A DNA stretch of 64,000 bases from an uncultured Stenotrophomonas sp. (GTDB lineage Bacteria > Pseudomonadota > Gammaproteobacteria > Xanthomonadales > Xanthomonadaceae). The stretch is taken from NCBI RefSeq assembly GCF_913778665.1, contig NZ_CAJYVQ010000012.1, positions 62,001 through 126,000 on the forward strand, in the 5' to 3' direction. Both the position numbers and the translations under genes were made by a program. Shown here piece after piece: positions 1 to 64,000 of the stretch. How positions within the stretch are numbered: the stretch's first letter is position 1; every line of letters starts with the position of its first letter. The notes beneath the pieces are model-generated. The model was given only the letters and a program-made list of their open reading frames with translations. It had not been told where the DNA came from and made no database searches.

Positions 1-404
1 GTGTCCACCGTCGCGCTGCAGGTGGTGGCCACCATCGGGGCGCGCCACCAGCTGCCACGGCGCAGGCGGTCGAACACAGTGATGTCCAGCAGCTGCGCCA
101 CGATGAACGCCGAGCACGAGGCAATCGCAATGCGTGGCGTGGCCACCCACACCGACAGCACCACCGCCACCAGGAAACCGATCCAGGCCACGCGGCGCGC
201 CGGGCCCGGGCCGAAACGGCGGTTGATCAGGTTGCTGACCAGGAACGCCACCGGATAGCTGAAGGCACCCCAGGTCAGCCAGTCGTTGATCGGGTACTGC
301 ACCAGCACGTTCGACAGCAGCACCACCGCGCCCATCGCCAGCACCGCCAGCACCAGGGCGCGCGGGGTCAGCGGGGCAAACACGGGGGCAGGACGCACGG
401 ACAT
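1..404 (-). CDS. VUT family (YhhQ-like) queuosine precursor transporter, C-terminus off window
   Basis: Partial gene: 134 residues are visible from the ATG at 402-404 and the 3' end lies left of the window. The protein is hydrophobic, with helices around residues 14-35, 45-62 and 72-90. It carries the YhhQ/VUT signature: NDWLTWGAFSYPVAFLVSN followed by NRRFGPGPARRV, then IASCSAFIVAQLLDITVFDRLR. In E. coli, YhhQ is an inner-membrane importer of preQ0/preQ1 for queuosine tRNA modification; the same role is inferred here from family likeness. The gene stands apart from its neighbour (481-996), separated by about 75 bases. Family call is good; substrate is by homology only. Confidence 0.8.
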   Translation of the reverse strand, partial: MSVRPAPVFAPLTPRALVLAVLAMGAVVLLSNVLVQYPINDWLTWGAFSYPVAFLVSNLINRRFGPGPARRVAWIGFLVAVVLSVWVATPRIAIASCSAFIVAQLLDITVFDRLRRGSWWRAPMVATTCSATVD

Positions 405-480
405 GGCGAGCCAGGGGGGACAAGGGGAATCGGCCATTATCCGCCCGGCCCGCGGCAAAGCCAAAACCGGTCGTTCAGCT

Positions 481-996
481 TTAGAGCGCTTCGCTCATCA
501 CATCGCCGGCGGCGTAGGCGGTGGGCACGTAGGCCAGCGTCTGGCCCTGGGCACCCTTCACGTTCCAGCCGGCACCGGCCGGGGTCGGCTCGAAACGCAC
601 CTGCTGGCCGACCACAAAGGCCGCCGTCGGGTCCTGGTCCTTCGGTGTGACCGGCCAGTGCAGGGTGGCGGTCTGGTCGGCCTTGTCGGGCACCTGCAGC
701 TGCACCTTGCGCTCGCCCTGTGGCGTGGTCTCCACCTTCTTAACCTCCATCGGCGGCAGCGGCACCGCTTTGGTGCGGGTGGCCTTGCCGTGGCGCTCGC
801 TGGCCTCGAACGGCGCCTTGGACAGCTCGGACAGGCCCATCGACGCCGCCAGCGGCAACGACAGCACCACGAACGAAGTGATGATCACGCTGGCCTGGCT
901 GCTGTTCAACTGCGGCGCGGCGCCGGCATGGACGGTGGGCACCAGCAGTGCGGACAACAACAGGGCAGACGCGGGAACACGCAGGCAACGGAACAT
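481..996 (-). CDS. Secreted hypothetical protein, partner of the DUF2145 gene
   Basis: 171 residues. I chose the ATG at 994-996 because a GGAGGT lies 4-5 bases upstream and the protein then opens with a clean signal peptide (MFRCLRVPASALLLSALLVPTVHA, probable cut after residue 24). An in-frame upstream ATG at 1066-1068 lies inside the preceding gene and is rejected. The mature part has one hydrophobic stretch near residues 37-57 and a C-terminal beta-rich region. No enzyme motif is visible and I do not recognise a named domain. It follows the DUF2145 gene by 34 bases on the same strand, so the two are probably one operon. Confidence 0.8.
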   Translation of the reverse strand: MFRCLRVPASALLLSALLVPTVHAGAAPQLNSSQASVIITSFVVLSLPLAASMGLSELSKAPFEASERHGKATRTKAVPLPPMEVKKVETTPQGERKVQLQVPDKADQTATLHWPVTPKDQDPTAAFVVGQQVRFEPTPAGAGWNVKGAQGQTLAYVPTAYAAGDVMSEAL

Positions 997-1030
997 GCAG
1001 ACCTCCAGGGAGCGAGGGAAAAGAGGGAAT

Positions 1031-1882
1031 TCAGGGCGCGGCGGCGGCGGCATCGGCCACCGGCACATGGGGGATCACCAGTTCCTGCTGCAGCTGGCTG
1101 CGCTGGTGCAGGAAGTCGAACACCGATTCGACCGTCACCACCGAGTAGTTGCCGGAGATGCGTTCGCCCGCGGGGTGGTCGGTGGTGGTGGCGTTGGCCA
1201 CAAACAGACGCGCACCCACGCGCTTGCCCAGGCCGATATGCAGCACGCTGGGCTGGTACTTCTGCTGGCGCAGCCACTGCTGGGCCTGTTCGCGCTTGAC
1301 GATGGCCGGCGCGCCGTCGGCCTGCGCCATCGCTGCGGCCAGCACTTCCAGCACCCACTGGTTGGAGTTCTGGTAGTCGGTCGCGAACGGATAGGCGACC
1401 ACGTTGTACTTCGTTTCGTGCAGCGCCTTGGGCTGGATCGACGGTGCGGCCAGCATCGCCTTCAGTGCCGCACGCAGTGGTGCCGAGGGCACGCCGATGC
1501 GCAGATCGGTGTGGCCACCGCTCTCGCCGACGAAATTGCCCAGGCCCTCGTGGTACAGCTGCGAGCTGTCGGTCTTGCAGCGGTTGAGCAGGTGCATCGC
1601 GCGCCAGCGGCCGTCGTCGTCGCGCAGCAGGAAGGCCAGGTGGCTGTGGCGCAATCCGTAGCGGCTCAGGTCCTGGCCACCGCGCGCGGCCACCACCACG
1701 TCCACATCGGGCAGCGCGTCCAGGCGTTCGGCGGTGGTCCAGGCAACGTCCAGCATCGCCGCCTGTGACGCCACGCTGGGGTAGCGCTCGCGGCACTCGG
1801 TGCTGTTGGCCCAGGCGGGTGTGGTCGCCAGCAGGCTGGCGAACAGCAGCGCGGCGCGGGGCAGGCGATAGAAACGATCCAT
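1031..1882 (-). CDS. DUF2145 domain-containing secreted protein
   Basis: 283 residues with a signal peptide (MDRFYRLPRAALLFASLLATTPAWA, cut near residue 25). The body matches the DUF2145 pattern: a conserved DVDVVVAARGGQDLSRYGLRHSHLAFL near the N-terminus, then HLLNRCKTDSSQLYHEGLGNF and YNVVAYPFATDYQNSNQW. The family resembles NlpC/P60-like folds: a conserved RHSHLAF His, NCxT-like segment and NQW late in the protein could be remnants of a papain-like site, but I cannot prove activity. It is the first gene of a probable two-gene operon with the secreted protein at 481-996. The window gives no regulatory clue. Confidence 0.85.
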   Translation of the reverse strand: MDRFYRLPRAALLFASLLATTPAWANSTECRERYPSVASQAAMLDVAWTTAERLDALPDVDVVVAARGGQDLSRYGLRHSHLAFLLRDDDGRWRAMHLLNRCKTDSSQLYHEGLGNFVGESGGHTDLRIGVPSAPLRAALKAMLAAPSIQPKALHETKYNVVAYPFATDYQNSNQWVLEVLAAAMAQADGAPAIVKREQAQQWLRQQKYQPSVLHIGLGKRVGARLFVANATTTDHPAGERISGNYSVVTVESVFDFLHQRSQLQQELVIPHVPVADAAAAAP

Positions 1883-1949
1883 GTCGGTACCTTCAACGGC
1901 GGTCAGGGCCGCGCGCTGATCATACGCCGGTCAGCGCAGCGGGCGGGCG

Positions 1950-2942
1950 CTACCGCCCCTTCGGCCGTCCCGTTTCATTGCACAGGCCCAGGCGCTGCTT
2001 GACCTCGGCGGCAATCCGCGTGGTCTCGCGCAATGGTTCGATGCGGTCGTACTGCCAATCGAGCCACTTCGGCTGCAAACGCCCGCGTTCGCGCAGCTGC
2101 TGCTGGAAGCGGGCCAGCCGCCCTTGCACCGTATCGGCCAGCGCCACCATCACCGGCATGCGCGTGGCGCAGGCTTCAGACAGCAGGTTCACCGAATCGG
2201 GCGAGACCACCACGCGGTTGGCCCAACCGAGCAGGCCGCCATACGGATTCACGCCGTCGCCGCCATCGCCCCAGATCACGTGCGGCAGGTCGGCGAAGGT
2301 CGCACGCAGGATCTCGGCCAGCGCCGGCGGCGTGCGTCGCGAGGTGGTCGCCAGCAGGCTGCCGCCTTCGCTGCGGATCTGCTCGGCCAGCGCACGGAAC
2401 ACACCGACCATCGCGGTCTCGTTCCACGGCGCCAGGGGCGTCGGGCCGCCCACCAGCAGCGCGGTGCGCGGGCCGGGCAGGGTGCTGAAGCCGGCGAACG
2501 CGGCGCGGCCCCAGGCCAGCCAGTCATCGTCCACCGGGTTGAGGCTGCCGATCAGGGTCAGCACGTTGCTGCCGCGCAGGGCGTCGTGCTCGGGCACCAC
2601 CACCACATCCCAATGGCGCGCGCCGATGCGCGGGTCGAGGATCTGCACCACCTGGCTGCCGCGCGCGCGCAGTACGCGCAGGGCGCCGGCGGCCTGGCGG
2701 CCACAGCCGATCGCCAGCGCCGGTGCCTCGGCGGCCAGCGTCGCGAATGCCTCCCCATAGCCGTTCACGTCACCGGGCAGGCGTCGCGGCGACAGCCAGC
2801 GCCACGGTGCACGCGGCTGCAGGACCAGCGGTCGATGGGTGCCTTGGCGCAGCGCCGAGGCCAGCGCGACCGCCTGGCGGACATTGCCCGCGCGGCCGTC
2901 CGTGACCGTCCAGGGCGCACTCGATCGTTTCACCATCGGCAT
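1950..2942 (-). CDS. Mitochondrial fission ELM1 family protein (DUF1022)
   Basis: 330 residues. The N-terminal WTVTDGRAGNVRQAVALASAL and the C-terminal block VVVSPDSVNLLSEACATRMPVMV are typical of the ELM1/DUF1022 family, a GT-B-like fold seen in many proteobacteria and in plant ELM1. The second half resembles the nucleotide-sugar-binding half of glycosyltransferases (MurG-like), so an envelope glycan role is possible but unproven in bacteria. ATG at 2940-2942; a second ATG two codons in is equally possible, and neither has a strong Shine-Dalgarno. It diverges from the reductase gene starting at 3063 across about 120 bases, where the promoters of both must lie. Confidence 0.85.
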   Translation of the reverse strand: MPMVKRSSAPWTVTDGRAGNVRQAVALASALRQGTHRPLVLQPRAPWRWLSPRRLPGDVNGYGEAFATLAAEAPALAIGCGRQAAGALRVLRARGSQVVQILDPRIGARHWDVVVVPEHDALRGSNVLTLIGSLNPVDDDWLAWGRAAFAGFSTLPGPRTALLVGGPTPLAPWNETAMVGVFRALAEQIRSEGGSLLATTSRRTPPALAEILRATFADLPHVIWGDGGDGVNPYGGLLGWANRVVVSPDSVNLLSEACATRMPVMVALADTVQGRLARFQQQLRERGRLQPKWLDWQYDRIEPLRETTRIAAEVKQRLGLCNETGRPKGR

Positions 2943-3062
2943 TAATTCGTTTCAGCCCTGCTGGGTGTTGCAACAGTCGCGACACTCTACACTGCGGCTC
3001 GTCGATTCGCCCCGCGCCGCCCGCGGGCACTGACTTCCCCTAGCCGCCCTGGAGATCCACCG

Positions 3063-3653
3063 ATGTCCCACGCGCTCGACGCTGCCGCCCTGGACCAGCT
3101 GTTCCGTACCGCCCGTACCCAGAATGCCTTCCTCGACAAGCCGGTGTCCGACAGCCTGCTGCAGGAACTGTACGACCTGGTGAAGTGGGGCCCGACCGCC
3201 GCCAACGGCAGCCCGGCACGCTTCGTCTTCGTGAAGTCGGCCGAAGCCAAGGCCAAGCTGGCCCCGGCTCTGTCCGAAGGCAACCATGACAAGACTCTGG
3301 CTGCGCCGGTCACCGTCATCGTCGGCTTCGATCAGGATTTCCACGAGAAGCTGCCGTACCTGTTCCCGCACACCGATGCCAAGGCCTGGTTCGACGGCCC
3401 GCGTGAAGGCCGCCACGAAGGCGCCTTCCGCAACGGCAGCCTGCAGGGCGCCTACCTCATCCTGGCCGCGCGCGCGCTGGGCCTGGACGCCGGCCCGATG
3501 TCGGGCTTCGACAATGCCAAGGTGGACGAGGCGTTCTTCGCCGGCACCGCCATCAAGTCGAATTTCCTGGTCAACCTGGGTTACGGTGACCCGGCGGGCC
3601 TGTTCCCGCGTCTGCCGCGCCTGTCGTTCGACGAAGCGGCGCGCATCGCGTAA
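3063..3653 (+). CDS. Malonic semialdehyde reductase, RutE/HadB-like nitroreductase
   Basis: 196 residues, the usual size for the RutE subgroup of FMN-dependent nitroreductases. Visible family features: the opening [19 protein letters not shown], the FMN-contacting [16 protein letters not shown] (about residues 42-57), and [22 protein letters not shown] near residue 140. Family members reduce malonic semialdehyde to 3-hydroxypropionate in pyrimidine degradation. No other rut genes are in the window, so here it may be a general detoxifying reductase. A GGAG lies about 8 bases before the ATG. A GC-rich hairpin follows at 3673-3693, before the YceI gene. Confidence 0.85.
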
Positions 3654-3672
3654 GTCGTTGTATCGGTTTCGG

Positions 3673-3693
3673 GCCCGCCGTCCCGCGGCGGGC
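3673..3693 (+). terminator. GC hairpin after the RutE-like gene
   Basis: GCCCGCCG (3673-3680), loop TCCCG, CGGCGGGC (3686-3693), followed by a weak T-containing tract (TCTTGCT). It could end or attenuate transcription into the YceI gene. The T tract is poor, so this is only a candidate. Confidence 0.4.
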
Positions 3694-3739
3694 TCTTGCT
3701 GCACTGTGTACCCACCCTACGATCCGGAGAGTTCCTGAG

Positions 3740-4447
3740 ATGAGCGCCACCCGTAAACTGCTGCTGCCGCTGGCCCTGACCCTGGCCATCGCCGCCTGCT
3801 CCAAGCCGGCCGACACCGCTGCCCCGGCCGCCGATGCCGCTGCCCCGGCCACCACCGAGCAGGCCGCCACCCCGGCTGCCGATGCCGCCGCTGCCGCCCC
3901 GGCCGCCGAAGCGATCAAGATCGCCTCGGGCACCTACAAGCTGGACCCGAGCCACACCGACGTGCTGGCCCAGTGGAGCCACTTCGGCTTCTCCAACCCC
4001 AGCGCGCACTTCGGCAACGTTGAAGGCACCCTGGTGTACAACGCCGAAGACGTGACCAAGTCCACCGTGGAAGTGAAGCTGCCGCTGAGCGGCCTGAACA
4101 GCTTCACCGCCAAGTTCGACGAGCACCTGAAGAGCGCCGACTTCTTCGACGCCGCCAAGTTCGCCGATGCCACCTTCAAGAGCACCAAGGTGGAAGCGGC
4201 CGGCACCAACAAGCTGACCGTCACCGGCGACCTGACCATCAAGGGCATCACCAAGCCGGTCACCCTGGACGTCACCGTGAACGGCGGCGGCGAGCACCCG
4301 ATGGCCAAGGTTCCGGCCGCCGGCTTCGATGCCACCACCACGCTGAAGCGCAGCGATTTCGGCGTCGGCGCCTATGCCCCGAACGTCAGCGATGAAGTGA
4401 AGATCCGCATCACCACCGAAGCCACCGGCGAAAAGCCGGCGGCCTGA
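3740..4447 (+). CDS. YceI-family lipoprotein
   Basis: 235 residues. Signal peptide with a lipobox ending at Cys20 (TLAIAAC), so it is probably a lipoprotein. A low-complexity Ala/Pro-rich linker follows (about residues 21-57, mostly AAPAADAA units). The YceI lipocalin-like domain spans about residues 60-230: IASGTYKLDPSHTDVLAQWSHFGFSNPSAHF, KFDEHLKSADFFDAAKFADATFKST, and TGDLTIKGITKPVTLDVTVNG. YceI proteins bind isoprenoid-type lipids in the periplasm and are often pH- or stress-induced. A strong terminator follows at 4479-4511, so the transcript ends here. Confidence 0.9.
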   Translation: MSATRKLLLPLALTLAIAACSKPADTAAPAADAAAPATTEQAATPAADAAAAAPAAEAIKIASGTYKLDPSHTDVLAQWSHFGFSNPSAHFGNVEGTLVYNAEDVTKSTVEVKLPLSGLNSFTAKFDEHLKSADFFDAAKFADATFKSTKVEAAGTNKLTVTGDLTIKGITKPVTLDVTVNGGGEHPMAKVPAAGFDATTTLKRSDFGVGAYAPNVSDEVKIRITTEATGEKPAA

Positions 4448-4478
4448 TGCACCCCGCTCACTCGTCGTGAGAAGGCAG

Positions 4479-4511
4479 AAGGCCCGCTGGAAAGCGGGCC
4501 TTCTTTTTTTT
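4479..4511 (+). terminator. Rho-independent terminator after yceI-like gene
   Basis: Perfect 10-bp stem AAGGCCCGCT / AGCGGGCCTT (4479-4488 and 4493-4502) with a GGAA loop, followed by C and eight T (4504-4511). Textbook intrinsic terminator. Confidence 0.93.
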
Positions 4512-4634
4512 GGGGAATGCGATCCGCGCCGATGCCGCACGAGAACCTGCACCGTGCGGGAAACCTGCCTTCGTAGAGTCGACTAACAGCCGACGCTACC
4601 GCCGGTCGGTTCCGTCACATCGCGGGCGGCACCC

Positions 4635-5036
4635 TTAGCGCAACGCGCCCAGCCACGCCGCACACGCCTCGCTCGGGCTCTGCTTGGCCTTCACCGCCAG
4701 CCCGCTCGTGCGCGCGAAAGTCTGCGCCGCCTGCGCCACCACCTGGCGGGCGATCAGTGCCGCCTGCTTGGTGGCAGCCTGCTGCTTGCGCAGTTGCACG
4801 ATATGCACCGACGGGCGGCCCACCGGTGCGTACTTCTGGTCACGACGCAGCACATCGGCTACCTGGGCCACTTCAAATTCGGCCTGCAGGTAGCGGTGCT
4901 GCGCCTCCACCAGCTCACGCAGCGGCGTGCGCAGAGCAACGGTGTCGGCGAAGGCGGCCAGCGCCGCATCGCAGGCGGCGTCATCGGCAAAGCGGGTACG
5001 CAGCGCGTCCACGCTGGCCAGGGTGAGTTTGGCCAT
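4635..5036 (-). CDS. Hypothetical cytoplasmic protein, 133 residues
   Basis: Start set at ATG 5034-5036 (MAKLTLASVDALRTRFADD), preceded by GAAAGGAG-like sequence in the leader; longer in-frame starts run into low-complexity sequence. The product is helical and Ala/Gln-rich (VAQVADVLRRDQKYAPVGRP, QLRKQQAATKQAALIARQVVAQAAQTFARTSG) with no signal peptide or membrane helix. I do not recognise the family. The helical, charged make-up would suit a small DNA- or protein-binding factor, but nothing shows that. It diverges from the membrane protein gene at 5187. Confidence 0.7.
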   Translation of the reverse strand: MAKLTLASVDALRTRFADDAACDAALAAFADTVALRTPLRELVEAQHRYLQAEFEVAQVADVLRRDQKYAPVGRPSVHIVQLRKQQAATKQAALIARQVVAQAAQTFARTSGLAVKAKQSPSEACAAWLGALR

Positions 5037-5186
5037 GTGGGCCTCGTTGCTGCAGGAAAGGAGCGCGATTGTCGCATTGCCGGGCGGCTTGTGCGGACCC
5101 ACGGTCCGCACCCACCGAAGGCGAAGCAGCCGAGCAGGGACCCGGCTCTACAATGGGCCGCTGTTTCATTCACGGAAGAAGGACCC

Positions 5187-6047
5187 ATGCAGGACGCGCA
5201 GTACTGGTTGAAAGAATTCTGGACGGGCCTGAGCGTGCTCGATCTGGTGGGCGGCAGTGTGCTTGGCACGCTGTTTGGGCTGGTGTTGGGCGTCCTCGGC
5301 TGGCACTGGCTGCATCGCCGGGGTTGGTTGCAGAGGCGCAAGCGCTGGCATCACTGGCTGCTGGCCAGCTATGTGGTGCTGCTGCCGCTGGCCACCGCCT
5401 TCTTCGGCCTGCAGCTGGGCTTCACCGCCGGTGCGCACCGCGCGCTGTTCAAGCAGCTCGATCATTTCCAGCCGCACCTGCAGACACTGGTGGCGGGCTG
5501 GGGCGAGGGCTTCACTGCTTCGCTGGAAGATGAGCGCATGCGTGAGGCGCTCCACAGCCAAGGCACGGTGGGCGACATCGCCGATTCGCTGGCCACGATC
5601 TACCTCAGCGAGCATCCGTTGCCGGGCGTAGACCGCCTCGGCGATGGACCGCTGGCGCGCGGCGTCGGCTGGGTGATCGGCAAGGTGCGCGAAGGCCTGC
5701 TGCGCGGCATGGTGGAAGACACGCTCGTGGACAAGGCCGGCACGGTCGGTCTGGAGCCCAAGGTGGTGCGCGAGGCGCTGGCCATGCATGTGGACGAGCT
5801 GCTGCACACCCGTGGCGTGCTGCGGCTGGTGAAGGCGCAGATCAACGGCATGATGCCGGGTGTGTACTTCGGGCTGCTGTTGCCGTTGCTGGCCATCGCG
5901 TTGCTGGTGGCACTGGAGATCCGGGCCGCGTATCGGTTCGGGTGGACGCGGCAGGCGGCGCCCCGCGCTCCTCTAGAGCCGAGCCCATGCTCGGCTCCGC
6001 ATGGTCAAGGGCGTGCGGAACGCCGGTCCGCACCCACCTTCATTTGA
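5187..6047 (+). CDS. Hypothetical inner-membrane protein; C-terminus encoded by a REP-like repeat
   Basis: 286 residues from ATG 5187, preceded by GAAGAAGGA 6 bases upstream; the longer upstream in-frame reading is rejected because it crosses the opposite-strand gene. Probable membrane helices at about residues 18-40 and 54-77, a long soluble region (about 78-215), and a third near 217-243 (VYFGLLLPLLAIALLVALEI). I do not recognise the family. The last roughly 25 codons run through a palindrome of the REP type (5976-5997), so the tail is probably repeat-derived. Its stop abuts the stop of the opposite-strand reductase gene with no spacer (6047/6048). Confidence 0.75.
   Translation: MQDAQYWLKEFWTGLSVLDLVGGSVLGTLFGLVLGVLGWHWLHRRGWLQRRKRWHHWLLASYVVLLPLATAFFGLQLGFTAGAHRALFKQLDHFQPHLQTLVAGWGEGFTASLEDERMREALHSQGTVGDIADSLATIYLSEHPLPGVDRLGDGPLARGVGWVIGKVREGLLRGMVEDTLVDKAGTVGLEPKVVREALAMHVDELLHTRGVLRLVKAQINGMMPGVYFGLLLPLLAIALLVALEIRAAYRFGWTRQAAPRAPLEPSPCSAPHGQGRAERRSAPTFI
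5976..5997. repeat. REP-like palindrome inside the 3' end of a gene
   Basis: GAGCCGAGCCC / GGGCTCGGCTC-type inverted repeat with central CATG. Relatives with the same core occur at 32963-32986 and 42556-42585. Here it is translated as part of the upstream membrane protein. Confidence 0.65.
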
Positions 6048-6845
6048 TCAATCGCCGTCGGTTTCGTCCGGGTGGGCCTTCCAGTAGCCGGTCGAACGGA
6101 TCCAGTCGCGCGGCACACCCAGGTGGCCTTCGATGAACTTGCGCATCATCCGAGCCCGGCGCGATTCGGTGGCGATCCAGTAAAAGGCGTCGCCGTCCGG
6201 GGCCTCGAAGTCGGTCAGCATGTCCTCCAGCAGCGTGCTGCTGGCGGCCGGGAAGCCATTGCGCTCCAGCCAGTGGATGCGCACGTTCTCGTACTGCGGC
6301 AGGTCCTGGCGTTCGGCTTCATCGCTCACTTCGATGTAGGCCTGCACCTCGGCGCCGTCCGGCAGCACGTCCAGCCAGCGGGCAATGGCCGGCAGCGCGG
6401 TTTCATCGCCGATCAGCACATAGGCGTCGTAGCTGTCGGCCACCACGAACGAGCCGCGCGGGCCGCCGATCACCAACGGGTCGCCCGGCTGCGCGCGCTC
6501 GGCCCACGGCCCGGCAATGCCCTGGTCGTGCAGCACGAAGTCGATGGCCAGCTCGCCGGTCTCGTGGTCCCACCAGCGCGGGGTGTAGTCGCGGGCCGGC
6601 GAATGCTCCTTGCCCTCCGGGTAGCGCGGGCCCTCGGTGGTCATGGCCGGCAGCACCATCTCGCCGCTGCTGTTGGGGAAGAACAGCTTGATGTGGTCGT
6701 CGGCGCCGGGCGAATCGAAGCCGGCCAGATCGTCGCCGCCCAGCACCACGCGGCGCATGTGCGGGGTCACTTCTTCGGTACGCAGCACGGTCAGTTCACG
6801 GAAGCGCACATCCAAGCGCAGGCGCGTGTTGTTGTGTTCGGTCAT
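6048..6845 (-). CDS. Siderophore-interacting protein, NADPH-dependent ferric-chelate reductase (YqjH/NfeF-like)
   Basis: 265 residues. FAD-binding barrel at about 15-125 with the flavin motif RDYTPRWWD (RxYT type) and HIKLFFP; then the SIP NAD(P)H domain with YVLIGDETALPAIARWLDVLP and a C-terminal FYWIATESRRARMMRKFIEGHLGVPRDWIRSTGYWKAHPDE, which is diagnostic of the ViuB/YqjH group. These enzymes reduce ferric siderophores in the cytoplasm to release Fe2+. The PadR-type repressor gene lies 60 bases upstream on the same strand, matching the YqjH/YqjI pairing in E. coli, although there the two genes are divergent. Regulation through the operators at 7469-7513 is likely. Confidence 0.9.
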   Translation of the reverse strand: MTEHNNTRLRLDVRFRELTVLRTEEVTPHMRRVVLGGDDLAGFDSPGADDHIKLFFPNSSGEMVLPAMTTEGPRYPEGKEHSPARDYTPRWWDHETGELAIDFVLHDQGIAGPWAERAQPGDPLVIGGPRGSFVVADSYDAYVLIGDETALPAIARWLDVLPDGAEVQAYIEVSDEAERQDLPQYENVRIHWLERNGFPAASSTLLEDMLTDFEAPDGDAFYWIATESRRARMMRKFIEGHLGVPRDWIRSTGYWKAHPDETDGD

Positions 6846-6905
6846 GGGAATACCTGCAAAGGTGTCGCGCAGTGCTGCGCGGCGTAGGGGAGGACCTGGC
6901 TGGAA

Positions 6906-7466
6906 TCAGTCTGGCTGGGTCGTTGAAAACGGGGGACTCTCGCTACCAGCAGTGCCGTTGAGCAGGGCCGAGGCCCGCGTCAGCAGCGCTGCCACTTCGT
7001 CCGCCTCACCCTCGGCCCAGCGGCCGTGGTGGTGCACCAGCGCCCGCTTGAACTCGCGCAGGGCGGTGGCCAGCGGCGGCGGCAGCGAGGCCTTGGTGAT
7101 CTCGCGGGCGCGGTCGAAGGCACGTCGCTGCGCCAGGCGCACCTGGGTGCGCTGCACCTTCAGCTCGAACTCGCCGGCGGCGGTGATGCGGAAGATCCGC
7201 TTGCCATCCACTTCCTCAGCCTCGATCCAGCCGGCCTGCTCGAAGCTGGCCAGCAGCGGGTACATGGTGCCGGCGCTGGGCGTGTAGGCCTGCATGAACT
7301 GATTACTGATCAGCTGCATCAGTTCGTAGCCATGGCGCGGCTGCTCGCCGATCAGGGCCAGCACCAGCAGGCGCAGGTCACCGCGGCTGAGCACCCGCGG
7401 CTGGCCATTGCGGCGCGGCACCGCCGGATCGGTGGAACGGGCTCGGGGAGAAGAGGCACGGCTCAT
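6906..7466 (-). CDS. PadR-family transcriptional repressor (YqjI/NfeR-like)
   Basis: 186 residues from ATG 7464-7466; longer in-frame starts would read through the operator palindromes and are rejected. Winged-helix PadR domain at about 26-100: LSRGDLRLLVLALIGEQPRHGYELMQLI, then YTPSAGTMYPLLASFEQAGWIE. A C-terminal helical dimer region follows. E. coli YqjI, a nickel-sensitive repressor of the ferric reductase YqjH, has a Cys/His-rich N-terminal metal arm. This protein's arm (residues 1-25) is Arg/Ser/Pro-rich with no Cys or His, so the sensing mode may differ. It sits upstream of the reductase in a probable two-gene operon, most likely autoregulated. Confidence 0.88.
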   Translation of the reverse strand: MSRASSPRARSTDPAVPRRNGQPRVLSRGDLRLLVLALIGEQPRHGYELMQLISNQFMQAYTPSAGTMYPLLASFEQAGWIEAEEVDGKRIFRITAAGEFELKVQRTQVRLAQRRAFDRAREITKASLPPPLATALREFKRALVHHHGRWAEGEADEVAALLTRASALLNGTAGSESPPFSTTQPD

Positions 7467-7468
7467 TT

Positions 7469-7513
7469 CGATATATCGGTAAACGAGTGTGCAAACGATA
7501 TATCGATATGTCG
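7469..7513. promoter_or_regulatory. Operator palindromes for the PadR-type repressor
   Basis: Two identical palindromes CGATATATCG at 7469-7478 and 7496-7505, 27 bases apart, and a third overlapping near-copy CGATATGTCG at 7504-7513. The first touches the repressor start codon region and all lie where its promoter must be. YqjI-type PadR repressors bind AT-rich TATAT-centred inverted repeats, so autoregulation is inferred. Confidence 0.75.
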
Positions 7514-7584
7514 AAAGCGACAACACCCGATCCGGCCACAAGCAGGGGTGATTTGGGCCACGGCCCGTCGCGCGGACGGCAAAA

Positions 7585-7608
7585 GGGGCGCCCCTTGCAG
7601 GGCGCCCC
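7585..7608 (-). terminator. Terminator-like hairpin on the minus strand with no known gene above it
   Basis: Stem GGGGCGCCC / GGGCGCCCC (7585-7593, 7600-7608), loop CTTGCA. On the plus strand AAAA precedes it, so read leftwards the stem is followed by TTTT. That polarity would end a leftward transcript starting somewhere in 7610-7930, where no convincing gene is seen. Confidence 0.5.
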
Positions 7609-7938
7609 GGCGATGCTGTGGAAGGGAGCAGGGCCCGCGGGCCCATCACTCGCGCCCCACGCTGGGCCAAGAACCGGCCTCGATCCAGAGGCAGATGCGA
7701 CATGTTGTCGCCGGTTCAGTCCCCGCCCCCGGAACGTGCCGACAGCCCGATCGGCGTTGCCCTGCAACCGTCATCGGCAGCGGTAACACTGCGTCCTGCA
7801 CATGGGCGCAGCGGCCCGCAAGCGACAGCCCGCGCAGCCGCCAAGGCCCGCCGCAGGGGCGTCAAGGGCGCTTGCACGCCCCTTGCGTACACTGGCCGGT
7901 TGCCTCCATACGCCAGCGTAGCCAAGTGACGAAAGCCC
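7609..7938. other. Gene-poor spacer upstream of aceE
   Basis: About 330 bases without a convincing protein gene. Short reading frames here on both strands lack ribosome sites and family likeness. The stretch has several GC stems, including GCCCGCGGGC near 7635. Together with the leftward terminator at 7585-7608 it could hold a small RNA on the minus strand. Confidence 0.4.
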
Positions 7939-7967
7939 TTGGTGCGCTACACTTTGCGGTCTAGATA
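7939..7967 (+). promoter_or_regulatory. Candidate sigma70 promoter for aceE
   Basis: TTGGTG (7939-7944), 17-base spacer, TAGATA (7962-7967), 44 bases before the aceE start codon. Spacing is ideal and the -35 box matches 4 of 6. Confidence 0.5.
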
Positions 7968-8011
7968 TCTATACAACAGTCGCGCGCGTGCGTGCGGTTA
8001 TGGGAGCGCTA

Positions 8012-10699
<2,688 letters not shown>

Positions 10700-10721
10700 C
10701 GTTATCCCGACTCATCAAGTC

Positions 10722-10756
10722 AACGGGGCGGCTATAGGCCGCCCTGTTCTTTTTTA
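10722..10756 (+). terminator. Rho-independent terminator after aceE
   Basis: Inverted repeat AACGGGGCGGC / GCCGCCCTGTT around a TATAG loop, followed by CTTTTTT. It marks the left edge of the defence island. Confidence 0.88.
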
Positions 10757-10824
10757 GACTATGATTGCCGGGCGGACATCAAATCAAGTGGCCTGCGGTT
10801 TATTATCATTTACGGGATAGAAAG

Positions 10825-11931
10825 ATGGCGCGCCCCCTGCTGACTTCATTCAGAATACGCGGTTATCGTGGAATTCGCGACTTGGAAATTCCCCATCTGG
10901 GTCGCGTAAATCTAATCGTCGGTAAAAACAGTTGCGGAAAAACTAGCATACTTGAAGCAGTTCAACTTTACGCTGGAAATGCCAATTTGGGTGGTTTTTT
11001 CGCCGTAATGGCAGCCCGAAAAGAGCCAGTCAGGTTGAGGGTTCGAGACTATGATCAACTACAAGAGTTTTATCAGAGTTTTAGAAATCTCTTCTATCAA
11101 TCGATTGATGAGGAAGGTGATCCGCACTTTGTCCTGTCTTCGGCAGATGATTCTCTCCCAGAGCTTTTTGTCAATTTAACGCATATGGATCCGGGTGTTT
11201 CTGTGGAGTCTATTGGCCTCCAGAGAGACCTGATTACATTCTCGGATGATGATTTCCTTCGTGCATTTGCTCTTCACGTCAACTTCGGTTCTCGGCTTCG
11301 AACCTACCCGTTCGAGATTTCTGAAAGTTATGCGGGATCTTCGATAAAATCTGCCGACGATTTCGAATTTGATAGATCGGTATTTGTGACTTCGGCGGGA
11401 TTAAGTGAAGAACGAATGGGGCGAATGTGGGACAGCATCAGTCTGACGGACTTGGAGGAAGATGTACTATCGGCGCTCCGCTTGATTTTGCCTGGCGTCG
11501 AGCGGATCTCGTTAGTTCAGGGTGGCGGACGTGATCGTCATTTCATGATTCGCAGTAATCGGTTCCCGCGTCCGATGCCGCTTCGTGTATTGGGTGATGG
11601 TGTTGCAAGGCTAATGGGGGTTGCGCTTGCTCTTGTTAGCGCGAAGAACGGAATTCTCATTATTGATGAAATTGAGAATGGACTCCATTTCTCGGTGCAG
11701 CAATCGGTATGGAAGTTGATATTCGAGGCTGCGGCGCGATTAAATGTGCAGGTTTTTGCTGCAACTCACAGTTGGGATTGTATTAAGTCATTTGAAAGGG
11801 CGGCCTCTACCGATCAGAATGAGGATGCCTATTTGTTCCGCATCCAAGATTCGAAAAAGGGTGTAAGGATGATTACATTCAACGAGAGCGAGCTTGCAAT
11901 TGCGGCGAAGCAAGGAATCGAGGTCCGATGA
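10825..11931 (+). CDS. AAA family ATPase (OLD/AAA_15-like), probable phage-defence ATPase
   Basis: 368 residues from ATG 10825 (MARPLLTSFRIRGYRGIRDL). SMC/ABC-like ATPase of the OLD/AAA_15 type: N-terminal FRIRGYRGI strand, Walker A GKNSCGKTS (about 33-41), an inserted helical region (about 60-230), RVLGDGVARLM as the signature-like region, Walker B ILIIDEIENGLHF (about 277-289) and the switch ATHS near 313-316. The downstream TOPRIM-like gene starts 1 base after this stop, so the two are surely cotranscribed. The layout resembles PARIS (AriA/AriB) and other OLD-like split systems. Codons are clearly AT-richer than in aceE, a sign of transfer. Confidence 0.88.
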   Translation: MARPLLTSFRIRGYRGIRDLEIPHLGRVNLIVGKNSCGKTSILEAVQLYAGNANLGGFFAVMAARKEPVRLRVRDYDQLQEFYQSFRNLFYQSIDEEGDPHFVLSSADDSLPELFVNLTHMDPGVSVESIGLQRDLITFSDDDFLRAFALHVNFGSRLRTYPFEISESYAGSSIKSADDFEFDRSVFVTSAGLSEERMGRMWDSISLTDLEEDVLSALRLILPGVERISLVQGGGRDRHFMIRSNRFPRPMPLRVLGDGVARLMGVALALVSAKNGILIIDEIENGLHFSVQQSVWKLIFEAAARLNVQVFAATHSWDCIKSFERAASTDQNEDAYLFRIQDSKKGVRMITFNESELAIAAKQGIEVR

Positions 11932-11932
11932 T

Positions 11933-12553
11933 ATGGTCGATGAGCGAATTGTACTTGTAGAAGGTAATGATGATCTTCATGCGATCATTCATGTCCTATC
12001 TAAGCGCGGCGCGTTCGTGGAGGGGGAGATTAAATTTGTCGACTCAAAGGGCTGGGACAACCTTATAGCTTCAATACCCGTTAGATTGAAATCTTCATCC
12101 CATCGGGTAATAGGGATAATTGCCGACTCGGACAATGTAATTGAACAGCGTTGGTCGGATATTTGCGAAAAGCTTGAGCCTGAGGGGTTTGGTCCTTTCC
12201 CGGAGATGCCGCCAGATGGTGGGTTTGTGGCGCGGGGGGATGACAATCGGTTGGTAGCTGTTTGGCTTATGCCGAACAATAGGGATAATGGCGCCCTGGA
12301 GGATTTTCTGCTGTCACTGATTGTGCCGTCTGATCCTGTTTTGGGAAAAGCGACCAATGTGGTCGACGGTTTGGACGCTACAGAGAAGAGGTTTGGGCCA
12401 ACTGGTATCAAGAAGGCTGTTGTGCATACTTATTTGGCATGGCAGGAATCTCCGGGGCGCCCATTGGGTCTGGCGGTTAACTGTAACTACTTCGACGCTA
12501 GAGCGGCAAATGCATTGGACTTCGAAAGTTGGTATCGACAGTTAACTGTGTAG
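11933..12553 (+). CDS. DUF3226 TOPRIM-like protein, partner of the AAA ATPase
   Basis: 206 residues. N-terminal TOPRIM-like motif IVLVEGNDDLHAI (Glu at about 9, residues 5-17), then GIIADSDN (about 59-66), the expected Glu and Asp-x-Asp metal-binding positions; a KAVVHTYLAWQESPGRPLG block and a conserved FxxWYxxL-like C-terminus follow. DUF3226 proteins often sit beside AAA ATPases. By analogy with OLD nucleases and AriB (DUF4435) I infer a metal-dependent nuclease or RNase effector controlled by the ATPase. ATG 11933 lies 1 base past the ATPase stop. Base composition is AT-rich like its partner. Confidence 0.82.
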   Translation: MVDERIVLVEGNDDLHAIIHVLSKRGAFVEGEIKFVDSKGWDNLIASIPVRLKSSSHRVIGIIADSDNVIEQRWSDICEKLEPEGFGPFPEMPPDGGFVARGDDNRLVAVWLMPNNRDNGALEDFLLSLIVPSDPVLGKATNVVDGLDATEKRFGPTGIKKAVVHTYLAWQESPGRPLGLAVNCNYFDARAANALDFESWYRQLTV

Positions 12554-12783
12554 CGTTGTGTCGGCAAAGTCTGCGTTGCGACGGTGTGAGTCGATAATTG
12601 ACTTTTTGGCAGAGTTTCTCTAGACAGTTACATGTAATCGATCCCTTCTCGAGAGGCGCCAGAATGAGAAGTATTTCGGATGCTGAGGCACAGTATCTGG
12701 GGCTCCCGTGCGGAGGTAATTCGAATCCTTTTAGAATTTGCCAAAAATAGAGCTGCGCAACCGATGCAGACCTTCTGCACTGG
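12554..12783. other. Spacer between the defence pair and the IS remnant
   Basis: 230 AT-rich bases with no gene, clear terminator or repeat that I can support. Confidence 0.5.
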
Positions 12784-12847
12784 TCTAATGACCCACTGAA
12801 ATCCTGCTCAGGTGTTACTTTTTCCCAAGGGCACACCGATAAGCGAA

Positions 12848-13185
12848 ATGATGGAAGAAGAGATCAAGCGTTGGAATACCCGGCGCAAGTGGCCCTGGTT
12901 CTTGAGATCATCCAAGGCAAGGCAAGGCAAGGCAAGGCAAGGCAAGGCAAGGCCTGGGCGGCGGCGGAGGCGAGTCGAAAGTTCGATCTGACCCCGGCTG
13001 AGATCGAAGGCGGGGTCGGGGATGGCAAGCGCGGCATGGAGAATGCCCTGCGAGCCAAGGCGGAGGATGAACGCGAGCAGTGCGAGCGGCAGCTGAAGGA
13101 TTTGCAGGAGGGTTGCGGCGAGGCGGATACTGGAGATCCGAGTGCAAAAAAGCTGGCATCCCTGCTGGGAAATAACGAGAGCTGA
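12848..13185 (+). pseudogene. IS3-family transposase orfA remnant with pentanucleotide repeat
   Basis: The ATG at 12848 opens MMEEEIKRWNTRRK, then a frameshift near 12890 moves the family sequence (ALVLEIIQGK) to another frame. The (AAGGC)8 tract inserts GKARQGKARQGKAW before the helix-turn-helix EASRKFDLTPAEIEGGV. The C-terminus (KRGMENALRA, ERQLKDLQE, KKLASLLG) matches IS3 OrfA proteins. Non-functional as it stands. Confidence 0.8.
12914..12953. repeat. (AAGGC)8 pentanucleotide tandem repeat
   Basis: Eight perfect copies of AAGGC, 40 bases, inside the orfA remnant. Five-base units change the reading frame with each copy gained or lost, as in phase-variable tracts, although the host gene here is already broken. 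Confidence 0.93.
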
Positions 13186-13229
13186 TGCTCTCGGTCTAGC
13201 AGGACCTTAAAGTTGGGGGTGTCGCCGCA

Positions 13230-14004
13230 TTGATGACCAAGCTGTGTCAGTGGTTTGATGTGTCACGTCGAACGACGTACTACAAACCGACCAAGGGCGC
13301 CGCGAAGTTCAAGGCCGAGTTGGCTGAGTCGATCAGGGAGGTGATCGAGGCCGAGCCATCATTCGGCTACCGTACTGTGGCCGCGCTGCTGGGCATGAAC
13401 AAGAACACCGTCCAGCGGGTTTTCCAACTTAAGGGCTGGCATGTGCGCAATAGCCTGCTTGGCCAGCGCCCGCGGATGGAAGTGGCGGTTTCTCGCGCCG
13501 AAGGGCTGGATCAGCGTTGGGCCACCGACCCTGTGCCGAGTCTGAGGCGGCAAGGACGGTTGGCTGAGCCTGGCGCTTGTACTCGACTGCGGGACGCGAC
13601 AACGGCTTGGCTGGCATCTGTCGCAAACCGGCAAGGCCAGGAGCGCATCGATCGCGCTGGAACAAGCTCTCATCGCACGCTACGGCACGTGCTACCGCCT
13701 TTTGCTGCGCTCGGACAACGGCCTGATGTTGACCAGTCGCGACTATACGCGACTGGTGCGACGCTATGGCCTGAAGTAGGAGTTCATACCCCGCACTGCC
13801 CGCAGTAGAACGAGATGTTGGAGCGAGTCATCCGGATGCTGAAGAAGCAATGCATACACCGGCATCGTTTCGAGAGCCAGGTACACGCCACACGGGTGAT
13901 TGCTGACCGGATCGCCTTCTACAACCAATAGCGCCCTCATCAGGCCCCGAAGATGATCGCTCCAGATGCGGCCTATGCCGCTACATTAACCGCCAGACCT
14001 GAGC
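13230..14004 (+). pseudogene. IS3-family transposase orfB remnant
   Basis: Begins MMTKLCQWFDVSRRTTYYKPTKG and continues with PSFGYRTVAALLGMNKNTVQRVFQLKGW and QRWATD, then a frameshift near 13530 moves the DDE integrase core. In other frames the core still reads SDNGLMLTSRDYTRLVRRYG (near 13710) and, with stops, the ERVIR and NQ.RPHQ-like end. Several internal stops make it inactive. Confidence 0.85.
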
Positions 14005-14045
14005 AGAAACCGGTGGGTCATTACACACTCTTGCAGTCCATCAAT

Positions 14046-14909
14046 TCACACGGCCAGATCCAATGGCAAGTCTGAAATATCTCGTAGGCGCTTTCCTTCG
14101 ATCAAGATGTCAAGCATTTCTTTTGCATCGGGAAAATCCAACTCCTCGACTGCAAGTATTAGCTCATTTAAGGCAAAATGGTAGGTGCAGTCTATATCTC
14201 CTGTGCCGAGTGCGATCGAGGCGATTCGGCTGGGACTCGGTTCTGCAGTTACCACCACCGCATGCGGCAGTCTTCCCTTACGGTTCCTTATGAGATTGAG
14301 TGCTTCGGAGCGTGCATTCTGAGCTCTGTCACTGCGCAGCGTCCATTTGCAGGAAATGCTTGCATGCAGTATCGGCAGGCCTCCATTAGCGCCTCTCAAG
14401 GAGGCTCGCTGAGCAGTAGAGGAGTCAACGATGAAGTTGCTAGAATTTATAGCGTGGTCATCGATCAATCTGCGCGAGACTATGATGTCAGGGGTAATCG
14501 TGTAGTCGTTACCCAGTGCCGCCGCCAACTCGCGATTGCCCTTTGCTGCCCGATCAAGAGCGATCAGGTGCGAATATTGGTCAAAGCTCGCAATCAATCG
14601 CCTGTTTCTGCCGCCAACCTGTTGAACGAGCCAATCGCCCGGCCTGATATGATCAAGCTGGCCAAAAGTGTTGAGAACAAAGCTTGCACAAGCGCCCTCA
14701 AAATTAGCGCCGGAGGTTTGCGCGGCTGCTCGCTCGCTCATTACCTGGACGCGAAGTTGAGTGGCTATATGTCTGGCAATTTCTCTGCTTACACGACTAT
14801 CCTTATCGGCGTTGGAATGAATGCCATTTTTGTCAATAGTGAGCGTGCCTTCTAGAAGCGAGGCGTGAAACTTCTTGCGCTCTAAGAGAAATAGGGCTTC
14901 TCCACTCAT
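14046..14909 (-). CDS. NgoMIV-family type II restriction endonuclease, predicted GCCGGC
   Basis: 287 residues, against 286 for NgoMIV. Start ATG 14907-14909 overlaps the methyltransferase stop (ATGA). Every functional residue known for NgoMIV is present, shifted by one: Glu71 (NFEGA), Asp141 (TITPDIIV), Ser186-Cys187-Lys188 (ASISCKW) and Glu202 for catalysis, and Arg192-Ser-Asp194-Arg195 plus Gln64 for base recognition. HIRPGDW and the final DISDLPLDLAV also match. NgoMIV is a tetramer that cuts G^CCGGC at two sites together. The same specificity is therefore predicted. It is cotranscribed after the C5-methyltransferase on the minus strand. Confidence 0.93.
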   Translation of the reverse strand: MSGEALFLLERKKFHASLLEGTLTIDKNGIHSNADKDSRVSREIARHIATQLRVQVMSERAAAQTSGANFEGACASFVLNTFGQLDHIRPGDWLVQQVGGRNRRLIASFDQYSHLIALDRAAKGNRELAAALGNDYTITPDIIVSRRLIDDHAINSSNFIVDSSTAQRASLRGANGGLPILHASISCKWTLRSDRAQNARSEALNLIRNRKGRLPHAVVVTAEPSPSRIASIALGTGDIDCTYHFALNELILAVEELDFPDAKEMLDILIEGKRLRDISDLPLDLAV

Positions 14910-15862
14910 GCTACTTTGAAAATTCGCTGCTGGGAAAGTGCGCCAAAAATGCGAGAAGCTACTGCCGCGGCCACGGGCGGGGGAAATGCGTTGCCAATCT
15001 GCCGGTAAGCTGCGGTCTTTCTCCCTGCAAACTCCCATGCATCCGGAAAACCCTGGATACGAGCGGTCATCCGAGGCGTGAGTCGCGGCATGCCAACGAA
15101 ATCAGTTTCAGGTGCCTGGTCCCATAGGCCCATTCCATCAACTCCAAGCGCAGCCCAGGCCTTCTTGGCGCGAGTTGGTCCAAGGTCTGGACCTCCGTGC
15201 TTTTTAGAACCACCGACCAAAGTGGGGGCAATCGCATTCGCTCCCTCCCGCCATGCGTCAACTTGATCCCAGCCTCGCGCGCCCATCAAGTCGTGCAGGA
15301 GCTGACCTACCGTCTTTGGGGGCTCTTTCAATGCTTCTGGCCATGAGAATGCGGAAGCAAGCTCCTTTCTCATGCCGACAAATATGACGCGAGGCCGAAG
15401 CTGCGAGACGCCATAGTCGGATGCATGAAGAAGTCGCCAATCGCCCCAGTAGCCCAGCTTCTTGAGTTCTTCCTCGACGCCCTTCCGATAATCATCGAAC
15501 TTAGGATCGAGCAGTCCTCGGACATTTTCGAGCATGATTGCTTGAGGTCTTACCTGATCAACAATTCGAATTGCCTCGGGGAATAGGTCGCGCTCATCGT
15601 CAGCACCAAGCTGCTTTCCTGCCTTAGAGAAAGGAGGGCAAGGCACGCCGCCGGCAACGAGATCCACACCCTTGTATGGGGATGCGTCGAATTCGCGAAG
15701 GTCACCCTCAATCACGTTCCAGCTCGGGCGGTTCAAGCGGAGCGTCTGGCATGCAGCCGGCTCCCATTCCACGAGCGCAGAGTGGTCGAAGCCGGCCATC
15801 TCTAGGCCAAGGCCTTGTCCGCCAGCACCGGCGCACATCTCAAGGGAGGTGAATTGACTCAT
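14906..15862 (-). CDS. C5-cytosine DNA methyltransferase of the GCCGGC system
   Basis: 318 residues with the motifs of m5C methyltransferases in order: motif I SLEMCAGAGGQGLGLEMAGF, motif IV GGVPCPPFSKAG with the catalytic Cys (about 75), motif VI MLENVRGL, motif VIII QLRPRVIFVGM, a target-recognition region around 185-265, and motif X RQIGNAFPPPVAAAVASRI. Its stop overlaps the NgoMIV-type nuclease start by 4 bases, which ties it to that enzyme. The only other restriction gene of the same predicted specificity, the NaeI-type, lies 400 bases upstream on the same strand. It should protect GCCGGC by cytosine-5 methylation; the target is inferred from the nucleases. Confidence 0.92.
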   Translation of the reverse strand: MSQFTSLEMCAGAGGQGLGLEMAGFDHSALVEWEPAACQTLRLNRPSWNVIEGDLREFDASPYKGVDLVAGGVPCPPFSKAGKQLGADDERDLFPEAIRIVDQVRPQAIMLENVRGLLDPKFDDYRKGVEEELKKLGYWGDWRLLHASDYGVSQLRPRVIFVGMRKELASAFSWPEALKEPPKTVGQLLHDLMGARGWDQVDAWREGANAIAPTLVGGSKKHGGPDLGPTRAKKAWAALGVDGMGLWDQAPETDFVGMPRLTPRMTARIQGFPDAWEFAGRKTAAYRQIGNAFPPPVAAAVASRIFGALSQQRIFKVA

Positions 15863-16264
15863 GTAGATCTCAGATCAGAAAGGAGCCCGGTAGGAGGGGG
15901 TCGCGCTGGCTACAGCGCGAGCTCCTTAGAGCACCAGGTGTTGGGTGGGGGCGGTGGGGTCAGCAAGTACACGCTGGCGCCGTATCAGATGCTGAGACTA
16001 GGGCAGGCGTGCCCCTAAGCCGCATGACAGTGCGTGGCGTGTCCAGATGCCTGGATTCCCCTTCTCTGGCAACTGCCAGCGTACCAAGCCTGATCGCTAG
16101 TGCAAGTGTTTGGAGTTCAGGGCGCTTGGGACGCGATCCCTGCAGGTCAATTTCGCCAAATCGCTTCCGAGATCCGCGAGATGTCAAGGCCCGGGCTGGC
16201 CCATTGCGTAACGCAGTCAACCGAGTCCTGGAAGCTGCTGGCTGTGAGCCTCTATAGCAGAGCC
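15863..16264. other. Spacer between methyltransferase and NaeI-type gene, with a hairpin
   Basis: 402 bases without a gene I can support. A perfect 7-bp hairpin CGCGCTG / CAGCGCG sits at 15902-15919, 40 bases ahead of the methyltransferase start, and could be an operator or attenuator. A minus-strand reading frame at 15960-16220 has no family likeness. Confidence 0.45.
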
Positions 16265-17083
16265 TTAAGGGCTATCAGAGATCCTGAGGCTCAACCATTC
16301 ATCTTTGGCTGCAGGGGTGAAGCCGTGGGCGATCATGATCTCGCGGTCAGCGAGATAGGTGGCACAAAGGACCTGGTAGCCCTCCCTACCCAGCGTTTCC
16401 TTCATCTCGCGAGCCCGCTTCACCGCATCCCTTTGCTGTGCCAACTGTTCGATGACATCCCGCGGGATGAGAAGGCCCGTGGCCATGGTGAAGAGCGCGC
16501 GCACTCGCTGCCGCCCACTAGGCTGGGCCAAGATTGCCGAGCGCACCACTTCAGGGAGATCCAGCATGAAGTTCCTGGGCATCGGACCTTCCACAAGCCA
16601 TCGAATCTGCGCCTTACCGGCAGCGGAGATGGACTTCTTCCCGTCTCTGTTCTGGCTATTGGTCAGTACTGCCGGGGTCATTCTCAATAGGCCGAGCCAG
16701 CAAAGCCCCTTCACATCGTCCGCGCGGACAAGCATGCAAAGCTGCCCAACCGCCTCCTGCGGGATCATCCAATCGTTCTTGACTGTGAATTTGGTATCAA
16801 CCTCGTGGCCGGCAATTAGATTGTCCAATAAGACTCCTCGCTCCAGGGCCAAGGCTTTGCGGAGCAGGATCTCGACCTTTGTGCCGATGTAGGTCTTTTC
16901 TGTTTTCTCTAGCTGATCAATGCAAAATCGCCCCGTACGGGGCGCGTCAATCACTTCGTCGAACGCCGTGCGGAGCGCTTGCCCCACCTTGCTCAGCAGA
17001 GCAGGGTCGCGTGAGAGCGCAGCGGCAACCTGCTCTAGAGCGGGGTCATCCAGCTGCGGAACTTGTGGAAAAAGGCCATTCAT
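16265..17083 (-). CDS. NaeI-family type II restriction endonuclease, predicted GCCGGC
   Basis: 272 residues, somewhat shorter than NaeI (317). The NaeI catalytic residues are all present, shifted by one: Glu71 (TKVEILLRK), Asp87 (LLDNLIAG), Asp96 and Lys98 (HEVDTKF). The flanking RTGRF, QLEKTEKTYIGT, NDWMIPQEAVGQLCMLV and CWLGLLRM blocks match as well. NaeI cuts GCC^GGC as an allosteric two-site enzyme; its Leu43, the position where Lys makes it a topoisomerase, is Val44 here. The C-terminal CAP-like domain is shortened. It lies upstream of the methyltransferase and downstream of vsr, all on the minus strand. No second methyltransferase is present. Confidence 0.88.
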   Translation of the reverse strand: MNGLFPQVPQLDDPALEQVAAALSRDPALLSKVGQALRTAFDEVIDAPRTGRFCIDQLEKTEKTYIGTKVEILLRKALALERGVLLDNLIAGHEVDTKFTVKNDWMIPQEAVGQLCMLVRADDVKGLCWLGLLRMTPAVLTNSQNRDGKKSISAAGKAQIRWLVEGPMPRNFMLDLPEVVRSAILAQPSGRQRVRALFTMATGLLIPRDVIEQLAQQRDAVKRAREMKETLGREGYQVLCATYLADREIMIAHGFTPAAKDEWLSLRISDSP

Positions 17084-17177
17084 TGAGCCCTTCTATCACA
17101 ACGCGGGCAATTTACGTAAGGTTATGCCGTGTCCGGCCCATAGTTAGCCGCTGCCCTATTCTCGTGATCCTGATGTG

Positions 17178-17597
17178 TCAGTTGGGCCGCAACAATCTGA
17201 CTATGCGATCGATCTCTTGGGCTCGGTCCGCTTCCCGCTTGATCTTGCACTCCCAAACAGTAATCACCTTCCAGCCTGCGGCCCTTAAGCGGCGCGCTGA
17301 CCTACGGTCGCGTCGGACATTCGCTTCCAGCTTGGGCGACCAGTAGCGCGGGTTAGTTCCCGGTCTCCTTCCGTTCAAGCAACTGTGCAGATGCCAAAAG
17401 CAGCCATGCACGAAGATGACGGTTCTGTACTTCGGTAGCACGATATCTGGTCGTCCAGGAAGCCCGCTTCCTCCCAGCACATACCGAAAACCTCGAGCAT
17501 GCATAGCTTTGCGTAGCAACAGCTCAGGTTTGGTATCTGAGCTGCGAATCCTGGACATTCGTTCGCTTCGTGCTTCAGGGCTAAGAATGTCGGGCAT
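17178..17597 (-). CDS. vsr: Very short patch repair endonuclease Vsr
   Basis: 139 residues. Family motifs: MSRIRSSDTKPELLLRKAMHARGFRY, GRPDIVLPKYRTVIFVHGCFWH, NPRYWSPKLEANVRRD, and GWKVITVWECKI. Glu25, Asp51, His64 and His69 fall at the same positions as the catalytic residues of E. coli Vsr. Vsr nicks 5' of T in T:G mismatches left when 5-methylcytosine deaminates, so it protects a genome that carries a C5-methyltransferase. It sits 94 bases upstream of the NaeI-type gene in the same restriction cluster, fitting repair of methylated GCCGGC sites. Confidence 0.95.
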   Translation of the reverse strand: MPDILSPEARSERMSRIRSSDTKPELLLRKAMHARGFRYVLGGSGLPGRPDIVLPKYRTVIFVHGCFWHLHSCLNGRRPGTNPRYWSPKLEANVRRDRRSARRLRAAGWKVITVWECKIKREADRAQEIDRIVRLLRPN

Positions 17598-17693
17598 CGT
17601 CCTGCCTCGGGTCTTCTGAGATAAAGCACACTCTCGCTTATTTCAGCTCTCGGTAGATAGCAAGTGAACGTTCCATTGGTCCCGCACTGCTTC

Positions 17694-18461
17694 CTACCAC
17701 TGGCACTGCGATCGATGCCAACTGATTGATTCCTGGCAGGCTGACAGCTCAGACGACATGGGAATGCCCAACTCACGGCCATCCAACTCGAAGTAGGTTG
17801 ATTGCTGGAGAGCAGGCGCCACGGCGATCCGCAGAGAACCGGGGTTGATGGCTATCAGATATAAATCGAACAGAGTGTGCACATCGGCACGGAGCAAAAG
17901 ACCGTTCCTGACATTGTTGCTCTTTAGGCCTGAGTAGGGCTGGATATGGGCCGCCTCAAGCGCATCGACCACATTGCACCCCGTCATAGCACAGCAACCG
18001 CCGTACGCCTCCAGTAGTGCCTTACGGAACGCAGGCTGTCCGCGGCGCCGAACAATAGCCGCGAGCACACGCTGCCTTTGGTCAACCTCGTCTGTTGGGG
18101 AGAAACTGCCAGATGCTTCCGCGGCTTTAGTCTCCTGCTCCAACAGTTCCCTTGTGGCACCGGAGACCGATGTGAGCGCCTCGCCAGAAAGCCCAAGGAG
18201 CTTGGCAAGTTTCGGCTCAACATTCGCACCTACGTTCGAAGCTGGAAGAAGCCCGGGTAGCCACGGCTTGCCTGCCTGATCCAGAACATGGGAGATGTTC
18301 TGCATGCGGTACTCCCACGCCTTGACTGTACGTCCGTGGCGATCCGCGAGTTCCCGATAGACCCTGGCCTTCTCAAGGCCTGATCCATTGGCGAGACGCG
18401 CCTCCATTTGGCGATACGCCTCAACGGCAGCAGCCAATTCGTCTTCAGTCCACCTGCTCAC
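17694..18461 (-). CDS. HNH endonuclease, restriction-cluster member
   Basis: 255 residues from a GTG at 18459-18461, chosen because GGGGAA lies 4 bases upstream; an ATG at 18522-18524 has no ribosome site. The N-terminus is helical (RWTEDELAAAVEAYRQMEARL, RELADRHGRTVKAWEYRMQNI), like the DNA-binding arm of other HNH_2 enzymes. The C-terminal HNH fold is complete: CAMTGCNVVDALEAAHIQPY, then NNVRNGLLLRADVHTLFDL, with the conserved His, Asn and His. The family includes modification-dependent nucleases. Position beside vsr suggests a nuclease of the same defence cluster, but the substrate is unknown. Confidence 0.85.
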   Translation of the reverse strand: MSRWTEDELAAAVEAYRQMEARLANGSGLEKARVYRELADRHGRTVKAWEYRMQNISHVLDQAGKPWLPGLLPASNVGANVEPKLAKLLGLSGEALTSVSGATRELLEQETKAAEASGSFSPTDEVDQRQRVLAAIVRRRGQPAFRKALLEAYGGCCAMTGCNVVDALEAAHIQPYSGLKSNNVRNGLLLRADVHTLFDLYLIAINPGSLRIAVAPALQQSTYFELDGRELGIPMSSELSACQESISWHRSQCQW

Positions 18462-18628
18462 AGTCTTCCCCTGTCCCTGGCAGCACGAGGCGCCCTGGGG
18501 GAAGTATGCCGTAAACGACATCATGAGCCGCTAACGGCCTTGGCTGGAAGAGCGTAGCTTGTCAGCGCAAACCGCCGACTACTCAGGCCTTACGGTAGAT
18601 CTGGAGCGTGGATTCGAGTAGCGGTGCT

Positions 18629-18985
18629 CTAATCGCCTGGGAGTAGCCGGCTACTCCAACGCTGGAGCAGAGGCTGAGCGCAGGGCTTCTCAGGGGTCCG
18701 GCTAATGAGGCCGATGATGAGTAGCTGTGATGACGAGTTGTCCACCAGCAGAACGGGCTCACCTCGGCAGGTGAGTACGAAGTACTTGGCTGCGAACCGT
18801 CCGGCTCCGAGCGCTACATCTTCGGTCACTAGACGTTGGGCTTCCTCCCGCATTACTGCAAACTCGGCATCTGAAACTCTGGGGAAGGTTCCTATCTCAA
18901 GCCCGCCTTTGGGCAGATCCAGGTAGACGAGCGCGGAACCAATCAGCGCTGCCAAAAACAGTAGTGCGTACGTCAGAGACTTCAT
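18629..18985 (-). CDS. Hypothetical membrane-anchored or secreted protein
   Basis: 118 residues with an N-terminal hydrophobic segment (MKSLTYALLFLAALIGSALVYLDL) that is a signal peptide or anchor. AGGA lies 7 bases before the ATG. The remainder (EFAVMREEAQRLVTEDVALGAGRFAAKYFVLTCRGEPVLLVDN) shows no motif I know. Its 3' end overlaps the palindrome at 18640-18657. Probably not part of the defence cluster. Confidence 0.6.
   Translation of the reverse strand: MKSLTYALLFLAALIGSALVYLDLPKGGLEIGTFPRVSDAEFAVMREEAQRLVTEDVALGAGRFAAKYFVLTCRGEPVLLVDNSSSQLLIIGLISRTPEKPCAQPLLQRWSSRLLPGD
18640..18657. repeat. Perfect 18-bp palindrome GGAGTAGCCGGCTACTCC
   Basis: Perfect palindrome centred on a GCCGGC site, within the 3' end of the 18629-18985 gene. 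It resembles a short GTAG-headed REP unit folded on itself. Confidence 0.7.
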
Positions 18986-19072
18986 CTGGAAGTCCTGTAG
19001 ATCAGGGCCGAGTGGAGAATGGGGTCGCGATGACAGCCCGCAGCTAAGTACTAGAGGTTCAGACCTCTGGTC

Positions 19073-19447
19073 CTACTCCCGCACCTGCAACCGCTCAGCC
19101 ACCTGCGCAGTCAACGCCACACAGGCCATCTTCAGCCCTTCCATAATCCGATCCCCCAGATATTCCTCGGGCGCACCGTTCTGCCGCGTCCGCTCCGCAG
19201 CCAGCATCAGCTCCGCCACCACGCGCAGCCCGGCCACCGCGCAGTCCGCATCCGCCAGCTGAAGACAACGCCCAGGCAATTGATGTCGTTCCGGCCAAGG
19301 CTGACCATCCGCTGCCGCACCGGTTCCGATGCGATGCAAGGTGGCGACGAAGGAGTTGGGATCGGTGGACGGTTCGCGCTCGGCGTCGCCGTCGGTGTTG
19401 TCAGGATCGTACTGCGCGTGCAGGGAACGGAAATCCGATGTGTTCAT
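19073..19447 (-). CDS. Hypothetical small acidic protein downstream of a structured leader
   Basis: 124 residues from ATG 19445-19447 (MNTSDFRSLHAQYDPDNTDG). N-terminal third is disordered and acidic; the rest is helical with Cys residues (GRCLQLADADCAVAGLRVVAELMLAAERTRQ, IMEGLKMACVALTAQVAERL). I do not recognise the family with certainty; layout and composition recall the small DUF3077/DUF6124-type proteins of pseudomonads. A longer in-frame start would cross the inverted repeat structure at 19478-19680 and is rejected. The long structured leader makes post-transcriptional control plausible. Confidence 0.65.
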   Translation of the reverse strand: MNTSDFRSLHAQYDPDNTDGDAEREPSTDPNSFVATLHRIGTGAAADGQPWPERHQLPGRCLQLADADCAVAGLRVVAELMLAAERTRQNGAPEEYLGDRIMEGLKMACVALTAQVAERLQVRE

Positions 19448-19477
19448 GGCAATGCTCCGTACAGGACAGATAGCAGC

Positions 19478-19680
19478 GCCACCGATAAAGGTGGCGGACG
19501 GTGCGGGCTCGAAAACCGGTAAATGCCAGACCGGCGGGCCCGAAGGCCCCCACGCACCGCCCGCCATGGAACGCGAACGGATTGCCAGTCGGCGTCACCC
19601 GAAGGTGACGCCGACTGACAAGCGTATACAGCTGGCATAAACACGGGTTTTCGAGTCCCGCGCCACCCTTTTCCGGTGGC
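19478..19680. repeat. Large inverted-repeat structure upstream of a small gene
   Basis: Two related units face each other. The right-hand unit, read on the minus strand from 19680, gives a GCCACC/GGTGGC hairpin, CTCGAAAACC, then ATGCCAGC, then a 14-bp perfect stem (19586-19599 / 19604-19617, loop CGAA). The left-hand unit, read on the plus strand from 19478, gives the same GCCACC/GGTGGC hairpin (19478-19495), CTCGAAAACC, ATGCCAGA and a GGCGGGCC CGAA stem. The conserved order of elements suggests a defined repeat family or RNA motif, not chance. Confidence 0.75.
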
Positions 19681-19898
19681 ACGCCAAGAGATACCCGCGC
19701 AGCTGCCAAATGCCAAGAAACTGCAGAACCGACGATCGTCAGTCCTGACGCTTTCGGCATTGTCGCACACGGTGTTAAGCCCGCAAGCGATTGCGCCGCA
19801 AGGGTCTTGAAGGGCCTGGCGCTATTGGCCCCAACCGCGGGAGCGCCCCCAACCAGGGCAATCGTGTAGGGCCACTTACGACAGGCTGGACCAGCGGT
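19681..19898. other. Spacer with no feature seen
   Basis: About 220 bases between the inverted-repeat structure and the TonB-like gene. No gene, terminator or repeat found. Confidence 0.4.
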
Positions 19899-20324
19899 TC
19901 AGATAGCAGGCGACTCGGCCGAGGGTGAGAAGGTCAGACGTACCCGAACCCGCGCATGCCGCGCGACGCCCTCAACCAAGACCGGTTCGAAGCGCCATTC
20001 GTCCACAGCGGTAAAGGCCGCACGATCAAACTCCCGCAGCCCACTCGACCGCACCACCATCACGTTGGAAACGTGGCCCAGCTCATCCAGTTGAGCAACC
20101 AACAACACCACCATCGGCGCCTGCAGCAAGGTATCAGGTGGCGTGACCGGGGCCGTTGAATGCACAACAGCAGGTGCCTGCCGCAGTTCGAAGGCGGGGT
20201 TGTCTCCGGTCTCTACAAACACCTCGGTGGAAACGCACGGATCTGCGACCATGGCCGACGCAGGTATAGCGCCCAGCAACATCAAAGCGAGATTCACTGC
20301 CAGGGCAGCGTTCAAAAGAGGCAT
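19899..20324 (-). CDS. TonB C-terminal domain (energy transducer-like) periplasmic protein
   Basis: 141 residues. Signal peptide MPLLNAALAVNLALMLLGAIPASA, then a short linker, then a TonB-like C-terminal domain: VVLLVAQLDELGHVSNVMVVRSSGLREFDRAAFTAVDEWRFEPVLVEGV, the usual ...V..SSG...D.AA..A...WRF.P pattern. It has a cleavable signal instead of the TonB anchor and no Pro-rich span, so it is a periplasmic TonB_C-domain protein and not a true TonB. It is a single gene, divergent from the YncE-like gene at 20552. Role unknown. Confidence 0.75.
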   Translation of the reverse strand: MPLLNAALAVNLALMLLGAIPASAMVADPCVSTEVFVETGDNPAFELRQAPAVVHSTAPVTPPDTLLQAPMVVLLVAQLDELGHVSNVMVVRSSGLREFDRAAFTAVDEWRFEPVLVEGVARHARVRVRLTFSPSAESPAI

Positions 20325-20551
20325 GCGTGGTTTCCATTCCGGTGCGCATCATAACGTCCGTTCCCGCGCGGTGATCTGAATGCCGAATCCGCGCGTCCAC
20401 CATACGCGCACAAGCGCACGCCATGCCCCCCACCTGCTACCATTCCCCCCGCTAACCCAGCCAGCCTTTCCGTGCGCGCACGCCGGAACGGCCGTCTTCG
20501 TACGGCCCAGCGAGCCAGGACACCCTCCCGTGCCCTTTCAAGGATGCTCGC

Positions 20552-21709
20552 ATGTTCCGTCATTCCGCTCTCCGCTCGGCCGCCCTGGCCCTTGCCGTCT
20601 CGCTCAGCCTCGGCGCGCCCGCCGCCTTCGCCGATAACGCACCCGCTGCCAGCGCCACCACCGCCGTGCAGCGCCAGGCCGTGGCCAAGGGCCTGTACGA
20701 GCTGGCCTACAGCCCGAAACAGAACGCCGTGTTCGTCGCCTCGTCCGGCGGCTTCGGCGATGACGCCGGCCCGGCCCAGGTGCTGCGTCTGAACCCGGCC
20801 ACGCTGGCCGTGGAAACCCGCATCCCGCTGGAGCGCAAGGCCTTCGGCGTGGTACTGGATGACGCCCACAACCGCCTGTACGTGGGCAACACCGTGGACC
20901 TGTCGGTGACCGTGGTCGACACCGCGCAGAACAAGGCCATCGGCACCATCCAGCTGATGGAAAAGAAGACCGGCAAGGACGGCAAGGCCGCCTACACCCA
21001 CGACCTGCGCGAGCTGGTGGTCGACAGCGCCGCCAACCGCCTGTACGTGACCGGCCACAGCAGCCAGCCGGATGTGAGCAGCGTGCTGTTCGTGATCGAT
21101 ACCACCACGCAGAAGGTGATCAACACCATCGACGGCCTGGGCAACGCCAAGGCGCCGGGTCTGGCGCTGGATGCGGCCAACAAGCGCGTCTACACCAGCA
21201 ACCTGCTGGCCGACCTGGTGGTGGTGGGCACCGATTCGAACAAGGTAGTGGCCCAGCACAAGATTGCCGCCGAGCAGCCGATGAACATCGCGCTGGACCC
21301 GGCCGGCAAGCGCCTGTTCGTGACCGACCAGGGCTCGGAATTCCTGCGCGGCTACCAGGCCAAGAGCAGCGGCCTGGTCAGCAAGCACCCGGGCCAGCGC
21401 GTGCTGGTGCTGGACCGCAGCACCGGCAAGGAACTGGCCAGCATCCCCACCGACGCCGGCCCGCTGGGCATCCTGCTGGACGCACCGCGCAAGCGCCTGT
21501 ACGTGACCAACCGCGAAGCCGGTACAGTGACCGCGTACAACAGTGACAGCTACAAGAAGGTGGCCACCTACACCGTGCCGACCCATCCGAACAGCCTGGC
21601 GCTGGATGCGAAGAACAACGTGTTGTTCGTGAGCATCAAGAACGGCGAGAAGGATGCCAAGGACGCAAACGAGAGCGTGGCGCGGATTCAGTTGCAAGTG
21701 CCCCGCTGA
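20552..21709 (+). CDS. YncE-family secreted beta-propeller protein
   Basis: 385 residues. Signal peptide ending ...GAPAAFA near residue 27. The rest is a seven-bladed propeller of YVTN-type repeats, for example NRLYVGNTVDLSVTVVDTAQN, NRLYVTGHSSQPDVSSVLFVID, KRVYTSNLLADLVVVGTDSNKVV and KRLYVTNREAGTVTAYNSDSYK. E. coli YncE is a periplasmic, iron-regulated propeller that binds single-stranded DNA; the physiological role of the family is unclear. A terminator follows at 21733-21762. The upstream region (20325-20551) has no clear operator. Confidence 0.88.
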   Translation: MFRHSALRSAALALAVSLSLGAPAAFADNAPAASATTAVQRQAVAKGLYELAYSPKQNAVFVASSGGFGDDAGPAQVLRLNPATLAVETRIPLERKAFGVVLDDAHNRLYVGNTVDLSVTVVDTAQNKAIGTIQLMEKKTGKDGKAAYTHDLRELVVDSAANRLYVTGHSSQPDVSSVLFVIDTTTQKVINTIDGLGNAKAPGLALDAANKRVYTSNLLADLVVVGTDSNKVVAQHKIAAEQPMNIALDPAGKRLFVTDQGSEFLRGYQAKSSGLVSKHPGQRVLVLDRSTGKELASIPTDAGPLGILLDAPRKRLYVTNREAGTVTAYNSDSYKKVATYTVPTHPNSLALDAKNNVLFVSIKNGEKDAKDANESVARIQLQVPR

Positions 21710-21732
21710 CGGCCGGCGCGATCTGCCAGGCA

Positions 21733-21762
21733 GCGAGCACCGATGATCCGGTGCTCGCCTTT
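21733..21762 (+). terminator. Terminator after the YncE-like gene
   Basis: Perfect 10-bp stem GCGAGCACCG / CGGTGCTCGC (21733-21742, 21749-21758), loop ATGATC, followed by CTTT. It lies between convergent genes and could serve both. Confidence 0.65.
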
Positions 21763-21776
21763 GCGCGACGGGCTTT

Positions 21777-23030
21777 CTACTTGGGCTTGATGCCCTGATC
21801 GGGTAATGCTTCATCGGAGAGTGCGCACTGTATCGTAGGTGGCTCCCGCTTGACGTCGGCACCCTTCTTGTCGCGAGGCGTGCTGAACCATCCTCGGATC
21901 TCTGTAGCGGGAATCGCCACGGACGGGGAGGGCGTTTGAGGCCTCCACTCCAGATCGGTGATCAGCACGTGGCTTCCCAGCCGAGTGAGGATCTGGACAT
22001 TCTTCAGGCACAGAAGATTCCCTGATTCACCCGTCACAGCCCCACACTTCGTTGCAACGCCTGAAAGACGCGCAAGGTCGCAGCCCAGAGGCGTCACCAG
22101 GACATCCTGTCCCTTCAGCATGCCGAGCCGGAACTTTGCAGCCGCCAAGTCGCTGATGGCGAACGCGGCGCCAGTGAAGAAGACGATATAGAGGCCCATG
22201 ACAACCAGCGCCGTAGTGCGCACCATAAGCCCGCTACTCTGTAGCGCATACGTGAAAACGTGGAGTGCCGGAAGCGCCAGCAGCAAGAAAAGATTCGCTG
22301 AGCTTTGACTGCTCTCGACACCCTTCAAGAGTACCCATCCAACAAGGAGGATGACCGGGATCACGAACCCGTACAGCGAAACGCACAGCCAGAAGTACTT
22401 CGCCCAGCGGTTGCGGCGGCGTTCTTTTCGGGCGTGGAAGGTTGCGGGGGCGCTTCTTGCAATCCCGAAGCAAAGCCCAGTACCCGAGATCAACAATGCA
22501 ATGCCCGTTGCAATGGCGGACCAGTTCTCCGGAAGCTCAACACTCCAAAGTGCCCACCACATTGCCGCAGCGACCAGGAATCCTCCGTACGCGATCAGCA
22601 ATGTCGGTTGCATGGCTTTCGCGACCAGATTCGGGGCATGTGACTTCGCGAATGGCCGATGGCAGCAGGCGCATGGAGAGCGGGCAGATCTGCGGCGCCG
22701 TGCTCTTAGGCGGTTGGAGGGAGCCCTGGGAATAAATTCCGCCGTGGACCATGCCACGAAACAAAGCGCGGGTCCCATGACCACGAATAGGAAGAAAACC
22801 ACTGCAACGAATGAGAAGAAGGCCGTTGCAGCCGCGACCAGGCCTACATCGGCTACCGTGACCTGCGGCAGGTAGCCAATTCTCCAGAAGTGAACGACTA
22901 CGCCGATGACACCTGCGGCGGCAAAGAGCCATTTGTGATCGCTGACGAACTTCAGCGAGGACTTCACCAGGGCAACGAAGTCGACATTGTCACCGATGGG
23001 GCCAGACTTGCTAGTGGAGGATCCTGACAT
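21777..23030 (-). CDS. Hypothetical multi-pass membrane protein
   Basis: 417 residues from ATG 23028-23030 with AAGGAGT 6 bases upstream; the upstream in-frame extension is rejected. Probable membrane helices near residues 35-55, 62-90 (ADVGLVAAATAFFSFVAVVFFLFVVMGPALCFVAW), 141-160, 169-187, 210-232, 243-260 and 268-290, then a soluble C-terminal domain of about 125 residues. A basic Cys-rich loop (RARRRRSARSPCACCHRPF) lies between helices and could bind a metal. I do not recognise the family. Codon use is less GC-biased than neighbours, so it may be acquired. Confidence 0.7.
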   Translation of the reverse strand: MSGSSTSKSGPIGDNVDFVALVKSSLKFVSDHKWLFAAAGVIGVVVHFWRIGYLPQVTVADVGLVAAATAFFSFVAVVFFLFVVMGPALCFVAWSTAEFIPRAPSNRLRARRRRSARSPCACCHRPFAKSHAPNLVAKAMQPTLLIAYGGFLVAAAMWWALWSVELPENWSAIATGIALLISGTGLCFGIARSAPATFHARKERRRNRWAKYFWLCVSLYGFVIPVILLVGWVLLKGVESSQSSANLFLLLALPALHVFTYALQSSGLMVRTTALVVMGLYIVFFTGAAFAISDLAAAKFRLGMLKGQDVLVTPLGCDLARLSGVATKCGAVTGESGNLLCLKNVQILTRLGSHVLITDLEWRPQTPSPSVAIPATEIRGWFSTPRDKKGADVKREPPTIQCALSDEALPDQGIKPK

Positions 23031-23359
23031 TTGCACTCCTTGCGTGGATACAGACTCTCTCGCCATTGGACGAGCATTCCTATGCAAGAGTAGCGGCCCG
23101 CGTGATGCGATCTTGAGGTGGATTTGATCGGGAGACTAGTCGTATGAATCTGCAATGGCGCGTCTGCAACTATCAGGCTGCCGTGCTGGGCGCACGTGCA
23201 GGTACGACGAACTGCTGGCTGCCGCCCTATCGAGAATCGCTCCATGTCAGGTCGTGTTCGGCGCAGCTCTGGAGAGCACGCACGACAGGCAAGTGCCGAA
23301 TGACGCGCAGTTGAGCAAGCAGCCGAGCGTGGGCTCGGCTCTACAGGATGCGGCGCCCC
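23031..23359. other. Spacer, with a decayed REP-like palindrome
   Basis: About 330 bases without a gene. Near 23325-23345 a GAGCG..GGCTCGGCTCTACAG stretch resembles the tail of a REP unit. Otherwise nothing is seen. Confidence 0.4.
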
Positions 23360-23839
23360 TCAATCCGCCGCCCGATGGTCATAGCTGATCACCCGTTCCA
23401 CCTGCCACTGCCCATCCACCCGCCGCCAGACCTGGACGAAGCGCGCCTGCCCGGTCCAGCGCTCCACGCCCTTCGCATCGCGCTCGTGAAAGCGGTGATC
23501 GCCGATCTCCAGCGCCCGCTCGTCGTGCAGCGGAAACACCTGCAACGAGCTCTCCACCAGTTCGCGGCGCAGATGCGTGTGGTTGGCGCGGTTGCCTTCG
23601 CATAGTGCCACCACGCTACGGCGGAAGTCGTCGCGGTTGCTGGCGGACTTGCCGGCCTTGTCATGGAAGAACTCCATGTCTTCGGTGGTCATCGATGCGG
23701 CCTTGTCGGCATCGCAGGCGTCGAATGCGGCGGCGAACAGCTGCGTATCCGCCTGACGGATCTGTTCGCGCAGGGTGTCTGGCGCGGTCGGGGCGGCGGC
23801 GAGGCCGGCGGCCAGCAGGGGCAGGGTGAGCAGCAGCAT
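23360..23839 (-). CDS. Secreted NTF2-like (DUF4440/SnoaL) protein
   Basis: 159 residues from ATG 23837-23839; a signal peptide (MLLLTLPLLAAGLAAAPTAP) decides the start. The mature part has the DUF4440/NTF2 pattern: ADTQLFAAAFDACDADKAASMTTEDMEFFHDKAG (about 30-64), DDFRRSVVALC, then strands ending RFVQVWRRVDGQWQVERVISYDH, which is the standard C-terminal strand. Such domains bind small ligands or act as weak enzymes; no substrate can be read. It is divergent from the alpha/beta hydrolase gene at 24059. Confidence 0.8.
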   Translation of the reverse strand: MLLLTLPLLAAGLAAAPTAPDTLREQIRQADTQLFAAAFDACDADKAASMTTEDMEFFHDKAGKSASNRDDFRRSVVALCEGNRANHTHLRRELVESSLQVFPLHDERALEIGDHRFHERDAKGVERWTGQARFVQVWRRVDGQWQVERVISYDHRAAD

Positions 23840-24058
23840 GGCGAATCTCCCGGAAGTGGTCCACGCAGGTTGGCACGGCCCGCTGCGCCCCGCTGCCATG
23901 CTGCGACGAAACCGCCGCCGGGCGCGATGAAACATGGTTTTGGCGGCACGGCCGGGCGCCCCCCTGTGCACGCCATGTCACAGCGCGCCGCGATTCCCTC
24001 ACGGGCGGCATAGGGATGGGGCTCTAGCCTGCAACTCTACCCTTCCACTGGAGCCCCC

Positions 24059-24871
24059 ATGTCCGCTTCCCGCATCCGCCTTCACGTTGAAGACACCGGC
24101 GGCGATGGCCGCCCGGTCATCCTGATCCATGGCTGGCCGTTGTCGGCCGAAGCCTGGAAGCCCCAAGTGTCGATCCTGCGCGATGCCCAGCACCGGGTGA
24201 TCAGCTACGACCGTCGCGGCTTCGGGCGTTCCGAAAAACCGGCCGACGGCTATGACTACGACACGTTGGCGGCGGACCTGGCGGCGTTGATCGAAGAGCG
24301 CGACCTGCGCGAGGTGACGCTGGTCGGCTTCTCGATGGGCGGTGGCGAAGTGGCGCGCTACGTGGCCAACCACGGTGAGGAGCGCCTGCACAGCGTGGTG
24401 TTCGCTGCCGCGGTGCCGCCGTACCTGCTGAAGAGTGACGACAACCCGGACGGCCCGCTCACCCAGGACAAGGCCGACGAGATGCGCAGTGGTTTGGAGA
24501 AGGATCGCGAGGCGTTCTTCGATGGGTTCACCCGCGACTTTTTCAGTGCCGACGGCAAGCTGATGGTGACCGAAGATCAGCGCCAGGCGGCGATCGCGCT
24601 GTGCCACCAGTCCGACCAGACGGCCGCGCTGGGCTGCATGGAGGCCTTCGCCACCACCGACTTCCGCGATGACCTGAAGAAGATCACCGTGCCCACCTTG
24701 ATCCTGCACGGTGACAGCGACGCGATCGTGCCGTTTGACGGCTCGGGCGAGCGCACGCATAAGGCCATTGCGGGCAGTGAGGTGGTGATCCTGGAAGGCG
24801 CGCCGCACGGCTGCAACACCAGCCATGCCGACCACTTCAATCTGGCGCTGCTGAACTTCCTGAAGAAGTAA
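24059..24871 (+). CDS. Alpha/beta hydrolase (non-heme chloroperoxidase/esterase type)
   Basis: 270 residues. Oxyanion-side HGWP near residue 24, nucleophile Ser92 in VGFSMGGGEV, acid in LILHGDSDAIVPF (about 223) and His in GAPHGCNTSHADHFN near 248. The full layout is that of the cofactor-free chloroperoxidase-like esterases: DRRGFGRSEKP and a lid with FTRDFFS. Substrate is unknown. The 57-residue gene at 24881 begins 9 bases after this stop, so they may be cotranscribed. Confidence 0.88.
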   Translation: MSASRIRLHVEDTGGDGRPVILIHGWPLSAEAWKPQVSILRDAQHRVISYDRRGFGRSEKPADGYDYDTLAADLAALIEERDLREVTLVGFSMGGGEVARYVANHGEERLHSVVFAAAVPPYLLKSDDNPDGPLTQDKADEMRSGLEKDREAFFDGFTRDFFSADGKLMVTEDQRQAAIALCHQSDQTAALGCMEAFATTDFRDDLKKITVPTLILHGDSDAIVPFDGSGERTHKAIAGSEVVILEGAPHGCNTSHADHFNLALLNFLKK

Positions 24872-24880
24872 GCTGTCGCC

Positions 24881-25054
24881 ATGCGCAAAACCACTACGCC
24901 ACCCTGGAAGAAGCCCAACCCCAAGGGCCAGAAGTCCCAACCGTTGTCGCCGGCGCAGAAGGACGCGGCGCGGCAGCGGGCGGAAGAGAATGGTCGCCCG
25001 TATCCGAATCTTGTCGATAACATGTGGGCTGCCAAGCTGCCGCGCGGTGATTGA
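24881..25054 (+). CDS. Small conserved basic protein, 57 residues
   Basis: ATG 24881, TGA ends 25054. Sequence runs MRKTTTPPWKKPNPKGQKSQ then PLSPAQKDAARQRAEENGRP then YPNLVDNMWAAKLPRGD. The motif K.PNP.G.S..LSPAQK..A...A...GRPYPNLVDN is familiar from short uncharacterised proteins in many gammaproteobacteria. Lys/Pro-rich N-terminus, likely unstructured and possibly RNA- or membrane-binding. Directly follows the hydrolase gene. Its function is not known to me. Confidence 0.75.
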   Translation: MRKTTTPPWKKPNPKGQKSQPLSPAQKDAARQRAEENGRPYPNLVDNMWAAKLPRGD

Positions 25055-25081
25055 TATCGGGGGCCGGGCGTGGGCTCGGGG

Positions 25082-25762
25082 CTACCTGTCTATCAGTGGC
25101 GCCCAGCCGGTGTCCCTCCAGGGGGCTACGTCCGCCTGCTGCACCGACACCGCGTGGTCCGGCAGGCCGGCCAGCTGCGCCAGCTCGGCCTGCAATGCCT
25201 CTGCATCTACCGCGGAGGGAATGGCCACCTGCAACCGATCGTCAAGGTGGCGCACCTGTACGGGAAGTCGTGCGCGCGCTTCGTAGTCGCCGCCGAAGCG
25301 GCCAATCGGATAGCGCATCACGACCGGGCGTGCCAGCAGCTCCAACGCGGGCTGCCATTGTTGCAGCACCACGGGCTGTGCTGCTGCCGGAACGCGCACT
25401 TGCGCCATCGTGACCGGGTAGCCGCGCAGGCTCTCAACCATCACCTGGAAGCGTGCACCGTCGGGCATCGCCAACACTGCAACTGCCAGCGCAGCCAGAG
25501 CGACCAGCGTGCCGGCGAAGTACCACCAGCGGGGCGCGGTAGCGGGAACGGTGGCGGTGCGCAGGCCGGGGCGGCGGCGTAGTGCGCGCGCGTACAGGCG
25601 GCGGTCCTTCTTGCGTGGACTGCTGCTGTGCGCGGGCAGATTCAGCGGCACCCGCGGCAGGCGCGCTGCACGCGCGTTGATCAGGCCTGACAGCAGCCAG
25701 GCCACCAGTCCGAATACCAGCAATGGCAGCAGTGTCCGCACTGCCAGGTACAGCGTCACCAT
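25082..25762 (-). CDS. Hypothetical membrane-anchored protein
   Basis: 226 residues from ATG 25760-25762 with GAAGGAG upstream; earlier in-frame starts are weaker. Two membrane helices: about residues 3-24 (LAVRTLLPLLVFGLVAWLLSGL) and 80-99 (WYFAGTLVALAALAVAVLAM). Between them is a basic stretch (RKKDRRLYARALRRRPGLR), so both ends face out of the cytoplasm while the loop stays in. The C-terminal 120 residues are soluble. No known family. It is divergent from the membrane protein at 25882. Confidence 0.65.
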   Translation of the reverse strand: MVTLYLAVRTLLPLLVFGLVAWLLSGLINARAARLPRVPLNLPAHSSSPRKKDRRLYARALRRRPGLRTATVPATAPRWWYFAGTLVALAALAVAVLAMPDGARFQVMVESLRGYPVTMAQVRVPAAAQPVVLQQWQPALELLARPVVMRYPIGRFGGDYEARARLPVQVRHLDDRLQVAIPSAVDAEALQAELAQLAGLPDHAVSVQQADVAPWRDTGWAPLIDR

Positions 25763-25881
25763 CCTGCGCACTCCTTCGCGTGTTCCTGTTCTTGGCGACA
25801 TGCTACCGATAGGCAGCAGGTGTTGTCGTATCTGCCAGCCGACATCTGCAGCGTGCTTGGATAGCATGGCGCGTTATTGTC

Positions 25882-26544
25882 ATGGATGAACCAATGCGCT
25901 CTGCCGTTTCCCGCCTCGGCCGCTTGTTCGGACCGGGGGTGATGGTGTTCCTGTTACAGCTGGTGGCGCTGCTCTTCCTTGGCCTGGAGGCCGGCTACTT
26001 CCACGTGCGCGTGGATCTGCTGCTGGAGCCGGTGGCGGAGGGCTGCGGCGGCCCCGATCCGGTGGCGCGCCTGCGGGTGGCTGAGCAGCTGATGGCGCGC
26101 GCGGGCGCCATCGATGACTGGCAACCCCTGCGCTGGATTCCGCTGGCCGGCACGCTGCTGGCACTACTGGGCGCAATGGGCGCCTGGGCGCTGCGCGCCA
26201 CGCAGTGGCAGGGCCGCCTGCGCGTGGTGTGCGGGGGCTTGGTGGCGCTGCATGCAGGCGTGCTGGTGTTGGCAGGGTGGACGCTGCATCTGTACGAGGA
26301 TGCGTGGAGCAGCGTGGCACGGCTGTCCCCGGCGGCCTGCCTGGTGGACCTCACCGAGCAGGGCCGGATGCCGCTGGCGCAGGCCCAGCACGTGGTGTTC
26401 CATGTGCTCACCCGAGAGTACGCGCCTCTGCAGCGCAACCCGGATGATCTGGCGATGGTGGCGGTGTCGCTGCTGGTGGCCGCGATGGTGGCCAGCGTCG
26501 TGCTGTCGCGTGCTGCGGGGACGGTCATGCGGACGCCTGCCTGA
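25882..26544 (+). CDS. Hypothetical four-helix membrane protein
   Basis: 220 residues from ATG 25882; an ATG at 25894 is an alternative. Helices near 17-40 (PGVMVFLLQLVALLFLGLEAGYF), 87-105, 113-133 (VVCGGLVALHAGVLVLAGWTLHL) and 190-210. Between the first two is a soluble loop with two Cys. No recognised family. Followed by the deacetylase gene at 26586 after about 40 bases, so cotranscription is possible. Confidence 0.65.
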   Translation: MDEPMRSAVSRLGRLFGPGVMVFLLQLVALLFLGLEAGYFHVRVDLLLEPVAEGCGGPDPVARLRVAEQLMARAGAIDDWQPLRWIPLAGTLLALLGAMGAWALRATQWQGRLRVVCGGLVALHAGVLVLAGWTLHLYEDAWSSVARLSPAACLVDLTEQGRMPLAQAQHVVFHVLTREYAPLQRNPDDLAMVAVSLLVAAMVASVVLSRAAGTVMRTPA

Positions 26545-26585
26545 TCGCGCTACAGTCCACGTAGTGTCCTGACAAGGAAGTGCCG

Positions 26586-27554
26586 ATGCGTGCGTTGTTG
26601 CGAGCCCTGCCGTTGCTGCTGTTGTCGCTGACGGTGCAGGCGGCCGAGCTGGACCGCCGCATTGCGGTGACCATCGACGACCTGCCGTGGGCGCGGGTGG
26701 ACGAGATCGTGCCGGAAGACCTGCAGGCGCGGCATGCCGCGTTGATGGCGCAGCTGCGCCAGGCGGATGTGCCGGTGGTGGGCTTCGTCAACGAGAACAA
26801 GCTGGAGGTGTTGGAGCAGGTGCAGCCCGCGCGCGTCCAGATGCTGCGCGACTGGCTGGATGCCGGCCATGTGCTCGGCAACCATACGTACTCGCACATG
26901 GATTTGAATGCCAAGGGCGTGGCGGCGTTCCAGCAGGATTTCCTGCGCGGCGAGACGGTGCTGCGGCCGTTGCTGGCCGAGCGTGGGCAGGCGCCGCTGT
27001 GGATGCGCCATCCGTACCTGCGCGCCGGACGCACGCCGGAGGAGCGCGTGCAGATGGACGCGTTCTTCAAGCAGCACGGCTACCGCGTGGCGCCGGTGAC
27101 GGTCGACAACGGTGAATGGGTATGGGCGTTCGCCTATGCCAACGTGATGAACGAGCAGCCTGATTCCGCTGTGCGCGAGGCCACGCTGGCGCAGCTGCGC
27201 AAGGGCTACGTGCCGTACATGCTGAACAAGCTGGATTACTACGAGAAGCAGTCGCAGGCGCTGCTGGGCTATGCGCTGCCGCAGGTGTGGCTGATGCACG
27301 CCAACGAGCTCAACGCGGCCACGTTCGCCGAACTGGTGGCAGCGACCAAACGCCGTGGCTATCGCTTCATCTCGCTGGACGAAGCCATGCGTGACCCTGC
27401 CTATGCGCGGGGCGCCGAAGGCTACAACGGCCGCTATGGCCCCAGCTGGCTGCATCGTTGGGCAATGGCGGAGAACAAGCCGAAGGACTTCTACGCAGGC
27501 GAGCCGGTGGTGCCGAAGTGGGTGATGCAGTTGGCGAAGGTGGATTCGGAATGA
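26586..27554 (+). CDS. Secreted polysaccharide deacetylase (NodB homology)
   Basis: 322 residues from ATG 26586, which has AAGGAAG 5 bases upstream; the GTG two codons earlier overlaps that site and is rejected. Signal peptide to about residue 20 (LLLLSLTVQA). The NodB metal triad is visible: Asp in VTIDDLPW (about 30), and HTYSH near 101-105, then the RHPYLRAGRTPEE loop. WLMHANELNA near 235 supplies the catalytic His. It would remove N- or O-acetyl groups from a glycan in the periplasm; the substrate is unknown. It ends 3 bases before the stop of the opposite-strand methyltransferase. Confidence 0.88.
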   Translation: MRALLRALPLLLLSLTVQAAELDRRIAVTIDDLPWARVDEIVPEDLQARHAALMAQLRQADVPVVGFVNENKLEVLEQVQPARVQMLRDWLDAGHVLGNHTYSHMDLNAKGVAAFQQDFLRGETVLRPLLAERGQAPLWMRHPYLRAGRTPEERVQMDAFFKQHGYRVAPVTVDNGEWVWAFAYANVMNEQPDSAVREATLAQLRKGYVPYMLNKLDYYEKQSQALLGYALPQVWLMHANELNAATFAELVAATKRRGYRFISLDEAMRDPAYARGAEGYNGRYGPSWLHRWAMAENKPKDFYAGEPVVPKWVMQLAKVDSE

Positions 27555-27557
27555 GGC

Positions 27558-28493
27558 TCAGCGCTTCACCGCCAGCACGCCATCCAGTGCCAGTTCTGCC
27601 TTGAAACCGGCCTTTTCCAGCCGCTTGGCCACTTCACGCGGCACATCGCGGCCGCTGGTCAGCTTGTTCGGCGCGCCGGTGTAGTGGAACAGACGGCCAC
27701 CCTTGCGGATGACGCGGGCGAGGTGGTCGTAGAACACCTGCGAATAGAGTTCACCGGCGATGCCGAAACGCGGCGGGTCGTGCAGGATCGCGTCGACGCT
27801 GTTGCTGGCCACCTGCTCGATCTGCTGCGAGACGTCGCCGTGGCTGAACTGCAGGCGGCCCCCGGCCGCGGCCGAGTCCGGATCCGGCGACCACGGGTTG
27901 AGCGTGCGCAGCCACATCACGTCGGCGTTCTTCTCGAATGAGCGGATCTGCCCGACGCCGGCCTCCAGCGCGCAGGCGGCGAAGTAGCCGAGGCCGCCAC
28001 AGGTATCGAGGATGATCTTGCCGGCCGGGGCGACCAGTTCGACCTTGCGGCGCGCGTCCTCGAACGGCGACAGCTTGGAGGTCGGCAGCATCTTGATGCC
28101 GTCGATCTCGAAGGTCGGTGCGCCCCATTCGGTGGGAACCAGCTTGATCAACGAGCCGCTGTAGCGCGAGATCGGCGCGAACGCCTCGCCATCCCAGTAG
28201 TACAGCGTGCGGTCCTTCAGCTTGCCCGGCCACGGGTAGTGCTGGTCGCGGAAGCCGAAGCCCTCTGCATCCAGCGTGACCGTGTCCTGGCTGCGCCCCA
28301 GATCGAGCGAGCCCTGCCAGTCGGCGGCGCCCTTGTCATGGGCACGGCGCAGGGTGTCGGCGCTGTCACGGGTCAGCAGGGGGCCGGTGTAATGGGGCAC
28401 GGCGGGTACCGGGGCGGTTCGGGGGAGGGCATGGTACCGCAGCTGTTGCAGGGCCGGGCCGCGCTCGGCTTCACCGGGCTTGTATCCACGCAT
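27558..28493 (-). CDS. Class I SAM-dependent methyltransferase
   Basis: 311 residues. N-terminal domain of about 150 residues with YYWDGEAFAPISRYSGSLIKL and FEIDGIKMLPTSKLSPFEDARRKVELV. Then a Rossmann methyltransferase core: motif I ILDTCGGLGYFAACAL, acidic loop RSFEKNADVM, and DAILHDPPRFGIAGELYSQ with the DPPR loop typical of base- or protein-methylating enzymes. Similar proteins occur in archaea and proteobacteria without defined substrate. Its start overlaps the end of the secreted protein gene at 28471-28842 by 23 bases, so the two are cotranscribed. Confidence 0.8.
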   Translation of the reverse strand: MRGYKPGEAERGPALQQLRYHALPRTAPVPAVPHYTGPLLTRDSADTLRRAHDKGAADWQGSLDLGRSQDTVTLDAEGFGFRDQHYPWPGKLKDRTLYYWDGEAFAPISRYSGSLIKLVPTEWGAPTFEIDGIKMLPTSKLSPFEDARRKVELVAPAGKIILDTCGGLGYFAACALEAGVGQIRSFEKNADVMWLRTLNPWSPDPDSAAAGGRLQFSHGDVSQQIEQVASNSVDAILHDPPRFGIAGELYSQVFYDHLARVIRKGGRLFHYTGAPNKLTSGRDVPREVAKRLEKAGFKAELALDGVLAVKR

Positions 28494-28842
28494 GGCGTGG
28501 ATCTACCCCTGCAGGGGCCTCGACACGGGTACAGGTGAAGCCGTGCGTGCTGCCTTCTCCTGAAATGATGGCGACACCACGCGAGGGTTGCATGCCCTGC
28601 AGCGCGCATGAGCGACGGTGGGCATCCTGGGTCTGCGGCGGCTGACGATCGAAGTCGTAGCGCATGCTGCCGTCTTCCAGCAGCAGCCAGTGCACGGTGA
28701 CACGCTCGCTGCTGCCGTTGCCGTGGTCCCAATCCAGGGTGCGCATCACCAGGATCTGACCATCGGGCATCTCGCGTACCTCGTCGTACGCGCCCTGGGT
28801 TTTTGCGGCGCTTGCCGCAACCAGAAGGAACAGCAGCATCAT
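28471..28842 (-). CDS. Hypothetical secreted protein overlapping the methyltransferase gene
   Basis: 123 residues with a short signal peptide (MMLLFLLVAASAAKTQG). The mature part (EVREMPDGQILVMRTLDWDHGNGSSERVTVHWLLLEDGSMRYDFDRQPPQTQD) is beta-rich with two Cys late in the protein. I know no family. Its last 23 bases overlap the methyltransferase gene, a translational-coupling arrangement. Confidence 0.6.
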   Translation of the reverse strand: MMLLFLLVAASAAKTQGAYDEVREMPDGQILVMRTLDWDHGNGSSERVTVHWLLLEDGSMRYDFDRQPPQTQDAHRRSCALQGMQPSRGVAIISGEGSTHGFTCTRVEAPAGVDPRHAWIQAR

Positions 28843-28909
28843 CGTCCACCGCCCAAAGGGGGCAGTGTGTGTCCGCCCGGCGGAGCACGGCTATCAGAAT
28901 CGTTGCAAT

Positions 28910-29326
28910 TTACGGGCACCTCACCGCATACACCGGCCCGGCGCCGATCAGCATCAGGGCCATGTAGTCGCTGTCGCTGGCCTTGCCTTTCAGCGTGGCG
29001 CCCTTGTTGAAGTGGAAGATGCCGAAGCCGCCGGCCATGCGGATCAGCGCGCTGTCGATCTGTGCGGCGTCATCGCGGAAGTAGCGGCTGATTTCGCTGG
29101 TGCTGGCCTTGTGCAGCGCATTGGGCTCGCGCTGCCACTGGCCATCGCGGTTGAAGAAGACGAAGTACTGGCCGCCTTCCTTGTCGATGCGGAAATCGGC
29201 GGGCTTGCGCGCGCTGGTGGCGAAGCAGCCCTGCAACGGGTCGGCGGAGAAGGGAAGTCCGGCGTCACCGCTACAGGCGGCGAGCAGCAGGAGGGCACCG
29301 GGCAGCAGCAGGCGGAGCATGCGCAT
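28910..29326 (-). CDS. Small lipoprotein, hypothetical
   Basis: 138 residues with a clear lipobox (LLLPGALLLLAAC, Cys18). The mature part has CFATSARKPADFRIDKEGGQYFVFF and ends in AVRCP, with two further Cys that could pair. No known domain. It lies in the same direction as the 28471-28842 gene, 67 bases upstream. Confidence 0.72.
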   Translation of the reverse strand: MRMLRLLLPGALLLLAACSGDAGLPFSADPLQGCFATSARKPADFRIDKEGGQYFVFFNRDGQWQREPNALHKASTSEISRYFRDDAAQIDSALIRMAGGFGIFHFNKGATLKGKASDSDYMALMLIGAGPVYAVRCP

Positions 29327-29417
29327 GGGATGTCCCTACAGGGGCGGGTGCGGCTAGTGTAGGCAGCAGGCGGGCACGTCCCGTACAGAAATTCGGCAAG
29401 CGAAGAGGGGTTTTCGG

Positions 29418-29702
29418 ATGGCGCAGGGCAAGGCACCGTGGTGTGGTGTGGCCAGTTGGCTGGGAATCGCCGTGGGCTGGGGCGCGGGCACGTTGGCGGC
29501 GCAGGCGTCGCTCGCTGCCGGCGGCAATGGAATGGCCGCAGGGCTGGGCGTGGGCGTGCTGGGCGCAGCGCTGGTGGGGTGTGGATTGGCCGTGGCCTCG
29601 CGCGTGCGCGGGGAACGCTGGCCGTGGATCGGCATCGGCGGTGCAGTGCTGAGCGCGCTGCCGTTGTTGATGTACCTGCTGCGGATGATGCTGAAGCTCT
29701 AG
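29418..29702 (+). CDS. Small hypothetical membrane protein
   Basis: 94 residues with three hydrophobic helices (about 9-28, 38-60 and 72-92) rich in Gly and Ala. No recognised family. It is divergent from the lipoprotein gene and ends at a facing pair of SMAG palindromes. Confidence 0.65.
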   Translation: MAQGKAPWCGVASWLGIAVGWGAGTLAAQASLAAGGNGMAAGLGVGVLGAALVGCGLAVASRVRGERWPWIGIGGAVLSALPLLMYLLRMMLKL

Positions 29703-29705
29703 GGG

Positions 29706-29781
29706 GTAGTGCCGGCCGCGGGCCGGCAACTGTCGGGTGGGTGCGGCGTTCATGGGGGTGCCGGCCAGCGGCCGGCACTAC
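29706..29781. repeat. Facing pair of SMAG/REP palindromes
   Basis: GTAG-headed unit at 29706-29728 (GTAGTGCCGGCCGC then GGGCCGGCA) and an inverted copy at 29759-29781. Together they can fold a long stem between convergent genes and may work as a terminator. Each unit holds two GCCGGC sites. Confidence 0.88.
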
Positions 29782-29788
29782 CGCGGGC

Positions 29789-30769
29789 TCACGTGCTGCG
29801 GTGGATCTCCACGGTGACGTGCACCAGCTCTTCGTGGATGGCCAGCGCCTGGCGCACGGTATCGGCATCAAGGTTGGCGTCACTGGTGACCACGCTGGCG
29901 GTTACGGCGTACTTGCCACGCCCGACCTGCCATACATGCAGATCGGCGAGGCGCGCCGGCCACGGACCCTGCTCGATCACTTCGCGCACTTCGGCCACCA
30001 CCGGTGCGTCCATCTGCGCGTCGAGCAGGATGCGGCCGCTGTCGCGCAGCAGGCCGATCGCCCACACCGTGACCAGCACCGCGCCCACCAGGCCCATCAC
30101 CGGGTCCAACCAGGTCAGGCCCAGCAGCTTGCCGCCCAGCAGGGCGACGATGGCCAGCACCGAGGTGGCGGCGTCGGCCAGCACGTGCACGTAAGCTGAG
30201 CGCAGGTTGAGGTCGTGACCGTGCGCATGGTCGTGGTGGTGGTGCGCGTGATCATGCCCGTGGTGTTCGCCATGATCGTGGCCGTGCCCGTGGTGGTGAT
30301 GCGCGTGGCCCGGGCTGTCATGCAGCCACCAGGCGCATAGCAGGTTCACGGCCAGGCCGACAACGGCGATGGCGATGGCTTCGTCGTAGTGGATCGGCGC
30401 GGGCACCCACAGCCGCTCCAGCGATTGCACCGCCATCAGTGCGGCGACGCCAAGCAGCGCGATGGCACTGGTGTAGCCGGCCAGGATCTCGATCTTCCAG
30501 GTGCCGAAGGCGAAGCGCGGGTCGTGCGCGTAGCGGCGCGCACAGCGGTAAGCGAACACCGACAGGCCCAGCGCCAACGCGTGCGAGCTCATGTGCCAGC
30601 CGTCGGCGAGCACGGCCATGGAGTTGAACCACCAGCCGCCGACGATCTCCACCAGCATCATGCTGACGGTGAGCCACAGGGCGCGGCGGGTATTGCGTTC
30701 GGCCAGCGGATTGCCGTCGTCGAAGCGGTGTTCGTGGCGGCGGGCGGCGGCGAGGGCGTCCAGGTGCAT
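29789..30769 (-). CDS. dmeF: Cation diffusion facilitator, Co/Ni efflux transporter DmeF type
   Basis: 326 residues from ATG 30767-30769. N-terminal HEHRF, then six helices with the CDF metal residues (MAVLADGWHMSSHALAL: the D and H pair of helix II). A His-rich loop sits between helices IV and V (about residues 172-205, HAHHHHGHGHDHG and similar units). Then LRSAYVHVLADAATSVLAIVALLGG carries the second H/D pair. The RRYAHDPRFAFGTWKIEILAGY block is DmeF-like. It pumps divalent metal out of the cytoplasm by proton antiport. The divergent RcnR/CsoR-type repressor gene and the operator at 30792-30812 indicate metal-induced expression. Confidence 0.88.
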   Translation of the reverse strand: MHLDALAAARRHEHRFDDGNPLAERNTRRALWLTVSMMLVEIVGGWWFNSMAVLADGWHMSSHALALGLSVFAYRCARRYAHDPRFAFGTWKIEILAGYTSAIALLGVAALMAVQSLERLWVPAPIHYDEAIAIAVVGLAVNLLCAWWLHDSPGHAHHHHGHGHDHGEHHGHDHAHHHHDHAHGHDLNLRSAYVHVLADAATSVLAIVALLGGKLLGLTWLDPVMGLVGAVLVTVWAIGLLRDSGRILLDAQMDAPVVAEVREVIEQGPWPARLADLHVWQVGRGKYAVTASVVTSDANLDADTVRQALAIHEELVHVTVEIHRST

Positions 30770-30791
30770 GGGGGAAACCGTGGGGTGGATT

Positions 30792-30812
30792 GTATACCCC
30801 CATAGGGTATAC
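30792..30812. promoter_or_regulatory. Operator between dmeF and the RcnR/CsoR-type gene
   Basis: GTATACCC, five bases CCATA, then GGGTATAC: a perfect inverted repeat with the G/C-tract core typical of RcnR/FrmR-type operators. It lies in the 52-base gap between the divergent start codons, so it can control both genes. Confidence 0.85.
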
Positions 30813-30821
30813 GATGGGGGC

Positions 30822-31106
30822 ATGGCCCATGTACACAAGAATCGAAAGCAGCTGCTGACCCGGGTACGCCGTATCGGCGGCCAGGTGGCGGCGTTGGAGC
30901 AGGCGCTGGACAAGCCGGAGGGTGAGGCCGGTGACTGCGCGGACGTGCTGGTGCAGGTGGCCGCGGTGCGCGGTGCGGCCCACAGCCTGCTGATGGAGCT
31001 GCTGCACGAGCACCTGCAGGAACATGTGGTGGGCGCCGAAGACCCGCAGCAGCGGGCCGCCGAGGCCGAAGTGCTGGTGGAGCTGCTGCGCCGCTACGGC
31101 AAATAA
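30822..31106 (+). CDS. CsoR/RcnR/FrmR-family metal- or formaldehyde-sensing repressor
   Basis: 94 residues, all-helical family (MAHVHKNRKQLLTRVRRIGGQVAALEQAL). His3 and His5, Cys39, and His62/His64 correspond to the sensing ligands of the RcnR/DmeR group, which uses the N-terminal His, Cys and two His. Arrangement beside a DmeF-type exporter argues for a Ni/Co sensor and not a Cu sensor. Release from the palindromic operator on metal binding would open both genes. Confidence 0.88.
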   Translation: MAHVHKNRKQLLTRVRRIGGQVAALEQALDKPEGEAGDCADVLVQVAAVRGAAHSLLMELLHEHLQEHVVGAEDPQQRAAEAEVLVELLRRYGK

Positions 31107-31110
31107 CCCG

Positions 31111-31186
31111 GTAGTGTCGGCCGCTGGCCGGCATCGTCAGCCGGTGGCCGGAGTTCATGAGGTTGCCGGCCAGCGGCCGGCATTAC
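31111..31186. repeat. Facing pair of SMAG/REP palindromes
   Basis: GTAG unit at 31111-31133 and inverted unit at 31164-31186, separated by a degenerate copy. The stop codon of the MerC-like gene (31183-31185) lies inside the second unit. The right unit holds two GCCGGC sites, the left one. Confidence 0.85.
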
Positions 31187-31554
31187 CGGTGCCGGTGCCG
31201 CGCGTTCCAGAGATGGGTTGCGGCCAGCAGCAGGCTGCCGGTGACGGTCATCGGGGTTTCCCAGTCATGCGAGGGCAGCGCCAGCGCGCCGGCCAGCAGC
31301 AGCCCGAGGCCGATGCCTGCGGTGGCCCAGGCCAGCACCGGCAGCGGCCGACGACGCTCGGCGCGCCACAGCGCATAGCCGGTCAACGGCAACGCGATGG
31401 CCACGAACAGCAGGTGCACCCATTCCGCTTCGGCCCAGGCGCCGAACAGCGGCAGCGCGGCGGCGAGCAGGGGCAGTGCCAGGCAGTGCAGCAGGCACAG
31501 GCTGGACAGGGCGACCGCGCCGGCATCGAGCAGGGCGGCAGAAGGCGACTTCAT
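31183..31554 (-). CDS. MerC-domain membrane protein
   Basis: 123 residues from ATG 31552-31554 with AGGAG upstream. Four helices, with the MerC-like pair CLLHC near residues 20-24 in helix I, then LPLFGAWAEAEWVHLLFVAIALPLTGYALW. MerC proteins carry metal ions such as Hg2+ across the membrane; here the zinc-linked context (a Zur-like box in the shared upstream region, COG0523 partner) suggests zinc handling. The shared region of 69 bases contains the box at 31580-31594. Confidence 0.8.
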   Translation of the reverse strand: MKSPSAALLDAGAVALSSLCLLHCLALPLLAAALPLFGAWAEAEWVHLLFVAIALPLTGYALWRAERRRPLPVLAWATAGIGLGLLLAGALALPSHDWETPMTVTGSLLLAATHLWNARHRHR

Positions 31555-31579
31555 CGGGGGAGGCTCCTTGCGCGACAAT

Positions 31580-31594
31580 TGTTATACAGTAACA
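31580..31594. promoter_or_regulatory. Zur-like box between MerC-like and COG0523 genes
   Basis: TGTTATACAGTAACA, a palindrome of the Zur type, with flanks AAT and TTTCC close to the gammaproteobacterial consensus. It sits between divergent start codons (31554 and 31624). Zinc-loaded Zur would repress both genes. Confidence 0.75.
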
Positions 31595-31623
31595 TTTCCG
31601 TTCCGCAGCCAACCCGCTCCGAC

Positions 31624-32949
31624 ATGAACACTGTTTCCCGCGCCGACCGTCGCCTTCCGGTCACCGTGCTGTCCGGCTTCCTTGGCGCCGGCAAGACCAC
31701 CCTGCTCAACCAGATCCTGCGCAACCGCGAGGGCCTGCGCGTGGCGGTCATCGTCAACGACATGAGCGAGGTCAACATCGACGCGCAGCTGGTGCGCGAA
31801 GGCGGTGCCGAGCTGCGCCGCACCGAAGAGACGCTGGTGGAGTTCAGCAACGGCTGCATCTGCTGCACGCTGCGCGACGACCTGCTGCAGGAGGTGCGGC
31901 GGCTGGCCGACGCCGGCCGATACGACTACCTGCTGATCGAGTCGACCGGGATCGGTGAGCCGATGCCGGTGGCCGCAACGTTCGCTGTGCGCGACGAGCA
32001 CGGCTTCAGCCTGAGCGACATCGCGCGGCTGGACACGATGGTGACCGTGGTGGATGGCAGCGCGTTCCTGGCTGATTTCGGCTCGACCCTGCGCTTGGCC
32101 GAGCGCGGTCAGCAGGCCGGTCCAGACGATGATCGCGGCGTGGTCGACCTGCTGTGCGAGCAGGTGGAGTTTGCCGACGTGATCGTGGTCAGCAAGGTCG
32201 ACCAGGCGGATGACGAGGTGCTGCAGGACACGCTTGCGGTGCTGCGTGGGTTGAACCGTGATGCGAAGCTGCTGCTGTCCCGTTTCGGTGACGTGCCGCT
32301 GGCCGAGCTGCTGGATACCGGTCGCTTCGACATGGAGCGTGCGCAACGTGCGCCGGGCTGGGTGAAGGAACTACGCGGCGAGCACACGCCGGAAACCGAG
32401 GAGTACGGAATCGGCAGTTTCGTCTACCGCTCGCGGCGGCCGTTCCATCCCGCGCGTTTCGCCCGTGTGTTGCAGTCGGGCATGCCGGGCGTGATACGCA
32501 GCAAGGGCTGGTTCTGGCTGGCTAACCGCATGGACTGGGTGGGTGAGCTGAACAGCGTCGGCGCGGCGACGCGTACTCAAGCGGCGGGCTTCTGGTACGC
32601 CGCGCGCGACCGGGTGCGTGCGGGTATTGAGGACACCACGCCGCTGCTGCCGCCGACGCCGCTGCCGTACAGCGACCTCGGCTGGGCACGGCAGCAGGCC
32701 GATTGCTGGAGCGCGCCGCTGCCGGGACCGGAGGAGTTCCCTGATGCCGCCGCGCACTCGGCGATGCAGCGCCTGTGGCACCCGCTGTGGGGCGACCGCC
32801 GGCAGGAACTGGTGGTGATCGGCGTGCACATGGATGAGCGCGCCGTACGCGCCGAGCTGGACGCGTGCCTGCTCAACGACCACGAGCTGCGCGCAGGACC
32901 ATTGTTGTGGCAGCAGTTGCCGCAGGCATTCCCGCTGTGGAAGCGCTGA
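31624..32949 (+). CDS. COG0523 GTPase, zinc metallochaperone (ZigA-type)
   Basis: 441 residues. G3E GTPase with Walker A GFLGAGKTT (18-26), the COG0523 metal motif CICC (78-81), ESTGIGEP as the Glu-containing switch region, SKVDQAD as the base-specificity motif and a C-terminal CobW_C domain (RRPFHPARFARVLQ) with long extra tail. It binds zinc and delivers it to client enzymes at low zinc. A Zur-like box lies 30 bases upstream, and the divergent MerC-like gene shares it. Whether zinc or another metal is carried is inferred from the box. Confidence 0.9.
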   Translation: MNTVSRADRRLPVTVLSGFLGAGKTTLLNQILRNREGLRVAVIVNDMSEVNIDAQLVREGGAELRRTEETLVEFSNGCICCTLRDDLLQEVRRLADAGRYDYLLIESTGIGEPMPVAATFAVRDEHGFSLSDIARLDTMVTVVDGSAFLADFGSTLRLAERGQQAGPDDDRGVVDLLCEQVEFADVIVVSKVDQADDEVLQDTLAVLRGLNRDAKLLLSRFGDVPLAELLDTGRFDMERAQRAPGWVKELRGEHTPETEEYGIGSFVYRSRRPFHPARFARVLQSGMPGVIRSKGWFWLANRMDWVGELNSVGAATRTQAAGFWYAARDRVRAGIEDTTPLLPPTPLPYSDLGWARQQADCWSAPLPGPEEFPDAAAHSAMQRLWHPLWGDRRQELVVIGVHMDERAVRAELDACLLNDHELRAGPLLWQQLPQAFPLWKR

Positions 32950-32962
32950 GCGGGACACCGTT

Positions 32963-32986
32963 GTAGAGCCGGGCCCATGCCCGGCT
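32963..32986. repeat. REP-like palindrome of the GTAG type
   Basis: GTAGAGCCGGGCCC / CCCGGCT with central ATG, between the COG0523 gene and the ABC-F gene. It is followed by a second palindrome at 33032-33050. Confidence 0.75.
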
Positions 32987-33031
32987 GCTGTTCCGGTAGA
33001 ACTACGCCATGCGTGGATGGACGCATGGCGG

Positions 33032-33050
33032 AGTCGAGCATGGCTCGACT
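33032..33050. repeat. Palindrome AGTCGAGCATGGCTCGACT
   Basis: Perfect palindrome apart from the central base, followed by CTACA. The stop codon of the ABC-F gene (33051-33053) begins at its edge. A relative GTCGAGC / GGCTCGAC is at 34864-34880. Confidence 0.75.
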
Positions 33051-34658
33051 CTACAATGCGTCCCGCCATTGCCAGCCGTTGGCGCTGACTTGAAGCACCT
33101 GCGTGGGCCGCAACGCCCGCAACAGGTGCGGGTCGTGGCTGACCATCATCAGCGCGCCGGGCCACGCTGCCAACAGATCCTCCAGCGCCTGCAATGCACC
33201 CAGGTCGAGCGCGTTGCCGGGCTCGTCCAGCAGCAAGAGCTGCGGTGCGGGATCGGCATACAGCACGCTGGCCAGTGCGCCCTTCACCCGTTCGCCATCG
33301 CTGAGGCTGTGGGCGGCGCGCTGGATGCGCTGCGCATCCAAGCCGAGCAGCGCCAGCCGCGTGCGCAGTTCGCCGGGATCGGCCGTCGGGTTCGCCGCCT
33401 GCACGGAATCAAGGATGCTTCGCTCACCGGCCAGCCCCAGCAACTGCTGGTCCAGCAGTGCCAACGGCGCGTGGCGCTGCACGCTGCCTTCGCGTACCGG
33501 CAGTTGACCGGCCAGCACGCGCAACAGCGTGGATTTACCGCTGCCGTTGTCACCCATCACGGCGATGCGTTGCCCGCGTAGGATCTCCAATTGCAGCGGC
33601 GCGTCGCAGCCATGCGGGAGTACCAGGTCCTGCGCCTGCAGCAGGCGTGCGCTGCCGCGTTCGCCGTCACCGGCGAGCAGCGCCAGTTCCGGCACCTGCT
33701 GCACTGCCGAGGCGGCGACGCGCACCTGCTCGGCGCTGGCGTGCAGGCGTTCGGCCTGCACCTGCTGCGCACGCCCGTGGCTGGCCTCGGCACGCTGCTT
33801 CTGCCGGCCGAGCAGGATTGGCGCCTGGTTGGCCTGCTTTGCATCGCGGTTGCCGCGTGCCTCCCGCTGCTGCTGGCGCTCGTGCTGTTCGCGCGCGTTG
33901 CGTTGCTGCTGCCTGTGCTGCGCACGCGCATGGTCGAGCTGGGCAGCGGCCGCCTCGCGTTCGGCTTCGCGTGCGGCGGCGTAGTGCTGCCAAGGGCCGC
34001 CATAGCGACGCAGCCCGCGCGCATCGAGTTCGACGATCTGCTGCATGTGGCCGAGCAGTTCGCGATCATGGCTGATGACCAGCAGGCCGCCGCGCCATTG
34101 CCGCAGTTGCTCGTACAGCTGCTGGCGATGGCGCGCATCGAGGTGGTTGCTGGGTTCGTCCAGGATCAGCCAATCGGCGCCACTGGCCCAGGCGCCGGAC
34201 AGTGCCACCTGCATGGCCTGGCCGCCACTGAGGCGTGCAGCGGGCTGCGCGGGACCCAGATCGTCGGGCAGGTGCAGCGCCTGCCAATGTCGTTGCAGGC
34301 GTTCACGCACGTCCCATTGCTCGCCGACACAGGCGAAGTCGGCCTCGTCGACGCTGCCGGCTTCGATGCGCTTCAGCGCGTCCAGCACATCACCGACGCC
34401 GGCCAGTTCAGCGACGGTGCCGGGCGGTGGGTAGCCCGGGGTGGGCAGCAGGAACACGCGGCCGCTGCCGCGCACCTGGCCGCTGTCCGGTGACAAGCGG
34501 CCTGCCAGCAGGCGTGCGAGCACGCTCTTGCCGGCACCGTTGGCACCGACCAGCCCGGTGGCGAGCGGTTCGAAGGAAAAGGACAGATCGGAAAACAGCG
34601 GACGGCCGTCGGCCAATCGATACGACACGCGATCGAGCGTGAGGGAATGCGGGGTCAT
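33051..34658 (-). CDS. ABC-F family ATPase
   Basis: 535 residues from ATG 34656-34658, preceded by GGAGGT. Two ABC domains in one chain and no membrane part: Walker A GANGAGKSV (about 39-47) and GDNGSGKST (about 350), signatures RLSGGQAMQ and SLSDGERVK, Walker B LILDEPSNHLD and LLLDEPGNALD. Between the domains is a long charged Gln/Arg-rich linker (HARAQHRQQQRNAREQHERQQ region). ABC-F proteins act on the ribosome, some conferring antibiotic resistance. The signature of the second domain is SDGE and not SGGE, a mild divergence. Confidence 0.88.
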   Translation of the reverse strand: MTPHSLTLDRVSYRLADGRPLFSDLSFSFEPLATGLVGANGAGKSVLARLLAGRLSPDSGQVRGSGRVFLLPTPGYPPPGTVAELAGVGDVLDALKRIEAGSVDEADFACVGEQWDVRERLQRHWQALHLPDDLGPAQPAARLSGGQAMQVALSGAWASGADWLILDEPSNHLDARHRQQLYEQLRQWRGGLLVISHDRELLGHMQQIVELDARGLRRYGGPWQHYAAAREAEREAAAAQLDHARAQHRQQQRNAREQHERQQQREARGNRDAKQANQAPILLGRQKQRAEASHGRAQQVQAERLHASAEQVRVAASAVQQVPELALLAGDGERGSARLLQAQDLVLPHGCDAPLQLEILRGQRIAVMGDNGSGKSTLLRVLAGQLPVREGSVQRHAPLALLDQQLLGLAGERSILDSVQAANPTADPGELRTRLALLGLDAQRIQRAAHSLSDGERVKGALASVLYADPAPQLLLLDEPGNALDLGALQALEDLLAAWPGALMMVSHDPHLLRALRPTQVLQVSANGWQWRDAL

Positions 34659-34863
34659 GCGACCTCCATGGATGCCGGGTTCTCCCCTGCGCGCAGGGGC
34701 GGGAAGAGTCAGGCCGTCTGGTGGGAAGACGGCGGCATCAATGGCGCATGGGTCGCGAGCCTCCGGGAGGAATGAGAGCACAGTATAACGGGGGTGGCTG
34801 AACGGCCGTGTGCAGCTGGAGAACCGAGCCATGCACGGCTGGTTTTCGCCTGGGTTCCGGCGG

Positions 34864-34880
34864 GTCGAGCTTGGCTCGAC
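34864..34880. repeat. Palindrome GTCGAGCTTGGCTCGAC
   Basis: Same core as the palindrome at 33032-33050, upstream of the ABC-F gene and beyond the LysR gene stop. REP-like, possibly a bidirectional terminator. Confidence 0.6.
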
Positions 34881-34911
34881 TCTACAGGACGCATCCACGC
34901 ACGGCGCGGAT

Positions 34912-35811
34912 CTACGGAACGGTTCCCAGGCGGGCACCGACGAAGTCGATGAAGACCCGCAGCTTCGGCAGCACATGGCGGCCGGAGGGCCACAGCAGGT
35001 GGAAGGTGCCGCAGGAATGCGCGTGCTCGTCCAGCACGGTCACCAGCCTGCCATCGGCCAGCGCATCGCGTACCGAATGCACCGGTACGAACGCGAGGCC
35101 GATGTCGCGCAGTGCCAGCGCCACGCGAGCCTCGATGGTGTTGGCGACCATGTGCACCGGCAACTCCTGCGGCGTTTCATCGCCGGGCCAATGGATCGGC
35201 CACGGTTCCAGCTTGCCGCTGCTGGGGAAGCGGTAATGCAGCAGCGTGTGCTGCAGCAGGTCCGCCGGTGTGCGCGGAATCCCGCGGCGTTGCAGGTAGG
35301 CCGGTGAGGCGACGATGCGGCGCGGGAAAACGCCCAGGCGCCGTGCGTTCATCCGCGAGTCGCTGGGTTCACCGACGCGCAGCACGGCATCGAACCCTTC
35401 CTCGATGACATCGACCAGGCGGTCACTGAAATCCAGATCCAGGCGGATGTCCGGATACGCGGCCAGGAATTCGGCCATCAGCGGCAGGGTGAGGTCGCCG
35501 ACCAGCGGCAGGCTGATGCGCAGCGTGCCGCGTGGCGTGGCATGTGGCTGTGCCAACTCGGTACGGGCGGCATCGCGTTCGTCGAGGATGCGCCGGCAGC
35601 GTGCCAGGAACAACTGGCCTTCGGCGGTGAGGGTGATGCTGCGGGTGCTGCGATGGAACAGGCGCACGCCCAGTGCGTGCTCCAGCCGCGCCACGCACTT
35701 TCCAGCAGCCGAGGCGGATATGCCCTGCAGGCGGCCGGTCTCGACGAAGCTGCGGGTGTCGGCGGCGTGCACGAAGGTCTGCAGGTTGGCGAGGTTGTCC
35801 AGGACTGACAT
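34912..35811 (-). CDS. LysR-family transcriptional regulator
   Basis: 299 residues from ATG 35809-35811. N-terminal winged helix-turn-helix (MSVLDNLANLQTFVHAADTRSFVETGRLQGISASAAGKCVARLEHALGVRLF, residues 1-52), with QRS-like HRSTRSITLTAEG, then an effector domain (about 90-295). It belongs to the small CrgA/TsaR-like group that often acts on neighbouring divergent genes. The serine hydrolase-MFS pair starts 229 bases away on the other strand and is the likely target. No T-N11-A site was singled out. Confidence 0.88.
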   Translation of the reverse strand: MSVLDNLANLQTFVHAADTRSFVETGRLQGISASAAGKCVARLEHALGVRLFHRSTRSITLTAEGQLFLARCRRILDERDAARTELAQPHATPRGTLRISLPLVGDLTLPLMAEFLAAYPDIRLDLDFSDRLVDVIEEGFDAVLRVGEPSDSRMNARRLGVFPRRIVASPAYLQRRGIPRTPADLLQHTLLHYRFPSSGKLEPWPIHWPGDETPQELPVHMVANTIEARVALALRDIGLAFVPVHSVRDALADGRLVTVLDEHAHSCGTFHLLWPSGRHVLPKLRVFIDFVGARLGTVP

Positions 35812-36039
35812 GGGCGTGCGGGCGATGAAAGCGGCAGGGTAGGCGGAGGGGGCGGCGCCGGTGGCACCGCCAGCGCAACGCTGTGGTGCGGGTCGGGGGC
35901 GCGGGCGGTTGCGGCCTTGCGGTTCCGGCCATGATGCCGATTGCGGACCATGCGGTCCACGATGCGCGGAGCGCGACCCCGCTTTTTGCGCGGCGGTGTG
36001 CTGCCTAACGTGGCGCCTCTCTCCCCACGGAACACCGCG

Positions 36040-37218
36040 ATGAATGCCGCCCTCTCCCTCGAACCCGTACCGGTGCTGCCGTCGGTGCAGCGGCTGCAGC
36101 AACAGGTGCATCCGCAACGCCTGGTCGGTGCAGTGGTGCTGGTGCGCCAGCACGGCGTGCTGCGCCATGCCAGTGCGACCGGCCTGGCCGATCGTGAGTC
36201 GTCAATCCCAATGCGCCGCGACCACCTGTTCCGGTTGGCCTCGGTCAGCAAGCCGCTGCTGACCACGGTGATCCTGCGCCTGGTGGCTGAGGGGGTGCTG
36301 GACCTGGATGCGCCGGTACAGCGCTGGCTGCCGCAGTTCCGCCCGGCGCTGGCCGATGGCCGCACGCCGCCGATCAGCCTGCGCCAGCTGCTCAGCCACA
36401 GCAGTGGCCTGGGCTATCGTTTCCTGGAGGCCGATGCGGACGGCCCTTACGCGCAGGCCGGCGTCAGTGATGGCATGGACGCCAACCCGCTGACCCTTGC
36501 CGAGAACGTGCGCCGCATCGCGCAGGCCCCGTTGCTGTTTGAACCGGGCAGCCAGTGGCTGTACTCGCTGGGCGTGGATGTGGCCGGTGCGGTGGCCGAA
36601 GCTGCAACCGGCGAAGCGCTGCAGGCGCTGTTCGCGCGCCTGTTGGCCGCACCGCTGGGCCTACGCGATACCGCGTTCGTAACCACCGACGGCGCGCGCC
36701 TGGCCACCCCGTATGTGACCGGCACACCGCAGCCGCACCGGCTGCAAGAGGGCGAAGTGGTGGCGCCCTTCGAGGGCACCGTGGGCATCGCGTACAGCCT
36801 CGCACGCGCCACCGATGCCAGCCGCTTCCCCTCGGCCGGCGCGGGCCTGGTCGGCTCCGCCGATGAGGTGATGACGGTGCTGGAGGCGCTGCGCGATGTG
36901 CAGGCCTCGCAGCTGCTTCCGCCAGCGCTGGTCGCCCAGATGGGCACGCCGCAGCTGGGTGAGCAGGGGCCGCCGGAGCCGGCCGGCTGGGGCTTCGGGC
37001 TGGGCTTTGCAGTGCTGCGGGATGCGGCGGCCAGTGGTACGCCGCAGCAGGTGGGCACATGGCGCTGGGGCGGTGCGTACGGGCACAGCTGGTTCGTCGA
37101 TCCGGCGCGCGGGCTGAGCGTGGTGGCGCTGACCAACACCTTGTACGAGGGCATGGACGGTGCCTTCGTCGATGAGCTGCGCGATGCGGTGTACGCCGAT
37201 CTGGAGACCGTGCGATGA
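36040..37218 (+). CDS. Serine hydrolase of the beta-lactamase (class C / EstB) family
   Basis: 392 residues from ATG 36040. Catalytic Ser68-Val-Ser-Lys71 in LFRLASVSKPLL, Tyr in WLYSLGVDVAG, and a C-terminal WRWGGAYGHSWFVDP block in place of the K-T-G strand. No signal peptide: the N-terminus is MNAALSLEPVPVLPSVQRLQ, so it acts in the cytoplasm. The family includes esterases and peptidases as well as beta-lactamases; I would not call it a lactamase. Its stop overlaps the MFS start by ATGA (37215-37218), and the LysR regulator is divergent upstream. Confidence 0.87.
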   Translation: MNAALSLEPVPVLPSVQRLQQQVHPQRLVGAVVLVRQHGVLRHASATGLADRESSIPMRRDHLFRLASVSKPLLTTVILRLVAEGVLDLDAPVQRWLPQFRPALADGRTPPISLRQLLSHSSGLGYRFLEADADGPYAQAGVSDGMDANPLTLAENVRRIAQAPLLFEPGSQWLYSLGVDVAGAVAEAATGEALQALFARLLAAPLGLRDTAFVTTDGARLATPYVTGTPQPHRLQEGEVVAPFEGTVGIAYSLARATDASRFPSAGAGLVGSADEVMTVLEALRDVQASQLLPPALVAQMGTPQLGEQGPPEPAGWGFGLGFAVLRDAAASGTPQQVGTWRWGGAYGHSWFVDPARGLSVVALTNTLYEGMDGAFVDELRDAVYADLETVR

Positions 37219-38399
37219 GCGGTCATGTGATCGATGCGGGCAGCCCGGCGGGCGAGGCCACGCGCCTGCCGTGGGCGGGTCTGCTGGCGCTGGCGGGCGG
37301 CGGTTTCATCACCCTGCTGACCGAGACCTTGCCGGCCGGCGTGCTGCGGCCGATGGGCGACAGCCTGGGCGTGAGCGATGCGGCGGTCGGGCAGCTGGTC
37401 AGCGTATATGCGCTGGGTTCGGTGATGGCCGCGTTGCCGATGACCGCGCTGACGCAGCGCCTGCCACGGCGCCCGCTGCTGTTGGCGGCGATTGCCGGCT
37501 TCGTGGTGGTCAACACGCTGACCGCGCTGAGCAGCAGCTATCCGTTGATCCTGGCAGCACGGTTCCTGGGCGGTGTCTGCGGTGGCCTGCTGTGGTCGCT
37601 GGTGGCCGGCTATGCCGCGCGCATGGTGGTGCCGGCGTTGCAGGGTCGTGCGATTGCGGTGGCGATGGTGGGTTCGCCGTTGGCGCTGTCGCTGGGCGTT
37701 CCGGCGGGCACGCTGCTGGGCCAGCAGATCGGTTGGCGCTGGGCGTTCGCGCTGATGAGCGTGCTGGGTCTCGGCTTGCTGGCCTACGCGCGCTGGGCAC
37801 TGCCGGCGCTGCCGGCGGCAGGCAGCGGCCAGCGTCTGTCGCTGGGCACGGTGTGGCGCATGCCCGGTGTGCGCAGTGCCTTGGCGGTGATGGCGTTGTA
37901 CGTGCTGGCGCACAACGTGCTGTACACCTATATCGAGCCGCTGGCGGTGGAAGCGGGTGCCGGCGCGTGGCTGGATCGCCTGCTGCTGGCCTTCGGCGTC
38001 GCCGCCATCATGGGTATCGGCATCGCAGGCTGGGGCGTGGATCGTCATCTGCGCACGTTGGTGTGGGCGGCGGTGATCGGCTTCATCCTGCCGGTGCTGG
38101 CCCTGCTGCTGTGGCCGGGCCAGGCGACGCCGCTGCTGCTGGCGACGGTGCTGTGGGGCGTGGCGTTCGGCGCGGTGCCGACCCTGTTCCAGACCGCGCT
38201 GGCGCGCCGTGCCGGGGCCGCTGCGGACCTGGCGCAGTCGATGCTGGTAACCGGCTGGAACCTGGCCATCGCCGCGGGTGGGGCAGCGGGTGGCGTGCTG
38301 TTGCAGGCGGTCGGGCCCAGCGGGCTGGGCTGGTTGCCGTTGCTGCTGCTGGCGGTGACAGCGGCGTGGTTGCTGGCCCGGCCGAGGGCCTGGGCGTAG
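37215..38399 (+). CDS. MFS transporter (AraJ/sugar-efflux type)
   Basis: 394 residues, 12 helices. MFS features: TETLPAGVLRPMGDSLGVSDAAVGQLVSVYALGSVMAALP in helices I-II, the RLPRRPLLLAA inter-domain loop, the long helix IV-V region RFLGGVCGGLLWSLVAGYAARM, and GVPAGTLLGQQIGWRWAFALMSVLG typical of the AraJ/YdhP group. Substrate unknown; family members export sugars or drugs. Overlap with the upstream hydrolase (4 bases) indicates translational coupling, so the hydrolase product or substrate may be exported. Confidence 0.88.
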   Translation: MSGHVIDAGSPAGEATRLPWAGLLALAGGGFITLLTETLPAGVLRPMGDSLGVSDAAVGQLVSVYALGSVMAALPMTALTQRLPRRPLLLAAIAGFVVVNTLTALSSSYPLILAARFLGGVCGGLLWSLVAGYAARMVVPALQGRAIAVAMVGSPLALSLGVPAGTLLGQQIGWRWAFALMSVLGLGLLAYARWALPALPAAGSGQRLSLGTVWRMPGVRSALAVMALYVLAHNVLYTYIEPLAVEAGAGAWLDRLLLAFGVAAIMGIGIAGWGVDRHLRTLVWAAVIGFILPVLALLLWPGQATPLLLATVLWGVAFGAVPTLFQTALARRAGAAADLAQSMLVTGWNLAIAAGGAAGGVLLQAVGPSGLGWLPLLLLAVTAAWLLARPRAWA

Positions 38400-38421
38400 G
38401 CGGCGATGTGGAGTGACGCGT

Positions 38422-38444
38422 TGCCGGCCGGCGGCCGGCATTGC
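38422..38444. repeat. SMAG/REP palindrome, degenerate head
   Basis: TGCCGGCCGGC then GGCCGGCATTGC; the usual GTAG is altered. It lies between convergent genes (MFS and EAL) and holds three overlapping GCCGGC sites. Confidence 0.8.
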
Positions 38445-38475
38445 CGGGTCCATGCCAGCCACCCGTGGCGTGGAC

Positions 38476-40089
38476 CTACACGGTTTCGCGTTCGATCGGT
38501 ACGCTGCGCGGGTTCTGCATGTCTTCCCGCGCAGCGCCATAGCGCTGCTGGCGCTTGCGGTGGAAGGCCACGAACTCATCACGCGGCAACGGCCGCGAGA
38601 ACAGCCAGCCCTGCCCGAATTCGACGTGGCGGCTGTGCAGATAGGCCAGCTGCGCTTCGGTTTCCACGCCTTCGGCCACCACCCACAATCCCAGTTCCTT
38701 AGCCATGTCGATGATGTGCGGGGTGACCGGGCTGGTGGCGCTCTCGGTGCCGATCGCATCGATGAATGACTTGTCGATCTTCAACGCATCCAGCGGCAGC
38801 TGCTCGAGGTACTGGAGGCTGGAGAAGCCGACGCCGAAATCATCGATGGCCACGCTGTGGCCGGCACGACGGGCCTGCGCCAGCATGGTGCGTGCGCGAT
38901 CCAGATCGAGGAAGCCGCGCTCGGTGGCTTCCATCCAGATCTGCTGCGGCAGGATGCCGCTGCCGGCCATGTGCTTGGAGATCATCTTCAGTGCGCGGCC
39001 GCTGCTGATGTCCTCCGCTGCGAGGTTGATCGCAATGTGCGCGCTGCGGTCGGCCACCAGCAGGTCACGCATGTCGCGCACCACGTTCTCGATCACCAGG
39101 TCGGTGACGGCGGCGATCATGCCGGTCTCTTCGGCCAGGGGAATGAACAGGTCCGGGCGGACCTGGGTGCCGTCCGGGCGCTGCCAGCGCACCAGCGCTT
39201 CGGCACCGACGCAGATGCCGGTGTCCAGTTCGATGATCGGCTGGTAGTGCAGGTACAGCTCGCGGCGGCGGATCGCCGTGGCCAGTTCGCCGCGCAGCGA
39301 CAGCCGGCGCCGCGACAGCCAGATCACCAGGCCCGCGCCGACGGCGGCCAGCAGCAGGCCGAACGGGACGAACAGCCAGGCCTGCTGGCGGAAGGTCGAC
39401 GCCAGTGCAGTGCGCGGCGTGGTGGCGATCGCCAGCCATTCCTCGTTGCGCGCGGTGGCATACAGGGTGTTCTGGTCCAGGCCTTCGCCGGGCGCGCGAA
39501 GCAGCGTCTGCAGCAGCGTTGGGTCGACGCCGCTCTGCTTGGCCAGCAGGCGGCCATCAGGGCTGGCCAGCGCCAGGCGCACGTGCGGGTCGACGATGAC
39601 GTCGACGAAGCGACGTGGATCGACCAGCGCGTCGTAGGAGCCATACAGGATGGCCAGCATCTGCCGGCGTCCGCTGGCGACCGGGCGCACGTCCACCGCG
39701 ATTCCGGCGCCATCACTGGTGACGTGGTCGGCTTTGGGCTGGTCGGCATCGGACTGGAAATCGCCCCACGACGTGCAGCGCAGCTTGCCACCCTCGAAAT
39801 ACCCCATCTGGTCGAGCGAGGGCGTGGTCATCACCAGGGTCTGCATGCGCTGGATGTGCTCTGCGCTGCAGGGCACGTGGGCGCCGGCCTCGGCTGACTT
39901 CAGCGCTGCCAGCGCCTCCTGGTAGGACTGGTCGGAGCGGCGCAGGGTGCGGCCGGCGATGTCGCGCAGCCGCTGCTGTTCGACGCTGACGGCGCGGTCC
40001 CAGGTGGCGTATGCCATCACTGCGATCGGCACTGCGGCCGCCAGCAGGGCCAGCGCGGTGCCACCGATGATGATGCGCAGGCGGCTCAT
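38476..40089 (-). CDS. CSS-motif/EAL cyclic di-GMP phosphodiesterase
   Basis: 537 residues. Helix 7-26 anchors the N-terminus; a periplasmic CSS-motif sensor follows with PCS near 73-75 and a paired Cys in LRCTSWGDF near 104; a second helix at about 240-260. The EAL domain spans about 275-520 with EALVRW, NLAAEDI, the metal/catalytic DDFGVGFSSLQYLEQLPLDALKIDKSF and ETEAQLA. No GGDEF domain. CSS-EAL proteins (PdeB/PdeC-like in E. coli) degrade c-di-GMP when their periplasmic Cys pair is reduced. Position 38 bases after the SMAG unit gives no operon partner. Confidence 0.92.
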   Translation of the reverse strand: MSRLRIIIGGTALALLAAAVPIAVMAYATWDRAVSVEQQRLRDIAGRTLRRSDQSYQEALAALKSAEAGAHVPCSAEHIQRMQTLVMTTPSLDQMGYFEGGKLRCTSWGDFQSDADQPKADHVTSDGAGIAVDVRPVASGRRQMLAILYGSYDALVDPRRFVDVIVDPHVRLALASPDGRLLAKQSGVDPTLLQTLLRAPGEGLDQNTLYATARNEEWLAIATTPRTALASTFRQQAWLFVPFGLLLAAVGAGLVIWLSRRRLSLRGELATAIRRRELYLHYQPIIELDTGICVGAEALVRWQRPDGTQVRPDLFIPLAEETGMIAAVTDLVIENVVRDMRDLLVADRSAHIAINLAAEDISSGRALKMISKHMAGSGILPQQIWMEATERGFLDLDRARTMLAQARRAGHSVAIDDFGVGFSSLQYLEQLPLDALKIDKSFIDAIGTESATSPVTPHIIDMAKELGLWVVAEGVETEAQLAYLHSRHVEFGQGWLFSRPLPRDEFVAFHRKRQQRYGAAREDMQNPRSVPIERETV

Positions 40090-40317
40090 GGGCGGGGCTC
40101 CAGCGAGGCGGGCGGGGCAGGGCGCATGGTCGGTCCGATCCGTGGGCAGGTGCGGCTATCTGAGCATGGCGCCGGGCCGGGCGGAATGGGCTCGGACCGG
40201 TATTTCGTCACATTGTGATGAAAGCGGCCTGTATTGACGCAATGGGACCATCCGGCGCTGGCGCTCCGGCCCACAGGGGACTACCGTCGAACGCTTCGCC
40301 CGCCCCTTCCCGCGCCC

Positions 40318-41688
40318 ATGACCGAGTCCGCAACGCCCCCCGAGCACCTGCGCCGCAGCCTGTCCAACCGCCACCTGCAACTGATCGCCATCGGCGGTGC
40401 CATCGGCACCGGCCTGTTCATGGGCTCGGGCAAGACCATCAGCCTGGCCGGCCCGTCGATCATCTTCGTCTACCTGATCATCGGCGCGATGCTCTTCTTC
40501 GTGATGCGCGCGATGGGCGAACTGCTGCTGTCGAACCTGCAGTACAAATCCTTCATCGATTTCTCCACCGACCTGCTCGGCCCCTGGGCCGGATTCTTCT
40601 GCGGATGGACGTACTGGTTCTGCTGGATCGTCACCGCCATCGCCGATGTGATCGCGATCGCCGCCTACGCGCAGTTCTGGTTCCCCGGGCTTGAAGCCTG
40701 GAAGCCGGCATTGGCGTGCGTGATGCTGCTGCTGTCGTTGAACCTGGTGACGGTGAAGCTGTTCGGCGAGATGGAGTTCTGGTTCGCGCTGATCAAGATC
40801 GTGGCGATCTGCGCGCTGATCATCACCGGTGCCGGGCTGGTGGCGTGGGGCTTCACCTCGCCCAGCGGCCACACCGCGGCACTGTCGAATCTGTGGAATG
40901 ACGGTGGCATGTTCCCGATGGGCCTGGTCGGTTTCTTCGCCGGCTTCCAGATCGCGGTGTTTGCCTTCGTCGGTATCGAGCTGGTCGGCACCACCGCCGC
41001 CGAAACCGCCGACCCCGAGCGCAACCTGCCGAAGGCGATCAATTCGATCCCGGTGCGCATCATCATCTTCTACGTGCTGGCGCTGATCGCGATCATGGCG
41101 GTCACCCCGTGGCGCCAGGTGGTGCCGGACAAGAGCCCCTTCGTGCAGCTGTTCGTGCTGGCCGGCATTCCGGCCGCGGCCAGCCTGATCAACTTCGTGG
41201 TGCTGACCTCGGCGACGTCGTCGGCCAACAGCGGCATCTTCTCCACCAGCCGCATGCTGTACGGCCTGGCCGAAGAGGGCCACGCCCCGCGCGGGCTGTC
41301 GCGGTTGTCGCGCGCGGCGGTGCCGGCGCGCGGCCTGCTGTTCTCCTGCCTCTGCCTGCTGGGCGGCACGTTGCTGATCTACCTGATCCCGAACCTGGTG
41401 ACCGCCTTCACCCTGGTGACCACGCTGGCGACCGTGCTCTTCATCTTCGTCTGGTCGCTGATCCTGGTGGCCTACATGGTCTATCGCCGCCGCTACCCGG
41501 AGCGCCACGCCGCGTCGATCTTCAAGATGCCCGGTGGCGTTGCGATGTGCTGGGCCTGCCTGGTGTTCTTCGCGGGCGTGCTGGTGCTGCTGAGCCTGCA
41601 GGGCGATACCCGCCAGGCGCTGATCGCCAGCCCAGCATGGTTCGTTCTGCTGGGTGTGGGGTACTGGGTGCGGCGCAGGGTGGGGTAG
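40318..41688 (+). CDS. cycA: D-serine/D-alanine/glycine transporter CycA
   Basis: 456 residues, 12 helices of the amino-acid permease (APC) type: LSNRHLQLIAIGGAIGTGLFMGSGKTISLAGPSIIFVYLIIG in helices I-II, ELLLSNLQYKSFIDFSTDLLGPWAGFFCGWTYWFCWI, then GIELVGTTAAETADPERNLPKAINSIP. The match to CycA is close over the whole length. CycA is a proton symporter in the inner membrane. It is a single gene, with 228 bases before the EAL gene on the other strand and no clear operator. Confidence 0.9.
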   Translation: MTESATPPEHLRRSLSNRHLQLIAIGGAIGTGLFMGSGKTISLAGPSIIFVYLIIGAMLFFVMRAMGELLLSNLQYKSFIDFSTDLLGPWAGFFCGWTYWFCWIVTAIADVIAIAAYAQFWFPGLEAWKPALACVMLLLSLNLVTVKLFGEMEFWFALIKIVAICALIITGAGLVAWGFTSPSGHTAALSNLWNDGGMFPMGLVGFFAGFQIAVFAFVGIELVGTTAAETADPERNLPKAINSIPVRIIIFYVLALIAIMAVTPWRQVVPDKSPFVQLFVLAGIPAAASLINFVVLTSATSSANSGIFSTSRMLYGLAEEGHAPRGLSRLSRAAVPARGLLFSCLCLLGGTLLIYLIPNLVTAFTLVTTLATVLFIFVWSLILVAYMVYRRRYPERHAASIFKMPGGVAMCWACLVFFAGVLVLLSLQGDTRQALIASPAWFVLLGVGYWVRRRVG

Positions 41689-41766
41689 GTTCCGGTGCGG
41701 GTCCCAGGACCCGATCCATCCCCATTCACTTGGTGTTGGCGGCCGCGGCCGGATCATCCGGCCGCC

Positions 41767-42543
41767 ATGTGTACCCGCCCTGCCACCATCGCGCTGTTGC
41801 TGATGTCCAGCCTCTGGCCGGGGCTGGCCGGCGCGCGCACCGTCTACCGCTGCGTCCAGGGCAACACCGTCAGCCTGGCCACGGCGCCGGAACCGGGCTC
41901 ACGCTGCACCCCGAAGGACATCGACGACAACGCCATCCAGACCCCGAACCTGTGGGGCAACATGGGCGTGTTCAGCGGCGTGCTGTACGAGCGCGAACAG
42001 GATGGCGTGCTGGTCTATTCCACACGCAACCTGCCGGGTTCGCGGGTGTTTCTGAAGTTCACCGTGGCCACGCCACCGGGTGAGCCCGCCCACGAAGGGC
42101 TGGGCAAGGTCGGCAAGCCGCAGTTGGCCCCGCATGCCAAGCAGTTCAAGGCGGCTGCCAAGGCCACCGGCGTGGATGATGCCTGGCTGCGCGCGATCGC
42201 CCACGCCGAGAGCAACTTTGATGCGTTGGCAGTGTCGAGCAAGGGCGCGCAGGGCGTAATGCAGTTGATGCCCGATACCGCGCAGGAATACGGGGTAAGC
42301 GATCCGTTCTCACCGCAGCAGTCGATCAACGGCGGTGCACGCTACATGCGCGCGCTGCTGCGCCGCTACAACGGCGATCGGCCACTGGCCGCGGCGGCCT
42401 ACAACGCCGGCATCGGTGCGGTGACCCGTTACAAGGGCGTGCCGCCGTATGCCGAGACGCTGGCCTACGTGGACAAGGTGATGGCGTTGTACGCGCGTTA
42501 CCGCGAGGCGATGGGCATCCGTACCGAAGTGCCGGCGCGCTAG
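41767..42543 (+). CDS. Secreted lytic transglycosylase (SLT domain)
   Basis: 258 residues. Signal peptide MCTRPATIALLLMSSLWPGLAGA; then a short N-terminal Cys-pair region (VYRCVQGNTV, SRCTPKDID) similar to DUF4124. The SLT domain at about 125-245 has the catalytic Glu in AIAHAESNFD, GAQGVMQLMP, then NINGGARYM-like SINGGARYMRALLRRY and AAAYNAGIGAVTRYKGVPPYAET. It cuts peptidoglycan to form anhydro ends in the periplasm. A REP-like element (42556-42585) follows. Confidence 0.92.
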   Translation: MCTRPATIALLLMSSLWPGLAGARTVYRCVQGNTVSLATAPEPGSRCTPKDIDDNAIQTPNLWGNMGVFSGVLYEREQDGVLVYSTRNLPGSRVFLKFTVATPPGEPAHEGLGKVGKPQLAPHAKQFKAAAKATGVDDAWLRAIAHAESNFDALAVSSKGAQGVMQLMPDTAQEYGVSDPFSPQQSINGGARYMRALLRRYNGDRPLAAAAYNAGIGAVTRYKGVPPYAETLAYVDKVMALYARYREAMGIRTEVPAR

Positions 42544-42555
42544 GCAGGCAGGCGG

Positions 42556-42585
42556 GTAGTGCAGAGCCGAGCCCATGCCCGGCTC
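42556..42585. repeat. REP-like palindrome of the GTAG type
   Basis: GTAG head (42556-42559) and the GAGCCGAGCCC / CCCGGCTC stem, between convergent genes. Confidence 0.7.
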
Positions 42586-42599
42586 CACATGAAATTCGC

Positions 42600-44120
42600 T
42601 CAGCGTGAGGTGGAGGGGCTGACCAGTTCGTAGCGTTCGATGCGGCCGACGCGTGCAATCTCGGCCTGTACGTCAGCGCGCTGCTTGAGCGCACGCCAGG
42701 CCGCATCGATCTTCACGTCGCCCGGCAGTGAGGGATAGGTGCGCATGTCCTGCAGGCTGGCCAGCGTCTCGCCACGGTCGATGGGTGAGCGCAGCTGATC
42801 GATCAGCACTGCGGCTGCGCCATCCAGGTTGCCTTCGTCCAGCAGCATCTCGCGATGGAACAGGCGCGCGTCGTTGCGCTGGGCAAGGATCACCGCGCGT
42901 GCACCCTCCATGGCCTTGGCATCGCCACGTTCGCGGGCGGCGGCGAACTGCACCAGTGCTTGGGCCGCTTTGCCATAGCCTCCCAAGCCGGGCAGGTCAG
43001 TCACCGCCTGCGCTGCGTCCTGCATGCGTCCCAGCGAGGTGAACACGAAGCCGACATTCAACTGGTGCTCGCTACCGTCCGGGCCGAGCGCGCCGATGCG
43101 GGCGGCCTGTTGCGCCGCCGCCAGCGCATCGTCGGTGCGGCCCAGCCGGCGCAATGCGCTGAAGCGGCTGTTGAGCAGCCACGCCACCCATTCTGCTTCC
43201 TCCGCCGACGGTGATTCGCCTTCGGCCGCCGCGCGCGCCATGCCGTCGGTCAGCGCCAGCACTTCCTCATTGCGGTCCAGCATCAGCAGGGTGACGCTGA
43301 ACTGCGCCATGCGCGCGTCCAGCTTGCGGTCCAGCAGGCCCGACACGCGCAGGGTGTCCAGGTACTTCTGCGCGACCTGCACCGGATCGAAGCGTGGATC
43401 GGCGCGATCGACGTAGCGGTCGAAGCGCTTGTCGCTGCGCAGCTGGAGGATCTCGGCCGGGCTGTCGATGCGGGCCAGCGTGGCCGGGATCGCATCACCA
43501 CGGCCGTTGTCGGCCTGCAGCGTGGCCAGTGCCAGCCACATGCCGGTCGGCTCCAGGCCGCCGCTCTTCCAGCCGTTGTCGAACAAGGCCTGCAACAGTG
43601 CCATGCGCTGCTGCGGCTGGTCGCGCAGGCGGTACTGCAGGTAGTTGATGGGCGGGTGATCGATCGGCAGCGGCGCTTCGGCATGCTTCAACGCCTGCAC
43701 CAGATAGGTCGTGGCCGCTGCGGGCTGGTTCTCGGACAGCTCCAGCGACACCCGCGTCAGCAGGATCTGCGTATCGTCGGGCAGCACTTCCTGCGCGCGC
43801 TTCAGGTAGCGGCGCGCCAACGCGGGCTTCTTCTGCACCATCGCGGTCCAGCCGGCCACCTGCGCGGCACGGCCCTGGCGTTCAGCGTCGAAGTCGTCCA
43901 GCAACGGATCTTCCATCAACCGTTCCATGACGATCAGTGCGCCCAGCGTGTTGCCGCTGCGCGACTGCTGGATGGCTTCATCCCAGCGCGCGGCGTAGGC
44001 CATGTGCACCGCGTCGTTGGTGATGGACGGCTTCTGCTGCGCCACCGTGATCGATGCTGACACGGGCGCGCTGGTCAGTGCCGCCAGCAGCAGAACGGTG
44101 AGGGGAGCGAAGCGGGGCAT
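42600..44120 (-). CDS. Secreted TPR-like protein
   Basis: 506 residues from ATG 44118-44120. Signal peptide MPRFAPLTVLLLAALTSAPVSA. Then helical repeats of the TPR/PgaA-like type: MAYAARWDEAIQQSRSGNTLGALIVMERLMED, PALARRYLKRAQEVLPDDTQILLTRVSLELSE, PAAATTYLVQALKHAEAP and so on. The N-terminal part resembles biofilm or cellulose-associated periplasmic TPR proteins, but no such genes are nearby. It is divergent from the NHL/M23-like gene over about 165 bases, which may link the two. Confidence 0.75.
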   Translation of the reverse strand: MPRFAPLTVLLLAALTSAPVSASITVAQQKPSITNDAVHMAYAARWDEAIQQSRSGNTLGALIVMERLMEDPLLDDFDAERQGRAAQVAGWTAMVQKKPALARRYLKRAQEVLPDDTQILLTRVSLELSENQPAAATTYLVQALKHAEAPLPIDHPPINYLQYRLRDQPQQRMALLQALFDNGWKSGGLEPTGMWLALATLQADNGRGDAIPATLARIDSPAEILQLRSDKRFDRYVDRADPRFDPVQVAQKYLDTLRVSGLLDRKLDARMAQFSVTLLMLDRNEEVLALTDGMARAAAEGESPSAEEAEWVAWLLNSRFSALRRLGRTDDALAAAQQAARIGALGPDGSEHQLNVGFVFTSLGRMQDAAQAVTDLPGLGGYGKAAQALVQFAAARERGDAKAMEGARAVILAQRNDARLFHREMLLDEGNLDGAAAVLIDQLRSPIDRGETLASLQDMRTYPSLPGDVKIDAAWRALKQRADVQAEIARVGRIERYELVSPSTSR

Positions 44121-44286
44121 GGAGGATCTCCATCCGTGGGAACAACATTGAACCCGCTGCGGCTGGCGAGGACAAGCGCGATGAATGCAACTCTGCTCCC
44201 TCAGCACACGATCGGCCGTGGCGCATCGCGCGCGCAGCGTCTATTGTCGGTGCCTCTTCAGGCAGCGGGCAGGGCGGCGCAGCACG

Positions 44287-46368
44287 ATGGCACGGTGGCA
44301 ATGGATGGCGGCGGGTGTGGCGTTGGCAACAGCGGTGGCATTGGCGGCAACGTGGTGGGGAACTCCGCTGCATACGCCGGCTGAACCCGCAGGCCCGGCC
44401 CCGACGCCGTTGGCCTGGACCGCGCAGATCGAGGCGCTGGCCGGCGATGGCCATCCCGGTGATCGCGATGGCGCCTCCGTGCAGGCCCGCTTCGCCGATC
44501 CCTCTGGTTTGCTGCGTGCTGCTGATGGCAGCGTCTACTTCACCGATGCCGGCGACAACAACCGCATCCGCCGCCTCCTGCCTGATGGCCGTGTTGAAAC
44601 CGTGGCCGGGCAGGGCGAGGGCCGCGTCGATGGCCCGGCGCTGCAGGCGAGCTTCAATACACCCTCGGGCATCGCCGCCGACGCGCAGGGCAACCTGTAT
44701 GTGGCCGACACCGGAAACCACGCGATCCGTCGAATCGGTATCGATGGCCAGGTCAGCACGCTGGCCGGCGGCGAGCAGGGTTATCTGGATGGCCCGGCCG
44801 CCCAGGCGCGGTTCGATGCACCGATGGGCATCGCGGTGGACGCACAGGGCCAGGTCTATGTGGCGGATACCTACAACGATCGCATCCGGGTGATCGGCAC
44901 CGATGGCAGGGTGCGCACCCTGGCCGGCGGCGAGCGCCCGGGGCTGGCCGATGGCGCAGGTGCCGCAGCGCGCTTCGATACGCCGGTGGCACTGGCGTTG
45001 GATGCGCAGGGCGCACTGCTGGTGGCCGATCTGTTCAACAACGCGGTACGCCGTGTCGGTGCCGATGGCACGGTCAGCACCGTGCTGGCGGCCGCCAGCG
45101 TGATCAATGGGCCGCTGTCGCTCGCCACGACGCACGACGGCGTGCTGTACGTGGGCGACCTGGATGGGCGCATCGTGCAGGTGACGCCGCAGGGCCATCA
45201 GATCACGCTGGTTGGCAATGGCCGCCTGCCGCGCCTTGCCCGCCCCAGCGGACTGGCGATGGATGCAGATGGCAGCGTGCTGGTGGCCGATGCCGCAGCC
45301 TATCGCCTGCATCGCCTGCGCCCGCTGCCGGTGGGCGATCTGCCGGCACCGGCGTTGGTCGGCCCGGCCGCCGATGCCGCGCTGCCGGATACCGGCGGGC
45401 GCTGGCCGTTGGCGCCGCAGCAGGGCTGGCATGAAGTGGTTGGTACGCTCGGCGAGGTGCGTGGCAACTTCAAGGGCGAGAGCCGCCATCACCTGCACGG
45501 TGGGTTTGACGTGCGCGGCGATGTCGGCCAGACCGTACTGGCCATCGCCGAGGGCAAGGTGAGCAGCCCGGTGGCGGCGTGGAGCCTGGGTGGCCAGGCC
45601 GAAGGGCTGGCAGTGGACCGCCTCAAGTACATCCACATGCGGGTCGGCCGCACGCCGCGCGATGAACCCTTCGATGCGCGCTGGCAGGCGCTGTACGACG
45701 AGCAGGGCAAGCTGGAGCGGATGCGCGTGCGGCGCGGCACCCGCATCCATGTCGGCGACCGGCTGGGCAGCATCAACAACCAGGCCCATGTGCATCTGGC
45801 GGTGGGTACCGGCGGCTTCGAGACCAATGCGGTGGCGCTTGGCTTCCACAACTACGCCGATCACTTCGCACCGCGCATTACCGACGTGGCGCTGCTGGAC
45901 GACAACGACCAGCCGATGGCCGCCGGCGCCGATGGCGTGGTGATGGTGGCGCGCCAGGGCCGCGGCGTGCAGATCGTGGTGGAAGCCTGGGACCAGGTCG
46001 ACAACAACCTGCCGCGTCGACGCCTGGGCATGTACCAGGTGGGTTACCAGATCCTCGATGGCGTCGGCCAGCCGCTGCAGGGTTACGAGCAGCCGCGCTG
46101 GAACATTGTGTTCAACCGCATGCCGCCGCAGCAGGAGGCTGTGCGGGTGGCCTATGCGCCGGACAGCGGCATCACCGTGCATGGCAGTGCGGTGACGCGG
46201 TTCCGTTACCTGGCTACCAACACCGTGCGCGATGGCCTGATGGAAACCGGCCGCTGGCAACCCGCGGCATTGCCGCCAGGCGAGTACATCGTGCGTGCCA
46301 GCGTGCGTGACTACAGCGGCAACGAAGGCATCGGCCCGCGCGAGATCAGGGTTCGGCTGCTGCCATAG
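44287..46368 (+). CDS. NHL beta-propeller fused to an M23-like peptidase domain
   Basis: 693 residues from ATG 44287. N-terminal anchor (MAAGVALATAVALAATWWG). Residues about 45-365 are six or more NHL units, e.g. DPSGLLRAADGSVYFTDAGDNNRIRRLLPDGRVETVAG and GIAVDAQGQVYVADTYNDRIRVIG. Residues about 385-510 form an M23-like domain: HLHGGFDVRG gives the HxGxD-type ligands and HVHLAVG the final HxH, so zinc binding looks intact. A C-terminal Ig-like region follows. The order NHL-M23 is uncommon. The periplasmic role is probably in envelope glycan remodelling or sensing. The tail overlaps the opposite-strand YciI gene end by 23 bases. Confidence 0.8.
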   Translation: MARWQWMAAGVALATAVALAATWWGTPLHTPAEPAGPAPTPLAWTAQIEALAGDGHPGDRDGASVQARFADPSGLLRAADGSVYFTDAGDNNRIRRLLPDGRVETVAGQGEGRVDGPALQASFNTPSGIAADAQGNLYVADTGNHAIRRIGIDGQVSTLAGGEQGYLDGPAAQARFDAPMGIAVDAQGQVYVADTYNDRIRVIGTDGRVRTLAGGERPGLADGAGAAARFDTPVALALDAQGALLVADLFNNAVRRVGADGTVSTVLAAASVINGPLSLATTHDGVLYVGDLDGRIVQVTPQGHQITLVGNGRLPRLARPSGLAMDADGSVLVADAAAYRLHRLRPLPVGDLPAPALVGPAADAALPDTGGRWPLAPQQGWHEVVGTLGEVRGNFKGESRHHLHGGFDVRGDVGQTVLAIAEGKVSSPVAAWSLGGQAEGLAVDRLKYIHMRVGRTPRDEPFDARWQALYDEQGKLERMRVRRGTRIHVGDRLGSINNQAHVHLAVGTGGFETNAVALGFHNYADHFAPRITDVALLDDNDQPMAAGADGVVMVARQGRGVQIVVEAWDQVDNNLPRRRLGMYQVGYQILDGVGQPLQGYEQPRWNIVFNRMPPQQEAVRVAYAPDSGITVHGSAVTRFRYLATNTVRDGLMETGRWQPAALPPGEYIVRASVRDYSGNEGIGPREIRVRLLP

Positions 46369-46753
46369 CGGCGGCGGGGGCGCCGCAGCGTTCGCGCTCG
46401 GCGTCCATGTCTTCCAGCGGCCGCACCTCGATGCTGCCGAAGCGTGCCCACGGGAAGTCGCGCGCGATGCGCATGGCTTCGTCGCGGTCGCGGGCCACGA
46501 TCAGGTTGAAGCCGGCCAGCAGTTCGCGGGTTTCGGCGAACGGGCCATCCAGCACGCGACTGTGCCCATCGCGCACGCGCAGGGTCTGCGCGGTGTCGAC
46601 CGGCTGCAGTTTCTGCGCAACCAGCAGCGTGCCCTCGGCCTGCAGCTTGTCGGCGTGCGCGAGGCAGTCGCGCATCAAGGCGTTGAATTCTTCGGTCGGC
46701 AGTGCCTGCAGCAGGGCAGGTTCGATGTAGATCAGAAGCAGGTACTGCTGCAT
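46346..46753 (-). CDS. YciI/DGPF family protein
   Basis: 135 residues from ATG 46751-46753. YCII fold: MQQYLLLIYIEPALLQALPTEEFNALMRDCLAHADKL, then RVRDGHSRVLDGPFAETRELLAGFNLIVARDRDEAMRIARDFPWARFGSIEVRPLE. The VLDGPFAETRE motif is diagnostic of the DGPF subgroup, often encoded beside ECF42 sigma factors. Its function is not established; some relatives are dehydrochlorinases or small enzymes. The ECF42 sigma gene is 1.8 kb away, and the upstream region shares a ~50-bp inverted repeat with that of the next DGPF gene. Confidence 0.85.
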   Translation of the reverse strand: MQQYLLLIYIEPALLQALPTEEFNALMRDCLAHADKLQAEGTLLVAQKLQPVDTAQTLRVRDGHSRVLDGPFAETRELLAGFNLIVARDRDEAMRIARDFPWARFGSIEVRPLEDMDAERERCGAPAAAMAAAEP

Positions 46754-46819
46754 GGCACGGTCCTGGCGGGGGCGGGTGCCCATGATGGCGCAGGTCTGCG
46801 CACGGGCATGTTGCAGCGC

Positions 46820-47092
46820 GGGAAGCGTGCCTTCGGCGGGGATCGGCGAACGGCGGAGCCCCTCCGTGGTGGCGGTACAGCGTGATTCTCGGGCTTGGCC
46901 GGGTGGCTAGGCGGGTCGGGGGACGCCGTAAACCCGTCCATGGGGGATTGGCCGCGGCATTCATGCCGCAGACACCCCCGCCCCGCCAGCCGCACTCGCC
47001 CGGCCCACCCACAGGAACCCGAGCTTTCAGCGACCAACCCACCCCACCACGGAGGGGCCCGCCGTTCGCCGCCCGCCGAAGGCACGCTTTCC
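46820..47092. repeat. ~50-bp inverted repeat between divergent DGPF genes
   Basis: Arms at 46820-46872 and 47045-47092, about 90% alike by eye: the left arm contains GCGTGCCTTCGGCGGG and CCCCTCCGTGGTGG, and the right arm carries their reverse complements CCACCACGGAGGGG and CCGCCGAAGGCACGC-like sequence. The arms lie upstream of each of the two divergent DGPF genes. The remaining part of the 46754-47190 gap holds no gene. Confidence 0.7.
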
Positions 47093-47117
47093 ACGGAGAA
47101 AAAAAATTCCGGAAACG

Positions 47118-47146
47118 TGTCGATTCCGATGACCCTGGTTCGTTGT
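47118..47146 (+). promoter_or_regulatory. Candidate ECF42-type promoter
   Basis: TGTCGA (47118-47123), 17-base spacer, CGTTGT (47141-47146), 44 bases upstream of the DGPF gene at 47191. TGTCGA in the -35 region is the reported ECF42 consensus; the -10 (CGTT here) is close to the reported CGTC/CGAC form. It would drive the DGPF-VOC-VOC-sigma cluster and give autoregulation. Confidence 0.6.
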
Positions 47147-47190
47147 ACCCAGTGAAGGGCACGCCCCCCGCGTCCCCACGGGAGACCGAA

Positions 47191-47604
47191 ATGAAAGTGA
47201 TGGTGATCGTGAAGGCCAACGCCGACTCCGAAGCCGGCCGCATGCCGAACGAACAGGAATTGTCCGAAATGGGCGCCTTCAACGAGCAGCTGGTCGCCGC
47301 CGGCATCATGCTCGCCGGTGAAGGCCTGCACGCCACCCAGCGTGGTCGTCGCATTCATTTCGGCAGCGGTGCGCCCCGCGTCGAGTCTGGTCCATTCGGC
47401 CCCGCCGACAAACAGATCGCCGGCTTCTGGCTGTGGAACGTGCGGTCGCTGGAGGACGCCGTCGAGTGGGCCAGCCGTGCCCCGTTCCGCAGTGGCGGCA
47501 CCCTGGAGGTGCGCCCATTGATTTCCGCGGAAGACTTCGGCGAAGCCTTCACCCCCGACTTACAGCAGCAGGAACAGCGTCTGCGTGCACAGCTGGAAGG
47601 TTGA
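47191..47604 (+). CDS. YciI/DGPF-related protein in the ECF42 cluster
   Basis: 137 residues. Strand MKVMVIVKANADSEAGRMPNE, then EMGAFNEQLVAAGIMLAGEGLHATQRGRRIHFGSGAPRVESGPFGPADKQIAGFWLWNVRSLEDAVEWASRAPF. SGPFGPADKQI is a DGPF-like variant. It is the first gene of the ECF42 cluster (47191-49845) after the candidate promoter; all four genes run the same way with gaps of 35 to 70 bases. Function unknown, with the family context of stress-linked small enzymes. Confidence 0.88.
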   Translation: MKVMVIVKANADSEAGRMPNEQELSEMGAFNEQLVAAGIMLAGEGLHATQRGRRIHFGSGAPRVESGPFGPADKQIAGFWLWNVRSLEDAVEWASRAPFRSGGTLEVRPLISAEDFGEAFTPDLQQQEQRLRAQLEG

Positions 47605-47673
47605 TCCGAATCTGGTCCGCATCCGCCGGGCATGACCCGGCGCAACCCCTGACCTACACACCGGAGTACTGCC

Positions 47674-48096
47674 ATGAGATTGATTCCGTTCCTCGGCTTC
47701 AGCGGCCAGGCCCACGACGCGATGGCGTTCTATGCCAAGGCACTCGGCGGCCAGGTCACCTCGGAAATGAAGTACCGCGACATGCCGCCGTCCGATGGCA
47801 TGCCCGGCTGCAATGAAATGCCGGCGCAAACGCTGGACCACGTTGCGCACAGCCAGCTGGAGATCGGCAACGCCATCCTGATGGCCGCCGATGGCCCCGG
47901 CGGCAGCGACGGTGGTTCGACCACCATCAATGTCGATGTCGACAGCATCGAAGAGGCCGAGCGCGTGTTCGCGGCGCTGGCCGACGGCGGCCAGGTACAG
48001 ATGCCGATCGCCGAAACGTTCTGGGCGCATCGCTGGGGCATGTTGATCGACCGCTACGGCAAGCCGTGGATGGTCAACTGCATGAAGCAGCCCTGA
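47674..48096 (+). CDS. VOC family protein (PhnB/3-demethylubiquinone-like)
   Basis: 140 residues. MRLIPFLGFSGQAHDAMAFYAKALGGQVTSEMKYRDMP opens the domain, and RWGMLIDRYGKPWMVN closes it, the PhnB/YjdN-type signature. The fold is a glyoxalase/bleomycin-resistance dimer. The metal-ligand positions are not all clear, so the catalytic state is unknown. It lies between the DGPF gene and the second VOC gene in the ECF42 cluster. Confidence 0.88.
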   Translation: MRLIPFLGFSGQAHDAMAFYAKALGGQVTSEMKYRDMPPSDGMPGCNEMPAQTLDHVAHSQLEIGNAILMAADGPGGSDGGSTTINVDVDSIEEAERVFAALADGGQVQMPIAETFWAHRWGMLIDRYGKPWMVNCMKQP

Positions 48097-48130
48097 GCCG
48101 TCCCACGTTCATCCACAAGGAGTTTCATCG

Positions 48131-48541
48131 ATGAGTGCGCCGCAACCGCAGATGATCTTCGTCAACCTGCCCGTGCAGGACCTGCCGAAGTCCAAGACCT
48201 TCTTCGCCGCGTTGGGCTACAGCTTCAACCCGACCTTCACCAACGACGATGCGGCCTGCATGGTCATCAGCGAAAGCATCTTCGTGATGCTGCTGACCCA
48301 GCCGTTCTTTCAACAATTCACCACCCAGCCGATCGCCGATGCACGCAGCCACACCGAGGTGATCACCTGCCTGTCGGCGGACAGCCGCAAGGCGGTGGAC
48401 GTGCTGGTGGACAAGGCACTGGCCGCGGGCGGCAGCGAACCGCAGCCGGCGCGCGACTATGGCTTCATGTACCAGCGCGGCTTCCAGGACCTGGATGGGC
48501 ACCTGTGGGAAATCGCGCACATGGATGGCGAACCAGGCTGA
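48131..48541 (+). CDS. VOC family protein (glyoxalase/lactoylglutathione lyase-like)
   Basis: 136 residues. MSAPQPQMIFVNLPVQDLPKSKTFFAALGYSFNPTFTNDDAACMVISESIFVML then SADSRKAVDVLVDKALAAGGSEPQPARDYGFMYQRGFQDLDGHLWEIAHMD, the typical pattern of an uncharacterised VOC group common next to DGPF genes. The final DGHLWEI strand holds the metal-site Glu. Part of the ECF42 cluster, 35 bases after the first VOC gene. Confidence 0.88.
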   Translation: MSAPQPQMIFVNLPVQDLPKSKTFFAALGYSFNPTFTNDDAACMVISESIFVMLLTQPFFQQFTTQPIADARSHTEVITCLSADSRKAVDVLVDKALAAGGSEPQPARDYGFMYQRGFQDLDGHLWEIAHMDGEPG

Positions 48542-48588
48542 GTACCGCGTCGCTTGTGCGGGCCGGGCGTGCATGCTGTGATCCACAC

Positions 48589-49845
48589 ATGCACGATCCC
48601 GCACTGACACAGCGTCTGGAAACCCTCTGGCGGATGGAGTCGCCGGTGTTGATCGCGCGCCTGGCGCGGCTGCTCGGTGGCGATGTCGGCCGTGCCGAGG
48701 AGCTGGCCCAGGACACCTGGCTGGCGGCGCTGGAGCGCTGGCCGGCGCAGGGTATCCCGGACAATCCCGGAGCCTGGCTGATGACCACCGCGCGCAACCG
48801 GGCCATCGATGTGCTGCGCCAGCATCAGCGCGTGGCGCAGCAGCATGCGCAATGGGGCGAGGAACTGCATCCGGCACCGCTGCCGGCGCCGGACGACAGC
48901 CAGGCGCTGGAAGACGACCTGGGTGACGACCTGCTGCGGCTGATGTTCGTGGCCTGCCATCCGGTACTGCCCGCCGACGCGCGGGTGGCGCTCACCCTGC
49001 GCCTGCTGGGTGGGCTGACCACCACCGAGATCGCGCGTGGCTTCCTGCAGCCCGAGCCGACCATCGCCCAGCGCATCGTGCGAGCCAAGCGCACCCTGGC
49101 GCAGAAGCAGGTGCCCTACGAAGTGCCCCGCGCGGAGGCGATGCCCGAGCGCTTGGCCTCGGTGCTGGAGGCGATCTACCTGGTGTTCAACGAGGGCTAT
49201 GCCGCCAGTGCCGGCGATGACTGGATGCGCCCGGCCCTGTGCGAGGAAGCGCTGCGGCTGGGGCGCATTCTGGCTCATCGCCTGCCGGCGCCACCGGTGC
49301 TGGGCCTGCTGGCGTTGATGGAACTGCAGGCCTCGCGCGCGGCGGCACGCGTCGATGCACAGGGCGCTGCGGTGCTGCTGGACCAGCAGGAACGCGCGCG
49401 CTGGGATTGGCTGCAGATCGAGCGCGGGCAGCAGCTGCTGGCGCGCGCATTGGCCGCTGGTGGCGATCAGGACCCTTATGTGCTGCAGGCGTGCATCGCC
49501 GCCTGCCATGCCGCCGCGCGGCGCCCGCAGGAGACTGACTGGCCACGCATTGCCTCGCTGTATACGCAGCTGTTGCAGGTGCAGCCTTCCCCGGTGGTGG
49601 CGTTGAACCGGGTGGTGGCGGTGCTGCGCAGCGATGGTGCGTTCGCGGCGTGGGCGCAGCTGCAGCCGCTGCTGGACGAGCCACGGTTGCAGGACTACGC
49701 GCCGTTGCAGGTGGTACGCGGCGAGCTGTTGCAACAGCTGGGCCGGGCCGAGGATGCCCGCGAAGCCTTCGCGAGCGCCGCCGCGCTGACCGGCAACGCC
49801 CGCGAACGCGCGCACCTGCTGTCGCGCGCGCAAGGACCGGGCTGA
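48589..49845 (+). CDS. ECF42-group RNA polymerase sigma factor (DUF6596 C-terminal domain)
   Basis: 418 residues, twice an ordinary ECF sigma. Residues about 1-170 are sigma region 2 (RLARLLGGDVGRAEELAQDTWLAALERWP, NPGAWLMTTARNRAIDVLRQHQR) and region 4 (HPVLPADARVALTLRLLGGLTTTEIARGFLQPEPTIAQRIVRAKRTLA). The long C-terminal part (about 185-415) is the helical DUF6596 domain: EAIYLVFNEGYAASAGDDWMRPALCEEALRLGRIL and QPSPVVALNRVVAV. ECF42 factors lack an anti-sigma and may be controlled by this domain. It sits at the end of the DGPF-VOC-VOC cluster, as in the described ECF42 loci. Confidence 0.93.
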   Translation: MHDPALTQRLETLWRMESPVLIARLARLLGGDVGRAEELAQDTWLAALERWPAQGIPDNPGAWLMTTARNRAIDVLRQHQRVAQQHAQWGEELHPAPLPAPDDSQALEDDLGDDLLRLMFVACHPVLPADARVALTLRLLGGLTTTEIARGFLQPEPTIAQRIVRAKRTLAQKQVPYEVPRAEAMPERLASVLEAIYLVFNEGYAASAGDDWMRPALCEEALRLGRILAHRLPAPPVLGLLALMELQASRAAARVDAQGAAVLLDQQERARWDWLQIERGQQLLARALAAGGDQDPYVLQACIAACHAAARRPQETDWPRIASLYTQLLQVQPSPVVALNRVVAVLRSDGAFAAWAQLQPLLDEPRLQDYAPLQVVRGELLQQLGRAEDAREAFASAAALTGNARERAHLLSRAQGPG

Positions 49846-49901
49846 CCCCGTCTTTCCGAATCCCTTTACACTCCGGAAGGATTTCCCTGCTGGAGAGAGC
49901 A

Positions 49902-51551
49902 ATGAAGCGAGTAGCACTGGGCATGCTGGCCCTGTCGGTGTCGAGCGCACTGATGGCGGCCACCCCGAAATTCGATGGCGCGCGGATCTCTGCCGACGTC
50001 AAGGAACTGGCCTCCGACGCCTACGAAGGCCGCTCGCCGGCCACCGCCGGTGAAGAGAAGACCATCGCCTATCTCAGCAAGCAGTTCGCCGAGGCTGGCC
50101 TGCAGCCGGGCGGCGACCTCAAGGATGGCAAGCGCCTGTGGACCCAGGCCGTGCCGCTGCGCAAGGGCGACATCGTCGGCACACCGCAGCTGGCGCTGCA
50201 CCAGGGCGGCAGGACCATTGCGCTTGACCAGGGCAAGCAGATTGCCGTGCGTGCCGCCATGAACGGCGCCAGCAACGTCGATATCAGCAAGGCACCGCTG
50301 GTGTTCCTCGGTTACGGCGTGAAAGCGCCGGAGCGCAACTGGGACGACTTCAAGGGCGTGGACCTGAAGGGGAAGATCGCCGTGGTGCTGATCAACGATC
50401 CGGACTTCGAGACCGGCCAGGGCGACTTCGACGGCAAGGGCATGACCTACTACGGCCGTTGGACCTACAAGTACGAAGAAGGCGCGCGCCAGGGGGCGCT
50501 GGGCGTGCTGATCGTGCACGAGACCGCGCCGGCATCGTATGGCTGGGCCACCGTGGCCGGCTCCAATACCAACACCATGTTCGACGTGGTGCGCGACAAC
50601 CCGGCCGAAAGCCATCCGCTTCTGGAAGGCTGGATCCAGCGCGATCTGGCGGTGGAGCTGTTCCGTTCGGCCGGGCAGGATTTCGAGGCGCTGAAGAAGA
50701 AGGCCCAGCGGCGCGATTTCACGCCGGTGGTGCTGAGCGGCGCCAGCCTGGATGCGAAGTACGCGGTGAAGACCGAAGTGATCACCTCGCACAACGTCGC
50801 CGCGCGGCTGGAAGGCACCCACCATCCGGACGAGACGATCATCTACAGCGCGCACTGGGACCACATCGGCGTGGGTGAGCCGGATGCACGCGGCGACCGC
50901 ATCTTCAACGGTGCGCTGGACAACGCCAGCGGCACCGCCTCGTTGATCGAGCTGGCACGTGGTTTCGCCAAGGCCAAGCGTCCGGAGCGCTCGCTGCTGT
51001 TCCTGGCGGTCACGGCCGAAGAGAAGGGCCTGCTGGGTTCGGAATACTACGCGACCCATCCGCTGTACCCGCTTGAAAAGACCGTGGCGGTGATCAACAT
51101 GGATGGCATGGCGCCGTTCGGCCCGTCGCGTGATTTCGGCATCTATGGTGCCGCGCGCTTCGAGCTGCTGGACCGGCTGAAGGACGTCGCCAAGGGTTGG
51201 GACATCCGCTACACCCCGGACCCGAAGCCGGAAGCGGGCCTGTTCTTCCGCTCCGATCACTTCCCGTTCGCCAAGCGCGGCGTGCCGGCGCTGTCCTGGT
51301 CGGCCGGCCAGGACTGGGTGGACGGTGGCGTGGCCGCGGGCAAGAAGGCCTCGGAGGACTACACCGCCAAGCGTTACCACCAGCAGGGCGACGAATGGCA
51401 GCCGGACTGGGTGTTCGCCGGTGCTGCCCGCGACCTGGAGGTGCTGTACACGCTGGGCAACCAGCTGGCCAACTCGCGCAGCTGGCCGAACTGGAGCAAG
51501 GACGAATCGTTCCGCGCCGTGCGTGACGCCAGCGCCGACCAGCGCAAGTAA
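49902..51551 (+). CDS. Secreted M28 family metallopeptidase
   Basis: 549 residues from ATG 49902. Signal peptide MKRVALGMLALSVSSALMAA. An inserted PA domain occupies about 100-250 (PLVFLGYGVKAPERNWDDFKGVDLKGKIAVVLINDPDF). The M28 zinc ligands are visible: SAHWDHIGVGEPD (His, Asp-type), GALDNASGTAS (Asp), AVTAEEKGLLGSEYY (Glu-Glu), and a late His in FFRSDHFPFAKRG. It is an aminopeptidase-like exoprotease in the periplasm or outside. Transcription is apparently separate from the sigma gene (57-base gap). A SMAG unit follows. Confidence 0.92.
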   Translation: MKRVALGMLALSVSSALMAATPKFDGARISADVKELASDAYEGRSPATAGEEKTIAYLSKQFAEAGLQPGGDLKDGKRLWTQAVPLRKGDIVGTPQLALHQGGRTIALDQGKQIAVRAAMNGASNVDISKAPLVFLGYGVKAPERNWDDFKGVDLKGKIAVVLINDPDFETGQGDFDGKGMTYYGRWTYKYEEGARQGALGVLIVHETAPASYGWATVAGSNTNTMFDVVRDNPAESHPLLEGWIQRDLAVELFRSAGQDFEALKKKAQRRDFTPVVLSGASLDAKYAVKTEVITSHNVAARLEGTHHPDETIIYSAHWDHIGVGEPDARGDRIFNGALDNASGTASLIELARGFAKAKRPERSLLFLAVTAEEKGLLGSEYYATHPLYPLEKTVAVINMDGMAPFGPSRDFGIYGAARFELLDRLKDVAKGWDIRYTPDPKPEAGLFFRSDHFPFAKRGVPALSWSAGQDWVDGGVAAGKKASEDYTAKRYHQQGDEWQPDWVFAGAARDLEVLYTLGNQLANSRSWPNWSKDESFRAVRDASADQRK

Positions 51552-51560
51552 CGGCGTTGG

Positions 51561-51583
51561 GTAGTGCCGGCCGCTGGCCGGCA
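51561..51583. repeat. SMAG/REP palindrome
   Basis: GTAGTGCCGGCCGC then TGGCCGGCA, the standard unit, 10 bases after the M28 stop. It holds two GCCGGC sites. Confidence 0.85.
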
Positions 51584-51690
51584 TTGCTGCCCCGGAAGCG
51601 CCGGGCCGTGCCCAGCGTTTCCGTAACGGCTTCCGTCCCCGCTTTCCGGCCCTTCGTCGCAACCTGCTTGTTTGCCTGGCGGGCCGCCCT

Positions 51691-52986
51691 ATGCTCGGCT
51701 CACCCCCCTTCCTCCAAGGCGCCGCCGTGTTCGCCAGCCTCTCTCTCCTGATCCGCCACCTGCTGGCCTGGGCCGCCGCGCTGGTCGTCGCCGGCATGGT
51801 CTGGAGCGGCATCTTCAGCGGCATGAACGACGGCCCCGGCTGGGTGTTCGGCCTGCTGGCGATGTTCCTGATGATCTCCGCGCTGGGCAGCGCGATTACC
51901 CACATGCGCCGGGTCTGGCTGGTCGCCGGCCGGCTGGATGCGACCACGCTGTCCGGGCGCCAGCGGCGCCAGGTGGAACTGCCGATGGATGCCGGCCAGG
52001 CCTACGCGGTGGTGGACGCGGCAATTGCCGAACTACCGCGTGTCGAAGACGTGGAAAGTTCGGCCGGCAGCCTGCAGGTGCGCGCCTACGTGCGCCGCGT
52101 CGATCCGTGGAACGGCCGCCAGCCGTCGCGCTGGAACCTGCCGGCGCGGTTGGCGATCAAGCGCAACAGCGTACTGGCCACGGTCACCCCGGGGCAGGGC
52201 ACCAGCACCGTCACCCTGTTGTTTGAACCCGATGCCGGTTGGTGGGCCGACCTGCTGGCGCTGGATGAGGGCAGCAACTACGAGAACGCCGAAGCGGTCA
52301 CCCGCGCGATCAGCCGCCGCGTGGCCGACCAGCGCCGCGACGAGCAGGCTGCTGCCGAACAGACCCAGGTGGAAAAGGAACTGTCGGTTGCGCGCCTGAA
52401 CCTGCTGCATGCGCAGGTGGAGCCGCACTTCCTCTACAACACGCTGGCCAACGCGCAGGTGCTGACCCGCACCGATCCGGCGCGCGCCGAACAGATGCTC
52501 GGCCATCTGATCCAGTACCTGCGCAGTTCGCTGCCGCAGGTGGACGAATCGGTGTCGACGCTGGGCGTGGAGCTGGAACGCACGCGTGCGTATCTGGAGA
52601 TTCTGCGCATCCGCATGGGCGCACGCCTGGCGGTGGAGGTGCAGGTGCCGAACGAACTGCATGGCGTGCACCTGCCGGCCATGGCGCTGCAGACGCTGGT
52701 GGAGAATGCGATCAAACATGGCCTGGAACCGAAGCCGGGCGGCGGCACGATCTGGATCCTGGCGCGCAGCTTCGATGACCACGTGACGGTGACCGTGGCC
52801 GACGACGGCCTCGGCTTCGGCCAGGGTACCAGCGGCACCGGCATCGGCCTGAAGAACCTGCGCGAGCGCCTGCGCCTGACCTGCGGCGAGCAGGCCGGCG
52901 TGGCGATCGTCGCCAATTTCCCCAGTGGCGTGGCCGCGACCATGACCCTGCCGCAGTTGCACAAGGAGCGCAGCCATGCCGCTTGA
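51691..52986 (+). CDS. Sensor histidine kinase of the LytS/YehU type
   Basis: 431 residues; a GTG at 51727 is an alternative start. Two N-terminal membrane helices (about 18-38 and 50-70), a cytosolic region of unknown fold (about 90-215), then the His_kinase domain with the phospho-accepting His in QVEPHFLYNTLANAQ and a HATPase with ENAIKHGLEP (N box) and DDGLGFGQGTSGTGIGLKNLRERL (G boxes). It phosphorylates the LytTR regulator encoded next (11-base overlap). The periplasmic part is short, so the signal may be membrane-borne. No target genes are identified. Confidence 0.92.
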   Translation: MLGSPPFLQGAAVFASLSLLIRHLLAWAAALVVAGMVWSGIFSGMNDGPGWVFGLLAMFLMISALGSAITHMRRVWLVAGRLDATTLSGRQRRQVELPMDAGQAYAVVDAAIAELPRVEDVESSAGSLQVRAYVRRVDPWNGRQPSRWNLPARLAIKRNSVLATVTPGQGTSTVTLLFEPDAGWWADLLALDEGSNYENAEAVTRAISRRVADQRRDEQAAAEQTQVEKELSVARLNLLHAQVEPHFLYNTLANAQVLTRTDPARAEQMLGHLIQYLRSSLPQVDESVSTLGVELERTRAYLEILRIRMGARLAVEVQVPNELHGVHLPAMALQTLVENAIKHGLEPKPGGGTIWILARSFDDHVTVTVADDGLGFGQGTSGTGIGLKNLRERLRLTCGEQAGVAIVANFPSGVAATMTLPQLHKERSHAA

Positions 52987-53746
52987 AGCCCTGATCGCCG
53001 AAGACGAAGAACTGCTGCGGCAGTCACTGGTGGAGCAGCTGCGCCGGTTGTGGCCGGAACTGAAGCTGGTGGCTGAGTGCGAGGATGGCGCCAGTGCGCT
53101 GGAGCAGCTGGCCGAGAAGCAACCGGATATCGCCTTCCTCGATATCCGCATGCCCGGCATCAGCGGCATCGAAGTGGCACGTGCGCTGTCCGAGCTGAGC
53201 CCGCGCACCCAGGTGGTGTTCGTGACCGCCTACGATCAGTACGCCATCGATGCGTTCGAGCAGGGCGCGATGGACTACCTGCTCAAGCCGGTCAGTGACG
53301 AGCGCCTGTTGGCGACCCGCGAGCGCATCCTGTCGCGGTTGCCATCGACGCGCCAGGACGATGCCGTGCTGGAGCGCCTGCTGCAGCGGCTGGGGCCATC
53401 GCCGGGGGCCGCCGAACGCCCGCCGCTGGCCTGGATCACCGCCAGCAATGGCCGCGAGACGCAGCTGATCATGCTGGAGGACGTGGCCTACTTCCGCGCC
53501 GACAACAAGTACACCACGGTGGTTACGGCCGCAGGTGAGAGCCTGCTGCGCACGCCGTTGCGTGAGTTGCTGGACGTGCTTGATCCGCAGCACTTCCGCC
53601 AGATCCACCGATCCACCATCGTCAACATGAAGGCGGTGGCAGCGGTCAGCCGCGACGATACCGGGCGCGGTGTACTGCGCCTGCGCCAGCGTGCGGAAAC
53701 GCTGGTGGTCAGCCAACCGTTCATGAGCCTGTTCCGCGGCATGTGA
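52976..53746 (+). CDS. LytTR-family response regulator
   Basis: 256 residues. Receiver domain 1-120 with Glu9/Asp10, the phospho-acceptor Asp56 (AFLDIRMPG), Thr84 and Lys104. LytTR DNA-binding domain at about 150-250: RETQLIMLEDVAYFRADNKYTTVV, then HFRQIHRSTIVNMKAVAAV. Overlaps the kinase gene by 11 bases, so the two are coupled. LytTR regulators control envelope, virulence or transport genes; which ones here is not visible. A hairpin between convergent genes follows at 53769-53800. Confidence 0.94.
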   Translation: MPLEALIAEDEELLRQSLVEQLRRLWPELKLVAECEDGASALEQLAEKQPDIAFLDIRMPGISGIEVARALSELSPRTQVVFVTAYDQYAIDAFEQGAMDYLLKPVSDERLLATRERILSRLPSTRQDDAVLERLLQRLGPSPGAAERPPLAWITASNGRETQLIMLEDVAYFRADNKYTTVVTAAGESLLRTPLRELLDVLDPQHFRQIHRSTIVNMKAVAAVSRDDTGRGVLRLRQRAETLVVSQPFMSLFRGM

Positions 53747-53768
53747 CCGTTGCGCGCTGCTGAAAGAA

Positions 53769-53800
53769 CAATGCCACCGTGATCGCGCACGGTGGCATTG
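53769..53800. terminator. Hairpin between convergent genes
   Basis: Perfect 13-bp stem CAATGCCACCGTG / CACGGTGGCATTG with a 6-base loop. No T run follows, so it may be a Rho-assisted or bidirectional terminator. Confidence 0.6.
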
Positions 53801-53825
53801 TGGGTCCCCCCGCTTTCCCGAAGGG

Positions 53826-54440
53826 TCAGTAGGCAGGCTGCAAGGTCAGGTCGTGGTGATGCTCGTTCTCACCGACATGGTTCAAGCGGCCGACCAGCTC
53901 GGAGTGCTGCTTCATGCGCCCGATCTCGGTCATGATGCGGATGTCCTCATGGCGCAGTTCGCGCTTGGCGGTGACCGCCTGCTTGTAGTCCAGCACTTCC
54001 GGGTAGTGCTCGGCCAGGTCCAGCGCTTCGGCCACGTGCTCGACGCTGTCGGCCCTGGAACTGATGCGGGCGCGGCTGTTGAACGCCTTCATCCAGCGCT
54101 CGAAACCGGCCGTACGGTCGAACATGTTGGCCATGAACCAGATCACGAACAGGATCGATACCCAAGAACCGAACACGATCACCACGCGGGTGAAGGTGAT
54201 ATGGAAGTCGTCGCGCCACAGGTAGTTGGCGATCAGGCCCAGGATCAGCAGCGATGCCGCCTGCCAGCCGACGATGGAGGCGATCAGCCATTGGCACTTG
54301 GCCTGTGCCATCACCGCCACTTCATCGCGGATCTGCTGCTCGCTGAGATTGCGCCAGTGCGCGACCTGTTTGTCGAACGGGCTGCTGTAGAGCTCGTTGT
54401 CGCGAAGCAGAATTCCCAAACCCTTGAACAAAGCAATCAT
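53826..54440 (-). CDS. Hypothetical membrane protein, 204 residues
   Basis: Start ATG 54438-54440 with AAGGAG 8 bases upstream. Two helices (about 50-72, LIASIVGWQAASLLILGLIANYL, and 82-104, RVVIVFGSWVSILFVIWFMANMF). Soluble N-terminus (HWRNLSEQQIRDEVAVMAQAKC) and a C-terminus that is helical and charged with a His-rich end (NHVGENEHHHDLTLQPAY). No recognised family. Facing the LytTR gene across the hairpin. Confidence 0.7.
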   Translation of the reverse strand: MIALFKGLGILLRDNELYSSPFDKQVAHWRNLSEQQIRDEVAVMAQAKCQWLIASIVGWQAASLLILGLIANYLWRDDFHITFTRVVIVFGSWVSILFVIWFMANMFDRTAGFERWMKAFNSRARISSRADSVEHVAEALDLAEHYPEVLDYKQAVTAKRELRHEDIRIMTEIGRMKQHSELVGRLNHVGENEHHHDLTLQPAY

Positions 54441-54749
54441 GGCTGGCTCCTTGTGGAACGTGCGTCGATCAGCATTGGACGGTGTGGCGGGCTCAGTTCT
54501 AGCACTTCCAGCGAGCCGTGCAATGGGCGCAATGCCAAGCAGCGCAAGGGGTTCGTCTGAATGGGTGAAGATTGATGCAATGCAGCATAGTGTCCGCAGC
54601 CTGCGACAGGATGTCGCAGGGTGAAACGTGCTGCGGCCGCACATGAAACCGTCGCTGAGTGCGGAGGCTCGCCGCCAGCGTCGTGATCGCCCAGAATCAG
54701 GGCCGACCGCGCAACGCGTGGCCGTGTTCCCGCCTTTCCTGGACCTGTG
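54441..54749. other. Spacer with one hairpin
   Basis: About 310 bases without a gene. A perfect stem CCTGCGAC / GTCGCAGG lies at 54599-54619. No promoter stands out. Confidence 0.4.
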
Positions 54750-55679
54750 ATGCCCGCTCTGCTGCAGCGACTGTCCCGCCCCGTCACCGCGCCAATCCGG
54801 CGTTGGGTGCTGGAGGCCTTCCCGCGTGGCCAGAGCGGCATCGATTACGACCATCCGCTGGGCGACCCGGGCTGGTTCGGCCCGGACAGCGTGACCTGGC
54901 GGCTGCATGCCGAATTCCCCTCGATGCTGGCCGGCGGGTTATGCGCGCTGATGCTGCAGACCCTGCACCCGCGCGCGCTGGCGGGGGTCTACGACCACTC
55001 CAATTTCCGCCAGGACCTGGTGGGCCGGCTGCGCCGCACCACCGCCTTCGTCGCCGGCACCAGCTACGCGCCCCGCGGCGAGGTGGAGGCACTGGTGAGC
55101 AAGGTGCGCCGCATCCATGCGCAGATCCGCGGCCAGACCGCGCAGGGCGAGCCCTACGCCGCCGATGATCCGCGGTTGCTGACCTGGGTGCACGTGACCG
55201 AAGCGTTTGGTTTCCTGCAGGGCTTCCGCCGCTACGGGCGCGCGGTGCCGGAGCCCATCGCCGATCGCTACTACGACGAGTATCGCCGGGTGGCCGAAGC
55301 ACTGGGTGCGGTGGATGTGCCGCGCAGCGAAGCGGAAGTGGCGGCGTACTTCTGCGCACGGCAGCCGGAGCTGCGGGTGGACGATCGTTCGCGCGAAGTG
55401 CTGGAGGTTTTGTCCGGCGTGCGCCTGCCAGTACCGGTGCCGGGGCTTTCGCGCGAGGTGTTCCTCGGCGCCGGCGCGGCGCTGCTGCCGGACTGGGCCG
55501 ACGCCATGCTGGACCGCACGGGCCGCCAGCGTGCGCAGGCCGCAGCGTCGGCGAAACTGATGCAGGGCATGGCACCGCTGTTCCGCCGCGCGCTGCCCGA
55601 TGGCCTGGCCAGTCGCGCCTGCGCGCGCGTGGGTGTGGCGGTGGAGACCCTGCGCGAGTGGCCCGACGTGCCTGGGTAG
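54750..55679 (+). CDS. Oxygenase MpaB family protein (DUF2236)
   Basis: 309 residues from ATG 54750 (a GTG one codon earlier is possible). Family pattern: WFGPDSVTWRLHAEFPSMLAGGLCALMLQTLHPRALAGVYDHSNFRQDLVGRLRRTTAFVAGTSYAPRGEVEALVSKVRRIH, with His residues near 53 and 72 that fit the b-type heme or metal site, and TWVHVTEAFGFL near 146. MpaB-type enzymes cleave prenyl side chains or act as latex-clearing-like oxygenases; the substrate is unknown. The upstream gap is about 310 bases. A REP-like stretch follows near 55681-55780. Confidence 0.82.
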   Translation: MPALLQRLSRPVTAPIRRWVLEAFPRGQSGIDYDHPLGDPGWFGPDSVTWRLHAEFPSMLAGGLCALMLQTLHPRALAGVYDHSNFRQDLVGRLRRTTAFVAGTSYAPRGEVEALVSKVRRIHAQIRGQTAQGEPYAADDPRLLTWVHVTEAFGFLQGFRRYGRAVPEPIADRYYDEYRRVAEALGAVDVPRSEAEVAAYFCARQPELRVDDRSREVLEVLSGVRLPVPVPGLSREVFLGAGAALLPDWADAMLDRTGRQRAQAAASAKLMQGMAPLFRRALPDGLASRACARVGVAVETLREWPDVPG

Positions 55680-55680
55680 G

Positions 55681-55780
55681 TGCCGACTTTGGTTAGCACG
55701 TCTTTCGCGCGGTGCCGCGGAAGCGCCAACCAAGATTGGCATCCACCAGAGTGGATTCCGAAGTAGATCCACGCCCTGCG
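55681..55780. repeat. REP-like palindrome cluster
   Basis: Several imperfect palindromes such as GCCAACCAAGATTGGC and GTAGATCCACGC..GCGTGG, related to those at 58660-58750 (GTGCCGACCAAGGTCGGCAC). They lie between the convergent MpaB-like and TetR genes. Confidence 0.6.
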
Positions 55781-55791
55781 TGGCTGAGGCT

Positions 55792-56379
55792 TTACACGTC
55801 TACCTTCAACCCACGCAACAGCAGGTCCAGCGCCGCCGTCGCCTGCGGCAGGCGGGCGTCTCCATCCTCACCCTCGGCGATCCAGAACGCAGCTTCGGCC
55901 AGGCTGCCGTAGACCAGCGACGCCAGCGCTTGTGCCTGCACCGGCGCCACCACCTGCTGCGCAATCAACTGCTCGATCAGGCGCTGCATCGACCGCACGC
56001 AGTGCTGCTGCGATTCCGGTGAAGCGCCACCGAGCACCGCGCGTGCATCGCGCAGCACGATGCGTTGGATTTCCGGTTCCAGTGCCATCTGCAGGTAGGC
56101 ACGGCAGCGCTGCACGAACCCGTCCCACGCATCGTCCGCACCTTCGCTGATTGCCTGCAGGCGCGGGTCGGTCTCGGCATCGAGCTGGGCAACCACCGCT
56201 GCCAGCAGGCCCTGCTTGTCGCCGAAGTGATGGTACAGCGCGCCGCGGGTCAGCCCGGCCTGCGCAGTCAGGTCGTCCATCGAGGTGGCGGCGTAGCCGC
56301 GCTCGCAGAACACTCGGCGGGCCGTCGCCAGCAGTCTGGCGCGGGTTTCTTCCATCTCGGCGCGGGTACGACGAACCAT
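55792..56379 (-). CDS. TetR-family repressor (AcrR/SmeT-like)
   Basis: 195 residues from ATG 56377-56379, with AGGAG 7 bases upstream; an upstream in-frame ATG lies in the operator region and is rejected. N-terminal helix-turn-helix at about 25-55 (YAATSMDDLTAQAGLTRGALYHHFGDKQGLL), C-terminal ligand domain (about 70-190) with RRDARAV-like VLRDARAVLGGASPE. Divergent from the MFS pair, with operators between. By layout and operator likeness to AcrR and SmeT it probably represses the MFS genes and itself, and lets go when drug-like molecules bind. Confidence 0.88.
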   Translation of the reverse strand: MVRRTRAEMEETRARLLATARRVFCERGYAATSMDDLTAQAGLTRGALYHHFGDKQGLLAAVVAQLDAETDPRLQAISEGADDAWDGFVQRCRAYLQMALEPEIQRIVLRDARAVLGGASPESQQHCVRSMQRLIEQLIAQQVVAPVQAQALASLVYGSLAEAAFWIAEGEDGDARLPQATAALDLLLRGLKVDV

Positions 56380-56415
56380 CCGGAGCTCCTTACATACGTA
56401 GTGCATGATTATTTA

Positions 56416-56464
56416 CATACGTGACGTATGAATGTAGCCTCTTATACATACGCTCTGTATGTAT
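56416..56464. promoter_or_regulatory. TetR operators between the TetR and MFS genes
   Basis: Palindrome CATACGTGACGTATG (56416-56430) and a perfect inverted repeat ATACATAC / GTATGTAT with a 5-base core (56444-56464). A further half-site (ACATACGTA) is near 56392-56400. The ACATAC/GTATGT core resembles the AcrR operator. Confidence 0.75.
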
Positions 56465-56512
56465 TGTCCTGGCGCCGCCTGCGTCAGGCAAGTCATGGCC
56501 CTGGAGACCCCG

Positions 56513-57727
56513 ATGGCTACCCCCTACCGCGACCTCTTCGCCGCCCCCGGCACCACCGGGCTTGCCTTGGCCGGGTTGCTGGCCCGCCTGCCGCTGCCGA
56601 TGACCGGCATCGGCATCATCACTCTGCTGTCGCAGCTGCGCGGCAGCTATGCGCTGGCCGGCGCCGTGTCGGGTACCTTCGTGCTGACCTATGCGCTGCT
56701 GTCGCCACAGGTGTCGCGCTGGGTCGATCGCCACGGCCAGGCGAGGGTGCTGCCGTGGGCGGCCGCAGCCAGCGCGATCGGCCTGCTGGTGCTGCTGGCC
56801 TGCACCGTGCTGGCCGCGCCGGCCTGGACGCTGTTCGCCGCCGCGGTGATGGCCGGCAGCATGCCCAGCGTGTCGGCGATGGTGCGCGCCCGCTGGACCG
56901 CGATCCATCGCGGTCGCCCGCAGCTACAGACGGCGTATTCGTTGGAGACCGTGCTTGATGAGGTCACTTTCATCGCCGGGCCGCCGTTGTCGGTGGGGCT
57001 GTCGGTGGCGGTGTGGCCGCAGGCCGGCGTGCTGGTTGCGGCCGTGCTGCTGCTGGCCGGCGTTGCCGCGCTGGTGCTGCAACGGGGCACCGAGCCGCCG
57101 CTGCAGGCCCTCGATACTGCAACACCGCGACGTTCGCTGCTGCGGCAACCGGAGATCCGCCTGCTGGCGCTGCTGATGCTGGCGATGGGGGTGATCGTCG
57201 GCACCGTCGACATCACCAGCGTGGCCTTTGCCGAGCAGCGCGGGCAGCCGCTGGCCGCCAGCCTGGTGTTGTCGGCCTACGCCGTGGGCAGCTGCGGCGC
57301 TGGCCTGCTGTTCGGTGCATTGAACCTGCAGGTGCCGCTGCGCCGTCTGTTGCTGCTGGGTGCAGCGGCCACGGCGCTGACCGCGCTGCCGCTGCTGTGG
57401 GTCGGCAACCTGCCATCGCTCGCGATGGCGGTGCTGCTGGCCGGGGTGTTCTTCGCGCCAACGATGATCGTGGCGATGTCGCTGGTAGAGCAGTGCGTGC
57501 CGGCCGCACGGCTGACCGAGGGCATGACCTGGCTGCTGGCCGGTCTGAACATCGGTGTCGCGCTGGGCGCGGCAGTGGCGGGCCAGGTGGTCGATGGCGC
57601 TGGCGTGCGCCCGGGCTTTCGGGTCGCGTTGCTCGCCGGCACCTGCGTGCTGCTGCTCGCCGCGCTCGCGCAGCACGCGCTGCACCGCGCGCGCGTACCT
57701 GGCGGTGTTGCGGAGGCCACGCGATGA
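56513..57727 (+). CDS. MFS transporter, intact member of the TetR-controlled pair
   Basis: 404 residues from ATG 56513 with GGAG 8 bases upstream (ATG 56495 is an alternative). Twelve helices. Motif-like blocks: GTFVLTYALLSPQVSRWVDRHGQARVL (loop II-III motif A, D-R-x-G), SLETVLDEVTFIAGPPLSVGLSVAVWP and helix VII onward with AVGSCGAGLLFGALNLQ. MFS exporters of this group pump drugs or aromatic compounds. Its stop overlaps the next gene's start by ATGA, so they form a tight pair under the operators at 56416-56464. Confidence 0.87.
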   Translation: MATPYRDLFAAPGTTGLALAGLLARLPLPMTGIGIITLLSQLRGSYALAGAVSGTFVLTYALLSPQVSRWVDRHGQARVLPWAAAASAIGLLVLLACTVLAAPAWTLFAAAVMAGSMPSVSAMVRARWTAIHRGRPQLQTAYSLETVLDEVTFIAGPPLSVGLSVAVWPQAGVLVAAVLLLAGVAALVLQRGTEPPLQALDTATPRRSLLRQPEIRLLALLMLAMGVIVGTVDITSVAFAEQRGQPLAASLVLSAYAVGSCGAGLLFGALNLQVPLRRLLLLGAAATALTALPLLWVGNLPSLAMAVLLAGVFFAPTMIVAMSLVEQCVPAARLTEGMTWLLAGLNIGVALGAAVAGQVVDGAGVRPGFRVALLAGTCVLLLAALAQHALHRARVPGGVAEATR

Positions 57728-58658
57728 GCGCTGCTTCGCCTGCACAGTCCGCACCTGTGCCCCGTCACCCGTGGACGGCGGTGTCGGCGGTTGGCCTTGC
57801 GACCTTCGCGGTGGTCACCACCGAAATGCTGCCGGTCGGCCTGCTGACCCCGATCGCTGATGACCTGGGGGCGTCCACCGGCACTGCCGGGCCAATGATC
57901 GCGCTACCGGCCCTGCTGGCGGCGCTGTTCGCACCGCCGGTGGTGATCGTTGCCGGTGGCATCGATCGTCGCCGCATCCTGTGCGCACTGCTCGCCCTGC
58001 TGGGGGTACCGCTGGGTGCATTGATCGGCGACGCGCTGGGCTGGCGCTTCGCGTTCGCGGCGATGGCGCTGTTCAGTGCGGCGATCCTGCTGTTGCATCT
58101 TGCAGCGCTTCCCGCGTTGCCGGTGGCGGCGTCGGTACGTCCGGCGCTGTTCGTGCAGCTGCTTGGCCACCGTGGCCTGCAGCGCGGCCTGTGCCTGACC
58201 CTGCTGCTGGTGGCGGGCCACTTCGTTGCCTTCACCTATGTGCGCCGCTGCTGATCCTGCGCTCGGGCGTGGATGCCGCGTCGATCGGCGCGTTGCTGTT
58301 CGCCTATGGCATGGCAGGCATCGCCGGCAATTTCATGGCTGGGCCGCTGGCTGCCCGCCATCCGCGCGGCGTGCTGCTGGCGATCGCGTGCGGCTTGCTG
58401 CTGACGCCACTGTTGTTGCTGTGGGGGCTGGCCTACGGCGGCGTGTCAGTCGGCCTGATGAGCGGGATGATGAGGGCGGTGCCGCACGCGCTGGAGGTCG
58501 CCACCGCGCTGTACGCGGGCGTGTTCAACATCGGCATCGCGCTGGGGGCGTGGGTCGGTGGAAGGCTGCTGGACGGTATCGGCCTGCATGCCAATCTGTG
58601 GGCCGCCGCGGTGTTGGCTGCGAGCGCTCTGCTGATGGCGGCGACCCTGCGCGAGTAG
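57724..58658 (+). pseudogene. MFS transporter pseudogene: internal deletion and frameshift
   Basis: Starts ATG 57724 (MSAASPAQSAPVPRHPWTAV) overlapping the upstream MFS stop. Two lesions. First, helices about III-V are missing: RRRILCALLALL runs straight into GVPLGALIGDALGWRFAF at about 57997, where the family has 60-70 further residues. Second, near 58240-58250 a single base is lost: TYVRRC then stop in one frame, while the next frame continues with LLILRSGVDAASIGALLFAYGMAGIAGNFMAGPLAARHP. The rest of the protein, through ATLRE, is in that frame. It cannot make an intact transporter; a single missing base could also be a sequencing error, but the deletion is not. Confidence 0.85.
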
Positions 58659-58659
58659 G

Positions 58660-58750
58660 TCCACCCGATGGGTGGATTCCTACTCCGTGCCGACCAAGGT
58701 CGGCACCCACCAGAGCGAGGCATTGCGCCAACCAGGGTTGGCACCCACCC
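58660..58750. repeat. REP-like palindromes
   Basis: Contains GTGCCGACCAAGGTCGGCAC and CGCCAACCAGGGTTGGCACC-like inverted repeats, plus CCACCCGATGGGTGG. Related to the cluster at 55681-55780. Confidence 0.7.
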
Positions 58751-58757
58751 GCAAATG

Positions 58758-58783
58758 AAACGGGCGCCTTGCGGCGCCCGTTT
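58758..58783 (-). terminator. Terminator of the M13 peptidase gene
   Basis: Perfect 11-bp stem AAACGGGCGCC / GGCGCCCGTTT with loop TTGC. It directly follows the 3' end of the minus-strand gene, and reading leftward the stem ends in TTT. Confidence 0.75.
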
Positions 58784-58791
58784 CCCTTGCA

Positions 58792-60903
58792 TCACCACAC
58801 CTTGACCCGCTTGTCCGGGGCCAGGTACAGCTTCTGGCCTTCCTTCACGTCGAACGCCGGGTACCACGCGTCGATGTTGCGCACGGTCAGCGCGCGGAAC
58901 TGGCCCGGTGCGTGCACATCGGTCAGCAGCGAATTGCGCAGCGCCTGCTCGCGGCTCTTGCTGCGCCAGGCCTGGGCGAAGCCGAGGAAGAAGCGCTGGT
59001 CCGGGGTGAAGCCTTCCAGGGTCTGGCCCGGCTTGCCCTGCAGCGACAGCTGGTAGGCGTCGTAGGCGGTGCCGAGGCCGGCCACGTCGGCGATGTTCTC
59101 GCCCAGGGTCAGCTTGCCGTTCACATGCACGCCCGGGAACGGCTCGTAGCTGCTGAACTGCGCGGCCAGCGCATCGCCAGCGGCGTTGAACTGCTTCAGG
59201 TCCTCGGCGGTCCACCAGTTGTGCAGCTTGCCGGTTTCATCGAACAGCGCACCGGCGTTGTCGAAGCCGTGGCTGATCTCATGGCCGATCACCGCGCCGA
59301 TCGCACCGTAGTTCACCGCGTCATCGGCGGCACCGTCGAAGAACGGCGGCTGCAGGATCGCGGCCGGGAACACCAAGCGGTTCTCCAGCGGCACGTTCAT
59401 TGCATTGATGGTCTGCGGCAGCATCGCCCACTCGCTGTGGTCGACCGGCTTGCCCAGCTTGGCGATGTTGCGCTGGTATTCGAACAGCTCGGCGCGCTGT
59501 GCATTGCCCAGCGCGTCATCGCGGCGGATCTCCAGGCCGGTGTAGTCGCGCCACTTCTCCGGGTAGCCCATGCCGACGGTCAGGCCGGCGACCTTGGCCT
59601 TGGCATGCGCCTTGGTCTGCGGCGACATCCACGACAGTGCATCGATGCGCTTTGCGAAGGCGGCGATGATGTTCTTCGCCATCTCGTCCGCACGCTCCTT
59701 GGTCTTGGCGTCGAAGTGCTTCTCGACGTAGCGCTTGCCGATGGCCTCGCCGATCGCATGGTTGGCATCGTCCACCGCGCGCTTCCAGCGGTCGCTCTGC
59801 TGCGGCGTGCCGCTCAGTGCGGTGCCATGGAAGGCGAAGCGGGCATCGGCGAACTTCTTCGGCAGGTAGGCGGCGGCACGGTCCAGCGCGTGGAACGCCA
59901 GGTAGTCCTTCCACACCTCCAGCGGCTCGGTGGCAACCAGCTTGGACAGGCCGGCGACGGCCTTGGGCTGCCACACGATGAAGTCCTGCTGGTCGCCCAG
60001 CGCGGCTGCATCAAGGAAAGCGTTCCAGTCCATGCCCGGTGCCTTGGCGTTGAAGTCGGCCTGGGTCCAGGGGTTGGCGCCCTTGGTCACGTCGTTGGTT
60101 TCTTCCTGGGTCGCGTGCGCCTGCGCGATCTTGGTCTCCAGCGCGAGGATGCGCTGCGCCTTGCCGGCCGGGTCGGCGACGCCGGCCAGCTGCAGCATCT
60201 GCGCGACGTACGCCTGGTACTGCTTGCGCAGCTCGGCCATGCGGCCGTCACCCAGGTAGAAGTCGCGGTCGGGCATGCCCAGGCCGCCCTGCACAAGGTA
60301 GGGAGCGGTGCGGTCCGGCTGCAGCATGTCCACCGACACCCACAGGCCGAACAGGCGGTCGGTGTAGAAGTTGGTAGCGTTCAACAGGTCGACGTCGGCG
60401 CGCATTTCGCCGCCCAGGGCACGCGCCAGGCCGGCCTTGTCGGTGATCGCATCGATCGCCTTCAGCTGCGGCTGCACCGGGGCGGTGCCGCGCTGTTCGA
60501 TGCCGGCTTCGTCCATGTAGGCGGCGTAGTAGTCGCCGATCAGCTTGTCGTCACCGCTGGCCTGGTTGTTACCGGCGGCGCCTTCGAGGATGGCGCGGGT
60601 GTCGGCCAGGGTCTTTTCGGCGATGACGTTGAAGCTGCCGAAGCGCGAACGGTCGGCCGGGATCTCGGTATTCTTCACCCAGGTACCGTTGGCGAAGCCG
60701 AAGAAGTCATCGCCGGCGGCGATGCTGCGGTCCATGCCGCTGGCGTCGAAGCCGAAGCTGCCCAGCATCGGCTTGGCTGCAGCAGGAGCGGCCTCGGCCG
60801 GTGCGGCGGTGCCGGCGGCAGGATCGGCCGGGCGATCGCAGGCGGCCAGGGACAGGCTGGCAACGATGGCCAGTGCCAGAGTGGGACGGCGCAGCTTGGA
60901 CAT
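58792..60903 (-). CDS. M13 family zinc metallopeptidase, lipoprotein (PepO type)
   Basis: 703 residues. Signal peptide with lipobox LSLAAC (Cys22), then an Ala/Pro linker. Neprilysin-like M13: NFYTDRLFGLWVS and WTQADFNAKAPGMDW in the N-terminal domain, then the zinc site VIGHEISHGFDNAG (about 533-546), the third ligand in GENIADVAGLGTAYDAYQ near 600, and the C-terminal RALTVRNIDAWYPAFDVKEG with Arg/His-type substrate contacts. An outer-membrane-linked periplasmic oligopeptidase. A strong terminator lies just beyond the stop. Single gene by its surroundings. Confidence 0.95.
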   Translation of the reverse strand: MSKLRRPTLALAIVASLSLAACDRPADPAAGTAAPAEAAPAAAKPMLGSFGFDASGMDRSIAAGDDFFGFANGTWVKNTEIPADRSRFGSFNVIAEKTLADTRAILEGAAGNNQASGDDKLIGDYYAAYMDEAGIEQRGTAPVQPQLKAIDAITDKAGLARALGGEMRADVDLLNATNFYTDRLFGLWVSVDMLQPDRTAPYLVQGGLGMPDRDFYLGDGRMAELRKQYQAYVAQMLQLAGVADPAGKAQRILALETKIAQAHATQEETNDVTKGANPWTQADFNAKAPGMDWNAFLDAAALGDQQDFIVWQPKAVAGLSKLVATEPLEVWKDYLAFHALDRAAAYLPKKFADARFAFHGTALSGTPQQSDRWKRAVDDANHAIGEAIGKRYVEKHFDAKTKERADEMAKNIIAAFAKRIDALSWMSPQTKAHAKAKVAGLTVGMGYPEKWRDYTGLEIRRDDALGNAQRAELFEYQRNIAKLGKPVDHSEWAMLPQTINAMNVPLENRLVFPAAILQPPFFDGAADDAVNYGAIGAVIGHEISHGFDNAGALFDETGKLHNWWTAEDLKQFNAAGDALAAQFSSYEPFPGVHVNGKLTLGENIADVAGLGTAYDAYQLSLQGKPGQTLEGFTPDQRFFLGFAQAWRSKSREQALRNSLLTDVHAPGQFRALTVRNIDAWYPAFDVKEGQKLYLAPDKRVKVW

Positions 60904-61190
60904 GGACTTCTCTTGCAGCGGAAAACCCCAAGTCTAATCCGCCCCGGCCCGGCTGGCCGTCCCGGGGTGCGGCCTGTCCTGTGCAGGATCTGGCTGAACG
61001 CGCGGAATCGATCTTCACGCCGCCACCGGGGTGGTGCATGCTGGCCTCTGGAGCCCTGCGCGGACTCGGGGAGGTGGCCATGCGGGGTCGGGTCAGGCGT
61101 CAAGAATGGCGTCCGCCGGCCGTTGAGGTCGGGGATGTGGAGGATTCGTTCGCGCATGAAGCCAGCCGACTGCACAAGGAAGATCGACCG

Positions 61191-64000
61191 ATGCCCGCGC
61201 TGAAGCGGGCGTTGGCCCGGCCGTTGCGCGCCATCACCTGGGGCGGCGTGCTGCTGGGCGTGTTGCTGGTGGCCGGGTTGGCCACCATGCTGGTCAACGA
61301 CCACCAGCGCCGGCTGGAGGCCGCGCAACGGCAGAGCCGCGCCCTGGCGGTGGGCAGCGAGCGGCTGCTGGCGATGGAGCTGCGCAACCTGGAGCGGGCG
61401 ATGTCGGGCATTGCCGCCGATGCCGCCGAACTGTTCCGTGGTGTTCCGGCGCAGGCACCTGCGCTGCTGGATGCCTCGATCAGCGGCGTGCTGCGCCGCC
61501 ATGCCGAACTGCACAGCATCGTGGTGCTGGACAGCTATGGGCGCGCGCTGACCGCCGGCAAGGGCGACTTGCAGCTGCCGTTGTGGACCGACCCGCAGCG
61601 CCGCGGGCAGGGCAGTGCGCTGTACATCGGGCCACCGCTGCGGGCCAGTGATGGTGACTGGGTGGTGCCGCTGGCGCTACCGATGGCCGACGACCGCTGG
61701 CTCTTGGCGCGGCTGCGCTGCGCCGAACTGCAGCGCATTGCCGGCGGCCTGGATGTGGGCCCCAGCGGGCTGGTCTCGATCAGCGATGCCGAGGGCTACA
61801 TGCTGGCGCGCGTGCCGGATCCGCATGGCACGGTGGGGCGTCGCTACAACCTTCCGCGGCGTGACCTGCTCGGAACGCAGGCCGTGGTCGAACTGGGCAG
61901 CCTGCCCGGCGTAGTCGATGGCGTGCCGCGCATCACCACCATCAGCACGCTCGACCGCAGCCCGCTGGCGGTGCAGATCGGATTGGCCGACGAAGATGTA
62001 CTGGCGCCGTGGTGGCCCTACCTGCAGGCCTCGATCGCCATCGTGCTGGCCTACATCGCGGTGCTGCTGGTGCTGCTGTATGCGGTGCGCCGCACCACGC
62101 GTCGCCAGCAGTCGATGGCCGAGGAACTGAAGGCGGGCCACGCCGAGTTGCGGCTGGCGCATCAGGTCGGCCGCGTGTGTACCTGGTACGTGGATGAAGA
62201 CGCGGCGCTGCTGCGCTGGTCACCGCTGGCGCGCGAGATCTTCGGCGTGCAGACCGATGCGTTGCCGGTAGCGGATTTCTTCGCCCGCGTGCACCGCGAC
62301 GACACCGTGCGCCTGCAGCAGGCGTTCGACCAGGCATTCGCCGGCGGCGCGGTGCTCGACCAGGTGTTCCGCCTGGTGCTGCCCGGTGGCGAGGTGCGCT
62401 GGGTCGGTGCGCGCGGACAGCGGGTGGAGGTAGCCGACAGCGAGCGGCGCATGATCGGCGCGCTGACCGACCTGAGCGAGCGTTACCAGGCGCGCGAACA
62501 GATGAGTGAGGTGGAGCGCCGCTTCCGGCTGCTGTTTGACCGCAATCCGGCGCCGTTCTGGGTGTTCGACCCCGATACGCTGCGCTTCATCGAGGTCAAC
62601 GACGCCGCGGTGCGCCAGTACGGCTACAGCCGCGAGGAATTCCTGGCGATGAGCATTCTCGACATCCGCCCGCGCGAAGGCTGGGACGAGGTCAAGGGAG
62701 CGATCGCCAAGGCCCGCGTCGGTGAGCTGCAGGATGCAGCGGTGCGCCTGCACCGGCGCAAGGACGGCAGCGTGTTCGAAGTGCGCGCGCACCTGTCCAA
62801 GCTCGATTTCGATGGCCAGCCGGCGTGCCTGGTGCTGGCCGAGGATGTCAGCGAACGGCTGGCCTACGAGCGTGACCTGGCCTACCAGGCGCGGCACAAC
62901 CCGGCCACCGGCCTGCTCAACGTGCGTGCGCTGACCGAGCAGCTGGACGAGCGGGACGAGGCCTACACCATCGCCTTCGTGCAACTGCGGGGCCTGCAGC
63001 TGGTGGCCGATACGCTGGGCCGCGAGATCGGCGATGCCGTGCTGCAATCGATGGCGACCCGGCTCGGTGGGTTGGGCGCGCGTTACGGCACGCTGGCGTT
63101 CCAGCCCGCAGAGGATTTCGTGTTCGCCATCGCCGCCGGGCACGATACCCAGCGCGTGCTGGACGACCTGCTGCAGATCGTGTCGGCGCCGATGCGCGGC
63201 AAGGATTCACTGCACCAGTTCGAGCCGCGCGTCGGCGTGGCGGTGCACGTGGCCGGCGATGGTCACAGCGCCGAACAGGTCATCGGCATGGCCGCGCAGG
63301 CCGCGCATGCGGCGCGCGCCGAGGGCAACGTGGTGGTCTGGTTCGACGCGGCGGTGACCACCCGGCTGGCGGATCGGCTGCGTCTGGCCGGACGCATCCA
63401 TGCCGCCATCGACAACGAGTTCCAGCTGTACTTCCAGCCGATCCGGCACGCCAGCGATGGCAGCCCGGCGGCATTGGAAGCGCTGCTGCGCTGGCCACAG
63501 GCCGATGGCAGCTTCATTCCTCCCAACGAGTTCATCCAGCTGTGCGAGGAGACCGGGCTGATCCTTGCGCTGGGTCGCTGGGTGATCCGTGCGGCGGCCA
63601 AGGCGCAGCGGCGACTGGTCGAGGCGGGCTGGGGCGAGTTGCCGATCGCGGTCAACGTCTCGGCCGTGCAGTTCTTCAACAGCGACCTGGTGGCCGAGTT
63701 CACCCGCGCCCAGCAGGAGTTCGGCCTGGCGCGGGGCGCGCTGCATGTGGAACTGACCGAGAGCAGCCTGATGCGCAAACCGGCGCAGGCAATGCAGACC
63801 ATGCAGCGCCTGCACGAGCAGGGCATCAGCGTGTCACTGGATGATTTCGGCACCGGCTATTCGAGCATGTCTTACCTGCAGCACCTGCCGCTGGACATCC
63901 TGAAGATCGACCGGAGCTTCGTGGCGGATGTGGAAACCAATCCGCGCAATGCCTCGATCTGCCGCGCATTGCTGTCGCTGGGGCACAGCATGGGGCTGAC
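61191..64000 (+). CDS. Membrane sensor: periplasmic domain, PAS-PAS, degenerate GGDEF, EAL; 3' end off window
   Basis: Start ATG 61191 (MPALKRALARPLRAITWGGV) after AAGGAAG; 936 codons are visible and the stop lies beyond 64000. Helix at about 18-36, a periplasmic sensor to about 280, a second helix near 277-303 (ASIAIVLAYIAVLLVLLYAV). PAS 1 at about 325-440 (VCTWYVDEDAALLRWSPLAREIFG), PAS 2 at about 440-560 (RFRLLFDRNPAPFWVFDPD). The GGDEF region (about 565-735) has AFQPAEDFVFAI where GGDEF should be, so cyclase activity is doubtful. EAL at about 740-936+ keeps EALLRW, NVSAVQF and DDFGTGYSSMSYLQHLPLDILKIDRSF. Probably a c-di-GMP phosphodiesterase with a sensory N-terminus. Confidence 0.92.
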   Translation, partial: MPALKRALARPLRAITWGGVLLGVLLVAGLATMLVNDHQRRLEAAQRQSRALAVGSERLLAMELRNLERAMSGIAADAAELFRGVPAQAPALLDASISGVLRRHAELHSIVVLDSYGRALTAGKGDLQLPLWTDPQRRGQGSALYIGPPLRASDGDWVVPLALPMADDRWLLARLRCAELQRIAGGLDVGPSGLVSISDAEGYMLARVPDPHGTVGRRYNLPRRDLLGTQAVVELGSLPGVVDGVPRITTISTLDRSPLAVQIGLADEDVLAPWWPYLQASIAIVLAYIAVLLVLLYAVRRTTRRQQSMAEELKAGHAELRLAHQVGRVCTWYVDEDAALLRWSPLAREIFGVQTDALPVADFFARVHRDDTVRLQQAFDQAFAGGAVLDQVFRLVLPGGEVRWVGARGQRVEVADSERRMIGALTDLSERYQAREQMSEVERRFRLLFDRNPAPFWVFDPDTLRFIEVNDAAVRQYGYSREEFLAMSILDIRPREGWDEVKGAIAKARVGELQDAAVRLHRRKDGSVFEVRAHLSKLDFDGQPACLVLAEDVSERLAYERDLAYQARHNPATGLLNVRALTEQLDERDEAYTIAFVQLRGLQLVADTLGREIGDAVLQSMATRLGGLGARYGTLAFQPAEDFVFAIAAGHDTQRVLDDLLQIVSAPMRGKDSLHQFEPRVGVAVHVAGDGHSAEQVIGMAAQAAHAARAEGNVVVWFDAAVTTRLADRLRLAGRIHAAIDNEFQLYFQPIRHASDGSPAALEALLRWPQADGSFIPPNEFIQLCEETGLILALGRWVIRAAAKAQRRLVEAGWGELPIAVNVSAVQFFNSDLVAEFTRAQQEFGLARGALHVELTESSLMRKPAQAMQTMQRLHEQGISVSLDDFGTGYSSMSYLQHLPLDILKIDRSFVADVETNPRNASICRALLSLGHSMGL

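What the first reader, a model, noticed from the sequence alone, without database searches (positions are those of the whole stretch)
14046..18461. Two unrelated GCCGGC nucleases sharing one C5-methyltransferase, with Vsr and HNH
An NgoMIV-type nuclease (14046-14909) and a NaeI-type nuclease (16265-17083) flank a single m5C methyltransferase (14906-15862). Both keep their family's catalytic residues, and the NgoMIV copy also keeps all base-recognition residues, each at the family position plus one. NgoMIV cuts G^CCGGC and NaeI cuts GCC^GGC, so the locus would carry two neoschizomers of different fold and different end type. Vsr and an HNH nuclease complete the cluster. I do not recall a described locus of this type. 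Both enzymes need two sites, which could give a layered block against phages that escape one enzyme.
Basis: partly seen in the sequence, partly recalled or inferred. Interest (0 to 1): 0.88.

Follow-up and report, generated by a model that had tools for sequence, protein, structure and literature searches.

The report
Two GCCGGC nucleases, one methyltransferase
A bacterial DNA-defence locus carries two differently built cutting enzymes that very probably cut the same six-letter DNA word at different places, guarded by one shared protective enzyme; similar pairings turn up in other bacteria, so the combination looks like a recurring design.

Summary
The window holds an NgoMIV-family nuclease (PF09015, 6.6e-122), one m5C methyltransferase, a NaeI-family nuclease (PF09126, 2.9e-65) and a Vsr, all on the minus strand, catalytic residues kept. 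The genome has one PF00145 methyltransferase and no PF01555 one. Shared GCCGGC specificity is inferred: stand-alone NaeI and stand-alone NgoMIV systems both occur with each of three deep methyltransferase clades, and the window enzyme is 69% identical to the methyltransferase beside R.NgoMIV. The pairing is not unique: two sister species carry it at the same site, and 10 of the 80 NaeI genome loci kept have an adjacent NgoMIV homologue, those ten all Actinomycetota. Trees require several separate changes between paired and single. HNH is a neighbour, not a part. NgoMIV is frameshifted in one sister and split in one Streptomyces pair, so redundancy or turnover is a live rival. A side result: among 36 NgoMIV rows checked, the E202Q form occurs only beside a second nuclease of these two families. 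No paper seen describes such a locus; searches are named in the report.

The parts
14046..14909 (-). NgoMIV-family (type IIF-like) restriction endonuclease, 287 aa, canonical catalytic and recognition residues
   Evidence: PF09015 406 bits; PDB 1fiu E 1e-107; residue check
14906..15862 (-). C5-cytosine DNA methyltransferase, 318 aa; its stop overlaps the NgoMIV start (ATGA); the only PF00145 match in the genome
   Evidence: PF00145 241 bits; own-genome search; junction; 69% identical to the methyltransferase beside R.NgoMIV
15863..16264 (.). 402-bp gap between methyltransferase start and NaeI stop; no ORF there matched the five window proteins; may hold the promoter of methyltransferase-NgoMIV (inference; a consensus scan found no sigma-70-like site)
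   Evidence: (L005)
16265..17083 (-). NaeI-family (type IIE-like) restriction endonuclease, 272 aa, catalytic residues kept
   Evidence: PF09126 221 bits; model pLDDT 94 matching 1iaw, TMq 0.87
17178..17597 (-). Vsr mismatch endonuclease, usual companion of m5C methyltransferases
   Evidence: PF03852 and TIGR00632 above cut-off
17694..18524 (-). HNH_2 nuclease; neighbour, not part of the R-M unit
   Evidence: PF13391; present in the same region without NaeI/NgoMIV in L174 and L176, split by a stop in L186

Best explanation
This is a type II restriction-modification locus in which one m5C methyltransferase protects GCCGGC sites against two endonucleases of different PD-(D/E)XK branches: an NgoMIV-type enzyme (G^CCGGC, tetramer cutting two sites together) whose gene overlaps the methyltransferase gene, and a NaeI-type enzyme (GCC^GGC, activated by a second site) carried with Vsr just upstream. 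The methyltransferase marks host sites, Vsr repairs T:G mismatches from deaminated m5C, and unmodified incoming DNA is open to both nucleases. Shown: gene content, catalytic residues, one cytosine methyltransferase of the two families searched, the same methyltransferase clades serving each nuclease family elsewhere, synonymous-biased change in NaeI and the methyltransferase among sister species. Inferred: cutting specificity and positions, expression, and that the second nuclease pays its way by making restriction harder to escape. Once a GCCGGC methyltransferase is present, a second nuclease of that specificity is already tolerated, which would explain why the pairing was assembled more than once.
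For: Families, residues and fold. One PF00145 and no PF01555 match in the genome. Methyltransferase tree of 104 rows: each of three deep clades holds NaeI-only and NgoMIV-only loci; 'both' needs 8 changes, at least 7 forced by starred branches. Within the window's clade the target-recognition core is nearly identical in NaeI-linked, NgoMIV-linked and gonococcal NgoMIV methyltransferases. 10 of the 80 NaeI genome loci kept carry an adjacent PF09015 gene above cut-off. In 373 Actinomycetes genomes (paired centre left out) 11 have PF09015, 24 PF09126, 4 both against 0.7 expected, Fisher p 0.003, relatedness not corrected; 3 of the 4 on one contig within 3 kb. In a Streptomyces sample both other PF09015 genomes (2 of 2) also have NaeI within 5 kb. 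Sister species: dN/dS of NaeI 0.04-0.09 and of the methyltransferase 0.04-0.08 over three comparisons.
Against: No cleavage, methylation or expression data. NgoMIV is frameshifted in sister species G900 while NaeI is intact, and in the Streptomyces pair L244 it is split over two frames. In G816 the two families lie on different contigs, each beside its own methyltransferase, and 3 of 16 paired loci show two methyltransferases. GCCGGC is not depleted in the window (155 seen, 157 expected from its pentamers), so no trace of self-attack. NgoMIV synonymous sites are saturated or nearly so in all three comparisons, so its selection is poorly measured. 0 of 52 NgoMIV loci on viral contigs have a detected NaeI.
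Confidence: 0.72

Rival explanations
1. Turnover intermediate: two separate R-M units with the same specificity merged, one methyltransferase was lost or replaced, and one nuclease is now redundant and on its way out. The pairing gives no combined benefit.
For: NgoMIV broken in G900 and L244; mosaic divergence, with NaeI dS 0.09-0.20, methyltransferase 0.66-0.89 and NgoMIV saturated against the sisters; changeable gene orders in Actinomycetota; NaeI itself departs from the consensus in L154.
Against: Both genes open in window and G941; NaeI changes are strongly synonymous-biased; pairing is more frequent than expected in Actinomycetes.
Confidence: 0.2
2. Division of labour: the window NaeI-type enzyme has drifted to another target or substrate (related sequence, hemimethylated or mismatched DNA) and is not a true neoschizomer.
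For: 35% identity to NaeI in the structural alignment and a shorter C-terminus; no biochemical test.
Against: NaeI-family genes sit beside the same methyltransferase clades as NgoMIV; catalytic residues kept.
Confidence: 0.06
3. Chance neighbours in a defence island, with no functional link.
For: The stretch downstream of aceE holds different genes in relatives.
Against: Both families are rare yet adjacent in three species of the window genus and in 10 of the 80 NaeI loci kept, usually with one methyltransferase.
Confidence: 0.02

Closest known systems
NgoMIV restriction-modification system (Neisseria gonorrhoeae, L161)
   Same: PF09015-type nuclease next to an m5C methyltransferase of the same clade (69% identical methyltransferase); the L161 nuclease looks the same as 1fiu by eye
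   Different: No NaeI found beside it, nor in the NgoMIV-only loci L008-L011, L157-L159
NaeI restriction-modification systems (e.g. Loktanella plasmid L006, Rhodococcus opacus plasmid L007)
   Same: PF09126-type nuclease, sometimes with Vsr (22 of 75 NaeI-only loci), next to a methyltransferase of the same clade
   Different: No NgoMIV; the nearest NaeI relatives of the window lineage (L012, L013, L092-L094) are NaeI-only
Actinomycetota NaeI + NgoMIV loci (L027, L030, L042, L045, L050, L051, L054, L068, L071, L089, L146, L153, L154, L244, L245)
   Same: Both nuclease families in one locus, mostly with one methyltransferase and Vsr
   Different: Other gene orders; in 11 of the first 13 another methyltransferase clade; in 8 of the first 13 an NgoMIV homologue with E202 changed to Q
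Neoschizomer pairs such as SmaI/XmaI (PMC4081073, passage)
   Same: Same sequence, different cut position
   Different: As far as I recall those come from different organisms with their own methyltransferases

Membership tests
NgoMIV-type type II restriction endonuclease | PF09015 over the curated cut-off, full length | tested here: met
   406 bits vs 23.2; profile 1-275 of 275
NgoMIV-type type II restriction endonuclease | Catalytic D, S-x-K, E and the R-x-DR recognition motif (roles recalled) | tested here: met
   D141, S186, K188, E202, R192, D194, R195
NgoMIV-type type II restriction endonuclease | Cuts G^CCGGC as a tetramer on two sites | not testable with these tools
   needs enzymology
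NaeI-type type II restriction endonuclease | PF09126 over the curated cut-off; NaeI fold | tested here: met
   221 bits vs 25; 1iaw TMq 0.87 over 268 columns
NaeI-type type II restriction endonuclease | Catalytic E, D, D, K (roles recalled) | tested here: met
   E71, D87, D96, K98
NaeI-type type II restriction endonuclease | Cuts GCC^GGC with an allosteric second site | not testable with these tools
   needs enzymology
Type II R-M system with cognate GCCGGC methyltransferase | Adjacent m5C methyltransferase of the NgoMIV/NaeI clades | tested here: met
   tree and recognition-domain comparison
Type II R-M system with cognate GCCGGC methyltransferase | No second methyltransferase that could protect one enzyme alone | tested here: met
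   1 PF00145, 0 PF01555 in a 99.96% complete genome; other cytosine methyltransferase families not searched
Type II R-M system with cognate GCCGGC methyltransferase | Methyltransferase modifies GCCGGC and blocks both nucleases | not testable with these tools
   needs methylome or cleavage data
Druantia-type DruM system | Large Druantia helicase (DruE) beside the DruM-like methyltransferase | tested here: not met
   PADLOC DruM models match the methyltransferase strongly, but no ORF of DruE size (size recalled) overlaps 9000-24000; the longest is aceE, 903 aa

The most novel reading that the evidence does not exclude
Two-nuclease R-M loci are a distinct, repeatedly selected architecture in which the NaeI- and NgoMIV-type enzymes work as a functional pair (sequential or mutually activating cutting of the same sites with two end types). 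In Actinomycetota the partner NgoMIV homologue has become an obligate accessory: the E202Q/R228M form is found in 8 of 16 paired loci, and its one other occurrence among the 36 rows checked (L151) lies next to a canonical NgoMIV, so it was never seen as the only nuclease of a locus.
Probability: 0.15. Interest if true: 0.8.

Novelty: new variant of a known kind. Interest (0 to 1): 0.62.

Why it matters
The usual type II system has one nuclease and its methyltransferase (recalled). Here two nucleases of different evolutionary branches, with different expected ends and different two-site mechanisms, sit behind one methyltransferase, and the arrangement recurs in two phyla. If both cut GCCGGC, the locus makes directly testable whether redundant nucleases raise the barrier to phage escape and anti-restriction, and shows that a methyltransferase specificity can act as a platform onto which unlike nucleases are added or swapped.

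Tried and rejected
HNH as part of the unit: rejected, because it occurs in this region without the nucleases (L174, L176) and is split in L186; it also showed no meaningful similarity to the HNH ORF beside R. opacus NaeI.

Site avoidance as evidence of activity: no depletion of GCCGGC; the excess over dinucleotide shuffles (155 vs 92) vanishes against the pentamer-based expectation of 157. Three GCCGGC sites early in the methyltransferase gene are shared with both sisters, but the 5' end of the gene is close to identical among them anyway, and the six other methyltransferase genes checked have none or one.

Druantia: DruM profiles are the best PADLOC matches of the methyltransferase, read as common m5C-methyltransferase ancestry.

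Promoter and terminator scans gave nothing above shuffles, and repeats showed no clear island borders. NaeI in phage records: none. Naming the species from the plasmid collection failed; GC and genome size suggest a Stenotrophomonas-like member of the Xanthomonadaceae, untested.
Full report
WHAT IS THERE. On the minus strand the order of transcription is HNH (18524-17694), Vsr (17597-17178), NaeI (17083-16265), methyltransferase (15862-14906), NgoMIV (14909-14046). Pfam assigns PF13391, PF03852, PF09126, PF00145 and PF09015, all above the curated cut-offs. NgoMIV aligns with solved NgoMIV over residues 3-286 of 286 (1fiu, E 1e-107). NaeI aligns to solved NaeI over residues 13-226 by sequence, and its AlphaFold2 model (39-row alignment, mean pLDDT 94.2) matches the NaeI-DNA complex 1iaw over 268 columns, TMq 0.87, 35% identity; the only other matches at E 0.001 or better are the two NaeI chains of 1ev7. 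The C-terminus is shorter than in NaeI. Methyltransferase and NgoMIV overlap in ATGA; a 402-bp gap separates NaeI from the methyltransferase. GC is 49-58% in the 2-kb windows between 10 and 19 kb, and 55% over 10765-18524 against 67% in the rest of the window, so the region is probably acquired.

RESIDUES. In the window NaeI keeps E71, D87, D96, K98; NgoMIV keeps D35, E71, D141, S186, K188, R192, D194, R195, E202. Which of these are catalytic or base-reading in the type enzymes is recalled, not taken from a call. The two enzymes lie on opposite branches (alpha and beta) of the PD-(D/E)XK superfamily; NgoMIV is type IIF with cut G|CCGGC, NaeI type IIE (passages of PMC4081073; the NaeI site is printed there as GCC|CCG, so GCC^GGC is recalled).

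ONE METHYLTRANSFERASE. The window's genome (4.4 Mb, 14 contigs, 99.96% complete) has exactly one PF00145 match and no PF01555 match. GCCGGC has no adenine, so adenine methyltransferases cannot protect it. Other cytosine methyltransferase families were not searched.

SAME SPECIFICITY, BY PARTNER SWAPPING. I collected NaeI loci (a capped candidate list from genome contigs, 168 relatives confirmed, the best 80 kept; 3 viral contigs; 2 plasmids) and NgoMIV loci (of 16 plasmid records with NgoMIV I fetched 5). Of 109 loci, 75 were NaeI-only, 19 NgoMIV-only and 15 both, the window coming on top; the 19 include two repeats (L158, L159) and two fragments from one genome (L155, L156). A tree of 104 methyltransferases (quick method; long-branch warnings printed) has three deep clades; each holds NaeI-only and NgoMIV-only loci, and two hold paired loci. 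One clade has only three rows, and its NgoMIV row (L150, genome G816) comes from a genome that also has NaeI on another contig. The window enzyme is 69% identical to the methyltransferase next to R.NgoMIV in N. gonorrhoeae, 65-82% to those of four other NgoMIV-only loci, and 57-77% to those of six NaeI-only loci; the core IAPTLVGGSKKHGG.DLGPTR of the recognition domain varies little among them. That comparison covers the window's clade only; the actinobacterial methyltransferases of L010 and L011 are 31-32% identical to the window's. Partner swapping is the main reason to believe that both nucleases read GCCGGC. For a plasmid NgoMIV relative (pLM16A1, 68% identical to R.NgoMIV) the authors also predict GCCGGC (passage of PMC4447125); that is a prediction, not a test.

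HOW COMMON IS THE PAIR. PF09015 is above cut-off in 3 of 369 genomes of the class and PF09126 in 1 of 369, the window's own counted in each. In the family sample PF09015 is in 2 of 149 and PF09126 above cut-off in 1 of 149. In the genus 3 of 91 genomes match the NgoMIV-methyltransferase-NaeI DNA. Elsewhere, 10 of the 80 NaeI genome loci have a PF09015 ORF near NaeI; all ten pass the Pfam cut-off (73-182 bits) and all ten are Actinomycetota. A look at 374 Actinomycetes genomes, one of them the paired centre, gave PF09015 in 12, PF09126 in 25 and both in 5; without the centre 11, 24 and 4 of 373, against 0.7 expected, Fisher p 0.003 (relatedness not corrected). In 3 of those 4 the genes are neighbours (G598, G686, G760); in G816 they lie on different contigs, each beside its own methyltransferase. 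In 100 Streptomyces genomes PF09015 occurs in 3, one being the centre; the other two carry NaeI as well, adjacent in L244 and 4.5 kb away in L245. Against this, 0 of 52 NgoMIV loci on viral contigs have a detected NaeI (some contigs are short, and many loci are near-copies: 30 distinct C-terminal stretches among 53 ORFs), and none of the 16 plasmid records with NgoMIV is among the 2 with NaeI. Of 16 paired loci (window included) 13 show one methyltransferase of the kinds sought, 3 show two, and 14 have Vsr (plus the window's own genes).

ORIGINS. The label 'both' needs at least 7 changes forced by starred branches on the methyltransferase tree, 6 on a 62-row NaeI tree and 4 on a 34-row NgoMIV tree; changes may be gains or losses. 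The window and its two sisters form one lineage in each of the three trees, apart from the actinobacterial pairs, so the pairing probably arose more than once.

SISTER SPECIES. G941 (L186) and G900 (L187) carry NgoMIV, methyltransferase, NaeI, Vsr and HNH at the same place beside aceE. Identity to the window: NaeI 96% and 99%, Vsr 94% and 97%, methyltransferase 93% and 93%, NgoMIV 71% (one open frame) and 74% over the 238 aligned residues of the downstream frame (frameshifted). Synonymous divergence rises along the locus: NaeI dS 0.20 and 0.09, methyltransferase 0.89 and 0.66, NgoMIV saturated. The NaeI-Vsr side was therefore probably exchanged recently, while the three NgoMIV genes are old alleles of one clade (support 95, starred). 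dN/dS over the three comparisons is 0.04-0.09 for NaeI, 0.04-0.08 for the methyltransferase and 0.06-0.27 for Vsr; for NgoMIV it can be computed only between the two sisters (0.03, at dS 2.4, so unsafe). HNH is open in G900 and split by a stop in G941, and it occurs in the same region without either nuclease in G902 and G897, so it is a neighbour.

MECHANISM. Likely: the methyltransferase marks GCCGGC, Vsr repairs T:G mismatches left by m5C deamination, and unmodified DNA entering the cell faces a tetrameric enzyme giving 4-base 5' ends and an allosteric enzyme giving blunt ends. A second nuclease of the same specificity is tolerated once the methyltransferase is present, so adding one should be easy; whether it is beneficial is open. 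NgoMIV is the member seen broken (G900; L244, split over two frames); NaeI departs from its consensus in one pair, L154.

A SIDE RESULT. In 8 of 16 paired loci, all eight Actinomycetota, the NgoMIV homologue has Q for E202 and M for R228; in NgoMIV-only loci this holds for 1 of 20 rows, and that row (L151 8767-9672) is next to a canonical NgoMIV copy (9656-10468) (Fisher p 0.005, or 0.007 with repeats and the fragment removed; relatedness not corrected, and the nine Q rows form one clade). On viral contigs a pattern check read E in 45 of 52 loci, nothing in 7 and Q in none. Q in place of E does not by itself mean inactivity: BtgZI is described with such a change in its PD-D/EXK domain (passage of PMC4081073). 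In L154 NaeI also departs (Q71, E96).

LITERATURE. Searches: NaeI+NgoMIV+GCCGGC (1 paper); two restriction endonucleases+neoschizomer+methyltransferase (1); NaeI+NgoMIV+restriction-modification (7); a six-term search on two nucleases and one methyltransferase (5); 'NaeI family' or 'NgoMIV family' (2); same recognition sequence / two REases (24, 20 listed); GCCGGC+methyltransferase+Stenotrophomonas (1); NaeI+very short patch repair+restriction-modification (2). I read passages of four (PMC4081073, PMC4447125, PMC4176335, PMC548270) and only listings of the rest; nothing I saw describes such a locus. A survey notes that occurrences were merged where two REase genes belonged to one system (passage of PMC4176335), so such loci may have been counted without comment. 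REBASE was not available.

Noticed in passing
window 10825-12553: AAA_15-type ATPase followed by a DUF3226 protein, matching PADLOC candidate defence pair PDC-M38A/PDC-M38B; no DNA match to this stretch at the same place in the two sister species.
   Followed up: partly
window 10700-14045; L178 1189-2885: The stretch downstream of aceE looks like a variable defence spot: in G900 it holds a DUF262-like and a HEPN-like ORF (by eye), in other relatives other methyltransferase, HNH or Vsr ORFs within 15 kb.
   Followed up: partly
window 13230-13808: Remnant of an IS3-family transposase (NF033516, below cut-off).
   Followed up: no
window 12913-12952: Short tandem CAAGG repeat array.
   Followed up: no
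L151 8767-10468: Two different NgoMIV-family nucleases side by side with one methyltransferase and Vsr, one canonical and one of the E202Q type.
   Followed up: partly
L154 9919-13057: Paired locus in which both nucleases depart from the consensus: NaeI with Q71 and E96, NgoMIV with Q202.
   Followed up: no
L046 6654-12426: Streptomyces locus with two NaeI-family genes and two methyltransferases that have different best matches.
   Followed up: no
L012 4664-5602: NaeI relative 65% identical to the window's with no methyltransferase match on its 9.8-kb contig.
   Followed up: no
L245 9298-15611: Streptomyces genome with canonical NgoMIV and NaeI 4.5 kb apart, methyltransferase and Vsr beside NaeI.
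   Followed up: no
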